Of a DNA stretch of 44,698 nt, positions 1-44,698 are shown in pieces. A program made the translations under genes and the position numbers. Source of the stretch: a virus. Under the pieces are notes generated by a model. It worked only from the letters and a program-made list of their open reading frames with translations, was not told where the DNA came from and made no database searches. Location: positions 1 through 44,698 of IMG/VR virus record IMGVR_UViG_3300025120_000120. One strand, written 5' to 3'. Position 1 is the first letter of the stretch; every line of letters starts with the position of its first letter.

Positions 1-1
1 G

Positions 2-106
2 CTACGGATGTTGAACAACGAAAATGTTAACAATCAAGTTAAGATTGAGTTGGTAGAGGCCATTAAGGAATCTACACCTGAGTGCTATTGGGACGCAAAC
101 GACTAA
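2..106 (+). CDS. C-terminal end of an unknown protein (5' truncated)
   Basis: The frame is open from the window edge to a TAA stop at 104-106 and ends in the residues YWDAND. An ATG at position 8 would give a 32-residue peptide, but the frame is still open at the edge, so this is more likely the tail of a longer gene. No domain is recognisable. It lies upstream of, and in the same direction as, the small early genes. Confidence 0.45.
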   Translation, partial: LRMLNNENVNNQVKIELVEAIKESTPECYWDAND

Positions 107-147
107 AGGAACGGACCTAAAAATCCACTACTTTAGGAGTACCTACA

Positions 148-312
148 ATGAACACACTAAACATGATTCGTAAGCAGATTGAAAAGCAGTCTGCATTGCA
201 TGATGCTCAAATCACTCATACCGCATATCGTGGTGTTGTGGTTAAGAAGTTTAATGCGCCGAAAGAAGTCCACGGTACGTTTACTTATCGCGGACAAACC
301 TATACTAAGTGA
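148..312 (+). CDS. 54-residue DUF4278-like small protein
   Basis: A small basic protein of 54 residues. The ATG is preceded by AGGAG at 134-138, a good ribosome binding site with 9-nt spacing. It contains two YRG motifs, TAYRGVVV near the middle and TYRGQTY at the C-terminus. These resemble the short 'YRG' proteins (DUF4278) found in cyanobacteria and their phages; this match is from memory and not from a search. The function is unknown. A sigma-70-like promoter and a rho-independent terminator follow directly, so it appears to be the last gene of its transcript. Confidence 0.7.
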   Translation: MNTLNMIRKQIEKQSALHDAQITHTAYRGVVVKKFNAPKEVHGTFTYRGQTYTK

Positions 313-341
313 TTGACTTACTGATCATTCATTGATATAAT
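313..341 (+). promoter_or_regulatory. Sigma-70-type early promoter (TTGACT-17-TATAAT)
   Basis: The -35 box TTGACT is at 313-318 and the -10 box TATAAT at 336-341, with a 17-bp spacer. The expected start is about 347-349, giving an 18-nt leader before the ATG at 366. The -10 box touches the left arm of the terminator for the upstream gene, so the new RNA would start inside the hairpin loop and escape it. Confidence 0.75.
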
Positions 342-365
342 GGGGGCCAACGTCCCCATTTTTTT
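341..365 (+). terminator. Rho-independent terminator
   Basis: The stem TGGGGGC (341-347) pairs with GTCCCCA (352-358), including one G-T wobble, around a CAAC loop. A run of seven T follows at 359-365. It should end the transcript carrying the DUF4278-like gene. Confidence 0.8.
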
Positions 366-542
366 ATGGAATCCGATCAGCAAGAACGACTTAAACTAAT
401 TGTTCGTAACTTAAAATCTTTGGTGGAAGTTTTAGAATCTGAGGTGTACTCTGATATTTCTAAATATAATAGCGAAAGAAGTAGTACGTTTATAACCGAT
501 TATGATGAAGTATTTGACGACGATGATGGTTACCCAGACTAA
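366..542 (+). CDS. Hypothetical acidic 58-residue protein
   Basis: 58 residues starting with an ATG about 18 nt after the predicted transcription start. The N-terminal half reads like an amphipathic helix (ERLKLIVRNLKSLVEVLE). The C-terminus is very acidic (FDDDDGYPD). No family is recognised and no Shine-Dalgarno sequence is seen, which is consistent with a short-leader early transcript. It is probably the first gene of an early unit continuing into thyX. Confidence 0.6.
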   Translation: MESDQQERLKLIVRNLKSLVEVLESEVYSDISKYNSERSSTFITDYDEVFDDDDGYPD

Positions 543-547
543 ATTCT

Positions 548-694
548 ATGAAAGAGTTGTCCGAAAAGAAAGCAATTAAAAAAATTATTAAACGGGCGAA
601 GAAACATCCTCAATGGTATTCCCAAGAAGATGTAATGTATGCTAAAATGATGAAGAAGGTACTGAAAAAAAGTGAACAACGTAAAACTGATTAG
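548..694 (+). CDS. Hypothetical basic 48-residue protein
   Basis: A small lysine-rich protein (MKELSEKKAIKKIIK...) with the motif HPQWYSQEDVMYAKMM. It starts 5 nt after the preceding stop and overlaps the GTG start of thyX by 23 nt in another frame, which is typical of tightly packed phage early genes. The function is unknown. It is mainly helical by composition. Confidence 0.6.
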   Translation: MKELSEKKAIKKIIKRAKKHPQWYSQEDVMYAKMMKKVLKKSEQRKTD

Positions 695-1307
695 TGTAAC
701 ACCTGATGCTGAAAAGCATATTGCCTATTGTGCTCGTGTAAGTAATCCTAAAAATCAAGAGAACGATTCTTTTGCAGGACTATTACGTTATTGTATTAAG
801 CATCAACACTGGAGTATTTTTGAACAAGCGTTCATGACTCTGGAGTTGAATACTACTAGGGGCATCGCAGCTCAAGTGCTTCGTCACAGATCATTCACAT
901 ATCAAGAATTCTCACAACGGTATGCTGATGTAAACTGGTTGGATGCTGGTATTCCACTTCCAGAACTGCGTCGTCAGGATGAAAAGAACCGTCAGAACTC
1001 TATTGATGATGTTGATCCTGAACAGACTAAGTTTTTAAACAACCGTATCTCTCAATATTTTGCTGAGGGTATGGATCTTTATAATGAACTTCTGCGTGAG
1101 GGAATCGCAAAGGAGTGTGCTCGTTTTGTGCTTCCCCTCGCAGTACCAACCAGACTCTACATGTCAGGCTCTGTGAGGTCGTGGATCCATTATATCGAGT
1201 TGCGCTCTTCTAATGGCACACAGAAGGAGCATATGGACATTGCTAATGATGCAAAACGTGTATTCACTGAACAGTTTCCCTCCATCTCTGAAGCATTAAA
1301 ATGGTAA
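672..1307 (+). CDS. thyX: FAD-dependent thymidylate synthase ThyX
   Basis: Makes dTMP from dUMP using methylene-tetrahydrofolate, FAD and NADPH, for phage DNA synthesis in the cytoplasm. The signature RHR-x7-S is present at residues 71-81 (RHRSFTYQEFS), and the N-terminal VKLISVTPDAEK matches the family. The length of 211 residues is normal. The start is GTG at 672; no in-frame ATG precedes it, and AAGAAGG lies upstream at 653-659. The end overlaps the next gene by 7 nt. ThyX is a common cyanophage nucleotide-metabolism gene, and its neighbours are other DNA-metabolism genes. Confidence 0.97.
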   Translation: MNNVKLISVTPDAEKHIAYCARVSNPKNQENDSFAGLLRYCIKHQHWSIFEQAFMTLELNTTRGIAAQVLRHRSFTYQEFSQRYADVNWLDAGIPLPELRRQDEKNRQNSIDDVDPEQTKFLNNRISQYFAEGMDLYNELLREGIAKECARFVLPLAVPTRLYMSGSVRSWIHYIELRSSNGTQKEHMDIANDAKRVFTEQFPSISEALKW

Positions 1308-1813
1308 AAGTCATTGACAATTTTCTTTCGGAGGAAAGTTACAATGAGATGAAAAGATTAATGGTTTTCAATCCCAATCTTTCTTTTTTTGCTAGAGATT
1401 ATGTTGGTGAAGATTCTTTATCAGAGGCACAAGAATCAAATTTAGATAATTATTATAACTATTTCTTTACTCACACTGTCTTTATTGAGGACGAACCCGA
1501 AAGTCCACTGTACTATGATATCAAAAAACACTTTGAGGATAAATTAGAGATTGAAACTTTATTAAGAATCCGAATAAATCTTTATCCAAGTGCCGATATA
1601 GTTAGAGAACATGGATCGCATATTGATTATAACTTTAGTCACACTGCCGCTATCTATTGTCTTAATACGTGCAATGGATTCACACGAATAGGTGAAGATA
1701 AGGTAGAGAGTGTTGCCAATAGAATGTATTTTTTTGATGGCAGTGAATTTCACAACTCAAGTAATACTTCTAATGCCATGTCTCGATTCAATCTTGTTTT
1801 CAATTACATTTAA
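1301..1813 (+). CDS. Putative Fe(II)/2-oxoglutarate dioxygenase-fold protein (paralogue A)
   Basis: A 170-residue protein with the layout of a double-stranded beta-helix dioxygenase. H107-I-D109 gives the HxD pair, H151 the distal histidine (DGSEFHNSS) and R162 the likely 2-oxoglutarate-binding arginine (SRFNLVF). Its C-terminal half is clearly paralogous to the gene at 40015, sharing ESVANRM and RFN-x2-FNY at identical residue spacing. The substrate is unknown. It overlaps thyX by 7 nt, so it is probably co-expressed with it. Function is inferred from motifs only. Confidence 0.7.
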   Translation: MVKVIDNFLSEESYNEMKRLMVFNPNLSFFARDYVGEDSLSEAQESNLDNYYNYFFTHTVFIEDEPESPLYYDIKKHFEDKLEIETLLRIRINLYPSADIVREHGSHIDYNFSHTAAIYCLNTCNGFTRIGEDKVESVANRMYFFDGSEFHNSSNTSNAMSRFNLVFNYI

Positions 1814-1819
1814 TAAATA
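1813..1819 (+). promoter_or_regulatory. Putative T4-type late promoter (ATAAATA)
   Basis: ATAAATA begins at the stop codon of the upstream gene and lies 22 nt before the ATG at 1842. It matches the phage late promoter -10 sequence, which is read by the gp55/gp33 machinery in T4 relatives. Confidence 0.5.
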
Positions 1820-1841
1820 TTTACGTGGTTAACTAAATTCT

Positions 1842-2126
1842 ATGGCAACTTACCCTGTTATTAATAAGGAAACTGAAGAACAAAAAGAAGTATCAATGAG
1901 TGTCCATGATTGGGATCAGTGGTGTGCTGATAATCCTGATTGGAGTAGAGATTATTCTGATCCATCTACCGCACCTGCTCTCGGAGTTGAGGTTGGTGAA
2001 TGGAGGGATAAACTTGTTAACAGAAACCCTGGATGGGGTGAAGTCCTTAAGAAGGCCGATAAATCTGGAGGTATCTCTGGACGATTAGCTAAGAAAGGAA
2101 TTGGTACAACACAAGGGGATGACTGA
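1842..2126 (+). CDS. Conserved T4-like phage hypothetical protein (FmdB-like N-terminus)
   Basis: 94 residues. The opening ATYPVINKETEEQKEVSMS follows the pattern of the small FmdB/zinc-ribbon-like proteins of cyanophages (PTYxxxN-x3-GE...MS). The zinc-binding cysteine pairs are absent; only one Cys is seen, in DQWCADNPDW. The C-terminus (NPGWGEVLKK... GRLAKKGIGT) is basic. The function is unknown. It sits directly before phoH, a placement I recall for such proteins in related phages, with a possible late promoter upstream. Confidence 0.65.
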   Translation: MATYPVINKETEEQKEVSMSVHDWDQWCADNPDWSRDYSDPSTAPALGVEVGEWRDKLVNRNPGWGEVLKKADKSGGISGRLAKKGIGTTQGDD

Positions 2127-2131
2127 ATAGT

Positions 2132-2884
2132 ATGCCTACAAAAAGAAAGAGAGATCAACCGATCGGTGTTGGTTTAACTGCTAAGCAAATGAAGCGTAAA
2201 AAACCCATCAATACTGATTTGATGAGGGACATTGATCCCCTTACAGAAAATCAAAAATTACTTTTTGATGCATATTCAAAAGGTAAAAATCTAGTAGCAT
2301 ACGGTGCTGCTGGAACTGGTAAAACTTTTATTACACTTTATAATGCATTACAGGATGTTCTTGACGAAAGATCCCCCTACGAAAAAATTTATATCGTTCG
2401 TTCTCTAGTAGCGACAAGAGAGATTGGTTTCCTACCTGGAGATCATGAGGACAAATCATCCTTATATCAGATTCCATATAAAAATATGGTAAAGTATATG
2501 TTTGAGTTGCCTACAGAAACAGATTTTGAAATGCTTTATGGCAATCTAAAAACACAAGGAACGATTAGTTTCTGGAGCACGTCATTCATCCGTGGTACAA
2601 CTCTTGATAAAGCAGTTATTATTGTTGATGAATATCAAAACTTGAATTTTCATGAACTTGATAGTATTATTACTAGGGTTGGTGAAGATACTAAGATCAT
2701 GTTCTGTGGTGATGCTACTCAGACTGACTTGGTAAAACAAAATGAAAGGAATGGTATTCATGACTTCATGAATATTCTAAGAGTGATGCCATCCGTTGAT
2801 ATTATTGAGTTTGGTGTTGAAGATATTGTCCGCTCTGGACTCTGTAAAGAGTATCTTATGGCAAAACATGAACTGAATTTATGA
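2132..2884 (+). CDS. phoH: PhoH-like P-loop ATPase
   Basis: 250 residues. Walker A is GAAGTGKT (58-65) and Walker B is VIIVDE (162-167). The motif FCGDATQTD near residue 191 is typical of PhoH family ATPases, which share a helicase-like core. PhoH is a common marker gene of marine phages; its role is uncertain, with RNA metabolism or phosphate-stress response proposed. The basic N-terminus (PTKRKRDQP) precedes the ATPase core. The stop overlaps the next ATG (ATGA), suggesting coupled translation. Confidence 0.95.
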   Translation: MPTKRKRDQPIGVGLTAKQMKRKKPINTDLMRDIDPLTENQKLLFDAYSKGKNLVAYGAAGTGKTFITLYNALQDVLDERSPYEKIYIVRSLVATREIGFLPGDHEDKSSLYQIPYKNMVKYMFELPTETDFEMLYGNLKTQGTISFWSTSFIRGTTLDKAVIIVDEYQNLNFHELDSIITRVGEDTKIMFCGDATQTDLVKQNERNGIHDFMNILRVMPSVDIIEFGVEDIVRSGLCKEYLMAKHELNL

Positions 2885-3567
2885 TTCCTGCGACATGTGT
2901 AGATGGTTTCTGGGATGATCCAGATTCAGTACGAGATTATGGTTTAAGTTTAGATTTTGAACCAGGAAATATCGAAACAAATTTTCCTGGCGAAAGAACT
3001 AAATCCCTTGAGATTATTGACAGGGGGTTTTTTGATCTTTCTATGGAACGATTGATGACATGTTTTTTTGATATGTCAAACACTGAAGTGACATGGGAAG
3101 CAAGTTGTTTCTTTCAAAAGATATACACATATCATGATGATAAAAATCATCCCATGAACACTGGGTGGCCACACCTAGATTCTAATACACACTTCGCTGC
3201 AGTTGTCTACCTCAATAAGGAGACAAGTTTTGATGCTGGTACAACCATTCTTTCTCCTAAAAACGGATACGAATATCTAAATCAATGTGCTGAACTGACA
3301 GGAAAAGATTTATGTCTTAGAAATGATCTTTATCACAACTTAGATGTTGATGTAGATTTGTATGCAAAAACACTCAAAAAACATAATAATAGATTTGATA
3401 CCACACTAGAATTCAAAAATTGTTATAATAGGATGGTTGCATATAATGGTAGAACTTGGCACAAAGAATCAAATTTTTGGGTTCCTGAAGAATTTAGATT
3501 GACACAAATATTTTTTATCAACTTTGTTAATGGTAACTCCCCCCTTAAAAGACTAGGACATTATTAA
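2881..3567 (+). CDS. Putative 2OG-Fe(II) dioxygenase-like protein (DUF6445-like)
   Basis: 228 residues. H98-L-D100 (GWPHLDSNTHFAAVVYLN), H194 (GRTWHKES) and R206 (EFRLTQIFF) fit an HxD...H...R metal and co-substrate site on a double-stranded beta-helix. The layout resembles phage proteins grouped as DUF6445; this assignment is from memory. The substrate is unknown. It overlaps phoH by 4 nt and the exonuclease gene by 1 nt (TAATG), so it is co-translated with replication genes and not with structural ones. Confidence 0.65.
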   Translation: MIPATCVDGFWDDPDSVRDYGLSLDFEPGNIETNFPGERTKSLEIIDRGFFDLSMERLMTCFFDMSNTEVTWEASCFFQKIYTYHDDKNHPMNTGWPHLDSNTHFAAVVYLNKETSFDAGTTILSPKNGYEYLNQCAELTGKDLCLRNDLYHNLDVDVDLYAKTLKKHNNRFDTTLEFKNCYNRMVAYNGRTWHKESNFWVPEEFRLTQIFFINFVNGNSPLKRLGHY

Positions 3568-4250
3568 TGCAATTTACTCATCATAATTATCTCGGTGACA
3601 TTGAACTAAACAAGAAAGAAACAAATGGCATCCGTCTCTACAACCTTCCAAGTGGAGACTGGGTTCCTTCTATCACATCAGTAACTTCTTTTTACAACCG
3701 ACAGATCTTTGTCAAGTGGCGTAAGCGAGTTGGTATTGAAGAAGCAAATCGTATTACGAAGAAAGCAACTACTCGTGGTACCGATTTCCATGAAGCAGTT
3801 GAAGTGTACATGCGGAACAATGAAATAAACTGGGATGACTTTCGTCCTCTTACTCAGTTTATGTTTCATCATGCCAAACCATATCTGGATAAGATAAATA
3901 ACATACACGCTATCGAAAGGACTCTGTACTCTGAGTACCTTGGATTGGCTGGTAGGGTAGACTGTATCGGAGAATACGAGGGAGAGTTAGCAGTCATTGA
4001 CTTTAAGACATCTGAAAAGATTAAACCTGAAAAGTGGTTAGAAAATTATTTTGTTCAGGAAATGTTTTATGCTTCAGCATACTTTGAGATGACTGGTATC
4101 CCTGTCAAAAAACTTATTACCATTATGGTGACTCCCAGTGGTGAAGTAGAAGTATTTGACAAAAGGAACAAAGGGGATTATATTAAACTTCTAGTTCGTT
4201 ACATTAAAGAATTTGTACATCACAATACTAGGGCGCAGAATGGAGAATGA
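3567..4250 (+). CDS. PD-(D/E)XK exonuclease (MGME1/Cas4-like)
   Basis: 227 residues of the RecB/Cas4-type nuclease superfamily. The likely active-site residues are H75 (FHEAVE), D132 (GRVD), D145 and K147 (VIDFKTS) and Q164 (FVQEMFYA). The order H...D...DxK...Q is that of the family. It probably degrades or processes single-stranded DNA ends during replication or recombination. This is a standard cyanophage gene annotated simply as exonuclease. It overlaps its neighbours on both sides. Confidence 0.88.
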   Translation: MQFTHHNYLGDIELNKKETNGIRLYNLPSGDWVPSITSVTSFYNRQIFVKWRKRVGIEEANRITKKATTRGTDFHEAVEVYMRNNEINWDDFRPLTQFMFHHAKPYLDKINNIHAIERTLYSEYLGLAGRVDCIGEYEGELAVIDFKTSEKIKPEKWLENYFVQEMFYASAYFEMTGIPVKKLITIMVTPSGEVEVFDKRNKGDYIKLLVRYIKEFVHHNTRAQNGE

Positions 4251-4497
4251 ACTAGAAAAAGCACTAGAAAAGAAATTCTTCTGCCCGTCAAAATTTGCAC
4301 ATGATATTGAACACCTTGTTCTTGATAACAAAGGTATGAGTTACATCGATGCCATTGTTCACTTCTGTGATCTAAATGCAATTGACGTGGAATCTGTACC
4401 CAAACTTATTTCAAAACCTCTTAAAGAGAAGTTAAAATGTGAAGCAACGGAACTTAACTTTTTAAAGAGAACATCTCGTGCCAAATTGCCTCTTTGA
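4240..4497 (+). CDS. 33: Late promoter transcription accessory protein gp33
   Basis: An 85-residue protein matching cyanophage gp33 in its core features: an N-terminal acidic helix, FCPSKFAHDIEHLV, SYIDAIVHFCDLN, and the ending LNFLKRTSRAKLPL. In T4, gp33 bridges host RNA polymerase (beta flap) and the sliding clamp to activate late promoters. ATG at 4240 is chosen because the protein family begins at MENELE; an upstream in-frame ATG (4213) lies deep within the exonuclease gene. The late boxes listed elsewhere in the window are its expected targets. Confidence 0.85.
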   Translation: MENELEKALEKKFFCPSKFAHDIEHLVLDNKGMSYIDAIVHFCDLNAIDVESVPKLISKPLKEKLKCEATELNFLKRTSRAKLPL

Positions 4498-4550
4498 TTC
4501 CAAAAAGGGGGCAAAAATTTTTCCGGCAAATTTTTCACTTATAGGATTTT
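4498..4550 (+). repeat. Conserved intergenic element, copy 1
   Basis: Starts directly after the gp33 stop. It contains AAAAAGGGGG, then an 8-bp inverted repeat AAAAATTT/AAATTTTT flanking TTCCGGC, then TATAGGATTTTT just before the gp59 start. A close copy lies at 22730-22785, with CCGGCAAATTTTT identical (4523-4535 and 22755-22767). Possible roles are a processing hairpin, an attenuator or a regulatory site; the sequence alone does not decide. Confidence 0.6.
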
Positions 4551-4556
4551 TCAGTG

Positions 4557-5153
4557 ATGCCGTTCGATGCATATAAATCATATATCTCTTTAAAGAATCA
4601 TTTTACTAAAGAGAAATACGATTATCATAAGTACTGCGGTAAAAGTCGTGCCTCAGTACAATCTTTTTATAAACGCAAAGATAGATTTTGGTTTGAAAAA
4701 TTATCACGTAACAAATCAGATAAAGAAGTAATTGAGTTTTTTGTATCTAACTTTATTGATTGCACTGATCCAGGAAAACTGTGGATTGGTGAAATGATTC
4801 GAGAAGGTGAAGGTAGATACGTATCATGGAAAAAACGAACTCAATCTCTTACATATCTTTTCAAGGAAGAGACTGATAAAATTTTCTTTGATAATAATTT
4901 CGATTCAATGTTTGCTTTGAATGGATCAAAACATCCTCAAATTCTAAAAGAATATTTGAAAAGTAATATATCTATTGAAACGATGGTAATTTTAAATCAT
5001 ATACTTGGATACAAAAATAATTGGGATAAGCAATTGAAAGATCCAGTATGGGAATCTGTTAGTATGAAAATTAGAAAATACTCACCCTTTCTAAATATTG
5101 ATGTATTTCGTTATAAAAAAATACTTAAACAGGTAGTCCTAGGAGAAACATGA
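4557..5153 (+). CDS. 59: Replicative helicase loader gp59
   Basis: 198 residues homologous to T4 gp59, which loads the gp41 helicase onto gp32-coated forks. Supporting motifs are YDYHKYCGKSRASVQSFYKR-like N-terminal text, RFWFEKLSR, and WIGEM; the order and total length (T4 about 217) agree. ATG 4557 is preferred over GTG 4554; AGGA at 4543-4546 serves as the ribosome binding site. It is followed with a 4-nt overlap by the DUF1825 gene and then gp32, its known partner. Confidence 0.85.
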   Translation: MPFDAYKSYISLKNHFTKEKYDYHKYCGKSRASVQSFYKRKDRFWFEKLSRNKSDKEVIEFFVSNFIDCTDPGKLWIGEMIREGEGRYVSWKKRTQSLTYLFKEETDKIFFDNNFDSMFALNGSKHPQILKEYLKSNISIETMVILNHILGYKNNWDKQLKDPVWESVSMKIRKYSPFLNIDVFRYKKILKQVVLGET

Positions 5154-5494
5154 GTTTTTTTGAATCCGAAGTAGTTCGGGCAGAAATGACACAGATCCAG
5201 GAACTTCAAGAAGAAGTTTATGGTAATGTCTTTAAATTTCCCTCTATGTCAAAAGTGGAGAAGAAATTTCATGTTGCTTTGATGGAAAAACTTCTTGATA
5301 AACAAAAAATCCTTTATGCTCGTTTGAGTTTATCGGATGATCCTGAAGCAAAGATGATGAAATCTCGCATTGTAGAATCTGCTACAATGATGGGACTACC
5401 TCAAGACGTTGACATCAATGTTGTCTTCTCTAACATGAGTAAGATGCTTGATACGATGAAGAAGCAACTTGACATTCAGGGTGACGAGTTGTAG
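5150..5494 (+). CDS. DUF1825 family protein (cyanobacterial type)
   Basis: 114 residues. The opening MSFFESEVVRAEM and the later MEKLLDKQKILYARLSLSDD, then NMSKMLDTMKKQL, follow the pattern of DUF1825, a small all-alpha family otherwise typical of cyanobacteria (MAFFDSEIV... RFELSDD... ERMK). The function is unknown. The start is supported by AGGAG at 5140-5144. Placement between gp59 and gp32 suggests a role at the replication fork, which is an inference. Its presence is one of the better pointers to a cyanobacterial host. Confidence 0.75.
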   Translation: MSFFESEVVRAEMTQIQELQEEVYGNVFKFPSMSKVEKKFHVALMEKLLDKQKILYARLSLSDDPEAKMMKSRIVESATMMGLPQDVDINVVFSNMSKMLDTMKKQLDIQGDEL

Positions 5495-5538
5495 AATAAC
5501 GAAGTACCTAAAGCCAAATCTAACTAATACAAAATACA

Positions 5539-6483
5539 ATGTCATTTTCTGATCTTAAAAAGCAATCCTCTATTGGTTCTCTAACTTCTAAACTTGTTAA
5601 GGAAGTTGAGAAGATGAATAATACCGCCAGTGGAGGTGATGATCGTCTTTGGAAACCCGAAGTCGATAAAGTAGGTAACGGTTTTGCTGTTCTCCGTTTC
5701 CTTCCTGCCCCTGATGGAGAAGATCTCCCTTGGGCAAAAATGTATTCACATGCCTTCCAAGGTGTCGGTGGTTGGTATATTGAGAACTCTTTAACTACTC
5801 TCGGGCAGAAAGATCCTGTTTCTGAGCACAACCGCGAACTGTGGAACAGTGGTATCGAATCCAACAAAGATGTTGTTCGTAAGCAGAAGCGTAAACTGTC
5901 TTACTATGCAAATGTGTATGTTGTAAAAGATCCTACTAATCCTCACAATGAGGGTAGTGTCTTCCTCTACAAGTTCGGCAAGAAGATCTTTGACAAGATC
6001 ATGGAAGCAATGCAACCTGAATTTGAAGATGAAACACCAATCAATCCTTTTGATTTTTGGGGCGGAGCAAACTTTAAACTGAAGATTGTGAAGAAGGATG
6101 GTTACTGGAATTACGATAAGTCTGAGTTTGAAGCAGCATCGCCACTTCTCTCTGATGATGAAGCCATGGAGGCAGTCTGGAAGAAGCAATATTCTCTTGC
6201 TGCATTAACTGCTGAAGATCAATTCAAGTCTCATGAAGATCTTGAGCGTCGTCTGAAGTATGTTCTTGGACAGAAGTCTCATACTACTTCTCCTGTAGAT
6301 GAAGAGACTCAGTATGATGATTATGCTGCTAAAGAGACTGCAGAGCGTCAGATTCAAGAGTCTTTGTCACGCTCTAAGCCTGACTTTAATGCACCTGACA
6401 TCACCGCTTCTGCACCATCACCTAAGTCTGATGATGATGAAGATGATGCACTCTCCTACTTCCAAAAACTGGCAGAGAGTTAA
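5539..6483 (+). CDS. 32: Single-stranded DNA-binding protein gp32
   Basis: 314 residues. The N-terminal LAST-type region (FSDLKKQSSIGSLTSKLVKEVEK), the OB-fold core (FAVLRFLPAPDGEDLPWAKMY ... LWNSG ... RKLSYYANVYVVKDP) and the acidic C-terminal tail (SDDDEDDALSYF) match gp32. It coats single-stranded DNA and recruits replication proteins. The zinc ligands of T4 gp32 (His plus three Cys) are not seen; there is no cysteine in the corresponding loop. It converges with gp53 on the other strand, and the two stop codons overlap in TTAATTAA. Confidence 0.95.
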   Translation: MSFSDLKKQSSIGSLTSKLVKEVEKMNNTASGGDDRLWKPEVDKVGNGFAVLRFLPAPDGEDLPWAKMYSHAFQGVGGWYIENSLTTLGQKDPVSEHNRELWNSGIESNKDVVRKQKRKLSYYANVYVVKDPTNPHNEGSVFLYKFGKKIFDKIMEAMQPEFEDETPINPFDFWGGANFKLKIVKKDGYWNYDKSEFEAASPLLSDDEAMEAVWKKQYSLAALTAEDQFKSHEDLERRLKYVLGQKSHTTSPVDEETQYDDYAAKETAERQIQESLSRSKPDFNAPDITASAPSPKSDDDEDDALSYFQKLAES

Positions 6484-7145
6484 TTAAATAATCTGATATC
6501 TTCCCCTCTTTTCAAGGTTCTGTTCACATATTGATCAGAACCTTTTTTATATGGCATCAAGTTTTCAACATCATCTAAAACAAGTTCAATATAATTTGGT
6601 TTCAATAAATATATACTTCTTTTTTCTTCCTCTTTTCTTATTTCATAAGTGTAGTTCGTTACCGCATCTACATCGTTCTTGATGACGTATTGATTTCTTT
6701 TTACGTCAAAGTATTCTACTTTATAATTTTTAGGAACAGTTAAACCTTTTTGAACTACAGTGCCACCAGAGTCATTTTTTACTTCTCTTGTCTCATAGTG
6801 GTGAATGTTTTCTGTATTTTGAATACTTCCATATTTTTTAATTAAAAAATTATTAAAAGCATTTTGTGTAAGTGGCCATTCTGTTTGAACATTGATGATA
6901 TTATTTGAAAGAAGAACTAACCAATCAAATGCCTCATCTCCATAAATGTCAAAAGATACGTTATCTGGACGAGAGTCTCCCCTTATTTCATACTTAGTGA
7001 AGTATGCTATATTTTTTAAGATGTCTTGACGAATTTTGACTCTCTTAAAAAGATTTTTTACTTTTGTATAATCACCAATAGTTTTTCCATCAGAATCTCT
7101 ACTGACGTAATCAAAATCTGGAACTTGTCTAAAGTAACTTGCCAT
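6480..7145 (-). CDS. 53: Baseplate wedge subunit gp53
   Basis: 221 residues similar to T4 gp53 (196 residues). Motifs are YFRQVPDFDYVSR at the N-terminus, DILKNIAYFTKYEI, and YGDEAFDWLVLLSNNI followed by the W/P segment. In T4, gp53 joins wedges around the hub. It is the last gene of a four-gene minus-strand unit, and its start abuts the stop of gp48. Its 3' end carries the plus-strand gp32 terminator in antisense, a small constraint on its C-terminus. Confidence 0.88.
   Translation of the reverse strand: MASYFRQVPDFDYVSRDSDGKTIGDYTKVKNLFKRVKIRQDILKNIAYFTKYEIRGDSRPDNVSFDIYGDEAFDWLVLLSNNIINVQTEWPLTQNAFNNFLIKKYGSIQNTENIHHYETREVKNDSGGTVVQKGLTVPKNYKVEYFDVKRNQYVIKNDVDAVTNYTYEIRKEEEKRSIYLLKPNYIELVLDDVENLMPYKKGSDQYVNRTLKRGEDIRLFN
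6514..6548 (+). terminator. 32: Rho-independent terminator of the gp32 transcript
   Basis: AAGGTTCTG (6514-6522) and CAGAACCTT (6536-6544) form a perfect 9-bp stem with a 13-nt loop, ending in six T (6543-6548). It lies 30 nt after the gp32 stop and inside the C-terminal coding sequence of the opposing gp53 gene. Confidence 0.85.
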
Positions 7146-8545
7146 TAGTAACCTATATGAGATTCAGGAACTGGAAAGATAACTTCATCTGAATTTGCTA
7201 AAGGACCTGTCCCGCCGGTATAGTCGCTTTCAAAAATAGGTTCAAGTTCAGTAAAGTCCATGGTTATATTATAAGATGTCATTGTTCGTCCCAGATCATC
7301 ATATGTCATATATGTTCCGTCAGGCGTATACTGAGTATTTAGTGAAGTCAAAGCACAATCTTTGATTCTACCAATTGATGGATGCTCGGAACCGCCAATT
7401 CCGTCTGCTAGGTATCTAATCTTAAATAAATTTGGAGTTACAAGGAAAAGTGAGGTATCTGATTGTTTAACTGACATTCCTTGTTTAAAAAATCTAATAA
7501 TTTTTTTAATTTGTGTTGCCTCTGTAGAACTTCGAGCACTCATTCTAAACGAAAATCTAAAACTTCTTAACTGAGGTGCTTGAAGTAAAAGTTCAACGTT
7601 AGGATTTAAAATAGCACCTGTTGTTCTTGGAATTAATCCTTGTGATCCGGTTGCTGCTTGTGCAAGATAAACTTTTAGTACATTAATGATATTTTGGGAA
7701 GGTTGCGATCCCAATACCTCCTGGATGTCCTCAGGCTTCATACTCAATATTGAAGTCAGTGATTTTCCAAATTTAAGTGGATCTAATGAAATTGATGCTA
7801 ATGCACCAGCTACGGGATTTAAATTTCCTCTTTGATAATCTACTTGATTTGTATCTTGAATATCTGTTTGAATTGGCAGTGTAACTGATCCTCCTATATG
7901 AGATCTCACTCTGTTTCCAAAAGTAAACAAGTCATCACCTTCCAGATCAAAGGAGAAAGATCTACCAGTCTGACGGAACATACTAAATCTCATCACATCT
8001 TGGCTAGAATTCTGGATATCCTCAGGATATTTAAGATCTTCGTAAGTTGTTCTTATATTTCTTGGTTGTACATTAAAATCAGAGGAATTACCAATTTCAA
8101 AAACAGGTGGAACATCCTCTTGATTTTGAAATTGTCCAGGAAAACTTTCCTTCCATAATTCTTGAAGATCACCAGTGGCATTACTAAGTGCTACAACAGA
8201 ACCAGTGGTTAATTTATATAAAAGGCTTCCTGGGCCAGATGATGCAATTGCTTTATCAAATTCATAATCAGCGATAAAATCTGAAGTAGTATATTTTCCA
8301 TCACCACTATTAGTTCTAGTTACGCGGTTAATATAGTAACGTGATCCGTTCGCTGAGATCTCTACTTCACCCGAAATAACATCGGGGTTGGCCGCCTTTG
8401 TTTCTTCATATTGTTCCTCAGTGACATTCTCTTGGATAATAACTTTTTGCACTTTTTCATTTTCATGGGTGGTGATAGTTCTAAATGTTCTATCAACGCC
8501 ATTTATATTAAATTTATTAGTATTACTGGTTACTTCCTCGGACAT
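7145..8545 (-). CDS. 48: Baseplate tail-tube cap gp48
   Basis: 466 residues, longer than T4 gp48 (364). The C-terminal half carries the conserved region APQLRSFRFSFRMSARS followed by IKKIIRFFKQGM and MDFTELEPIFESDYT, typical of gp48 and tail-tube-like folds. In T4 it caps the central hub and starts tube assembly with gp54. The gene follows a minus-strand CTAAATA box 20 nt upstream. The N-terminal 130 residues are variable and not recognised. Confidence 0.85.
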   Translation of the reverse strand: MSEEVTSNTNKFNINGVDRTFRTITTHENEKVQKVIIQENVTEEQYEETKAANPDVISGEVEISANGSRYYINRVTRTNSGDGKYTTSDFIADYEFDKAIASSGPGSLLYKLTTGSVVALSNATGDLQELWKESFPGQFQNQEDVPPVFEIGNSSDFNVQPRNIRTTYEDLKYPEDIQNSSQDVMRFSMFRQTGRSFSFDLEGDDLFTFGNRVRSHIGGSVTLPIQTDIQDTNQVDYQRGNLNPVAGALASISLDPLKFGKSLTSILSMKPEDIQEVLGSQPSQNIINVLKVYLAQAATGSQGLIPRTTGAILNPNVELLLQAPQLRSFRFSFRMSARSSTEATQIKKIIRFFKQGMSVKQSDTSLFLVTPNLFKIRYLADGIGGSEHPSIGRIKDCALTSLNTQYTPDGTYMTYDDLGRTMTSYNITMDFTELEPIFESDYTGGTGPLANSDEVIFPVPESHIGY

Positions 8546-8563
8546 TATACGAATACTTTTTTA

Positions 8564-8570
8564 TATTTAG
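8564..8570 (-). promoter_or_regulatory. Putative late promoter for gp48-gp53 (CTAAATA on minus strand)
   Basis: The minus strand reads CTAAATATAAAAAAG, about 20 nt before the gp48 ATG. The box overlaps the stop of the upstream minus-strand gene. Confidence 0.55.
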
Positions 8571-8950
8571 ATGTTTTTTAAATAATATGCATAGGGAATA
8601 TCAAGAATGGTTTGTATTTCACTCTGTCTGACGATGTGTAGTTGTCCCGGTATCTCTTCCCAGGTATAGTTTCTAATTTTATCCCAGTGAAAATTAATTC
8701 CTCTGAATCCCCATCGATATACATCAGTTACACCGACTAATGGATGTTGATCATATTGTATTCTTGGAGTCTTTGCATTGTATATAAATGTATATGTTTC
8801 CCCTGCATCTGGAATAATTACAGTTTCGTTTAAGATGTTTGAAATCTCAATCATCATGTCTTCAGGATCACCTAAGTCTCTGATTGAATCTTTGACGCTC
8901 TCTAATCGATTACTACCAACCTGCCTTTCAAACTCAAACTCATCTTCCAT
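8567..8950 (-). CDS. Hypothetical protein in the late minus-strand unit
   Basis: 127 residues. The N-terminus is acidic (EDEFEFERQVG) and the middle is rich in beta-type residues: ETYTFIYNAKTPRIQYD, VTDVYRWGFRGINFHWDKIRNYTW. I do not recognise a family. It overlaps gp4 by 11 nt and precedes gp48, so a virion or assembly role is likely from context only. The aromatic-rich centre would suit a small packed beta domain. Confidence 0.65.
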   Translation of the reverse strand: MEDEFEFERQVGSNRLESVKDSIRDLGDPEDMMIEISNILNETVIIPDAGETYTFIYNAKTPRIQYDQHPLVGVTDVYRWGFRGINFHWDKIRNYTWEEIPGQLHIVRQSEIQTILDIPYAYYLKNI

Positions 8951-9377
8951 ACTTGATACCTAATTCGTCTTCGGTGATGATTTTAAATTCAATTCTTCTG
9001 TCAGCACACCATTCATTTGCCGCGTTCCATTTGGCTTGATTCACTGCGTATGTTTTGCACTCATATAAAGTTGATTTGCTGGTTGGTTTTTTAGTTTGTT
9101 TTTTGGGTTTTACTTCTATCACGTAAGTCTTTACTTGCCCTGTACTTTCTTTTACTTTTATAATAAAATCAGGAAAGTACCGATGAACTCTCCTATCAAT
9201 AGGAGACAAGTATGGAATGAAGAACTCTTCACTACCCCACTCAAGAATATTCTCAGTTAAATCGCACCATTTACAGAAACGTCTTTCCCAATTACTACGA
9301 CAGATAATGTTACTAACATTACCCTTATATTTTTGGGGATTTGAAGGACTGTAAATACTTTTCTTACTAACTCCCAT
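8940..9377 (-). CDS. 4: Head completion protein gp4
   Basis: 145 residues, close to T4 gp4 (about 150). It has the typical opening SIYSPSNPQKYKGN, CRSNWERRFCKWCD, and YFPDFIIKV followed by YVIEVKPKKQ. The last two resemble the D...ExK core of a PD-(D/E)XK nuclease fold. In T4, gp4 (50/65) closes the packaged head before tail joining. It is the first gene of the minus-strand late unit, with a CTAAATA box just upstream. Confidence 0.87.
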   Translation of the reverse strand: MGVSKKSIYSPSNPQKYKGNVSNIICRSNWERRFCKWCDLTENILEWGSEEFFIPYLSPIDRRVHRYFPDFIIKVKESTGQVKTYVIEVKPKKQTKKPTSKSTLYECKTYAVNQAKWNAANEWCADRRIEFKIITEDELGIKYGR

Positions 9378-9399
9378 ACATAATATATACGGTAAAAAC

Positions 9400-9406
9400 T
9401 ATTTAG
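9400..9406 (-). promoter_or_regulatory. Putative late promoter for the gp4 unit (CTAAATA on minus strand)
   Basis: The minus strand reads ATCTAAATAG 22 nt before the gp4 start. The box directly abuts the ATG of gp54 on the plus strand, so the divergent control region is only 29 bp. Confidence 0.55.
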
Positions 9407-10288
9407 ATGGCATCGCCAAAACCAAAGGCAAGAAATGTTGCTAAGTTAAAAAACACTATATTACAACCATCACTCACATCCACATATGAGTGTAGTTTTG
9501 TTGTTCCTCCTGATGTAAAGGGCGAGATTAATTCAAGGGATGGATATAATAATGCATTGAGTGAAAAACTTACATTATCTTGTAGAGAGGCAGCACTTCC
9601 AGGAACTTCTTTAGCAACACACACCCTTGATAATGATAGAACAGGTGTTACTGAGAGACATGCATATAGAAGACAATATGACACTACCTCGTCTTTCTCT
9701 TTTTATGTTGATCATGACTATGATATAATTAACTTTTTTGAAAATTATATTTCTTTCATAGTCAATGAACCTAGAAATACATCTGTAAATAATGATAATT
9801 ATTTTTACAGAGTAAGCTTTCCTAATGATTATAAAACTAATTTCTACATCAAGAAATTTGAAAGAGATTATGCAGGTAAAAATTTAACCTATAAATTTTT
9901 TAATGCATATCCAATATCCATAAATCAGATGCCAGTTAATTATGATGCATCTCAAATCCTTCTTTGTACAGTGAACTTTAATTTCTCTCGTTATGTTATA
10001 ATTCCTTCTACTGGACTGTCTCAAACTGTTCAGCAATCATCAGCACCACTGCCGATTGCACAACGATCATCTTCTGTTATTAATGATGCAGTTCCAATAT
10101 CTACAGATCCAATATCTGCAGTTCCCTTTGATTCTTCTTTTGGCGGCACAGCAGGCTCCAATACTGACTTTGTAGAAAGAGACACTGCAACAGGCGCAAG
10201 GATGGATGGAGGAGATGACGGCCCTCTCTTATTGCCTGATGGATCACCAGTGCGTGATGCAGATGGAAACCTTAGAGAAATGTTTTAA
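9407..10288 (+). CDS. 54: Baseplate tail-tube initiator gp54
   Basis: 293 residues (T4 gp54 is 320). The fold is tube-like: LSCREAALPGTSLATHTLDN, then the RRQYDTTSSFSFYVDHDYD strand, and YFYRVSFPNDYKTNFYIKKF. These follow the gp19/gp54 pattern that starts the tail tube on the baseplate. The C-terminal 90 residues are Ser/Asp-rich and low in complexity (LLLPDGSPVRDADGN). No plus-strand late box is clear in the short divergent gap before it. Confidence 0.8.
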   Translation: MASPKPKARNVAKLKNTILQPSLTSTYECSFVVPPDVKGEINSRDGYNNALSEKLTLSCREAALPGTSLATHTLDNDRTGVTERHAYRRQYDTTSSFSFYVDHDYDIINFFENYISFIVNEPRNTSVNNDNYFYRVSFPNDYKTNFYIKKFERDYAGKNLTYKFFNAYPISINQMPVNYDASQILLCTVNFNFSRYVIIPSTGLSQTVQQSSAPLPIAQRSSSVINDAVPISTDPISAVPFDSSFGGTAGSNTDFVERDTATGARMDGGDDGPLLLPDGSPVRDADGNLREMF

Positions 10289-10294
10289 ACTAAG

Positions 10295-10301
10295 ATAAAT
10301 A
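10295..10301 (+). promoter_or_regulatory. T4-type late promoter (GATAAATA)
   Basis: ATAAATA preceded by G lies 20 nt before the gp26 ATG. It probably drives the long late operon that ends near 22.49 kb. Confidence 0.7.
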
Positions 10302-10321
10302 CACATACTGAATAACATATT

Positions 10322-11041
10322 ATGCCTTTACCAAAAATTGCTACACCAACTTATGAGTTGGAATTGCCATCTACTGGAAAAACAATTAAGTATCGCCCCT
10401 TTCTTGTAAAAGAAGAAAAGTTATTAGTTCTTGCACTTGAAAGTGATAACCCCAAAGAAATAACTAATGCTATTAAAGCCGTTTTAAAAGATTGTATTCA
10501 GACACGCGGCGTTAAGGTTGAATCTTTACCTACATTCGATATTGAATTTCTTTTTCTTAATATTCGTGGTAAGTCTGTCGGTGAAGATATTGAAGTGAGT
10601 GTTCTTTGTCCTGATGATGGAGAAACTTATTCTGAAATTGAGATCAATATTGATGACATTAAAGTTGTAAAACAAAAAGATCATACAAATCAAATTAAAA
10701 TTGATGATACTTTGATGATGGAGATGAGGTACCCATCCCTTGATCAATTCATCAAAAGTAATTTTGAATTCAGTGAGGATAGTAAAGTTGATCAATCATT
10801 TGAATTAATTTCATCATGTATTGATAAAGTATATTCTGTGGATGAAGCGTGGACTACTGATGATTTCACTAAAAAAGAAATAACTGACTTTTTGGAGCAG
10901 ATGAATTCTCAACAGTTTAAAGAAATTGAACGTTTCTTCTCTACCATGCCTAAATTGTCGCATGAAATAGAGGTTGTTAATCCTAAGACAAAGAAAAAAG
11001 GCACTGTTGTACTTGAGGGATTGGCAAGTTTTTTCGCATAG
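10322..11041 (+). CDS. 26: Baseplate hub assembly protein gp26 (tail-assembly chaperone G-like)
   Basis: 239 residues of the T4 baseplate gp26 type (T4 gp26 is 208). The opening ATPTYELELPSTGKTIKYRP then FLVKEEKLLVLALES resembles phage tail-assembly chaperones, which often begin 'LPSGK.x.RP'. The last sense codons are AGT TTT TTC GCA and then TAG. A T-TTT-TTC slippery heptamer (11029-11035) plus a hairpin lies at the stop, and the -1 frame runs straight into the next ORF. This predicts a 239-residue short form and a 300-residue fusion. The two tape-measure-like genes follow, as expected for G/GT proteins. Confidence 0.85.
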   Translation: MPLPKIATPTYELELPSTGKTIKYRPFLVKEEKLLVLALESDNPKEITNAIKAVLKDCIQTRGVKVESLPTFDIEFLFLNIRGKSVGEDIEVSVLCPDDGETYSEIEINIDDIKVVKQKDHTNQIKIDDTLMMEMRYPSLDQFIKSNFEFSEDSKVDQSFELISSCIDKVYSVDEAWTTDDFTKKEITDFLEQMNSQQFKEIERFFSTMPKLSHEIEVVNPKTKKKGTVVLEGLASFFA

Positions 11042-11067
11042 CACTCTCCCATATGAATTTGGAGAGT
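11029..11067 (+). other. Predicted programmed -1 ribosomal frameshift signal
   Basis: The heptamer T TTT TTC (11029-11035) is in the gp26 frame and fits X-XXY-YYZ. After a 7-nt spacer, ACTCTCC (11043-11049) pairs perfectly with GGAGAGT (11061-11067) around an 11-nt loop. After a -1 slip the frame reads CGC ATA GCA CTC TCC CAT ATG and stays open to the stop at 11221. The zero-frame stop TAG (11039-11041) lies between the heptamer and the stem. Confidence 0.75.
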
Positions 11068-11223
11068 TACTTTAAATTAAATTTTTCTTTGATGCAGTAT
11101 CATAAATACTCATTAACAGAGATTGAAAACATGATACCTTGGGAGAGAGACGTATACGTTGAACTCTTAAGATCACATTTAGAAGAAGAGAAACTTAAGA
11201 TGCAACAGCAGCAGGCACAATGA
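11053..11223 (+). CDS. T-domain-like extension of gp26 (tail-assembly chaperone partner)
   Basis: 56 codons from an ATG, and 62 codons counted from the frameshift site. The sequence FSLMQYHKYSLTEIENMIPW then ERDVYVELLRSHLEEE resembles the T part of lambda-type GT chaperones: helical, a 'YHKYS..EIE..PWERD.Y' core, and a charged tail ending in QQQQAQ. Its ATG sits in the loop of the frameshift hairpin and has no Shine-Dalgarno upstream (only pyrimidine-rich TTTTTTCG...CTCTCCC), which favours expression as a gp26 fusion. The TGA overlaps the next ATG. It is far shorter than T4 gp51 (249 residues), the gene after 26 in T4, so that name is not used. Confidence 0.75.
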   Translation: MNLESYFKLNFSLMQYHKYSLTEIENMIPWERDVYVELLRSHLEEEKLKMQQQQAQ

Positions 11224-13082
11224 ATCTAGAAGATCTTTTAAAGTCAATCAGAGAAGAAGATGACTCTAAAGGAGGAAAGATTGATGGTGAAAAATTATTA
11301 AAGAGAAAATCTTTTGAAAATCCTTTAAAAGGACAAAACTTTACTGCTCCTAGTATTCCTGGTGCTGGTGCTGCTACAAAACCAATAATTAAAGAAATTG
11401 ATCTTAAAATTGAACCTGAGAAATTAATTCCACCAAAAGAAACAACAGAAGCAAGCAAGGAATTAATTGAAAAAATTAATGAACTAATTGCTGTTATTAA
11501 AGCAGACAATAAACTTGAAAAAGATGCACAGACTTTTGATAAAAGACAAGATCAGAAGAAAAAAATACAGAAAAGAGAAAAAAGAATAGAAGTAAATAAA
11601 ATATTTAAAGGTGTAAACGCTGGGTTTGGAAAAGTACAGAAAAAAATTGGAGGAGTATTTGATAGTATATTAAAATTTGCAGGACTTACATTATTAGGAC
11701 AAATCATTTCAATTGTTACTAATTTTTTAGCAGATCCTAAAAATGAAAAATTTATTACAAACGTTCAGAACTTTTTCAAAAGTTTACCTGAAAAATTTGA
11801 AACATTTAAAGAAGAATTTCAAAAACTCATAGACTGGTTTAAAAAAACAAAAGAAGATATTGAAAAATTTGCAGAAGATTTCCGAAAACTTTTAGCAGCG
11901 TCTCCATTTTTGGGACAATATTTTGCAACCGAAGAAGAAAAAGAGAAAGGACTTCCCGTCGCTCCTGGATTGAACTTGCAACCGGGTGGAATACCTTTAC
12001 CTAATACTGGGCCATTAGGTTTTCCTATGTTTGTTCCTTTTGCTACTGGTGGATTTGCTATGGGAACAGATACTGTTCCTGCGATGTTAACTCCAGGTGA
12101 GTTTGTAATGAGTCGTGGTGCTGTCAGCATGTTTGGTAGTGATACCATGATGGCAATGAATAAAGCAGGAGGAGGAAATAATCGTCCAAAGTATGGAATG
12201 GTTTCTGGATATAGTGAAGGTGGTGGTGTTGGAAAAATGCCTCAAAAAGGCAGGGATTTCTGGACATTAGTTGCAGTCGCAGGAACTGAAGATAATGATC
12301 CACAGGCCTGGGCAGATGTAGCACAATCAATTTATAATAGAGCATCATCTGGTGTTTACGGTGGTGGGAGTGATATAAGACAATTAATTCTTCAACCTAA
12401 TCAGTATGAACCAACATGGAAACACCCAAGAAAAAAATTGGAGAAGACTCCGAACCCAGAGTGGTATAATATATCAGACATTCAGAGTGCTGCTATTGCC
12501 ACTGGAAAGTCAGTATCTTATTTGCAAAGAGTTGCAGATACGCTTCAAAATCAAGAACGTCAAGATGAGGCAAGAAGATTTGTTGGTGCGAGAACTGACT
12601 TCATGGGTGGTAAAGAAAAAGCAAAATTTGAAAATGGTGATGTAAGAAGAGGTAAGCAAGGTGAAGATAATTTCTTTGGATCATTTGTAGGACCTGGTTC
12701 TATAGATTATGCAGCAACTAATCCTGATCCAGGTGCTATTCCAGGATTCGTTGGAACAAAGACTATACCAAAACCTGAGAAGTTATCACCAACCACACCG
12801 TCATCATTACCAATTCAACCCAAAAATGAATCATCTGGGTTTGATTTAAAAAATGAAATTAAATTTATATTCAAAACTCTTAGGAATATAGTTCCTGTAT
12901 ATCCACTCAATCCTCGATCAAGTAATAAATTTATTGTTCTTCCTCCTATTGCACAAAATGAACCATCAAATAGTGTAGTTACTTCACAAAAAGCAAATGA
13001 TATCCCAGACTTTAACATATCTGGAAATGTTAAGATGAGAGGCCTTGTCGGTAAGGCACTTGGTATTGAGGACTTAGTATAA
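11220..13082 (+). CDS. Tape-measure-like tail protein with SleB-like cell-wall hydrolase domain
   Basis: 620 residues. It starts with a charged coiled-coil-prone region (to about 135) and a hydrophobic stretch (144-170, GGVFDSILKFAGLTLLGQII). A motif at 282-302 (GTDTVPAMLTPGEFVMSRGA) is common in tape-measure proteins. From about 345 to 490 a hydrolase resembles SleB (Hydrolase_2): LVAVAGTEDNDPQAWADVAQ with candidate catalytic E357, an IYNRA motif, and a later ILQPNQYEPTW. It would span the tube and cut peptidoglycan on DNA delivery. The start overlaps the preceding stop (ATGA); the stop overlaps the next ATG (TAATG). Confidence 0.75.
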   Translation: MNLEDLLKSIREEDDSKGGKIDGEKLLKRKSFENPLKGQNFTAPSIPGAGAATKPIIKEIDLKIEPEKLIPPKETTEASKELIEKINELIAVIKADNKLEKDAQTFDKRQDQKKKIQKREKRIEVNKIFKGVNAGFGKVQKKIGGVFDSILKFAGLTLLGQIISIVTNFLADPKNEKFITNVQNFFKSLPEKFETFKEEFQKLIDWFKKTKEDIEKFAEDFRKLLAASPFLGQYFATEEEKEKGLPVAPGLNLQPGGIPLPNTGPLGFPMFVPFATGGFAMGTDTVPAMLTPGEFVMSRGAVSMFGSDTMMAMNKAGGGNNRPKYGMVSGYSEGGGVGKMPQKGRDFWTLVAVAGTEDNDPQAWADVAQSIYNRASSGVYGGGSDIRQLILQPNQYEPTWKHPRKKLEKTPNPEWYNISDIQSAAIATGKSVSYLQRVADTLQNQERQDEARRFVGARTDFMGGKEKAKFENGDVRRGKQGEDNFFGSFVGPGSIDYAATNPDPGAIPGFVGTKTIPKPEKLSPTTPSSLPIQPKNESSGFDLKNEIKFIFKTLRNIVPVYPLNPRSSNKFIVLPPIAQNEPSNSVVTSQKANDIPDFNISGNVKMRGLVGKALGIEDLV

Positions 13083-14818
13083 TGATCAAACTTACTGAAT
13101 TTGCCGCGATTATTGATACATACAAAAATAATTTCGACATAAGAAAAAAAAGATATAAAAAAGAAAAAAAAGATAATCTCAAAGATAGGAGAGAAAAACA
13201 AGAAAAAAGAATTGAAACAGGTAAATTTTTAAATGTTGGTAAAATTACTAATAAATTAAAACCAAAAGGTGGTGGAGATATTATTGACAATATAATAAAA
13301 TTTAGTTTGCTAACTTTTGCTGGAGTTTTATTAAGTAATATTGATAAAATAGCATTAGCTGCTAAAAATATATTTGAGGAAGCAAAAAAAATATTTAAAG
13401 ATCTAAAAGTATTTTTTGAGGATACAGTAGTTCCATTTTTTGAATCATTACCTGGAGTAATTGAAAAAACAGGAGAAATTGCTTCTTTTATTGGTGATTT
13501 TTTTGTTAATTTAAATCCATTTAGAAGTTTTAATAGTACTCTAGACACCGTTTTAAACGGACTACTTGGACTTGGATATAAATTGGGCAATTTGGCCAAA
13601 CCCCCCAAACCAAAACTTTCTAATGCTGGTTCTTCTGCTTCGGATACTGCAAAAAATAGACTAGCGCAAGAAGCAGCAAAAAAAGTTAAAATTAGAGAAA
13701 GTGCTTTAGCAAAAAGAAAAAATTTTTTAGAGACAAGAAAAAAAACTGCCTTAAGATCTGGTACAAGAATAAAAACTCCTGTTCTTGCCGGACGTGGTTC
13801 TGCTACCAATCCTTTATTTGGAAATTTTTCTAAATCTTTAGAAGAAACGAAAGCAACGAATCGTGCTTTAAGAAATGCTAAATCTGCTTTAATCGAAAAA
13901 GGTAAAAGAGATGCAGCATTTTTTAAACAATTCGGAATTGATAATGGTGATAAATTTTTTAATGCACAAGCAGATCAAATTTTTGATGACACATTCAGTG
14001 ATCCTAAACTCAAAAAAGAACTTCTTTTAGATGATATATTAGGTAAAAAACCAACAAACATTTTTTCAAGCACAAAAGCAAGTTTTTCTGGTTTGACGAG
14101 AGGATTAGATTTTAGATTTAATCCAAAAGATGTTTTAAGATTCTTTAAAAATCCTAATAATCTTAAATCACTTGCAAAAGGATCTATTGCAGGATATATC
14201 TTTGAAGAAGGTTTGAAGACAATAGGAACATCAATATCAGATGCATTACCTTTTTCTGAAAATTTTCAACTTCTTGCTTACTTCGGTTTGATTTCTAAGA
14301 AAAGAATTTTTAGATTGAAAGCAGAAAATATTGCGAAATATCCTCCTGAGAAAAGAGAAGATACTATTAAAGAATTAAAAAAATCTGCAGAAAGTAATCC
14401 TTTCTTCTTGGATAATAGGGGACTTCTAAAAAAAGAAAAAGCAACTGGTATATTGGAACAATTAGCTCCCATACTTGCAGATATGGGAAAAATAAATGAA
14501 AACTCGAATCTACCACCAACCAAAGTAGAACCACCAACCGAAGTAGAACCACCAACCGAAGTAGAACCACCAACCAAAGTGGAACCACCAACCAAAGTGG
14601 AACCACTAAAGGGATTTGGTGGTCCAAGTTTACCTAATCCTAATAAAAAAGCAAACGAAGATAATTTTACAATAGATGGAACAAAAATAAATATAGGTGA
14701 TTGGGTTGGCAGTTTGCAAAGTGATACTACATATAGTAGTGGAGGATTAATGACTCTTAACAATAATCTTATCGTGATTCAACCTATCATACAAAGAGAA
14801 GGGGTGCTAAATTCATAA
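13082..14818 (+). CDS. Second tape-measure-like structural protein
   Basis: 578 residues. The N-terminal 50 residues are extremely Lys/Arg/Glu-rich (RKKRYKKEKKDNLKDRREKQ) and precede a hydrophobic segment around 70-95 (IIKFSLLTFAGVLLSNIDKI). The order, charged helix then hydrophobic segment, repeats that of the upstream gene. Near residue 480 there are five PPT(K/E)VE repeats, then a compact C-terminal domain (FTIDGTKINIGDWVGSL). It is probably a tail lumen or hub-associated protein that shares the tape-measure role. The exact function is unknown. Strong A-richness gives many poly-Lys codons. Confidence 0.65.
   Translation: MIKLTEFAAIIDTYKNNFDIRKKRYKKEKKDNLKDRREKQEKRIETGKFLNVGKITNKLKPKGGGDIIDNIIKFSLLTFAGVLLSNIDKIALAAKNIFEEAKKIFKDLKVFFEDTVVPFFESLPGVIEKTGEIASFIGDFFVNLNPFRSFNSTLDTVLNGLLGLGYKLGNLAKPPKPKLSNAGSSASDTAKNRLAQEAAKKVKIRESALAKRKNFLETRKKTALRSGTRIKTPVLAGRGSATNPLFGNFSKSLEETKATNRALRNAKSALIEKGKRDAAFFKQFGIDNGDKFFNAQADQIFDDTFSDPKLKKELLLDDILGKKPTNIFSSTKASFSGLTRGLDFRFNPKDVLRFFKNPNNLKSLAKGSIAGYIFEEGLKTIGTSISDALPFSENFQLLAYFGLISKKRIFRLKAENIAKYPPEKREDTIKELKKSAESNPFFLDNRGLLKKEKATGILEQLAPILADMGKINENSNLPPTKVEPPTEVEPPTEVEPPTKVEPPTKVEPLKGFGGPSLPNPNKKANEDNFTIDGTKINIGDWVGSLQSDTTYSSGGLMTLNNNLIVIQPIIQREGVLNS
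14513..14602 (+). repeat. Five 18-bp in-frame tandem repeats (PPT[K/E]VE)
   Basis: Five units of CCACCAACC(A/G)AAGT(A/G)GAA in tandem, with only two variable positions, coding PPTKVE, PPTEVE, PPTEVE, PPTKVE and PPTKVE. This is an extended proline hinge and a likely site of copy-number change. Confidence 0.95.
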
Positions 14819-16107
14819 TGCAAGGAAAGTCTCTCAATCATAAACTAATAGAAGTTTTCTCAAACGAAAACAATGATTCTGTTGATATCAGGGGTGGTGT
14901 TCCATTACTTGAGTATCGTGAGAGCGTACTATGTCCTTATATAACGATCGATTTGAGTATTATTGATGCTGGTACTGCAATGCCATCAAAAGACGGTACA
15001 AAGGGAACTATAGGTATCTTAGAGTCAATCAAACTTCAAGGTACAGAAAAGTTTAAGTTAAAACTTGAGGATCAGTTCGGCAATAAAATTAATCTAGCAG
15101 GAGATAATGATCTTAGGGTTGCTAAGACTGTTTTTGCTGGAAAAACCATAAGAGACTCATCATGTAGTATGAGAGTTGTATCAAAAGAAGCCTTTGATAA
15201 TTGTCTAACTGATAATAAAATGACTGGTAGTTATCTGGGAAAGGGTAACGTTCTCATTACTCAAGCACTTAAAAATTTAGATACAGAGAAAGATATATTT
15301 GCAGAATCAACAAAGAATGATATACAATTTAACGGTGACGGTAGATATCCATTTGAAATGTGTTTAGATGTTCAAAAGGTTTCAATACCTGAGAGAATTG
15401 ACAGTGCTGGTTACTTGTTTTGGGAGACATCAAAAGGATATAATTTTAAATCACTTGATAAGATGTTTGATACATCTGGAAAAATTATTAAAAAATTTCA
15501 AGAGACTGGTATTGCAAATGATAAATTATCTCCTGGATTCAGTGGAAAAATTTTAAAATCAACATTTGTAATGATTAATGATATGTTGAAGCAATTTGAA
15601 GAGGGAGCATATAACACGCAACTTGATTTATTTGATCCCTTAGGAAAATTAGATAGATTTCAAGAACTAGTAAGAACATCTCCTGAAGAAGGAAATGGGA
15701 TAATAGCTGGAACTAAATTACCAATAGTAAGAGAAGAATATAGAGATAAACCAACAGCGGAGATTCATAAGACAAAAGATGACGGACAAAAGATAATTCC
15801 TGGGGGTGGGTTGGCTAATATAGATGATGTTAGTTTTGATATTGTCAAGACATCCTTACAATCCATGCAAAATTATAGACAAAAGTTCAGTTCTTCACTT
15901 AATATAGTAATTGATGCAGATCTCTCATTAAATGCCGGTGATCTTATATTCTGCAAGTTTCCTGAAACATCTCAAAAAAGAAGTCAAAAAAGAAGCGATA
16001 AGGATAGTGGCATATATATGATAGCGGATTTGTGTCATTATAGTACACTTACTAAGGCATTCACTGGATTAAACTTAGTAAGAGATTCATACGGAGTTAA
16101 AAATTGA
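14818..16107 (+). CDS. Baseplate hub protein (gp27-like)
   Basis: 429 residues. The opening region VDIRGGVPLLEYRESVLCPY then ITIDLSIIDAG, and the C-terminal LNAGDLIFCKF ... SGIYMIADLCHY ... FTGLNLVRDSYG, follow the pattern of gp27/gpD-type hub proteins that form the trimeric adaptor between tube and spike. Position (after the tape measure and before the gp5-like protein) agrees. Called from pattern and context; sequence identity to T4 gp27 is not obvious. It is joined to its neighbours by TAATG and TGATG overlaps. Confidence 0.7.
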   Translation: MQGKSLNHKLIEVFSNENNDSVDIRGGVPLLEYRESVLCPYITIDLSIIDAGTAMPSKDGTKGTIGILESIKLQGTEKFKLKLEDQFGNKINLAGDNDLRVAKTVFAGKTIRDSSCSMRVVSKEAFDNCLTDNKMTGSYLGKGNVLITQALKNLDTEKDIFAESTKNDIQFNGDGRYPFEMCLDVQKVSIPERIDSAGYLFWETSKGYNFKSLDKMFDTSGKIIKKFQETGIANDKLSPGFSGKILKSTFVMINDMLKQFEEGAYNTQLDLFDPLGKLDRFQELVRTSPEEGNGIIAGTKLPIVREEYRDKPTAEIHKTKDDGQKIIPGGGLANIDDVSFDIVKTSLQSMQNYRQKFSSSLNIVIDADLSLNAGDLIFCKFPETSQKRSQKRSDKDSGIYMIADLCHYSTLTKAFTGLNLVRDSYGVKN

Positions 16108-16322
16108 TGGAAAAAAATATTGAAACGCATATAGAGAAAGATAAAGTGATTCTCGACGATCCAACACTTTCTCCTCAAATGCGTCGTCATACTGCTGACG
16201 AATTAGAACATCTTGAGCGATATCATAAAGAGCATCCTGAGGATCATCATGATCCAACATTTCTTGAGATGTATTGTGATGAAAATCCTGAAGCTGACGA
16301 ATGTAGGATCTACGAAGATTAA
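16107..16322 (+). CDS. Small conserved acidic protein in hub operon
   Basis: 71 residues starting at the ATG that overlaps the hub gene stop (TGATG); a TTG one codon upstream is less likely. It is rich in His, Glu and Asp (THIEKDKVILDDPTLSPQMR, HPEDHHDP, CDENPEADECRIYED). The pattern is conserved in T4-like cyanophages as I recall. The His/Asp/Cys content could bind metal, but no formal motif is present. The function is unknown; the setting suggests a hub chaperone or minor hub component. Confidence 0.65.
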   Translation: MEKNIETHIEKDKVILDDPTLSPQMRRHTADELEHLERYHKEHPEDHHDPTFLEMYCDENPEADECRIYED

Positions 16323-16324
16323 GA

Positions 16325-19150
16325 ATGGGATTACAAAGTAGATACGATTCTAAGGCAATAGCTAAACTCTGGGGTGATACTCAGAGGATGATTGCTGTGA
16401 TCGTTGGTGAGGTTACACAACTTCAAACACAACCTTTTGGAAAGTTTGATTATGATGTACCTGATGTTGTCGCTCAAAGATATAGAATTAGAATCTTAGG
16501 ACAGGATCCTCCGGATAAAGATGAATCCATGCTTCCTGTTGCATATCCACATCAAAATAATAGTGGACTAGGAGCACAAGATACAGGAATTATTAGATAT
16601 CCTCCAAACACATACGTTTATGTGTCTAAGGATCCTAGTAGTGGAAGTTATCTCATTGAGACAGTAGTTCCAAACTATATTGCTGCACCTTTAGTAAATC
16701 TTAATGGTGGTGGAACACAAGCACTAAAAGGATTTCTTCCAGGTAGCACTGTTCCTCAATCATATGTCTTAAATGGTGACTTTAATTATGCTGAATTGTT
16801 TGGGGCACAAGCACCTTCTGATGAAGACATTAGGATGGCTTCCAATACAAAACTTCCTACCTTCAATAGTGCTTGCAAACCAGTTAATACTCAAGGTATC
16901 AATGACTCAATTACCAATTTAGTACAACAAATTGAAGGTTTAAAAACTGGACTTACAGGTAGTGATAGTTTTCTGGCAACCAGTGGTAAATTCATTAGTG
17001 ATGCACAAAATACTATTAATGGAGCACAGATAGCGAGTGGTATTAATATAGGTGAGGAATCGTATGATATTTCTTTAGGTAATGCAGCAGGAGATATTGC
17101 ACAGATTATCTCAGCACTTATCCAACAGATGAGGAGATTTGTTCTCAGAAAAACAACAACTATTATTAATAATTTGATCGGTAATGTACCTTTGAGTGCA
17201 AGATATCTTGCCAATGAAGCGACTGATAAGGCATTAGGTGCTATATCTTGTTTGTTCTACAGAATCCTTCTAGGACTTGAGGATATGATCGCTAAAATTT
17301 TGCGTTCATTCATAAACAAAATAATCAATGCATCAACTTGTCTTGTAGAAAATTTACTTTCAGGAGTTATTGGTACTTTAATTGGTAATATTGTAGGAGC
17401 GATCACCTCAATCTTATCTACGATTGCAGAGACTCTTGGAACGGCGATTGATTTTGCAGTAGATATTCTTGATTTTGTTATTTCAATTCTAGACATTGCT
17501 AATTGTCCAGTTAAAAATGAATGTCCACAAACGGATCAGTGGGATTTCTTAAATGGATCGTCCTCACCTAAAAAAACATTAGATTTCAATAGTATTTTTG
17601 AGCAGGCAAAAGGTATTGTTAGGGATGTATCTGAATCAGTTAATGATATCACGGCAACATCTGATGATTTAATTGATGATTTCAACTTCTCAAAATCAGA
17701 TGGATCTCCCTTTGATCCTCTTGGTGATATTAATGCTGGTACTATTTGGCAATCCGTTATTGATGGATCATGTAACACTGGTGCTGTTGATTGTGGCCCT
17801 CCCAATGTAGTTTTCTGGGGTGGTAATGGATCAGGTGCCTCTGGTAATGCTGTAGTAAATGCTGTAGGAGAAGTTCTTGGCGTTCAAATTATCACACCTG
17901 GAAATTATACAACTCCTCCATTAATTGAATTTCAAGATGCATGTGGTAATGGTAAAGGGGCAAGTGGAACTGCGATAATAGGGCCTGTTCCTGATGATGA
18001 CGATAATAATGATGACGATGATGATGACGATAATAATGATGATGACGATAATAATGATGATGACGATAATAATGATGATGACGATCTAACCAATACTGAT
18101 GATGATGACGATAATAATGATGATGACGATCTAACCAATCCTGATGATGACGATAATGATGATGATGACGATAATAATGATGATGATGACGATAATGATG
18201 ATGATGACGATCCAACAGATCCTGGTGATGATGGGGATGGAAACGATGATGGAAGTTTTGGTGTAACTGATGTATTAATTAATGATTCTGGATATGGATA
18301 TGAAGGATTTCCATATGGAGATAAAGGTGGTAGTGGTAGAGTATGGGCTAATAGATGTCAAAGTACTGTTCTGAGAGCTAACTATGATTGGGATATTCCT
18401 TACAGTAGTGGACGAACTGTTACTGTTTTTTATGGTGACACTGTTAAACTGCCAGGAAAAAATGATGTTGTAATTGATGAAAATTTTACTGAAGATCTAA
18501 TTCCTGGATGTATAATTAACGGCGTTAATCCACGTTTGAAAGATATGACAAACTTTGATTATACTTATGGTAAGGTATACGAGAGTGGTATTAGACATCA
18601 ATTTGGTTTCCTAGTCGATGCTCAAAGAGCATTTGCATCAGGATTCACTGAGCAAGATATTAGATTTTTCTTAGAGAATAAATTTTTCTTGAGGGTTGGC
18701 CCTAAAATGAGAGAGAAACTTCTTGATCCAAATTGGGGTAGGATTCCTGAGTTCAGTGTGACATTTACTGCACCTGGATGCCCTCCTGGTACTCCTGAAG
18801 ATCCTAATCAACCACCAACAGGTAATTTTGATGACAGTGAAGATGTAATTAGTATCATAGAAGATGTTGTGATTCAAAATCCTGGTTTTGGATATGATGA
18901 TGATGACACCTTGAATATACCAGGTGCGGACGGAAATCTTATTATTGAAAATGGAGCAATAACTGGTGTTATTATAACAAATCCAGGTATAGGTTATACA
19001 AATCTCCCTGAAATTAAGATAAATACAAGAACTGGATTTAACGCAATTATTAAACCTGTTCTTAGATTTGTTAATCCTAATGACGCTGGATTTGTTGTTC
19101 CTCTTGGTACACCAGTCCTTCAAGTAATTGATTGTGTAGGTAAGGTATAA
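16325..19150 (+). CDS. 5: gp5-like baseplate hub protein without lysozyme domain
   Basis: 941 residues. The N-terminus (about 20-130) looks like the gp5 OB-fold (RMIAVIVGEVTQLQ ... RYRIRILGQDPP ... YPPNTYVYVSKDPSSGSYLI). A long helical, hydrophobic middle (about 180-390) follows, then an Asp/Asn repeat (about 556-643). Several copies of a 'PGxGYxxxP' beta module surround the repeat (IITPGNYTTPPLIEF, IQNPGFGYDDDD, ITNPGIGYTNLPEI). No T4-type lysozyme motif is seen. The separate next gene appears to supply the beta-helix spike, so the T4 gp5 functions look split among genes. Confidence 0.75.
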   Translation: MGLQSRYDSKAIAKLWGDTQRMIAVIVGEVTQLQTQPFGKFDYDVPDVVAQRYRIRILGQDPPDKDESMLPVAYPHQNNSGLGAQDTGIIRYPPNTYVYVSKDPSSGSYLIETVVPNYIAAPLVNLNGGGTQALKGFLPGSTVPQSYVLNGDFNYAELFGAQAPSDEDIRMASNTKLPTFNSACKPVNTQGINDSITNLVQQIEGLKTGLTGSDSFLATSGKFISDAQNTINGAQIASGINIGEESYDISLGNAAGDIAQIISALIQQMRRFVLRKTTTIINNLIGNVPLSARYLANEATDKALGAISCLFYRILLGLEDMIAKILRSFINKIINASTCLVENLLSGVIGTLIGNIVGAITSILSTIAETLGTAIDFAVDILDFVISILDIANCPVKNECPQTDQWDFLNGSSSPKKTLDFNSIFEQAKGIVRDVSESVNDITATSDDLIDDFNFSKSDGSPFDPLGDINAGTIWQSVIDGSCNTGAVDCGPPNVVFWGGNGSGASGNAVVNAVGEVLGVQIITPGNYTTPPLIEFQDACGNGKGASGTAIIGPVPDDDDNNDDDDDDDNNDDDDNNDDDDNNDDDDLTNTDDDDDNNDDDDLTNPDDDDNDDDDDNNDDDDDNDDDDDPTDPGDDGDGNDDGSFGVTDVLINDSGYGYEGFPYGDKGGSGRVWANRCQSTVLRANYDWDIPYSSGRTVTVFYGDTVKLPGKNDVVIDENFTEDLIPGCIINGVNPRLKDMTNFDYTYGKVYESGIRHQFGFLVDAQRAFASGFTEQDIRFFLENKFFLRVGPKMREKLLDPNWGRIPEFSVTFTAPGCPPGTPEDPNQPPTGNFDDSEDVISIIEDVVIQNPGFGYDDDDTLNIPGADGNLIIENGAITGVIITNPGIGYTNLPEIKINTRTGFNAIIKPVLRFVNPNDAGFVVPLGTPVLQVIDCVGKV
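17993..18252 (+). repeat. Asp/Asn-coding low-complexity repeat
   Basis: Imperfect tandem units of GATGATGACGATAATAAT code blocks of D4-D7 separated by NN, broken twice by LTN(T/P). About 85 residues of the gp5-like protein consist almost only of Asp and Asn. Long antisense ORFs across it (Ser- or His-rich) are artefacts of the repeat. Confidence 0.95.
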
Positions 19151-19770
19151 TGGCAGCCACTAGATGCGATGATTTCAATAGAATAGGGAACACTCATGCA
19201 GAAGTTCTCTTTGATACTGTTGATGAAAGAAATAATAAGATGGCGGTGTTGATCCGTCGCATTTTTCCTGCTCCAAAATTTAAAAGAAGTCAATACATCG
19301 GACTACAAGAGAGTGGTGAACTTGATGGTGCAATTAACATCTCAGCACCTTCAGTCTATAATGTCAGATGTGGAGAGAGACCTGTTGATGGTGTGGCAGG
19401 TGTTACCTATGCTGAGAATGGTGACTTGATTTTGTTTGCTCCTAGAGGTAGAATTAGAATTATGGCAAGAGACATTGATCTTATTGCTGAAGGTAACGGT
19501 ACGAATACTGGATTTGTAAACATTCATTCAAATTCTGTTGTCGATATCAACACCTCTGAAGTTAGAATTGCTGGTGGTGATTCGGTTGGTATTGAATCTG
19601 AAAGGAGTCTGAATATCAATGCAAGTGGGAGAGCAAAAATATCTGCAGGTAGTTTGAAAATTATTGAAACTCCAGATGTATCTCTTATTACATCTCTTCT
19701 CGGTTCTGGTTCTAATACACCACTTCAAACTCTTGAAGGAATTAAAAAACTTTTACAAGATATTCTATAA
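19150..19770 (+). CDS. Baseplate spike beta-helix protein (gp5 C-terminal-like)
   Basis: 206 residues. From about residue 95 the sequence has regular short beta repeats (GDLILFAPRGRIRIMARDID, VNIHSNSVVDINTSEVRIAG, SLNINASGRAKISAGSL) like the triple-stranded beta-helix needle of T4 gp5 and VgrG. It probably forms the cell-puncturing needle at the tail tip. The start overlaps the gp5-like stop (TAATG). The C-terminal LLGSGSNTPLQTLEGIKKLL is not repeat-like and may act as the tip or a chaperone-binding part. Confidence 0.7.
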   Translation: MAATRCDDFNRIGNTHAEVLFDTVDERNNKMAVLIRRIFPAPKFKRSQYIGLQESGELDGAINISAPSVYNVRCGERPVDGVAGVTYAENGDLILFAPRGRIRIMARDIDLIAEGNGTNTGFVNIHSNSVVDINTSEVRIAGGDSVGIESERSLNINASGRAKISAGSLKIIETPDVSLITSLLGSGSNTPLQTLEGIKKLLQDIL

Positions 19771-20766
19771 ATGGAACTATCAGATCTACATATTGGTAAA
19801 CAACTACAGGTAAACTTCTCCCCTCAAGGAGTAGTACCTATTCCATGTGCTGCATATTTGACAGGTCCTGCCGCCATTCCTGGCACAGGATTCTTTAATG
19901 GTGGCGTGATGGTTGGAAGTCCTATACTTTTTCCCCTTCATACTGCTGCCCTACAAATAACTCGTCCTGATCCTATATCCAATCCGCTTGCATTTAAAGC
20001 ACCAGCGATTGTTCACATTAGAGGACTTCCCCCACCGGCATCTACCCCTATTGATGTAATAATTGGCGATCCAGCAGGCCCTGTTGGAGTGACAATGGCT
20101 ACCACCATTGTGCTTGAAATTAACGCTATATCAAAGAAAACTCTTTCTCCTTTAGAGATTAGTATTATAAGTTTAATGAAAAAAATTGGTGTCAAAATTG
20201 ACACTGGAGCCAAAGCAGAAGTGGGAGCAAAGTCTTTTGCTGGTGCAGAAGCAAGGGCAGGAGCAAAAGCACATGCAGGAGTTACTGTTACAGCAGGTTC
20301 AAACATTACAGCAGCAAACGCAACCGCTTTAGTTGTAACTGATGTTGGTGGTAATGTTCTTGCTACAAAGAAAACCTTTGATATAAAACATCCCAATAAA
20401 GAGGGATGGCGATTAAGACATGCTTGTGTTGAAGGTCCTGAAGCAGCGGTTTACATACGTGGTAAACTTAATGGAAATCATATCATAAAACTACCAGAAT
20501 ACTGGAAAAATTTAATAGATTATGATACAATATCTGTAAATCTTACTCCTTTTGGTAGAGAAGATAATTTGTATGTAAAAGAAATACGTGAGGATATGAT
20601 TATTGTATCAGGAAATCATCTAACTAATGTTCAATGTTTTTATCAAGTATGGGCAGATAGGTTGGGAGAGTTTGTTGTTGAATATGAAGGAGAGTCTCCT
20701 GCAGATTATCCTATTGATCAATCAGATCATTCTGTTGCTGGATATCACTATGATGTGAGGAATTAA
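19771..20766 (+). CDS. Tail tip or fibre protein with repeat helix and conserved C-terminal domain
   Basis: 331 residues. The N-terminal 110 residues are Pro/Gly-rich (GVVPIPCAAYLTGPAAIPGT) and could be PAAR-like, but no match is certain. A spike-like repeat follows at about 145-190, with alternating GAKA/GAEARAGAKAHAGVTV units. The C-terminal domain (RHACVEGPEAAVYIRGKL, LPEYWKNLIDYDTISVNLTP, VQCFYQVWADRLGEF) is seen in cyanophage fibre proteins and resembles the whole of the small gene at 22250. Likely part of the tail tip. The gene starts directly after the preceding stop. Confidence 0.6.
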   Translation: MELSDLHIGKQLQVNFSPQGVVPIPCAAYLTGPAAIPGTGFFNGGVMVGSPILFPLHTAALQITRPDPISNPLAFKAPAIVHIRGLPPPASTPIDVIIGDPAGPVGVTMATTIVLEINAISKKTLSPLEISIISLMKKIGVKIDTGAKAEVGAKSFAGAEARAGAKAHAGVTVTAGSNITAANATALVVTDVGGNVLATKKTFDIKHPNKEGWRLRHACVEGPEAAVYIRGKLNGNHIIKLPEYWKNLIDYDTISVNLTPFGREDNLYVKEIREDMIIVSGNHLTNVQCFYQVWADRLGEFVVEYEGESPADYPIDQSDHSVAGYHYDVRN

Positions 20767-20768
20767 AA

Positions 20769-22250
20769 ATGTTATCAACCGAATTAATACAAAGATCCAA
20801 CGAAGACATAGATTTTAAAGAACAAAATATCAATACATTACTTACAGAAGTAATTGTTATTGATGATAATAAAACTCTTTATGATCAAGGTATTTTAAAA
20901 ATTGAGAATACTATATTAGATGGAGTTGTGCATGTAAATACAGGGTTATCTTTAGTATCTGATGCTTATCAGGGGCGTGTTGATTCTGGATGTATAAGTG
21001 ATTTGTTCTGGAGACAAGTTGGTTTTCAAACAACCGCAGAGGGGGATGAGTACACATTAGAATGCACAAGATTAAACTCCGATTCTTATGAACCAATCGG
21101 AGTTGGATCTGAATCATTTGCTGTAAAATATGTCGGTGTCACCGGTATAGTTACTTTTTATCCTATCAATAGTAATTACTCAGATGAGTTAGTAGGTATA
21201 ACTAGTTTTGTTGATGATCCATTCTTTGGTTTTGAACGAGAGAATAGATATGCAATGAAATTTTATTCTCAACCATATGATAAAGACATTGGTAATACTT
21301 TGGTTGGAGAATTTATAGGCACATGCGGAGTGGGAACGACACATGTAACTGTCATGCAACCAGTAGGGACTGGAATAACTTTTGGTGTTGGACAGCTCAT
21401 AAGAAGTGTTGATAATTTAGCAATTTTTCCTAATAATTCAAGAATTGTAGGAGTGGGAACGACACAAGTTGATCTTAGAGAAGTACCAAATGTTGGTTTC
21501 GGTAGTACAAGTTCCCAATCCACTGTCAGTATTTTGACAATGGACACGATTTGTGGAGCATCTGCTAGTGCAAGAGAAGCGTTGCAATTTAGAGTTCTAG
21601 ATGATCCAGATCAATTCGCTTCAGATAGTAGGAAGAGATATGACATCCCCTTTAACCAAGATCCATTTACTAATGAAACAATATCTGCAGCATTTACAGA
21701 ATCCGATAGAGGAAACCTTGGATTAGGTATATCTATGTTTATTAGTAAAGATGGTGCCCCAAGCGCAACGAGTACTTGGAATCAATATAAAAAAATGGTT
21801 CCTGAGGAAGTTGGAGGAATTAAAATTGATGAATATGCACCAGAACCAAGTGTAGGTGGTGGAAAACAAGTTTATAGAGTTGGTTTTGGACATCAACCTG
21901 TTGATGCATCAGGAAATTCAGCTGCTGAGGGTGCTACACGAGTTGTAGAGTCTTTGAGTCCTATTCCATCATTATATGCATCACTGTCATCATGCTCAAC
22001 AGGGATTGCTAATACATTAAGTGCTGCTATTACAGAAGCAGCAGCAAGAAAATCTGAATTTGATAATACTAGTGGTAAATATAATTCATATGAGGCAGGT
22101 GTTAAAGCACTAAGAGATCAACGAAATACATTACAACTTGGTATGCATGGAATAAGAAAGATGCTAGGTACATTGAATACTGAGTTTGATGAATTACTAC
22201 AATTGAAAAAATTAATTGGAATCACAACAATTACAGAGGTTATTGACTAA
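20769..22250 (+). CDS. Virion structural protein (baseplate or fibre-associated)
   Basis: 493 residues. Beta-rich with repeated GVGTT and VGVGTTQV motifs that recur in fibre-like proteins of this phage group. The C-terminal 110 residues turn helical (SAAITEAAARKSEFDNTS, ALRDQRNTLQLGMHGIRKML), probably a coiled-coil trimer stalk. No named family is recognised. The stop overlaps the next start (TAATG). It is probably a baseplate-to-fibre connector; the role is inferred from context only. Confidence 0.6.
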   Translation: MLSTELIQRSNEDIDFKEQNINTLLTEVIVIDDNKTLYDQGILKIENTILDGVVHVNTGLSLVSDAYQGRVDSGCISDLFWRQVGFQTTAEGDEYTLECTRLNSDSYEPIGVGSESFAVKYVGVTGIVTFYPINSNYSDELVGITSFVDDPFFGFERENRYAMKFYSQPYDKDIGNTLVGEFIGTCGVGTTHVTVMQPVGTGITFGVGQLIRSVDNLAIFPNNSRIVGVGTTQVDLREVPNVGFGSTSSQSTVSILTMDTICGASASAREALQFRVLDDPDQFASDSRKRYDIPFNQDPFTNETISAAFTESDRGNLGLGISMFISKDGAPSATSTWNQYKKMVPEEVGGIKIDEYAPEPSVGGGKQVYRVGFGHQPVDASGNSAAEGATRVVESLSPIPSLYASLSSCSTGIANTLSAAITEAAARKSEFDNTSGKYNSYEAGVKALRDQRNTLQLGMHGIRKMLGTLNTEFDELLQLKKLIGITTITEVID

Positions 22251-22492
22251 TGATTGAACCTAACTTTGAATTTCTGCATGGCAGAACTAATAAAAAAACT
22301 ATTATAATTCCTGAATCATGGGAAGATGATATTAATATGGACTCTATCACGGTTCACCTGACACAGGTTGGTGCTAATCAAGATCTTCGTGTCAAGCGTC
22401 GTCAGGGGAGAGAAATCACCCTAGACACAAACGGACTTCCCGTAGACTGCTTCTATATAATCATAGGCGAGTTGCTTGACAAGGATGCCTGA
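22250..22492 (+). CDS. Small stand-alone paralogue of the fibre C-terminal domain
   Basis: 80 residues. The sequence IIIPESWEDDINMDSITVHL, then TQVGANQDLRVK and VDCFYIIIGE, aligns well by eye with the last 100 residues of the protein at 19771 (KLPEYWKNLIDYDTISVNLTP...NLYVK...VQCFYQVWA). It is the last gene of the late operon. A perfect early promoter for the following operon starts inside its final codons. It may act as a capping or chaperone subunit; this is speculation. Confidence 0.65.
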   Translation: MIEPNFEFLHGRTNKKTIIIPESWEDDINMDSITVHLTQVGANQDLRVKRRQGREITLDTNGLPVDCFYIIIGELLDKDA

Positions 22493-22504
22493 GTGCCCTA
22501 TAAT
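22476..22504 (+). promoter_or_regulatory. Perfect sigma-70 early promoter (TTGACA-17-TATAAT)
   Basis: TTGACA (22476-22481) and TATAAT (22499-22504) are separated by 17 bp, a full consensus. The predicted start is near 22510-22512, with a 5' leader of about 21 nt to the ATG at 22532. The -35 box lies inside the end of the preceding late gene. It should drive the small-gene and purine operon. Confidence 0.88.
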
Positions 22505-22531
22505 AGGTTGGTAAACAAACAGCACTCACCC

Positions 22532-22729
22532 ATGCAAGACGAGTACCTTAGTCGAATCGTCATCGATCCTTCTACTCGCAACTTTTACCTTTACTCCAAT
22601 GAAGGTGATGAAAAGATTGTAAACTGTGATACTGTTGAGGAATTTATGAGTGTTCTTAGTGTTGTACGTAACACAGCTTCAGAGGATGTGATTGCATACG
22701 CTAATCCTCTATGCAAAAATGAATTATAA
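22532..22729 (+). CDS. Hypothetical early protein, 65 residues
   Basis: MQDEYLSRIVIDPSTRNFYL then YSNEGDEKIVNCDTVEEFMS. ATG 22532 is chosen because an upstream GTG (22493) lies within the promoter, before the predicted transcription start. The predicted structure is a beta hairpin followed by a helix. No family is recognised. It is the first gene of the early operon; the conserved intergenic element follows its stop. Confidence 0.65.
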   Translation: MQDEYLSRIVIDPSTRNFYLYSNEGDEKIVNCDTVEEFMSVLSVVRNTASEDVIAYANPLCKNEL

Positions 22730-22785
22730 TTCTAAAAAAGGGTGGAAAAAAATCCCGGCAAATTTTTACCCTGTAGGGTTTTACG
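22730..22785 (+). repeat. Conserved intergenic element, copy 2
   Basis: Begins at the base after the preceding TAA. It contains AAAAAAGGGTGG, CCCGGCAAATTTTT and then ACCCTGTAGGGTTTT, in which ACCC/GGGT can pair around TGTA. It aligns along its length with copy 1 at 4498-4550. Together with the first 25 nt after it, it fills the 80-nt gap before the next gene. Confidence 0.6.
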
Positions 22786-22809
22786 AAGAAATCTTAATTT
22801 GCTACAACT

Positions 22810-22986
22810 ATGAGAAAAGAAACTCGACAGTCTATGGAAATGTTATTTGTTGCTAAGTGGAATCTTCCAAAAGCAGCAAAAAATGCAGGATTGACTAATA
22901 AAGAAATGAAAATCACATTTAACGAATATTGCCAATTTCACCCTCCAACTTGGAATATAACCGATGAAACAACTATTCATAGTTGA
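22810..22986 (+). CDS. Hypothetical small basic protein
   Basis: 58 residues: MRKETRQSMEMLFVAKWNLP then KAAKNAGLTNKEMKITFNEY. The segment WNLPKAAKNAGLTNKEMKITF looks like a helix-turn-helix-type unit (helix, 'AGLT' turn, helix), so a DNA-binding early regulator is possible but unproven. It overlaps the next gene by 23 nt in another frame. The ATG is the first one after the intergenic element. Confidence 0.6.
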   Translation: MRKETRQSMEMLFVAKWNLPKAAKNAGLTNKEMKITFNEYCQFHPPTWNITDETTIHS

Positions 22987-23257
22987 CATTGGTGAGAATA
23001 AATGTGTCACTCATGATGGTTATATACAGATTGGTATCTTCAATCATTCTGTAGAGAAACATCTTGAGTTAAATCCTACTATTAATTGGCAGGTGACATA
23101 TTGGATGCCAGATGTTTGGGCAAACAGATATAAAAGAGTATCTTTTCAAAAAACTGAAAAGAAAAATGAAGGTTCACCTAGAACCGATAATGCAACAGAT
23201 AGTCGTCCTAGAGACTTTCCTGATCAACCTACAGAGAGACTTGAGAGAACATTATGA
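22964..23257 (+). CDS. Hypothetical early protein, 97 residues
   Basis: The N-terminal half has beta strands (MKQLFIVDIGENKCVTHDGY, INWQVTYWMPDVWANRYKRV). The C-terminal 40 residues are charged and likely disordered (EKKNEGSPRTDNATDSRPRD). No family is recognised. The stop overlaps the next ATG by 4 nt. It is part of the early cluster before the purine genes. Confidence 0.6.
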   Translation: MKQLFIVDIGENKCVTHDGYIQIGIFNHSVEKHLELNPTINWQVTYWMPDVWANRYKRVSFQKTEKKNEGSPRTDNATDSRPRDFPDQPTERLERTL

Positions 23258-23454
23258 AACATCGTGATAATTATTACGTCAAGTTTGATAGGGACAAAAT
23301 TGACACACAAGGCATGAGTCTTCCTGGTAAATCAAAGAAACCAAGTAGTTATGAACCGATGCCAGTAAAAATTCGCACAATATTTACACCAGAAGAACGT
23401 GTCGAGTTGAAGCAAATCATTAATGAAGCACTTGACGAGAGGGAGAAAGCATGA
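23254..23454 (+). CDS. Hypothetical protein with MKHRDNYYVKFD N-terminus (copy 1)
   Basis: 66 residues. The first 12 residues, MKHRDNYYVKFD, are identical to those of the next gene, and the DNA is almost identical too. The rest (FTPEERVELKQIINEALDER) is a charged C-terminal helix. The function is unknown. It overlaps its neighbours by 4 nt on each side. Confidence 0.6.
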   Translation: MKHRDNYYVKFDRDKIDTQGMSLPGKSKKPSSYEPMPVKIRTIFTPEERVELKQIINEALDEREKA

Positions 23455-23486
23455 AGCATCGTGATAACTATTACGTCAAGTTTGAT
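23254..23486 (+). repeat. Duplicated 36-bp gene start (23254-23289 and 23451-23486)
   Basis: Two direct copies 197 bp apart, differing at two third-codon positions (AAA/AAG and AAT/AAC) over 36 bp. Each covers the start codon and the first 12 codons of its gene. It marks a recent local duplication or a selected N-terminal and initiation module. Confidence 0.9.
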
Positions 23487-23624
23487 GATGATGAACTACG
23501 ACAGATCTTGAAAGAGATTAGTAATGAAGAAGTGAAAGTAAGAATAAGAAGTGCATTGGGAGAAACTATTGATCCTATAGATAAGTTTCACGCAACTATT
23601 GCATATTATAATGATGAAGTTTAA
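23451..23624 (+). CDS. Hypothetical protein with MKHRDNYYVKFD N-terminus (copy 2)
   Basis: 57 residues: MKHRDNYYVKFDDDELRQIL, then KEISNEEVKVRIRSALGETI and a short tail ending YYNDEV. It shares its first 12 residues with the preceding gene, then diverges. It overlaps the start of purS by 11 nt. Function unknown. Confidence 0.6.
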   Translation: MKHRDNYYVKFDDDELRQILKEISNEEVKVRIRSALGETIDPIDKFHATIAYYNDEV

Positions 23625-23889
23625 AGCATTAGTATTCATCCGTCTAAGATCACAGGTAGATGACTCTCCTGGCAATGCTGTGAGAGACGCCTGTAAGCGA
23701 TTGTCTGAGTTGGATATCAAGAAACTTAGATTGGGTAAGGTAGTTGATGTTTGGTTAGAAGCAGAGACTAGAGAGTATGCTGAGAAGGAACTTGAGATGC
23801 TCTCAGATAGATTTCTTGCCAACACAGTTATGGAAGACTGGGATTATGAATTGACTGAAATTGAAGAATTTCCTAAAGGTATTGAATAA
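23614..23889 (+). CDS. purS: Phosphoribosylformylglycinamidine synthase subunit PurS
   Basis: 91 residues from ATG 23614 (ATG 23611 is equally possible); the normal size of PurS. Family features are FKALVFIRLRSQVDDSPGNA, RLGKVVDVWLE and, at the end, FLANTVMEDWDYEL. PurS bridges PurL and PurQ in the ATP-dependent amidation of FGAR, an early step of purine synthesis. No purL or purQ lies in this window, so it would have to work with host enzymes or with subunits encoded elsewhere. It sits in a unit with purC and purM. Confidence 0.85.
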   Translation: MKFKALVFIRLRSQVDDSPGNAVRDACKRLSELDIKKLRLGKVVDVWLEAETREYAEKELEMLSDRFLANTVMEDWDYELTEIEEFPKGIE

Positions 23890-24083
23890 TGGATGATTTT
23901 AACACACCAGGATCTAACAAGAGTTGGATGGATGATGGGTTCAAAAAGTATGCTGCTGAATGGCAACTCAATAATATTGAGAAACTATTGGATGCTAAGG
24001 TAGAACGCTGTCGTGTATACAACAGCGATAACCGAGATGAAGTATATAATCAGATTACTATTACATACAAACAGGAAGATTGA
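23889..24083 (+). CDS. Hypothetical protein between purS and purC
   Basis: 64 residues: MDDFNTPGSNKSWMDDGFKK then YAAEWQLNNIEKLLDAKVER. It has an acidic N-terminus, a helix and a C-terminal strand (YNQITITYKQED). The start overlaps the purS stop (TAATGG) and its stop overlaps the purC ATG (TGATG), so it is translated with the purine genes. No family is recognised. Confidence 0.6.
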   Translation: MDDFNTPGSNKSWMDDGFKKYAAEWQLNNIEKLLDAKVERCRVYNSDNRDEVYNQITITYKQED

Positions 24084-24781
24084 TGGAAGTTCTTATTGAA
24101 GGTAAGGTTAAGACTGTATATGCTGGTGATGATGCTGATCGTGTCATCATTGAGTATCATGATAAGGTGACTGCAGGGAACGGAGAGAAGGAAGATCATC
24201 CCTTAGGAAAGGGATCTCTCTGCTGTAGTATTTCATCAATCATCTTTGAGAAACTTTCCAAAGAACTTATCCCAACTCATTACATTAATATGGTTGGCGC
24301 TAATAAGATGATTTGTAAGAAGGTTAGTATTGTTCCTCTAGAAGTTATCTGTAGGAATCGTGCTGCTGGATCTATTGTTCGTGAAACAACTTTGGTAGAG
24401 GGTGCTCCATTACCACAACCGATTGTAGAATTCTTTTTGAAGGATGATAGTAAGCACGATCCTTTACTCACACCAGACAGGGTGCGTTTGATGGGATATG
24501 ATCCTGAACCTTTCATTGAGATGACACTCCGTATCAATGATTTCCTCCGTCAGATGTTCTACATCATGGGTATTGATCTTGTAGATTTTAAAGTTGAGTA
24601 TGGATATACTGCTCATGGTGAGTTGCTACTTGCTGATGAGATTAGTCCTGATAGTATGAGACTATGGAAGATTGGTAGTGATGAAAGATTTGATAAGGAT
24701 CTATTCCGAAAGGATGAAGGTGATATTGTTCCTGCATATCGTGAGATCCTTGATAGACTACAACCACTTGCTATTCAATGA
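24083..24781 (+). CDS. purC: SAICAR synthetase PurC
   Basis: 232 residues, a usual length. It catalyses CAIR + aspartate + ATP to SAICAR in purine biosynthesis. Motifs: the N-terminal EGKVKTVYAGDDADRVIIEY, the CRNRAAGSIVRE signature, and LLADEISPDSMRLW with the catalytic Asp-Glu. The start is the ATG overlapping the preceding stop; a TTG one codon earlier is unlikely. PurC is a known cyanophage metabolic gene that would boost nucleotides during infection. Confidence 0.95.
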   Translation: MEVLIEGKVKTVYAGDDADRVIIEYHDKVTAGNGEKEDHPLGKGSLCCSISSIIFEKLSKELIPTHYINMVGANKMICKKVSIVPLEVICRNRAAGSIVRETTLVEGAPLPQPIVEFFLKDDSKHDPLLTPDRVRLMGYDPEPFIEMTLRINDFLRQMFYIMGIDLVDFKVEYGYTAHGELLLADEISPDSMRLWKIGSDERFDKDLFRKDEGDIVPAYREILDRLQPLAIQ

Positions 24782-25017
24782 ACGATCTTAAAATCTATTG
24801 TCAAACTGAAGAGGATCAAACAAATATTGTTGAGTTTATTTTTTCACAAGATGAGAATGTAAAGATATGTACCTGGGAACCTGATCCGGTAGATACGGGA
24901 ACATGGGGAATGTTTGTTGATGATTTCCCGCCAGAATTGGTGGATAAGTTGGAGCAGTATCTTGAGAGTGAAGATTCTTGGGAACTTGATGAAGAAGTAG
25001 AGATGGAGTTAGAATGA
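24778..25017 (+). CDS. Hypothetical acidic protein
   Basis: 79 residues. NDLKIYCQTEEDQTNIVEFI then CTWEPDPVDTGTWGMFVDDF and a very acidic C-terminus (ESEDSWELDEEVEMELE). It overlaps purC by 4 nt and the next gene by 4 nt (ATGA). The pattern suggests a small alpha/beta domain with a disordered tail. No family is recognised. DNA-mimic behaviour is possible for such acidic tails but is unsupported here. Confidence 0.6.
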   Translation: MNDLKIYCQTEEDQTNIVEFIFSQDENVKICTWEPDPVDTGTWGMFVDDFPPELVDKLEQYLESEDSWELDEEVEMELE

Positions 25018-25283
25018 AGCATCACGTCCCTGATGAGATTAGAAAGAATTCTTTTGATTGCTTCAAGAGTTTGAATGAAGCAGAGAGAGCAGTTGTTATG
25101 TATGGTGATGATGCATATCGGGAGTCATTAGATCTTGATAATGATGATGCTCCCTGTTGGAAGATACCAAGTGGTGAATCGACAACATTTGTTGGATGGA
25201 ATCCCCAATGTATTCCAACAATTGATTACATAGTATGGAAACTAAAACGTCGTGAACAAATTGCTAAAGGAGAAATTTACTAA
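25014..25283 (+). CDS. Hypothetical conserved early protein
   Basis: 89 residues, MKHHVPDEIRKNSFDCFKSL then NEAERAVVMYGDDAYRESLD, and PTIDYIVWKLKRREQIAKGE at the C-terminus. It overlaps purM by 1 nt (TAATG). No domain is recognised. It is located between purC and purM and is probably translated with them. Confidence 0.6.
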   Translation: MKHHVPDEIRKNSFDCFKSLNEAERAVVMYGDDAYRESLDLDNDDAPCWKIPSGESTTFVGWNPQCIPTIDYIVWKLKRREQIAKGEIY

Positions 25284-26218
25284 TGGATTATAAGACTGCT
25301 GGTGTTGACATTATTAAAGGACGTTCATTTGTAGAGTATCTAAAGGTACTGGCACCTAAGATTGGTGGGTTCAATGGAATGATGGAGATCCCATCTGGAT
25401 ATGAGAACCCTGTACTAGTATCTGGTGCTGATGGTGTCGGAACTAAGATGAATATCTGTAGGATTGCTGATGATTACACCACTATTGGCCAGGATCTCGT
25501 TGCTATGTGTGTCAATGACGTTATATGTTCTGGTGCTAAACCATTATATTTTTTAGACTATATCTCTACCAAATCACTTGATGCCAATGTGAGTGACATT
25601 GTGTATGGAGTTAATGTTGGTTGTGTGATGGCTGGAATGGAACTACTGGGTGGAGAAACTGCAGAGCATTATAGACAAACTGATTATGATCTTGCTGGTT
25701 TCTGCACTGGTATTGTAGAGAAGAATGATATTGTTGATGGTAGTAATATTAGAGCAGGTGATGTAGTCATCGGTATTGAGAGCAATGGACTTCATAGTAA
25801 TGGGTACACACTCGTCAATGATATGTTATGGAGGAATTATATTTACTACAAGGAGATGCCTGAGTTGTTGAGGCCAACCACCATCTATGCCCGTCTAATC
25901 CAGCACCTGTTGGACGAAGTTCCTATCCTAGGCATGGCACATATTACTGGCGGAGGACTGCCTGAGAACCTTCCTAGGTGCCTTCCAGCAGGTCTTACCG
26001 TTGATGTTGACTATGGAGCATGGGATGTCCCAGAAATGTTTGAGACTATTCAACTTGCTGGCAACATCTCTGATGATGAGATGAGAAATGTATTCAATAT
26101 GGGTATTGGATTCTGTTTAGTTGTTCCAAAAGAAGTAGCGACATTAACTCAGAATTTAATTGCTGACACACCATTTGGTATGAGATCTTGGATCATTGGA
26201 AATGTGAAAGAAAATTGA
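25283..26218 (+). CDS. purM: AIR synthetase PurM
   Basis: 311 residues; bacterial PurM is about 345, so this is slightly short. It converts FGAM to AIR with ATP. Features are MDYKTAGVDIIKGRSFVEYL, the VSGADGVGTKM segment, DLVAMCVNDVICSGAKPLYF, ELLGGETAEH, ESNGLHSNGYTLV and HITGGGLPENLPR, all in family order. It is the last protein gene of the early purine operon; the tRNA gene follows within 6 nt. Confidence 0.96.
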   Translation: MDYKTAGVDIIKGRSFVEYLKVLAPKIGGFNGMMEIPSGYENPVLVSGADGVGTKMNICRIADDYTTIGQDLVAMCVNDVICSGAKPLYFLDYISTKSLDANVSDIVYGVNVGCVMAGMELLGGETAEHYRQTDYDLAGFCTGIVEKNDIVDGSNIRAGDVVIGIESNGLHSNGYTLVNDMLWRNYIYYKEMPELLRPTTIYARLIQHLLDEVPILGMAHITGGGLPENLPRCLPAGLTVDVDYGAWDVPEMFETIQLAGNISDDEMRNVFNMGIGFCLVVPKEVATLTQNLIADTPFGMRSWIIGNVKEN

Positions 26219-26223
26219 ATTAT

Positions 26224-26307
26224 GGGAGTATGGCGGAATTGGTAGACGCACCAGACTTAAAATCTGTTGAGAGCAATCTCGTGGGGGTTCAAGTCCCCCT
26301 ACTCCTA
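26224..26307 (+). tRNA. tRNA-Leu (anticodon UAA)
   Basis: Acceptor GGGAGTA (26224-26230) pairs with TACTCCT (26300-26306), the outermost pair being G-U. The D-arm is TGGCGGAATTGGTAGACGCA. The anticodon stem CAGA/TCTG encloses CTTAAAA, with anticodon TAA. A long variable arm and a T-arm GGGGGTTCAAGTCCCCC follow. No CCA is encoded. It reads UUA, a codon favoured by the AT-rich phage. Confidence 0.97.
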
Positions 26308-26318
26308 TTTAAAGCGTG

Positions 26319-26325
26319 ATAAATA
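26319..26325 (+). promoter_or_regulatory. T4-type late promoter (GATAAATA)
   Basis: TGATAAATAACT lies 28 nt before the ATG of the giant structural protein and right after the tRNA. It marks the switch from the early purine operon to late fibre genes. Confidence 0.7.
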
Positions 26326-26353
26326 ACTAACAACAGCAAGTTGCGATAGTAAG

Positions 26354-29300
26354 ATGCCTCTTAGTCGTCTAGATAATTTTTTAAAGAATGCGCGTGGCAA
26401 CATTCTCTACGTTAATCCAAACGATTTAGACGCCACAGATTCAATTGAGAATCAGGGAAATTCGTTAACTCGTCCTTTTAAAACTATTCAAAGGGCATTA
26501 ATTGAGGCAGCCAGATTTTCATATCAGAGTGGATTAGATAATGATAGATTTAGTAAAACAACGATACTTTTATATCCTGGAGAACACCTTGTAGATAACC
26601 GTCCTGGATGGATTCCGGATGGATCTAGTAATTTTAGACTTAGAAACGGACTTACCTCTTCAGACTTCCCTAATTTTTCATTAACTACTAATTTCGATCT
26701 TACTACAGAAAATAACGCATTATATAAGCTTAATAGTGTGCATGGTGGAATCATCCTACCTAGAGGCACCTCTCTTGTTGGTTTAGATCTTAGAAAAACT
26801 AAAATTCGTCCAAAATACGTTCCTGATCCCGAAAACGTTAACATCGAAAGATCTGCAATTTTCAGAGTAACAGGTACCTGCTACTCATGGCAGTTTTCAA
26901 TTTTTGATGGTGATCCAAATGGGGTTGTTTACAAAGATTATTCTTCTAATACATTTGTCCCTAATTTTTCTCACCATAAACTTACTTGTTTTGAGTATGC
27001 TGACGGAAAGAACGATGTAAAAATTAATGATGCATTTATAACTGATTTTGATGCTGGTAGAACTGATCTTGATATTTTTTATGAAAAGGTTGGATTAGCA
27101 TATGGGCCCTCCTCTGGTAGAGAGATTCAACCTGATTATCCAGATGCTGGACTTGACATTCAACCTAAGATTGATGAATACCGTATTGTTGGCCCTAAAA
27201 GTGGCGCAATTGGAATTACTAGTATCAAAGCAGGCGATGGTGTAACACCTTCAACAGAGATAACTGTAACTTTAGAAAATGCTTTATTTGGACTTGATGT
27301 TGATACCCCTATCAAAATTTCAAATGTAGCAACAGATTCATACAACGGACAATTTGTTGTTAGTGATGTCTTAGCTTCCACAGCAGAAGGAACTACCCAG
27401 TTTAAGTATAGTGTCTCCAATGCACCTGCTGATGCACTTCCCACTGCAACTGGATCTAAAGTTGACTTACAGTCTGACACTGTTACATCTGCATCTCCTT
27501 ACATTTTCAACATCTCTTTGCGTTCCGTCTTCGGCATGTGTGGTATGCACGCTGATGGAAGCAAGGCTCTTGGATTTAAATCCATGGTTGTTGCTCAATT
27601 TACAGGTATTGGACTTCAGAAGGACAAGAATGCTTTTGTAAAATATAATAGTAGTAGTGGAGAATATAAAGATTCTACTTTTGCAGGTAATGCAAATCTA
27701 CCTGAAGACAGTTTTGCTATCTTCAAACCTGACTATGAAAACTTCCATATTAAAGCATCGAATGACTCTGTTATTCAGATCGTTTCATGTTTTGCCATCG
27801 GTTATGCAAATCATTTCGTAACTGAGAGTGGTGGTGATTTATCTGTAACAAACTCAAACTCAAACTTTGGTGCTAAAGCACTTGTTTCTAAGGGATTCAA
27901 GCAAAATTCATTTGATAGAGATGATGTTGGATATATTACACATATTATTCCTCCAAAGGAACTTGAAACTTCGCAAGGTGCTATCGAATTCAATGCTATT
28001 GACGTAGAAAAAACTGTTGTTGGCGTTGCATCTACAAGCAGACTTTATCTTTATAATCAAACAAACGAAGATGCATCCCCTGATCATGTTATTGAGGGTT
28101 ATAGAATTGGCGCAAAAGAAAACGATACTCTTAACGTTTTAATTCCAGATAGTACGGGCACACCTACGAATTATTCAGCTCGTATTGTTATGCCTAATAC
28201 TGAGTTATCAACAACTCAGGACACATTCCAGAAAACTCATAAGGTTGGCAGAACATCTGGTATTAATAGCATCACATCAAGCACAATTACTTTAGATTCT
28301 CCACATAATATTCTTTCTGGAGAAAGTATTCGTGTCGTATCTGAAAATGCTCATTTACCTGATGGGCTAGAGAGTAATGCAGTTTACTTTGCAATTACGT
28401 CTGGTGTTGGAACCGATCAGATTAAGATTGCAAAAACTCTAAATGATTCTATTAGTGGCGACTCTCTTACTATTAATAACAAGGGTGGCATCTTAAGAGT
28501 TCAAAGTAGAGTATCTGATAAGAGTGCTGGTGATATTGGACACCCAATTCAATTTGACTCTAATGAGTCACAATGGTACGTTACTGTTGGAACTGCTACC
28601 ACAGACAATGACATCTATTCTACACTTGTAGGACTCGGTACAACGTCTCTTGGTGCTGCAACTCCTAGAACATTCATCAATCGTCAACCTGATACAAGAA
28701 ATGTCATTGATACGATTTATAGAGCACGTTATGTAATTCCCTCAGGATCTGGAATTACCTCTGCGCGTCCTCCCGTTGATGGATATGTCCTTCAGGATTC
28801 TTCCTTTGTAACTGGCGCGACTGATGCTGAAGTTGCTTCCTATTTCAGTCCAACCACAGTTAGCATCTCTAATGTTAATGAGCAAAGAAACTTTAGTTTC
28901 ATTGCCAATGCGAACTGGAACAGCAATACCGCAAATATTCTTACTGAACTTCCTCACAAACTCAAAGTTGGTTCAGAAGTAGAAATCAAGAATATTGTTA
29001 GTGCAAATAATCCTGTTGGAACCGCTAACTCTGGTTTTAATGGCAGATTCAATGTTACTGGTATTACCAGTGCTAGAGAATTTGCAGTTTCCTTAGTAAG
29101 TTCTTCTGGCCCTGGAACATTTGATAGCGATACATCCGCAAGAACCACAAGTCTTCCTACTTTCACTCAAACAAGAACTAAAGGAACATACCAAGTTTAT
29201 CGAGCTCAGCAAGTTCAAAGATATGTTGCTGGGGAACAGGATGGTATCTATCATCTGCTGATAGTTAATAATTCTAACTCTCCTTCAGTAGCACCCTTCT

Positions 29301-32230
29301 CTACTGAAAGATTCTCTCAATCAATTCAGCAACTTTATCCTCAGACTAATAGAGATAATCCCAAGAGTGATCCCGCAGAATCTGCATCGTTCGCTTTACC
29401 TATACCAATTGGTGAGACTGTTATTGATGATTCTCAAAGTAGCGTCACCAAGGAGACTGTAAACTCTCAGATCTTTGACTATAATATTGGTTTTGGCGTA
29501 ACTGAAGTTCAGTCAAATGGTGCTGGTGCTGCTCATACATTCTTCTCCACTATTGATCATGGACTAAATCGTGTTATTAATATTGGTATTGCTGATAGTG
29601 GTGCTGGATATGGTAATGGAAGTGCTGGATTCATTTACAATGCTAAATTAGTATCTGCTGGATCTGCTTCAACACAAGGACAAAACGCAACTGCCAGAAT
29701 TCAAGTTAACTCATCTGGTAATTTGGTTGCTGCCAAGATCATGGATGGAGGTAGTGCATATACATTAGGTGATTCTTTACAGATTGTTGGTGTTGGAACT
29801 ACTGCTCCTCATAGTGTCGGTATTGTCACAGTCACTAAGGTTTACGATAACACTGGTGATGTACTTCAATTAGTTAACGCTAAACCTTCATCAAATTATC
29901 CTTATAATACTCTTTATAGAATTACTGGAATTACTGCAGGATCTGCAAAGGAAGTTAAAGTAGCATCTGCATCAACTATAAGTGGGGCTGGAATTGGCGT
30001 TACAAATCTCGCCAATGCTGCAGTAGTAAATGTTGGAAGATCACTAAATGTAAGTTCATTTAACTACAATCAAGTTACTGGTGTTAGTGTTGTTACAACC
30101 ACTGAGAATCATGGACTGAGAGTTAACAACAAGGTTAACATTTCAGGTATTGATCAATCTCTTTATCGGGGAGACTTTATTATTAAGAAGACTGATGCAC
30201 TTAACTCTTTTGAGATTAGTGTTGGTGTAGGCACCACTGCTCCTAATCCTTCTGGAACAATCAAAGCACTTCCTAATGGATATTGTGCTTCTGGAGGAAA
30301 CATTGTCCTAGAAGATGAAAATCTTAGTGGAAGACAGCAAACAACATATGCAGGTATTACCACTACAGTATCCGCTGCCGTTCTTACTGCCGCAACCGCC
30401 TCTATTGACATCTTGAATGTCACAGAAACTGACATTAATATTGGTGATTATCTACTCATCGATAAAGAAATTGTAAGGGTAAAGTCAACTGTTACTGGAA
30501 ATCCTGTTACCGTTTTCCGTGGTGTTCTTGGTACTAGAGCAACATCACATGCAACAAATTCTGTAATCAAGAGAGTTACTTGTCGTCCGGTTGAATTTAG
30601 AAGAAACTCTATAATTCGTGCTTCTGGACATACATTTGAATACGTTGGTTATGGCCCTGGTAACTATTCTACTGCATTGCCAGAAAAGCAAGATAGATCT
30701 CTTACCACTAGAGAAGCACTCATTTCACAATCTCTGAAGGTGGATGGCGGTGTAAACGTCTACACGGGTATGAATGATGCTGGTGACTTCTATGTTGGTA
30801 ATAAGAAAGTAAGTTCTGCTACGGGGCAAGAAGAAGTCTTTGATGCACCTATTCCCACCGTTACTGGTGAAGATGTATCGACAAGTGGAGTTAGTGTTGG
30901 ATTTGACGTTCTGACTCCACTTGAGGCATCAATTAGTCGTTCTTTAAGAGTTGAAGGTGGCCCTGAAAACAATATTGTTTCTGAGTTTGACGGCCCTGTA
31001 ATCTTTAACAATAAGATTACTTCTACTTCAAATAAAGGTGTTGAGGCTAACTCTTTATTCTTGCAAGGTGACACGACGGTATCTAGAAAATATACTGTAG
31101 GTATTGCAACTCCTTCTCTTGCTGGTAACCCTGGTGATCTTGTTTATAATGCAAATCCATCTAAGGGTGGATATGTTGGTTGGATTTACACAACTAATAA
31201 TGACTGGTATAGATTTGGTAACGTAAGTCTTGAGAAGACTTTAAATGTTGCTATCTTCGATCAAGTAGGTATCGCTACTACTACACCTGGAGACTTTACA
31301 CTCAAGGTTGGAAATGGTTCTACATCATTCTCTCTCGATACTTCTGGAAGAGCAGGTGTTGGAACAGATGCAAATGTATTTAAGTTCAGAGTAGAGGGTG
31401 ACTCTTACTTTGGCGGAAATGTCAACTCATCAGGTATAATTACTGCTGCACAATTTATAGGTAATGGTTCTGGACTTAATAACCTACCCACTGACAGTCT
31501 GTTTAGTTCTGTTCCTCTTGGTATCGGAACTGGTATCTACCCTAATAACTTGGTTCGCGTAGGTGTTGGAACTTCTGTCCCTCACTTTAATCTTGATCTT
31601 GGCACAACCGGTGCAGGAACAACCGACATCAAGGTAAGAAACAATGCTGTCTTTGATGGTAGACTTGATGTTGTTAATGTCAATGTTAGTGGAGTAATTA
31701 CTGCTACATCTCATAAACTGGATAGTACAACTGGTGAGATTCGCACTGGTATTATCACTGCAACTAACATTGTTGTAGGAACTGCGCTCTCTACATCTAG
31801 TAATCAAACTGGATTTGGAACAGCATCACCTAGAGCAAAGGTTGATATTGAAGGATCTGTCAAGTTTAAGACATACTCGGAATTCGTTCAAACGCTTGAT
31901 ATCTCAAGTGGTAATGTCAATATTGACTTGTCTGACGCGCAATCTTTCACTCTTACGGTTGATGAGGCAGTAACACAGTTTACTCTTCTCAACCCACCTA
32001 CAGGGGCGACTGCATTCTCTATCTTAATCACTCAGGATAGCACAGGTTATTCTGTTGGTATCGCTACTTTCAAAGATAGTGGAGGAACGACAATACCTGT
32101 CAAGTTCCCTGCTGGTGGAGTATTACCCATCGTTACAACAACTGCAGGTAAGTCGGACATCTATTCATTCAAGACGTTCGATGGCGGTTCAACACTCTTC
32201 GGTGTAGTTGGAGGACAAAACTTCGCATGA
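26354..32230 (+). CDS. Giant tail fibre-like structural protein
   Basis: 1958 residues, the largest gene here. The conserved N-terminus (SRLDNFLKNARGNILYVNPN ... TRPFKTIQRALIEAARFSYQ) is typical of a cyanophage virion protein and leads into a right-handed beta-helix-like region. The long middle is beta-rich with GVGTT, TGITSA and SAGSAST-type repeats. Near residue 1700 SGIITAAQFIGNGSGLNNLP belongs to a module shared with the other fibres. The C-terminus (FTLLNPPTGATAFSILITQD ... LFGVVGGQNFA) looks like the trimer tip found on many phage fibres. It likely forms a long host-contact or baseplate fibre. Confidence 0.75.
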   Translation: MPLSRLDNFLKNARGNILYVNPNDLDATDSIENQGNSLTRPFKTIQRALIEAARFSYQSGLDNDRFSKTTILLYPGEHLVDNRPGWIPDGSSNFRLRNGLTSSDFPNFSLTTNFDLTTENNALYKLNSVHGGIILPRGTSLVGLDLRKTKIRPKYVPDPENVNIERSAIFRVTGTCYSWQFSIFDGDPNGVVYKDYSSNTFVPNFSHHKLTCFEYADGKNDVKINDAFITDFDAGRTDLDIFYEKVGLAYGPSSGREIQPDYPDAGLDIQPKIDEYRIVGPKSGAIGITSIKAGDGVTPSTEITVTLENALFGLDVDTPIKISNVATDSYNGQFVVSDVLASTAEGTTQFKYSVSNAPADALPTATGSKVDLQSDTVTSASPYIFNISLRSVFGMCGMHADGSKALGFKSMVVAQFTGIGLQKDKNAFVKYNSSSGEYKDSTFAGNANLPEDSFAIFKPDYENFHIKASNDSVIQIVSCFAIGYANHFVTESGGDLSVTNSNSNFGAKALVSKGFKQNSFDRDDVGYITHIIPPKELETSQGAIEFNAIDVEKTVVGVASTSRLYLYNQTNEDASPDHVIEGYRIGAKENDTLNVLIPDSTGTPTNYSARIVMPNTELSTTQDTFQKTHKVGRTSGINSITSSTITLDSPHNILSGESIRVVSENAHLPDGLESNAVYFAITSGVGTDQIKIAKTLNDSISGDSLTINNKGGILRVQSRVSDKSAGDIGHPIQFDSNESQWYVTVGTATTDNDIYSTLVGLGTTSLGAATPRTFINRQPDTRNVIDTIYRARYVIPSGSGITSARPPVDGYVLQDSSFVTGATDAEVASYFSPTTVSISNVNEQRNFSFIANANWNSNTANILTELPHKLKVGSEVEIKNIVSANNPVGTANSGFNGRFNVTGITSAREFAVSLVSSSGPGTFDSDTSARTTSLPTFTQTRTKGTYQVYRAQQVQRYVAGEQDGIYHLLIVNNSNSPSVAPFSTERFSQSIQQLYPQTNRDNPKSDPAESASFALPIPIGETVIDDSQSSVTKETVNSQIFDYNIGFGVTEVQSNGAGAAHTFFSTIDHGLNRVINIGIADSGAGYGNGSAGFIYNAKLVSAGSASTQGQNATARIQVNSSGNLVAAKIMDGGSAYTLGDSLQIVGVGTTAPHSVGIVTVTKVYDNTGDVLQLVNAKPSSNYPYNTLYRITGITAGSAKEVKVASASTISGAGIGVTNLANAAVVNVGRSLNVSSFNYNQVTGVSVVTTTENHGLRVNNKVNISGIDQSLYRGDFIIKKTDALNSFEISVGVGTTAPNPSGTIKALPNGYCASGGNIVLEDENLSGRQQTTYAGITTTVSAAVLTAATASIDILNVTETDINIGDYLLIDKEIVRVKSTVTGNPVTVFRGVLGTRATSHATNSVIKRVTCRPVEFRRNSIIRASGHTFEYVGYGPGNYSTALPEKQDRSLTTREALISQSLKVDGGVNVYTGMNDAGDFYVGNKKVSSATGQEEVFDAPIPTVTGEDVSTSGVSVGFDVLTPLEASISRSLRVEGGPENNIVSEFDGPVIFNNKITSTSNKGVEANSLFLQGDTTVSRKYTVGIATPSLAGNPGDLVYNANPSKGGYVGWIYTTNNDWYRFGNVSLEKTLNVAIFDQVGIATTTPGDFTLKVGNGSTSFSLDTSGRAGVGTDANVFKFRVEGDSYFGGNVNSSGIITAAQFIGNGSGLNNLPTDSLFSSVPLGIGTGIYPNNLVRVGVGTSVPHFNLDLGTTGAGTTDIKVRNNAVFDGRLDVVNVNVSGVITATSHKLDSTTGEIRTGIITATNIVVGTALSTSSNQTGFGTASPRAKVDIEGSVKFKTYSEFVQTLDISSGNVNIDLSDAQSFTLTVDEAVTQFTLLNPPTGATAFSILITQDSTGYSVGIATFKDSGGTTIPVKFPAGGVLPIVTTTAGKSDIYSFKTFDGGSTLFGVVGGQNFA

Positions 32231-33861
32231 TTGGATTAGGGTTTTATAACGTCACACAGACGACAACCGATCTCAACGGGCCTTTTCTTAGATTTACTGA
32301 GGAACCAAGTTCATCTATAATAAATGATGGCGGTAGCGTTACTTTAACGGGTATCGCTACTGCTGAGTTCAAACATAACCCATCAACTATTCCAGGAGAA
32401 AGAGTTACTAACACAGGAGATATTGAATATCAATGGTACATTGAAGGCATTGCTGCTCAGGATATTTCTGGAAAAATTAGTGGTTCTCAAACTAATAGTT
32501 TGACATTAACGAACCTTTCAAATCCCACAGATACAAATAAATCTATAGTTTTACGTGCAACATACGATGGATCTGCTTATCAATCAGAAGAGGGTGGTAT
32601 TTCAGCAGGTATTGCAAGATCAACAGGTAATGGTGTAAATCAACCTGTTGATTCATCTGCTGCAGTGGTTACGATAAATCCCACAATTTCTATTGATACT
32701 CAACCTGTAGAGGCAACTGCTGCTCAAGGAATTGATGCAACATTCACTGTTATTGCATCTGCCTCTGACGGAAGTGATGTTAATTATCAGTGGACTAGAG
32801 ATGGTATTGATATAAGTGGAGCAAATACTCCGACACTTTCTATCTCAGATACAAATCTTGGTACATCAACAATAGGTGTTACAGTATCTCATCCTACTGC
32901 AGGTAACTCTCCTATCACATCTGATGGTGTAAGTTATACTGTCGTGTCAGCTAGAACCATTATTGATTATTACTTCGGGGATGATAGTGGAAATTATTTT
33001 GGATCTGGATCAAAAAATCTATTTGATGGCAATCTGCCATTTACTGCTAATCCTAGCAGATCTACACAAACAATATCATTTCATTCTCCGGAACAAGATA
33101 TTACAGTCAAAGTTAAAATGGGAGCGGCCGCTGGTGGAGGTAGAAGTGGAAATAGTGGTGGACAAGGTGGAATATCTGAATTTATCATTTCATTAGAGAA
33201 AAATACAGAATATATTCTCAAACTTGGTTCGCAGGTAATGCCTACTGGTGGTGCTAATGGTGGTGGTGGAGCTGCGTATATCTTTAAGAAAGCTAGATTG
33301 CTTGTTGCACTAGGTGGTGGCGGTGGCGCTGGTTCAAGTGGTAATGGAGGAACAGGTGGGGGAATCGGTATATCTGGCGCAAGAGGTGGTGGAAGAAGTG
33401 GAGGAAGTGGAGGATCAACATTTGATACTGGATCTCTTCCAACAATTGGTGTTTTCCCAGGTGGACAAATCTACGGTGGTGTAAACTGGAGTTCTTCAAC
33501 TGCTGGTAGAATCTCTGGATGTACGATCGGAAGTGATTATTTTACAAGTAGATTTTCACCATGCGATGACATGGGAATAACAAGATTCCGAGGTACATCA
33601 GGTAATGAAACTAGTCAAACGCCACTAATTCAAAGAGGTTACAAACCGGGAACTGGACATAGAAATAATGGTGGCAACGGTTCTGGTAACAATGGTGGTG
33701 GCGGATCCGGAGCAAATGGCGGAAACGCAGGAAGTAATAACTCCGCAGGTGGTGGAGCAAGTGGATATTCAAGTGGAGATGTTGAGTTACTAACTACTCA
33801 GTTAGGAGGAAATACGAGTGGTAATGCATATTGCACATTTGAATATTATATACCTGACTAA
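32227..33861 (+). CDS. Ig-like and glycine-rich tail adhesin-like protein
   Basis: 544 residues. Two Ig-like stretches come first (about 15-120 with YQWYIEG; about 150-235 with YQWTRDGIDISGANTPTLSI). From about 298 to 540 the protein is packed with glycine runs (LVALGGGGGAGSSGNGGTGG, GNNGGGGSGANGGNAGSNNS). Such glycine-rich ends resemble the polyglycine-helix adhesins of T-even phages (gp38 type); this is an analogy, not shown homology. The start overlaps the giant fibre gene by 4 nt (ATGA), so it is probably the tip or adhesin of that fibre. Confidence 0.65.
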   Translation: MIGLGFYNVTQTTTDLNGPFLRFTEEPSSSIINDGGSVTLTGIATAEFKHNPSTIPGERVTNTGDIEYQWYIEGIAAQDISGKISGSQTNSLTLTNLSNPTDTNKSIVLRATYDGSAYQSEEGGISAGIARSTGNGVNQPVDSSAAVVTINPTISIDTQPVEATAAQGIDATFTVIASASDGSDVNYQWTRDGIDISGANTPTLSISDTNLGTSTIGVTVSHPTAGNSPITSDGVSYTVVSARTIIDYYFGDDSGNYFGSGSKNLFDGNLPFTANPSRSTQTISFHSPEQDITVKVKMGAAAGGGRSGNSGGQGGISEFIISLEKNTEYILKLGSQVMPTGGANGGGGAAYIFKKARLLVALGGGGGAGSSGNGGTGGGIGISGARGGGRSGGSGGSTFDTGSLPTIGVFPGGQIYGGVNWSSSTAGRISGCTIGSDYFTSRFSPCDDMGITRFRGTSGNETSQTPLIQRGYKPGTGHRNNGGNGSGNNGGGGSGANGGNAGSNNSAGGGASGYSSGDVELLTTQLGGNTSGNAYCTFEYYIPD

Positions 33862-33867
33862 TAAATA
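33861..33867 (+). promoter_or_regulatory. Putative late promoter (TAATAAATA)
   Basis: CTAATAAATAATAAAA; the ATAAATA box starts at the last base of the preceding stop and lies 15 nt before the ATG at 33883. Confidence 0.6.
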
Positions 33868-33882
33868 ATAAAAAAAAATATT

Positions 33883-34353
33883 ATGAGAATGTTTTTTGGT
33901 ATCAAGGACTTTATGTCCTATGATAGTTGTGATGAATTGATTAAATTTTTTACTGATCATCTAGAGGACGCATTTGAGCACGGACTCACTCGTCCTCTTG
34001 ACATATACAATGAGAATGGTAAAGTATATGATAATGATTTAATTTCCAATCTTCTTGATTATGTAACCGTAATTTGTGGTAAATTTGAAAAAAATCTAAA
34101 ACTTGATAAGGCACAAATTGTCAAGTGGGAAATAGGTTCTGACATGAAGGAACACTCAGATCCTCCACCTGATGTTTTTGCTGCACTCATTTATCTTAAT
34201 GATGACTATGATGGTGGACAGACTGTTGTTGATGATATGATAGTGCCACCACATAAAGGTGATCTCTTAGTATTTTCAAATGCTCAGATTAATCATCATG
34301 TAAGGAAAATAAAGAATAAAGAAAGATATACTTTTGCGTTTTGGTATGCTTGA
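33883..34353 (+). CDS. 2OG-Fe(II) dioxygenase, prolyl-4-hydroxylase-like
   Basis: 156 residues covering little more than the catalytic double-stranded beta-helix. H91-S-D93 (KEHSDPP), a GG turn at 111-112 (YDGGQTVV), H138/H139 (INHHVRKI) and R148 (ERYTFAFW) give the HxD...H...R/K set. It would hydroxylate an unknown substrate using O2 and 2-oxoglutarate. It is expressed from a late box just upstream and overlaps the next oxygenase gene by 8 nt. Fibre genes flank the pair, so virion proteins are possible substrates. Confidence 0.82.
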   Translation: MRMFFGIKDFMSYDSCDELIKFFTDHLEDAFEHGLTRPLDIYNENGKVYDNDLISNLLDYVTVICGKFEKNLKLDKAQIVKWEIGSDMKEHSDPPPDVFAALIYLNDDYDGGQTVVDDMIVPPHKGDLLVFSNAQINHHVRKIKNKERYTFAFWYA

Positions 34354-34903
34354 ATCTAATGAAGTCACAAAAATAGATTTTTTCTCACCTGAAGAATGTA
34401 ATCAAGTAAAAAAATATATTGATTCAAAAACTTTCAATACAACAAAATATTTTGACAAATATAATTTTTTCAATGATAATCCTCAATACGTTGATAAATT
34501 TGTACTAAAACTTAAAGATGTGTTTCCGTATTTAGATTTTCCAATTGCTGTTCAAGCATGGGTGAATTCATATGAGAAGGGGCAGGGAATTAAACCTCAT
34601 AATCATCACGGACTGACTGGGTATTCATTTGCATGTAATATTTTTATCTCTGGAAATACACAACCTGGTATCACATATATGGAACCAGGATGGGAACAAA
34701 CGGTAGAAAATAAGATAGGAGAGTTGCAATTATTCAACTGTGGATTATTTCACACCGTAGTAAATGTACATGATGAAAAGAGATATACTGTAGGAATAAC
34801 AATTCATACAAGAGAGTCTATCACAAAGGAACTGCTTTATGGTGCATGTATCAATTCTGAGTATAGAGAAATTGTTTTAATGTCTGATATGATAAATATA
34901 TAA
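34346..34903 (+). CDS. Putative 2OG-Fe(II) oxygenase (2OG-FeII_Oxy_5-like)
   Basis: 185 residues from ATG 34346; a TTG 12 nt upstream is an unlikely start. H85-N-H87 (KPHNHHGLTGYSFACNIFIS), H136 (NCGLFHTVVN) and R146 (EKRYTVGITI) fit the HxH...H...R type family in which the aspartate is replaced by His. YMEPGWEQ is the segment that usually carries a bound product loop. It is translated with the previous oxygenase. Its last codons contain the late box for the fibre gene that follows. Substrate unknown. Confidence 0.75.
   Translation: MLESNEVTKIDFFSPEECNQVKKYIDSKTFNTTKYFDKYNFFNDNPQYVDKFVLKLKDVFPYLDFPIAVQAWVNSYEKGQGIKPHNHHGLTGYSFACNIFISGNTQPGITYMEPGWEQTVENKIGELQLFNCGLFHTVVNVHDEKRYTVGITIHTRESITKELLYGACINSEYREIVLMSDMINI
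34892..34898 (+). promoter_or_regulatory. Putative late promoter (GATAAATA)
   Basis: ATAAATA preceded by G lies inside the last codons of the oxygenase gene, 30 nt before the fibre ATG at 34929. Confidence 0.55.
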
Positions 34904-34909
34904 AACTAA

Positions 34910-34928
34910 CGGGGGACAGTGAACCCAA
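34910..34928 (+). repeat. Shared fibre-gene leader, copy 1
   Basis: CGGGGGACAGTGAACCCAA directly before the ATG. It matches the leader at 41277-41294 (CGGGGAGAGTGGACCTAG) at 14 of 18 aligned positions. Both are preceded by an ATAAATA box. Confidence 0.65.
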
Positions 34929-36461
34929 ATGGCAGTAGATAAGAGTTTTGTCGTAAAGAATGGCTTAGAGGTTAACTCTGATCTTATTGTAACTGATATA
35001 ACCGACAGTCAAAATAAAAAAGTCGGTATTGCGAGTACAGCACCACGCACGACATTAGATGTTCGTGGTGGAATTGCTGCAACAGATGGTAACTTCAGTG
35101 GTATTCTTACCGCAGCAAGTGTAGATATCTCAAGCTTTGGTGCTATTAGAGGTACTGAAGCAACCATCACCGGATTCTCCACACTTGGAGGATTGACGGT
35201 AGATCAATTGACTGTATCTGGTGTTGCCACCTTTGCAGATCTTTCTTATGATGAGATAACAGGTAGAAATATTAATATCACAGGTATCGCTACGATTCCT
35301 GTTTTTGATGGAACTACGGCATTTAATGATGGCGTAACTGTTGTTGGTGTGGTAACCGCAGCACACTTCGATGGAGGTGGACTTGGCGTTGGTGTTGCTG
35401 ATTCCACTGGCACCGTCGTTGGGTATGGATTTACCATGCTCAAATTTATTGGAGCAGGAAATACCTTCGCTGTTGATGGAACAACAGTTGACATTAGCAT
35501 CACCGGAGGTAGCGGAGGCGGCGGCGGAGGAGGATCCGCCAGTATTGGTATTGGTACAACAGTAGGGGATGCTTTCACTGGTATTGTTACCGCAGGTAAT
35601 CTTTGGTATAATACAGGTGAAGGTAGATTATTCATCTATTACCAGGATATAGATTCTGCACAATGGGTTGATGCTGCACCATTCAATGTTGGTATTATTA
35701 CCTCTCTATCGGAAATATCATTCGTTGCTGGTTCTGCTGCAGCACCCTCAATTTCGTTTGGAGCTGATTCAGATTCTGGTTTTTTCTCTGCTGGTACAGA
35801 TCAACCAGGAGTTACTGCTGCTGGTTCCCAGGTTGCTAGATTTAATCCTAGTGGATTAAGTGTCACTGGTGTTGTCACGGCAACCAGTTTCTCTGGTGAC
35901 GGTGCTGGATTAACAGGTGTTGCCAGCACGGATAATATACAGACTGCTACTGAAGCAACATTTTTAAGTGGAGTTAAGATAGCAGGTGTTACCACTGCAT
36001 CTGGAGGTGTTGTTGGTAATGTAACTGGTAATGCAACAGGATTATCTGGTTCTCCAAACATTGTAGTTGGTTCTATCACTGCATCATCAGGAAGTGTAAG
36101 TGGTAATTTGAGTATTGGTGGTACATTAACGTACCAAGATGTCACCAACATGGATGTGTTGGGTATTGGTACATTCCAGCAAGGTGTTCAAGTTCTTGCT
36201 AATGGGCTTGATATTACTGGATTCTCTACATTTAAGACTGGTGTAAGTGTCACTGGTGTTGTTACTGCCTCTCAATTTAGTGGAGGTGGATTGGGAGTTG
36301 GTATTAAAACTACCGGTGGAGTTATTGGTTATGGATTCACTAACCTTAACTTTATTGGAGCAGGAAATACCTTCTCCGTTGATGGAACAACAGTTGATAT
36401 CAGCATCGCTGGCGGCGGTGGTGGTGGTTTTAGTATGTTACAATATATTCTTGCCCTTTAA
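34929..36461 (+). CDS. Tail fibre-like protein with internal duplication
   Basis: 510 residues. The opening MAVDKSFVVKNGLEVNSDLI is typical for this fibre class. The body has repeated strand units 'GVVTATSFSGDGAGLTGV' and 'ITGFSTLGGLTV'. A module of about 48 residues (GGGLGVG...VGYGF...FIGAGNTF.VDGTTVDISI) is present twice, near residues 150 and 452, each ending in a Gly-rich stretch. It carries the YQD.TNMDVLGI.TFQQG module also found in the fibre at 43718. Probably a trimeric host-contact fibre. Confidence 0.75.
   Translation: MAVDKSFVVKNGLEVNSDLIVTDITDSQNKKVGIASTAPRTTLDVRGGIAATDGNFSGILTAASVDISSFGAIRGTEATITGFSTLGGLTVDQLTVSGVATFADLSYDEITGRNINITGIATIPVFDGTTAFNDGVTVVGVVTAAHFDGGGLGVGVADSTGTVVGYGFTMLKFIGAGNTFAVDGTTVDISITGGSGGGGGGGSASIGIGTTVGDAFTGIVTAGNLWYNTGEGRLFIYYQDIDSAQWVDAAPFNVGIITSLSEISFVAGSAAAPSISFGADSDSGFFSAGTDQPGVTAAGSQVARFNPSGLSVTGVVTATSFSGDGAGLTGVASTDNIQTATEATFLSGVKIAGVTTASGGVVGNVTGNATGLSGSPNIVVGSITASSGSVSGNLSIGGTLTYQDVTNMDVLGIGTFQQGVQVLANGLDITGFSTFKTGVSVTGVVTASQFSGGGLGVGIKTTGGVIGYGFTNLNFIGAGNTFSVDGTTVDISIAGGGGGGFSMLQYILAL
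35367..36420 (+). repeat. Internal direct repeat of about 145 bp (35367-35515 and 36276-36420)
   Basis: Two copies within one fibre gene. They share a 23-bp identical block, starting TTTATTGGAGCAGGAAATAC, at 35445 and 36351, with high similarity around it. The protein copies differ at a few residues only. Confidence 0.9.
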
Positions 36462-36462
36462 T

Positions 36463-36470
36463 TATAAATA
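36463..36470 (+). promoter_or_regulatory. T4 consensus late promoter (TATAAATA)
   Basis: A full TATAAATA match located 15 nt before the ATG at 36486 and directly after the stop of the fibre gene. Confidence 0.75.
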
Positions 36471-36485
36471 ACCCAAAAGATATTC

Positions 36486-36857
36486 ATGGCCAATCCCAAT
36501 CTAGTAAATGCTTCCGTATTAAAGGGGCATACAGTTATTAGACAATTAGATACTACCACTACCACTGGTATTGTTACTTGTCCTTCCAGCACAGTTTACA
36601 AAATTAATTCCATTTATGCTGTAAATATTGATGGATCTGCCAATGTTGATGTAACTATTAAATTTTTTGATGCTGATACTGGTGGAAGTGGAACTAGTTA
36701 TGACATTGCAAGTACAGTAGTTGTTCCTGCGGATGCAACATTAACTGTCATTGCAAAAGACGCACCAATTTATCTTGAAGAAGGTGATAAAATTCTTGCT
36801 GGAGCAAGTGCTAATAGTGATGCAAATCTTATTGTATCATGGGACGAAATTTCGTAA
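36486..36857 (+). CDS. Small beta-sandwich virion protein
   Basis: 123 residues: VTCPSSTVYKINSIYAVNID, ANVDVTIKFFDADTG, STVVVPADATLTVIAKDAPI then YLEEGDKILAGAS. This pattern (strands plus 'PIYLEEGD.I') is common in small phage tail or decoration proteins. No precise function can be given. It has its own late promoter and is followed, 9 nt later, by a glycine-rich gene with a strong ribosome binding site. Confidence 0.6.
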   Translation: MANPNLVNASVLKGHTVIRQLDTTTTTGIVTCPSSTVYKINSIYAVNIDGSANVDVTIKFFDADTGGSGTSYDIASTVVVPADATLTVIAKDAPIYLEEGDKILAGASANSDANLIVSWDEIS

Positions 36858-36866
36858 AGGAGAATT

Positions 36867-37748
36867 ATGGGAGTTCAAAGAAGAAGCGCAGGATTTATTG
36901 GCACGGATAGTAACACTTGGGTTACTTCTCCATCACCAGTTTATTATGGCGTATGGGAACCTAATAGTATTGTTAAGTATAACAAGGACATTACCCCAGG
37001 AGGTGTTCCCTCGTGGGCTAGCCCTGGATCAATACCATCTCAACAACCTATCAGTGCATTCCTTTACGGGCCTGCAGAACCTGCAGGTTCTGGCCCAGGA
37101 TCTATAACTATTCCAGCTAGCGCACCACATGTCTATGTATTTGTCGCTGGTGGCGGTGGCGGTGGTGGTGTAGATCATGATGATGGACAAGCACGTCCTG
37201 GAGGAACAGGAGGACAAAGATATGCATTATTTGAAAGATCGGCAGTAGCGAATAGTGGACAAACCACTATGAACTACAACGTCGGAAATGGTGGTTCTGG
37301 AGCTCCTAATAGATCTAATGATGGCAACGGTGGTGGTGGTAATAACTCATCAGTAACCTTTGGAAACTTTAACATGAGTGCCAACGGTGGCGGTGGTGGT
37401 TGTGGTAAATGTAATAGTAATGGAAGTAATGGAAACGCAAACCAAAATGGAACTGTTGTGTTTGGTGGCAACGGTGGGGCTGCACCTTCTTATATGACAG
37501 GAACTAATGAACCAGCTTTGTACGTACCTGTGGCTAACATTCCAGTAACCAGTGAAAGCGTTAGTTTTAGCGGCGGTGCTGGCGGAAATAATGGTGGATC
37601 ACAACCTTCACCTGGCGGCCCTGGTGGAGTCTATGTTAGATTTGGAAGAGGTATAAATTCTGCGACTACACCAGGATCTGGCGATGATTATGGCATATCT
37701 AATCCCACATATGGAGTACCAACAGCGGCTAAATTATTAGATAATTAA
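36867..37748 (+). CDS. Glycine-rich tail adhesin-like protein
   Basis: 293 residues. AGGAG at 36858-36862 supports the ATG. The N-terminal 50 residues (MGVQRRSAGFIGTDSNTWVT ... YYGVWEPNSIVKYN) probably anchor it. From about 90 to 260 it contains repeated glycine runs (VFVAGGGGGGGVDHDDGQAR, GNGGSGAPNRSNDGNGGGGN, SGGAGGNNGG), similar in style to the protein at 32227. A role as receptor-binding tip is plausible by analogy with glycine-rich gp38-type adhesins. A dioxygenase gene follows 2 nt later. Confidence 0.6.
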   Translation: MGVQRRSAGFIGTDSNTWVTSPSPVYYGVWEPNSIVKYNKDITPGGVPSWASPGSIPSQQPISAFLYGPAEPAGSGPGSITIPASAPHVYVFVAGGGGGGGVDHDDGQARPGGTGGQRYALFERSAVANSGQTTMNYNVGNGGSGAPNRSNDGNGGGGNNSSVTFGNFNMSANGGGGGCGKCNSNGSNGNANQNGTVVFGGNGGAAPSYMTGTNEPALYVPVANIPVTSESVSFSGGAGGNNGGSQPSPGGPGGVYVRFGRGINSATTPGSGDDYGISNPTYGVPTAAKLLDN

Positions 37749-37750
37749 TT

Positions 37751-38407
37751 ATGGAACAATTTATATCTACCAGAATGTTGAAAAATACATCCTGGTGTGA
37801 AGAGGGTATTAACTGGTTTGAAAAATTTAAAGATAAACAAACACCTGGAGTTTGCTCAAACGGATATAAGGGTGATGTTTTTGAGAACACTAAAAAATCC
37901 ACTGACATAAGTGTCAGAATGGTGGATTTAAAGTGTAATATGTTTAAACTGGAAGAAAAAGAAGATTTTTTTAAACCTATATTTACTGAAATAAAAGAAT
38001 TATATTTTGATTATACAAAAATATATTCTGAAATATTAAATATGGATAGTCTTGAGATTATGCCAGTTTTTAATATGCAAAAATATATTGATGGTGGACA
38101 CTTTAAACAATATCATTTTGAAAGTAGTGGTAGACTTACTAGGCATCGTGTGCTAGTGTGGATGATATACTTGAATGATGTAGAGGAGGGTGGAGAAACT
38201 TATTTTCCATATCTTGATCTACGATTCAAACCAAAAAAGGGGCAAATTTTATTGTGGCCTGCAGATTTTACTCACACACATTGTGGAGAGGAAGTTATAG
38301 AAGGGCATAATAAATATATTATGACAGGATGGATTGGACTTACCCCATCTTGCGTCAACGAAATTAATTTTAATAAATTACCTGAAGGTACGATTCTTTA
38401 TGGCTGA
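37751..38407 (+). CDS. 2OG-Fe(II) oxygenase, P4H-like (HxE variant)
   Basis: 218 residues. H122-F-E124 (KQYHFESSG), a GG turn at 147-148 (VEEGGETYFPYLDL), H175 or H177 (DFTHTHCGE) and K188 (HNKYIMTGW) fit a prolyl-hydroxylase-type site in which Glu replaces the usual Asp. PKKGQILLWPADFTH is a typical strand of the family. It is placed directly after the glycine-rich protein gene, with 2 nt between them, so the two are coupled. Possible substrate: the neighbouring fibre or adhesin (inference). Confidence 0.8.
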   Translation: MEQFISTRMLKNTSWCEEGINWFEKFKDKQTPGVCSNGYKGDVFENTKKSTDISVRMVDLKCNMFKLEEKEDFFKPIFTEIKELYFDYTKIYSEILNMDSLEIMPVFNMQKYIDGGHFKQYHFESSGRLTRHRVLVWMIYLNDVEEGGETYFPYLDLRFKPKKGQILLWPADFTHTHCGEEVIEGHNKYIMTGWIGLTPSCVNEINFNKLPEGTILYG

Positions 38408-39005
38408 AATAAATGAACTGGTAAATCTTTATCCAACACCAATATGTGTTCATAATTTTAATTCAGATATTTTTGTACAATATAAGGGAAAAATTTTAAA
38501 AACTTACTCTGATATTTGTACTGATGAAAGTAATTCTTTTGTCACAACTGATGATGGAAGCGATACTAATGAGCAAAAAACATCTATCGGATTTAACATA
38601 TTTTCAAGAATGGATTTGCAAGAATTAATTGGTGAATATTTTGTACCACAAATTCTTCTTGATTATTGCATATCCTTATCAATTAAAATGCCTTCGCGAT
38701 TGAGATTCTCACGTATTTGTAAACTTAAAAAGGGTGAGAAAAAAAGTTTTAAAGATCTTGGTTCTGTTTTATCATTAGTTTTCGCAGTTCATTGTGATTC
38801 TAAGGATTGTATCGATATTATCAATCCTGCGTTTTATTTTCAGTCTAGTAAAATGATTCCTGAAATTATAAATGGAGTTAATGCACAAGTTATTTCTTTT
38901 CCCTTAGATGGAAAAGCATATATGTTTCCATCAGCAACTAATTATGATATTGCAGCAAAAAATCAAGATTTGACATTTGTGCAACTAGGATTCATGTATG
39001 ACTAA
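38400..39005 (+). CDS. Degenerate dioxygenase-like protein, unknown function
   Basis: 201 residues from ATG 38400, overlapping the preceding stop by 8 nt. The opening ELVNLYPTPICVHNF resembles the N-terminal strand of 2OG-FeII_Oxy_5 proteins ('LFPTPI'), and the end (YMFPSATNYDIAAKNQDLTF then VQLGFMYD) resembles their last strands. However, the distal His and Arg are not seen there; only an H-C-D (FAVHCDSKD) stands out. It may be an inactive paralogue or a partner subunit. An 8-nt overlap connects it to the next oxygenase. Confidence 0.5.
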   Translation: MAEINELVNLYPTPICVHNFNSDIFVQYKGKILKTYSDICTDESNSFVTTDDGSDTNEQKTSIGFNIFSRMDLQELIGEYFVPQILLDYCISLSIKMPSRLRFSRICKLKKGEKKSFKDLGSVLSLVFAVHCDSKDCIDIINPAFYFQSSKMIPEIINGVNAQVISFPLDGKAYMFPSATNYDIAAKNQDLTFVQLGFMYD

Positions 39006-39540
39006 TGTCTTACCATTTTTTGTTCCAATTTCAATATTAAAAGTTCAAAATTGGCAAGACAAAAGAAAAAAATTAGAGAAATCTTTGTTAGATTTAAGAA
39101 AAATAAATAACAAAGATGAATTTATTAGTACAGATTTTCATGATTTTAAAGGTGACAAGATAAATGCATCTGAAATATTTGAAGATGAACTAAATGAATT
39201 TTGTAAAACAATTAATGCAAGTTCTTTCAGTGTAAAAAAATCCTGGATTGAAGATCAAGATAAGAATATGTACCATAGTGTTCATAATCATGGTGCAATA
39301 GGATTTAGTGCTATATGTTATTTAAATTTTGATCCAGAAGTTCATCGCTCCGTTAAATTTGTCTCTCCATTTAGTAATTGGCAGAATGGTGTTCAAATGG
39401 ATTGGAGTCCAGAGGATGATGATATACAAGTAGAAGAATCAACCATTATATTTTTTCCATCGTTTTTACTTCATTATACATTCTCTAATGTTTCGGATAA
39501 AAGAAGAACAGTAGTCTCATTTAATTTTGATTATGTTTAA
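38998..39540 (+). CDS. Putative 2OG-Fe(II) oxygenase (2OG-FeII_Oxy_5-like)
   Basis: 180 residues. H96-N-H98 (YHSVHNHGAIGFSAICYLNF), H159 (FPSFLLHYTF) and R169/R170 (KRRTVVSFNF) form an HxH...H...R set as in the protein at 34346. The N-terminal LPFFVPISILKV fits the first strand. It overlaps its neighbours on both sides by 8 nt, so at least five genes from 37751 to 40527 form one translational chain. Substrate unknown. Confidence 0.75.
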   Translation: MTNVLPFFVPISILKVQNWQDKRKKLEKSLLDLRKINNKDEFISTDFHDFKGDKINASEIFEDELNEFCKTINASSFSVKKSWIEDQDKNMYHSVHNHGAIGFSAICYLNFDPEVHRSVKFVSPFSNWQNGVQMDWSPEDDDIQVEESTIIFFPSFLLHYTFSNVSDKRRTVVSFNFDYV

Positions 39541-40018
39541 TGTAACACCAGAACCAGTTCTTTATAAAAATTTCTATAATAACGTTGTAGAATGGGATGA
39601 GGCACTTCAGCATATTGATGCGCTTGAAAAGGACGGGGGAATAAATGACAAATCAATTGTGTTCAAGCATAGTCATGGTTTTACCTCATATAAAGCAGAT
39701 AGACTTGATAGCATTCAATCACTATTTAAAATTTTAAAAGAAAAAATACATAATACAGATTACCCTATTGCATCTGCACATCTTTATGGGGGCATAACTT
39801 CAACCAGTAAAGTAACCGAACGTCATTGCGATTATTGTCATGTTTGGTATTGGCAATGTAAAGGACAGACTAAATGGAATATTGACGGGGAAAAATATGA
39901 TATTCAATCTTTTATATTGAATGAAGGTGATTTAATATATGTACCACCCAAATTTAATCATGAAGTTATTCCTCTATCTCCAAGATTAGGGATATCATTT
40001 GGAGCAGAATTAAAATGA
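39533..40018 (+). CDS. Cupin/JmjC-like dioxygenase-fold protein
   Basis: 161 residues from ATG 39533 (an in-frame TTG 6 nt earlier is less likely). H98-C-D100 (ERHCDYCHVWYWQCKGQTKW), LNEGDLIYVPPKFNHEV with H143, and a last strand PRLGISFG give a cupin_8/JmjC-like arrangement. Such enzymes hydroxylate Asn, Asp, Arg or other protein side chains, but the substrate here is unknown. Overlaps by 8 nt (upstream) and 4 nt (downstream) join it to other oxygenases. Confidence 0.72.
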   Translation: MFNVTPEPVLYKNFYNNVVEWDEALQHIDALEKDGGINDKSIVFKHSHGFTSYKADRLDSIQSLFKILKEKIHNTDYPIASAHLYGGITSTSKVTERHCDYCHVWYWQCKGQTKWNIDGEKYDIQSFILNEGDLIYVPPKFNHEVIPLSPRLGISFGAELK

Positions 40019-40527
40019 AATATAGAGTAGTTGATAATTTTATGCCGGAGGACTTTCATGGTGCTCTTTGGGAATTAGTGTCAAGTTTTAGGTTCCCTTG
40101 GTTTTATGGTGCAAAATCAAATTATAATCCAGAATGCCCATATATTGAACAGAAAGATAGTTTAGATGATTATCATTTTGTACATCATTTCTACGATAAT
40201 GATAAACCAGTTAGTCCTTTTCATGAGCAATTGATAGTTCCATTATTGGAAGAAATGGGTGCCGTATCTAGTATAAGAATAAAAGCAAATTGGCATCCAA
40301 GAACTGAAACTGTTTATGAAAATCCTCTCCATAAAGATTATCCTTTTGAACATAGAGGAGCAGTCTATTATATAAACAGTAATGATGGATATACTATCTT
40401 TGAAGATGGAACAAAGATAGAAAGCGTTGCCAATAGAATGTTATTATTTGAATCATTTAATCTTCATCGCTCCACTACATGTACCAATGCAAAAGGAAGA
40501 TTTAACATTAATTTTAATTACTTCTAA
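40015..40527 (+). CDS. Putative Fe(II)/2-oxoglutarate dioxygenase-fold protein (paralogue B)
   Basis: 170 residues, the same length as its paralogue at 1301. H106-K-D108 (NPLHKDYPFEHRGAVYYI), H151 (FNLHRSTT) and R162 (GRFNINFNY) align with H107/D109, H151 and R162 there. Both contain IESVANRM- or VESVANRM-type text before the distal His. The N-terminal 90 residues are divergent. It is the last gene of the oxygenase chain; its stop overlaps a late promoter. Substrate unknown. Confidence 0.72.
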   Translation: MKYRVVDNFMPEDFHGALWELVSSFRFPWFYGAKSNYNPECPYIEQKDSLDDYHFVHHFYDNDKPVSPFHEQLIVPLLEEMGAVSSIRIKANWHPRTETVYENPLHKDYPFEHRGAVYYINSNDGYTIFEDGTKIESVANRMLLFESFNLHRSTTCTNAKGRFNINFNYF

Positions 40528-40530
40528 ATA
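40524..40530 (+). promoter_or_regulatory. Putative late promoter (CTAAATA)
   Basis: TTCTAAATACTAAAAAG overlaps the TAA stop of the previous gene and lies 22 nt before ATG 40553. Confidence 0.55.
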
Positions 40531-40552
40531 CTAAAAAGAAGTATTGGAAAAA

Positions 40553-41248
40553 ATGGCACTTTACTCATATAAAGGAGCTGAACCTACTGTATTACCCACT
40601 AGATTAAAAATTGCTGCAGAAGATTCTCCAAGTGGCGAGAGAGAGACTCGTACTCACTTAGATAAACTTAGTGATGATGAACTAAAAGATCTTGGTTTTA
40701 TTCGTGTTGATCTTGTAGAATATGATCACATGGAATATTCTCATGAATGGAATTCTGAAAAGGGCGAATATGATATAATTAAACTTGATAGACAGGAAAA
40801 GATAGCTAGACAGCATACTCTTCAACCAGATCCTGTTGCAAATTGGGCAGACTTTGAGGAAAGATTTCCACATCTTGAAATTTATAAAAAAATATTTGCA
40901 TCTGAAATTCCATTCTTAATGCAATTTATTTGTGAAACAAGGATTATGCTTATATACGCTAGATTTAATGATCCCCGTGCTCATGAAATGGGAGTATTTA
41001 ATCTTCAACAAGGAATTGATATTCTTTCTGTGATTGAAGAGAATGGAATTACTCAGGAGGATAGAGATAAATTCCTTACAAATATGAAGTTAGCTAATCT
41101 TGATGTTGAAATCAATATTCCTGATGAAGAATGGAGAGAGCATCATAGTTTTGAACTGAATACCGAACATTTAAAGTATCATAAGGCAATGTGGGGACAC
41201 TATACTCACTGTCTAAAAGCAGATTCCCACAATATCGGAGGAGAATAA
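40553..41248 (+). CDS. Possible tail fibre assembly protein
   Basis: 231 residues from ATG 40553 (an upstream TTG is unlikely). The segment LGFIRVDLVEYDHMEYSHEW then NSEKGEYDIIKLD resembles the 'LGy..p..yd...q...W....y' motif of fibre-assembly chaperones. The C-terminal half is helical (IPFLMQFICETRIMLIYARF ... LQQGIDILSVIEENGITQED). Placement immediately before a fibre gene with a late promoter supports a helper role. The call is tentative. Confidence 0.5.
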   Translation: MALYSYKGAEPTVLPTRLKIAAEDSPSGERETRTHLDKLSDDELKDLGFIRVDLVEYDHMEYSHEWNSEKGEYDIIKLDRQEKIARQHTLQPDPVANWADFEERFPHLEIYKKIFASEIPFLMQFICETRIMLIYARFNDPRAHEMGVFNLQQGIDILSVIEENGITQEDRDKFLTNMKLANLDVEINIPDEEWREHHSFELNTEHLKYHKAMWGHYTHCLKADSHNIGGE

Positions 41249-41253
41249 ATGAC

Positions 41254-41261
41254 TATAAATA
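41254..41261 (+). promoter_or_regulatory. T4 consensus late promoter (TATAAATA)
   Basis: CTATAAATAATAAAAAG, a full match, 33 nt before the fibre ATG at 41295 and just ahead of the shared leader. Confidence 0.75.
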
Positions 41262-41276
41262 ATAAAAAGAATTTGC

Positions 41277-41294
41277 CGGGGAGAGTGGACCTAG
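41277..41294 (+). repeat. Shared fibre-gene leader, copy 2
   Basis: CGGGGAGAGTGGACCTAG before the ATG; similar to 34910-34928. Just upstream, AATTTGCCGG is also the reverse complement of the core of the intergenic elements at 4523 and 22755, possibly by chance. Confidence 0.6.
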
Positions 41295-42245
41295 ATGTCT
41301 AAAGTTAGAGCCGATAATTTTACTAACAGGGTAGGCACAGGCGCTCCTCTATTTCCACAAGGAGCCAATGTAACCGGTGTCATCACTGCTACCACATTTA
41401 GTGGTAATGCAACTAGTGCAACTAGTGCAACAACAGCAACAACAGCAACTAATGCTCAGGGACTTACTGGCACTCCGAGTGTTACTGTAGCCACTGTTTC
41501 CGCAGCAGTTGTCAATACTACAGGTGATGTTTCTATTGGTGGTTCACTAACTGTCAATGGTGACATGACAACCATTAACAGTGTTGAGTTAAATATTGAA
41601 GATAAATTGGTAGGTATTGCATCTACTTCTTCACCAACAGACATCACTTGTGATGGTGGGGGACTTCAGATATTTGGTGCAACCAATAAAACATTTACAT
41701 GGGAAAGAAGCACGGGATGTTTCGAGTACAGTGAACCTAATAAGTTCAAAGGTGTCATTGAAACAGTAGCAGTCGCTGCTACCTCTAATGACGCTGCTGG
41801 TAGATTGATTGTTGAATGTGATTTAGCGCAAGCAACTACTTTTACTCACTCAATGTTGGGTGGAAATATTGGTGTCGTTTCGTTTAAAAACTTACCAACA
41901 GATAGTGGTATTCAAAATGGAACTACTGCCACAATCATCTTCACTCAAAATTCCACAGTTCCACAATCTGGTGTAGGAAATACACAATCCCCTGCAGGTA
42001 TTGGTACTTTCGTTACTGTTAAAGGATTTGAGAATGGATCTGCTATAGCAGGTATTAACACGGCTTCCTTAGTTGCTGCATCTGCTGGTTCTGCGTCAAC
42101 TGTATTCTTGTCAAATATTGCTAGTCAAAGAGACTTTGTTTCTTTCTTTATTCATTATAACGGTGGTACTAATACTGTTGCAAATAGTTATCAAGTATAT
42201 GCCACTAAGAATGGTAATTTTGCCCAAGGTAATATCATAGTATAA
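41295..42245 (+). CDS. Tail fibre-like protein
   Basis: 316 residues. The opening MSKVRADNFTNRVGTGAPLF then PQGANVTGVITATTFSGNAT contains the GV(I/V)TAT.FSG module shared by the fibres of this region, followed by a Thr/Ala/Ser run (TSATSATTATTATNA). The middle (SIGGSLTVNGDMTTINSVEL, FKGVIETVAV) and the C-terminal strands (SFFIHYNGGTNTVANSYQVY) fit trimeric fibre folds and knob. No late gene follows directly; the next gene has an early promoter. Confidence 0.7.
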   Translation: MSKVRADNFTNRVGTGAPLFPQGANVTGVITATTFSGNATSATSATTATTATNAQGLTGTPSVTVATVSAAVVNTTGDVSIGGSLTVNGDMTTINSVELNIEDKLVGIASTSSPTDITCDGGGLQIFGATNKTFTWERSTGCFEYSEPNKFKGVIETVAVAATSNDAAGRLIVECDLAQATTFTHSMLGGNIGVVSFKNLPTDSGIQNGTTATIIFTQNSTVPQSGVGNTQSPAGIGTFVTVKGFENGSAIAGINTASLVAASAGSASTVFLSNIASQRDFVSFFIHYNGGTNTVANSYQVYATKNGNFAQGNIIV

Positions 42246-42266
42246 TGCTTTTTACTTAGTTGTCGA

Positions 42267-42300
42267 TTGACACTCTAACTAATGTGATATATAATATCAC
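42267..42300 (+). promoter_or_regulatory. Perfect sigma-70 promoter overlapped by a palindrome
   Basis: TTGACA (42267-42272) and TATAAT (42290-42295) have a 17-bp spacer, full consensus. GTGATAT-ATA-ATATCAC (42284-42300) is a perfect 7-bp inverted repeat covering the -10 box, like a repressor operator. The predicted start is near 42302, about 17 nt before the ATG at 42319, with AGG at 42313-42315 as a weak ribosome site. Confidence 0.85.
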
Positions 42301-42318
42301 TGAATACATTATAGGTAT

Positions 42319-42945
42319 ATGGCATTCCAATCTGTTTGGTATTACACCGAGCTGCCCCAAGATGTTATAGAGATTATTGAAAAAGAGTTGTCTGAGCAGT
42401 TTGATCCGCAGATGGCAGATTCTAAACTCCATGGAGATGCTCTCAATAAAGAAAAAAGAAATTCACAGAATGCATGGATTCCTACCACTCATTGGATTGG
42501 TGGATTCATGTGGCACTATATTATGAGAGCAAATCGTGAGAACTTTCTATACGATTTAAAATGTATTGATGGGGAATCAATGCAATATACTCGGTATGGT
42601 GAAGGACAATTTTATGGATGGCATAATGATGCTGGACTTTCTACTCAGTATAAACCCGTAACCCAGGGCAATAGAGGATTTGACGGAGGTATTGCACAAG
42701 ATTTTATGAATGAAAATTGTGAGATGGTTCGTAAATTATCTTTTTCATTACAACTCTCTCATCCAGATGATTATGAGGGAGGAAATGTACAACTTCTTGA
42801 TGAAGCAGGTAATAATTATTTTGCACCACGAAGACGTGGTTCGGTTATTCTATTTGACTCTCGCACACAACACCGAGTTCTGAAAGTTACGAAAGGTGTT
42901 CGTAAGTCTATTGTCGGATGGACTGTTGGCCCTCGTTGGAAGTAA
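42319..42945 (+). CDS. PKHD-type 2OG-Fe(II) prolyl hydroxylase-like enzyme
   Basis: 208 residues. It has the full set of family features: H102-N-D104 (FYGWHNDAG), LSFSLQLSHPDDYEGGNVQL with the GG turn at 154-155, RRGSVILFDSRTQHRVLKVT with H185, and R195 (GVRKSIVGW). Such enzymes hydroxylate prolyl or related residues using 2-oxoglutarate. Unlike the other oxygenases here it follows a perfect early promoter, so it probably acts early, perhaps on host proteins; this is inference. The next oxygenase gene starts 1 nt after the stop. Confidence 0.9.
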   Translation: MAFQSVWYYTELPQDVIEIIEKELSEQFDPQMADSKLHGDALNKEKRNSQNAWIPTTHWIGGFMWHYIMRANRENFLYDLKCIDGESMQYTRYGEGQFYGWHNDAGLSTQYKPVTQGNRGFDGGIAQDFMNENCEMVRKLSFSLQLSHPDDYEGGNVQLLDEAGNNYFAPRRRGSVILFDSRTQHRVLKVTKGVRKSIVGWTVGPRWK

Positions 42946-42946
42946 T

Positions 42947-43684
42947 ATGACACAAGAAAGGATGACTGCAGAAGAGATAGCTCTTCAGGAAAAATTTCAT
43001 AGTGGATCTTCTTGGACTAGAAATGAATCTTTTGACAAAAATGGATATTTTGTTGTTAAAAATCTTTGGGATTCGAAAGAACTGACTGAATTACCACCCG
43101 AAAATAAAGGGCAATATTCATTCAGAGGGAAAACTATGGATTATGAATATATGGATGAGGAAAAACAAGTAAACGGATCCACATCTAGATACTGGTTTCC
43201 TCCATATCGCCCAATTCATTCTCTAATTAGGAGAAAAATTGAAGAAGTAATCGGTAGGAAACTTTATAATACTTATTTTTACGATAGATTTTATAATCCT
43301 GGGCAAGACTTAAGTGTACATTGTGATCGCCCTGCATGTGAAATATCTGTCACACTTCATGTTAGTACCAATATTGAAAGTGATGATAAAGATTGGCCAA
43401 TCTGGGTTAAAACACCCGATACTTATACTGATGAAACCAAAACGGAGATATTAGTACCAGGTGAAAATCGATCTGTTGTTCTTCAACCTGGTGATGGAAT
43501 GATATATAAAGGTTGCGAACGTCCTCATTGGAGAGAACCACTACCTAAGCAGTTTAAAAAGAATTGGTATAGGAAAAATGTTGAAATTGATGGATATTAC
43601 TATCATCAAATCTTCTTTCATTATGTTCTTGCTGATGGACAGAGATCACACTTTGCATATGATTCATATCAAGGACAAGCGTAA
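42947..43684 (+). CDS. Putative 2OG-Fe(II) dioxygenase-fold protein
   Basis: 245 residues from ATG 42947, directly after the preceding stop; longer in-frame starts lie inside the upstream gene. H125-C-D127 (LSVHCDRPACEISVTLHVST), PGDGMIYKGCERPHWRE with H194, and a last strand YYHQIFFHYVLAD fit a dioxygenase fold of the type seen in several cyanophages. DKNGYFVVKNLWD at residue 30 is the usual opening strand of this enzyme group. It is expressed with the PKHD enzyme. Substrate unknown. Confidence 0.78.
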   Translation: MTQERMTAEEIALQEKFHSGSSWTRNESFDKNGYFVVKNLWDSKELTELPPENKGQYSFRGKTMDYEYMDEEKQVNGSTSRYWFPPYRPIHSLIRRKIEEVIGRKLYNTYFYDRFYNPGQDLSVHCDRPACEISVTLHVSTNIESDDKDWPIWVKTPDTYTDETKTEILVPGENRSVVLQPGDGMIYKGCERPHWREPLPKQFKKNWYRKNVEIDGYYYHQIFFHYVLADGQRSHFAYDSYQGQA

Positions 43685-43688
43685 ACTC

Positions 43689-43695
43689 CTAAATA
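43689..43695 (+). promoter_or_regulatory. Putative late promoter (CTAAATA)
   Basis: TCCTAAATAACTAAAAAAAT follows the oxygenase stop and lies 22 nt before the fibre ATG at 43718. Confidence 0.6.
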
Positions 43696-43717
43696 ACTAA
43701 AAAAATAAAGGGTAATA

Positions 43718-44698
43718 ATGTCACAAAAGCAGGCACAATTACTTAATCCCCATAATGGGAATATAAACATTAGTGGTGTTGTGACTGCTACTTCATTTTC
43801 TGGTGATGGTAGTAGTTTAACAAGTTTGCCAGCTGGACTTGGAACGGCACTTAGTTCAACTCAGACGAGTCCTCTCAACAAAATTTATTATACGGATCAA
43901 GTTCTTGGAATTGCATCAACAATTACCATTGATCCACCAGCAACAGCAGTTGTAGCATATACACAATATGCTGATATTCAGGTAACTGGTAGTGCTGATT
44001 TAATTGTTGCAGATGGTGATGAGTTTGTTCCAAATATTTTGGGAATTGGGACAGATGAAATTAATAGTTTAGGTGGAAGTGGTGGTAGAATTAGAGCAGA
44101 TAATTATATAAATTCCGCTGGTACTGGAGCACCTACTTTCCCCAGTGGGGTTAATATAACTGGTGTTGCAACTGCCACACAATTTAAAGCAGATAGTGCA
44201 ATCTTCAGTGGTAATGTCACTATTGGTGGAACTATTACTTACCAAGACGCCACTAACATGGACGTTCTTGGTATTTCAACATTCCAGCAAGGTATTCAAA
44301 TTCTTGCCAATGGAGCAAACATCGCTGGCATTGTTACAGTTGGTGTTACCACTATTAAGAGTGGTGAAATAGAAGTTACTGGAGTTGTAACTGCAACTAC
44401 TTTTAAAGGAAATGTTGAAGGAACCACTGGAACCTTTACTGGTAATGTAACTGGCACAGGAAACATAAATGTAACTGGTGTCGCAACTGCCTCTAGATTT
44501 GGAGGTTATGATTCATTAGTTGCCACAGCAAGTTCCGACAAAACAACGTATCTTACAACTGTTGCTGCTAAAACAGCAGATCACAGATACTTTGGCACTG
44601 GTTCATCAAGTGGTTACTTCTTTGATGGAATACAGTCTCCCATTGTTACACTAACACCAGGAAAAACATATTTCTTCGATCAAAGCGACAGTTCAAAT
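43718..44698 (+). CDS. Tail fibre-like protein, 3' truncated by the window
   Basis: At least 327 residues with no stop before the end. The opening MSQKQAQLLNPHNGNINISG then VVTATSFSGDGSSLTSLPAG carries the shared fibre module. RIRADNYINSAGTGAPTFPS resembles the start of the fibre at 41295 (KVRADNFTNRVGTGAPLFPQ). TYQDATNMDVLGISTFQQG matches the fibre at 34929. It is therefore a mosaic of its neighbours. A late box precedes it. Confidence 0.8.
   Translation, partial: MSQKQAQLLNPHNGNINISGVVTATSFSGDGSSLTSLPAGLGTALSSTQTSPLNKIYYTDQVLGIASTITIDPPATAVVAYTQYADIQVTGSADLIVADGDEFVPNILGIGTDEINSLGGSGGRIRADNYINSAGTGAPTFPSGVNITGVATATQFKADSAIFSGNVTIGGTITYQDATNMDVLGISTFQQGIQILANGANIAGIVTVGVTTIKSGEIEVTGVVTATTFKGNVEGTTGTFTGNVTGTGNINVTGVATASRFGGYDSLVATASSDKTTYLTTVAAKTADHRYFGTGSSSGYFFDGIQSPIVTLTPGKTYFFDQSDSSN

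Follow-up and report, generated by a model that had tools for sequence, protein, structure and literature searches.

A predicted −1 frameshift joins gp26 to a small helical domain in a T4-like phage, in the manner of a tail assembly chaperone

The stretch analysed here (the window) is a viral record of 44,698 nucleotides, IMG/VR IMGVR_UViG_3300025120_000120, in which a gp26 gene is followed by a small ORF and then by a long gene on the same strand (Table 1). Read directly, the 3′ end of gp26 is GCA AGT TTT TTC GCA TAG, so the gene closes on a run of six T, one C, and a stop two codons later. The first 232 positions of phrog_150 align with gp26 and positions 242-280, the last 40, align with the small ORF, which implies that some members of this family hold both parts in one chain. 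Assignment of the next gene as a tape measure comes from weak matches only; in pelagiphage HTVC008M, a putative tape measure is annotated a short way downstream. Farther along the window (25283-26218), an auxiliary metabolic gene, purM (phosphoribosylaminoimidazole synthetase; phrog_1207, E 2.6e-184), lies just upstream of a tail fibre gene.

Table 1. Features of the gp26 region, in window coordinates
Feature	Position	Strand	Remarks
gp26 (short form, TAC-N / 'G'), 239 aa	10322..11041	+	PF12322 T4_baseplate, E 2.6e-74; phrog_150 baseplate hub, E 2.4e-77
Slippery heptamer T TTT TTC, phased for −1 slippage	11029..11035	+	identical in 81/81 sequences
Predicted extension in the −1 frame (TAC-C / 'T' domain), 62 codons past the slip	11035..11223	+	then TGA 11221-11223
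7-nt spacer GCATAGC	11036..11042	+	includes gp26 stop TAG (11039-11041)
Hairpin 5′ arm ACTCTCC, 7 bp	11043..11049	+	register specific to the window's lineage
Hairpin 3′ arm GGAGAGT, 7 bp	11061..11067	+	pairs perfectly with 11043-11049
Small ORF, usually annotated as separate gene 'gp51, baseplate hub assembly catalyst'	11053..11223	+	phrog_634, E 1.4e-26; phrog_150 positions 242-280
Next gene	11220..13082	+	ATGA overlap with the −1 stop; weak matches to tail and tape-measure families

Sequence searches of the PDB with gp26 and T4 gp51, of NCBIfam with gp26 and the −1 peptide, and of Rfam with the frameshift region returned no match. The AlphaFold2 model of gp26 (pLDDT 85) had no significant match in a fold search of the PDB; among the PDB hits listed, the most probable was the weak one to the HK97 tail assembly chaperone 2ob9_B (probability 0.75, E 0.99, 62 columns), and we treat this resemblance as a lead only.

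The original prediction, made from the window alone, placed a canonical in-frame slippery heptamer at the end of gp26 with a 7-nt spacer after it, and both are present. The heptamer takes its first base from the end of the AGT codon, a phase that fits simultaneous −1 slippage at a site of the form X XXY YYZ; the slippery site of phage lambda is G GGA AAG. Conservation was measured in the window together with its 80 closest IMG/VR relatives (67-86% identity), 81 sequences in all, every one of which has TTTTTTC at the same position. Third-base entropy is zero at gp26 codons 236, 237, and 238 and at no other codon of the gene, giving this triplet the lowest value of the gene (rank 1 of 216). The codon before TTT TTC may be AGT, TCT, or GGT and always ends in T; elsewhere in gp26, serine codons end in T in 63% of cases and phenylalanine is written TTT in 72%. 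Among 20 coding sequences checked in the window, an in-phase TTTTTTC occurs twice, the second time at 35780-35786 within a tail-fibre-like gene (34929-36461), probably by chance.

As had been claimed, no stop interrupts the −1 frame before the one at 11221: after the slip it reads RIALSHMNLESYFKLNFSLMQYHKYSLTEIENMIPWERDVYVELLRSHLEEEKLKMQQQQAQ, and the predicted fusion is a protein of 300 aa made of gp26 residues 1-238 and 62 further residues. From the heptamer, this frame stays open for 62-68 codons in 79 of the 79 loci that are not cut by a contig end. In the 80 relatives, homology to the small ORF lies in frame −1 wherever it was detected, and the ORF went undetected in one locus alone, whose contig ends early.

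Constraint on the −1 protein reaches further upstream than the annotated small ORF. Past the heptamer, second codon positions in the −1 reading are mostly invariant, whereas the 0 and +1 readings show little conservation and many stops, and the stretch from the heptamer to the ATG spells F-F-R-(I/V/L)-(A/G/S)-(M/L)-x-H in the −1 frame of nearly all sequences. The peptide is conserved from residue 1, the FF of the heptamer, and in the window FFRIALSH precedes the annotated ATG; this constraint is a direct observation, as are the site, the frame, and their conservation. A tblastn search with the −1 peptide matched 597 phage records, and nearly all of the matches listed start at residue 1, eight codons 5′ of the annotated start. 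The small helical T-like domain of the prediction is recovered in the AlphaFold2 model, which is all-helical (pLDDT 88) and has four helices. Of these, the first spans residues 2-7 and lies upstream of the ATG (residue 9), so an ORF begun at the ATG would cut the domain. A fold search with the T domain was uninformative save for one viral record, A0A8S0HX62, which matches gp26 at 64% identity and the T domain at 71%.

The perfect 7-bp hairpin described downstream of the heptamer exists and is modestly stable, with a minimum free energy of the RNA of −8.8 kcal/mol (z −1.98; 8 of 200 shuffles equally stable), but it is not kept family-wide. Across the family, 41.9% of cells at this exact stem are paired, against 41.9% in shuffles, and we rejected it as a family-wide element. 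Most relatives have instead a 5-bp stem of the type GGUCC-AUAU-GGACC that starts three bases further on. It is paired in 86% of cells; shuffling the partners gives 79.5 ± 0.9%, and sliding them no more than 54%. Compensatory cells number 42, and each of the five pairs shows change in both arms. Mean folding energy over the 3′ region has its minimum just past the heptamer. A stem-loop is usually present, in a register that varies, with modest covariation and in overlap with coding sequence, a pattern that supports, and does not prove, a putative stimulatory stem-loop 3′ of the heptamer.

The invariant heptamer, the open −1 frame, and the conserved −1 peptide strongly support the predicted G/GT-type fusion, and we put the probability of a programmed −1 frameshift that joins gp26 to a T-like helical domain, acting as a tail assembly chaperone, at roughly 95%. 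If the locus instead encoded two separate proteins, as most GenBank records have it, ribosomes that had stopped at TAG 11039 would re-initiate at ATG 11053, and the small ORF would yield an independent "hub assembly catalyst" (gp51). Such a start would leave the invariance of the heptamer without explanation, along with the conservation of the −1 protein from the heptamer onward, and in T4 gp51 the same domain is fused to a gp26-like part. The ATG itself is found in most relatives, with Met at this residue in 77 of the 81 sequences, and is near enough to the stop for re-initiation; it is missing from the annotated site in L063, L072, S-CAM4, S-PM2, P-SSM2, and P-HM2, and in L032 and L060 the −1 frame has no ATG in its first 60 nt. 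The prediction had also pointed to this ATG as lying in the hairpin loop without a Shine-Dalgarno sequence. Position and absence are both as described, but several other genes in the window likewise have none, weak Shine-Dalgarno sequences being common in this phage, and we dropped the absence as evidence. Because the −1 peptide is conserved from residue 1 and some relatives have no ATG, a separate gene is very unlikely, and the small ORF is probably the C-terminal half of a fusion.

A fusion could also arise during transcription, if slippage on the T6 run added one T to the mRNA or removed two, and the run is indeed present and invariant. Polymerase slippage usually needs 8-9 or more T, however, and six is short. 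In distant relatives the run is interrupted and the frame relation persists (A ATT TTC, C CTT TTT), conservation extends to the slip phase and to the C that follows the run, as tRNA re-pairing predicts, and a stem-loop is present downstream. Slippage by the polymerase is very unlikely. The chance that the arrangement reflects a sequencing error or a decayed fusion gene is negligible, since one frame relation recurs across 80 independent metagenome contigs as well as isolates from many hosts.

If translation of gp26 proceeds by frameshifting, most ribosomes would end at TAG 11039 and release the short form of 239 aa, while a minority would slip one base back on U UUU UUC as the Phe-tRNAs re-pair from UUU/UUC to UUU/UUU, aided by the stem-loop immediately downstream. 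The slipped ribosomes would then read the −1 frame to 11223 and produce the 300-aa long form with its added small helical domain. By analogy with lambda gpG/gpGT, the two forms, present in unequal amounts, may coat the tape-measure or hub proteins, deliver them as the tail is assembled, and then depart. We infer the slippage itself, its efficiency, stimulation by the hairpin, and chaperone action from sequence patterns. The likeness to lambda gpG/gpGT (Xu, Hendrix and Duda 2004, Mol Cell) is one of arrangement, a short protein that a −1 frameshift lengthens by a small domain, encoded ahead of the tail-length genes; no sequence relation to it emerged from the searches here.

Tail assembly chaperones (TACs) of this kind are not new to T4-like phages. 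Vladimirov, Gautam and Davidson (2022, Virology 566:9-15) are cited in PMC12846349 and PMC10885494 for the identification of gp26/gp51 as the TACs of T4-like phages; the poly-T slippery sequences are credited to them in PMC12846349, and PMC10885494 mentions that some T4-like phages have one short and one long gene in place of frameshifting. The statement in the original prediction that no report was known for gp26 in T4-like phages, and with it the suggestion of novelty, fails on this publication. The feature in the window is an ordinary member of that published system, with the same gene family, a short form together with a frameshifted long form as in some of its groups, and nothing essential different, and the idea was already known. 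The abstract of Vladimirov and colleagues reportedly describes frameshifting as conserved in several T4-like groups, and is said to designate T4 genes 26 and 51 as TAC-N and TAC-NC. The present analysis confirms at large scale, for T4-like marine phages, the picture of one chaperone gene with two frameshift products, and adds conservation figures for the heptamer, the frame, and the −1 protein, the small ORFs without a start, the stem-loop test with its variable stem, and the degenerate sites of Ackermannviridae. The TACs of Vandenendeviridae and Andersonviridae, for which PMC12846349 gives a GTTTTT motif, belong to other phage families and use another slippery motif than the window.

The comparison with T4 itself places both genes in one family. 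T4 gp26 and gp51 both belong to PF12322, as does the window gene, and the C-terminal domain is found on gp51 only, which alone spans phrog_150 to position 280. Residues 211-244 of T4 gp51 align with the −1 peptide family (pairwise E 0.00025, probability 43%), with NYSLNSI..MIPAER at the C terminus set against KYSLTEIENMIPWER. Whereas the window has one gene that is predicted to frameshift, T4 has two that are divergently transcribed (3803-4429 (−) and 4480-5229 (+) in locus L089), and its gp26 ends in TTC TTT with no heptamer. The natural reading is that in T4 two paralogues, a short gp26 and a long gp51, replace one frameshifting gene. T4 genes 26 and 51, whose role is described in PMC3004832 as long unclear, would then become a duplicated version of a single frameshifting chaperone gene.

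The name "gp51" or "baseplate hub assembly catalyst" in many phage records would accordingly denote a fragment and not a gene. Some deposited records carry the T domain as a separate gene (L126 1989-2081, L081 2215-2392, and others), shorten it (P-HM2, 30 aa), or leave it out (S-CAM4), and these treatments look like annotation errors.

The same arrangement extends beyond the closest relatives of the window, to distant groups whose sites read T TTT TTC, T TTT TTT, T TTT TTA, or T TTT TTG. It is found with T TTT TTT in pelagiphage HTVC008M and Acinetobacter phage SH-Ab 15599, with T TTT TTA in Pseudoalteromonas phage XG4, and with T TTT TTG in Rhizobium phage RHph_I9, and it also occurs in freshwater cyanophage BUCT-ZZ01, Stenotrophomonas phages DLP_6 and Moby, Aeromonas phages CC2 and Ah1, and Vibrio phages VH7D and 6E35-1b. 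A scan of IMG/VR with the gp26 of Vibrio phage K397 as query found no relative. In the Ackermannviridae (EP75, Ds25CZ, Magnus, Kuja, VAP7) and the related K397, the −1 relation to the T domain persists at degenerate sites, which at six loci read A ATT TTC, C CTT TTT, C GTT TTT, or A CTT TTC. Judged by these codons, the P-site tRNA would be unable to re-pair in the usual way, and a perfect heptamer is thus apparently not required everywhere. Tentatively, and with more doubt than confidence in the two parts taken together, we suggest that in cyanophages a short stem-loop formed by T-domain codons (those for V/I-H-M-D/N-L) stimulates the frameshift and is maintained for that role through compensatory changes, and that Ackermannviridae shift at degenerate N NTT TTY sites with full re-pairing by the A-site tRNA only.
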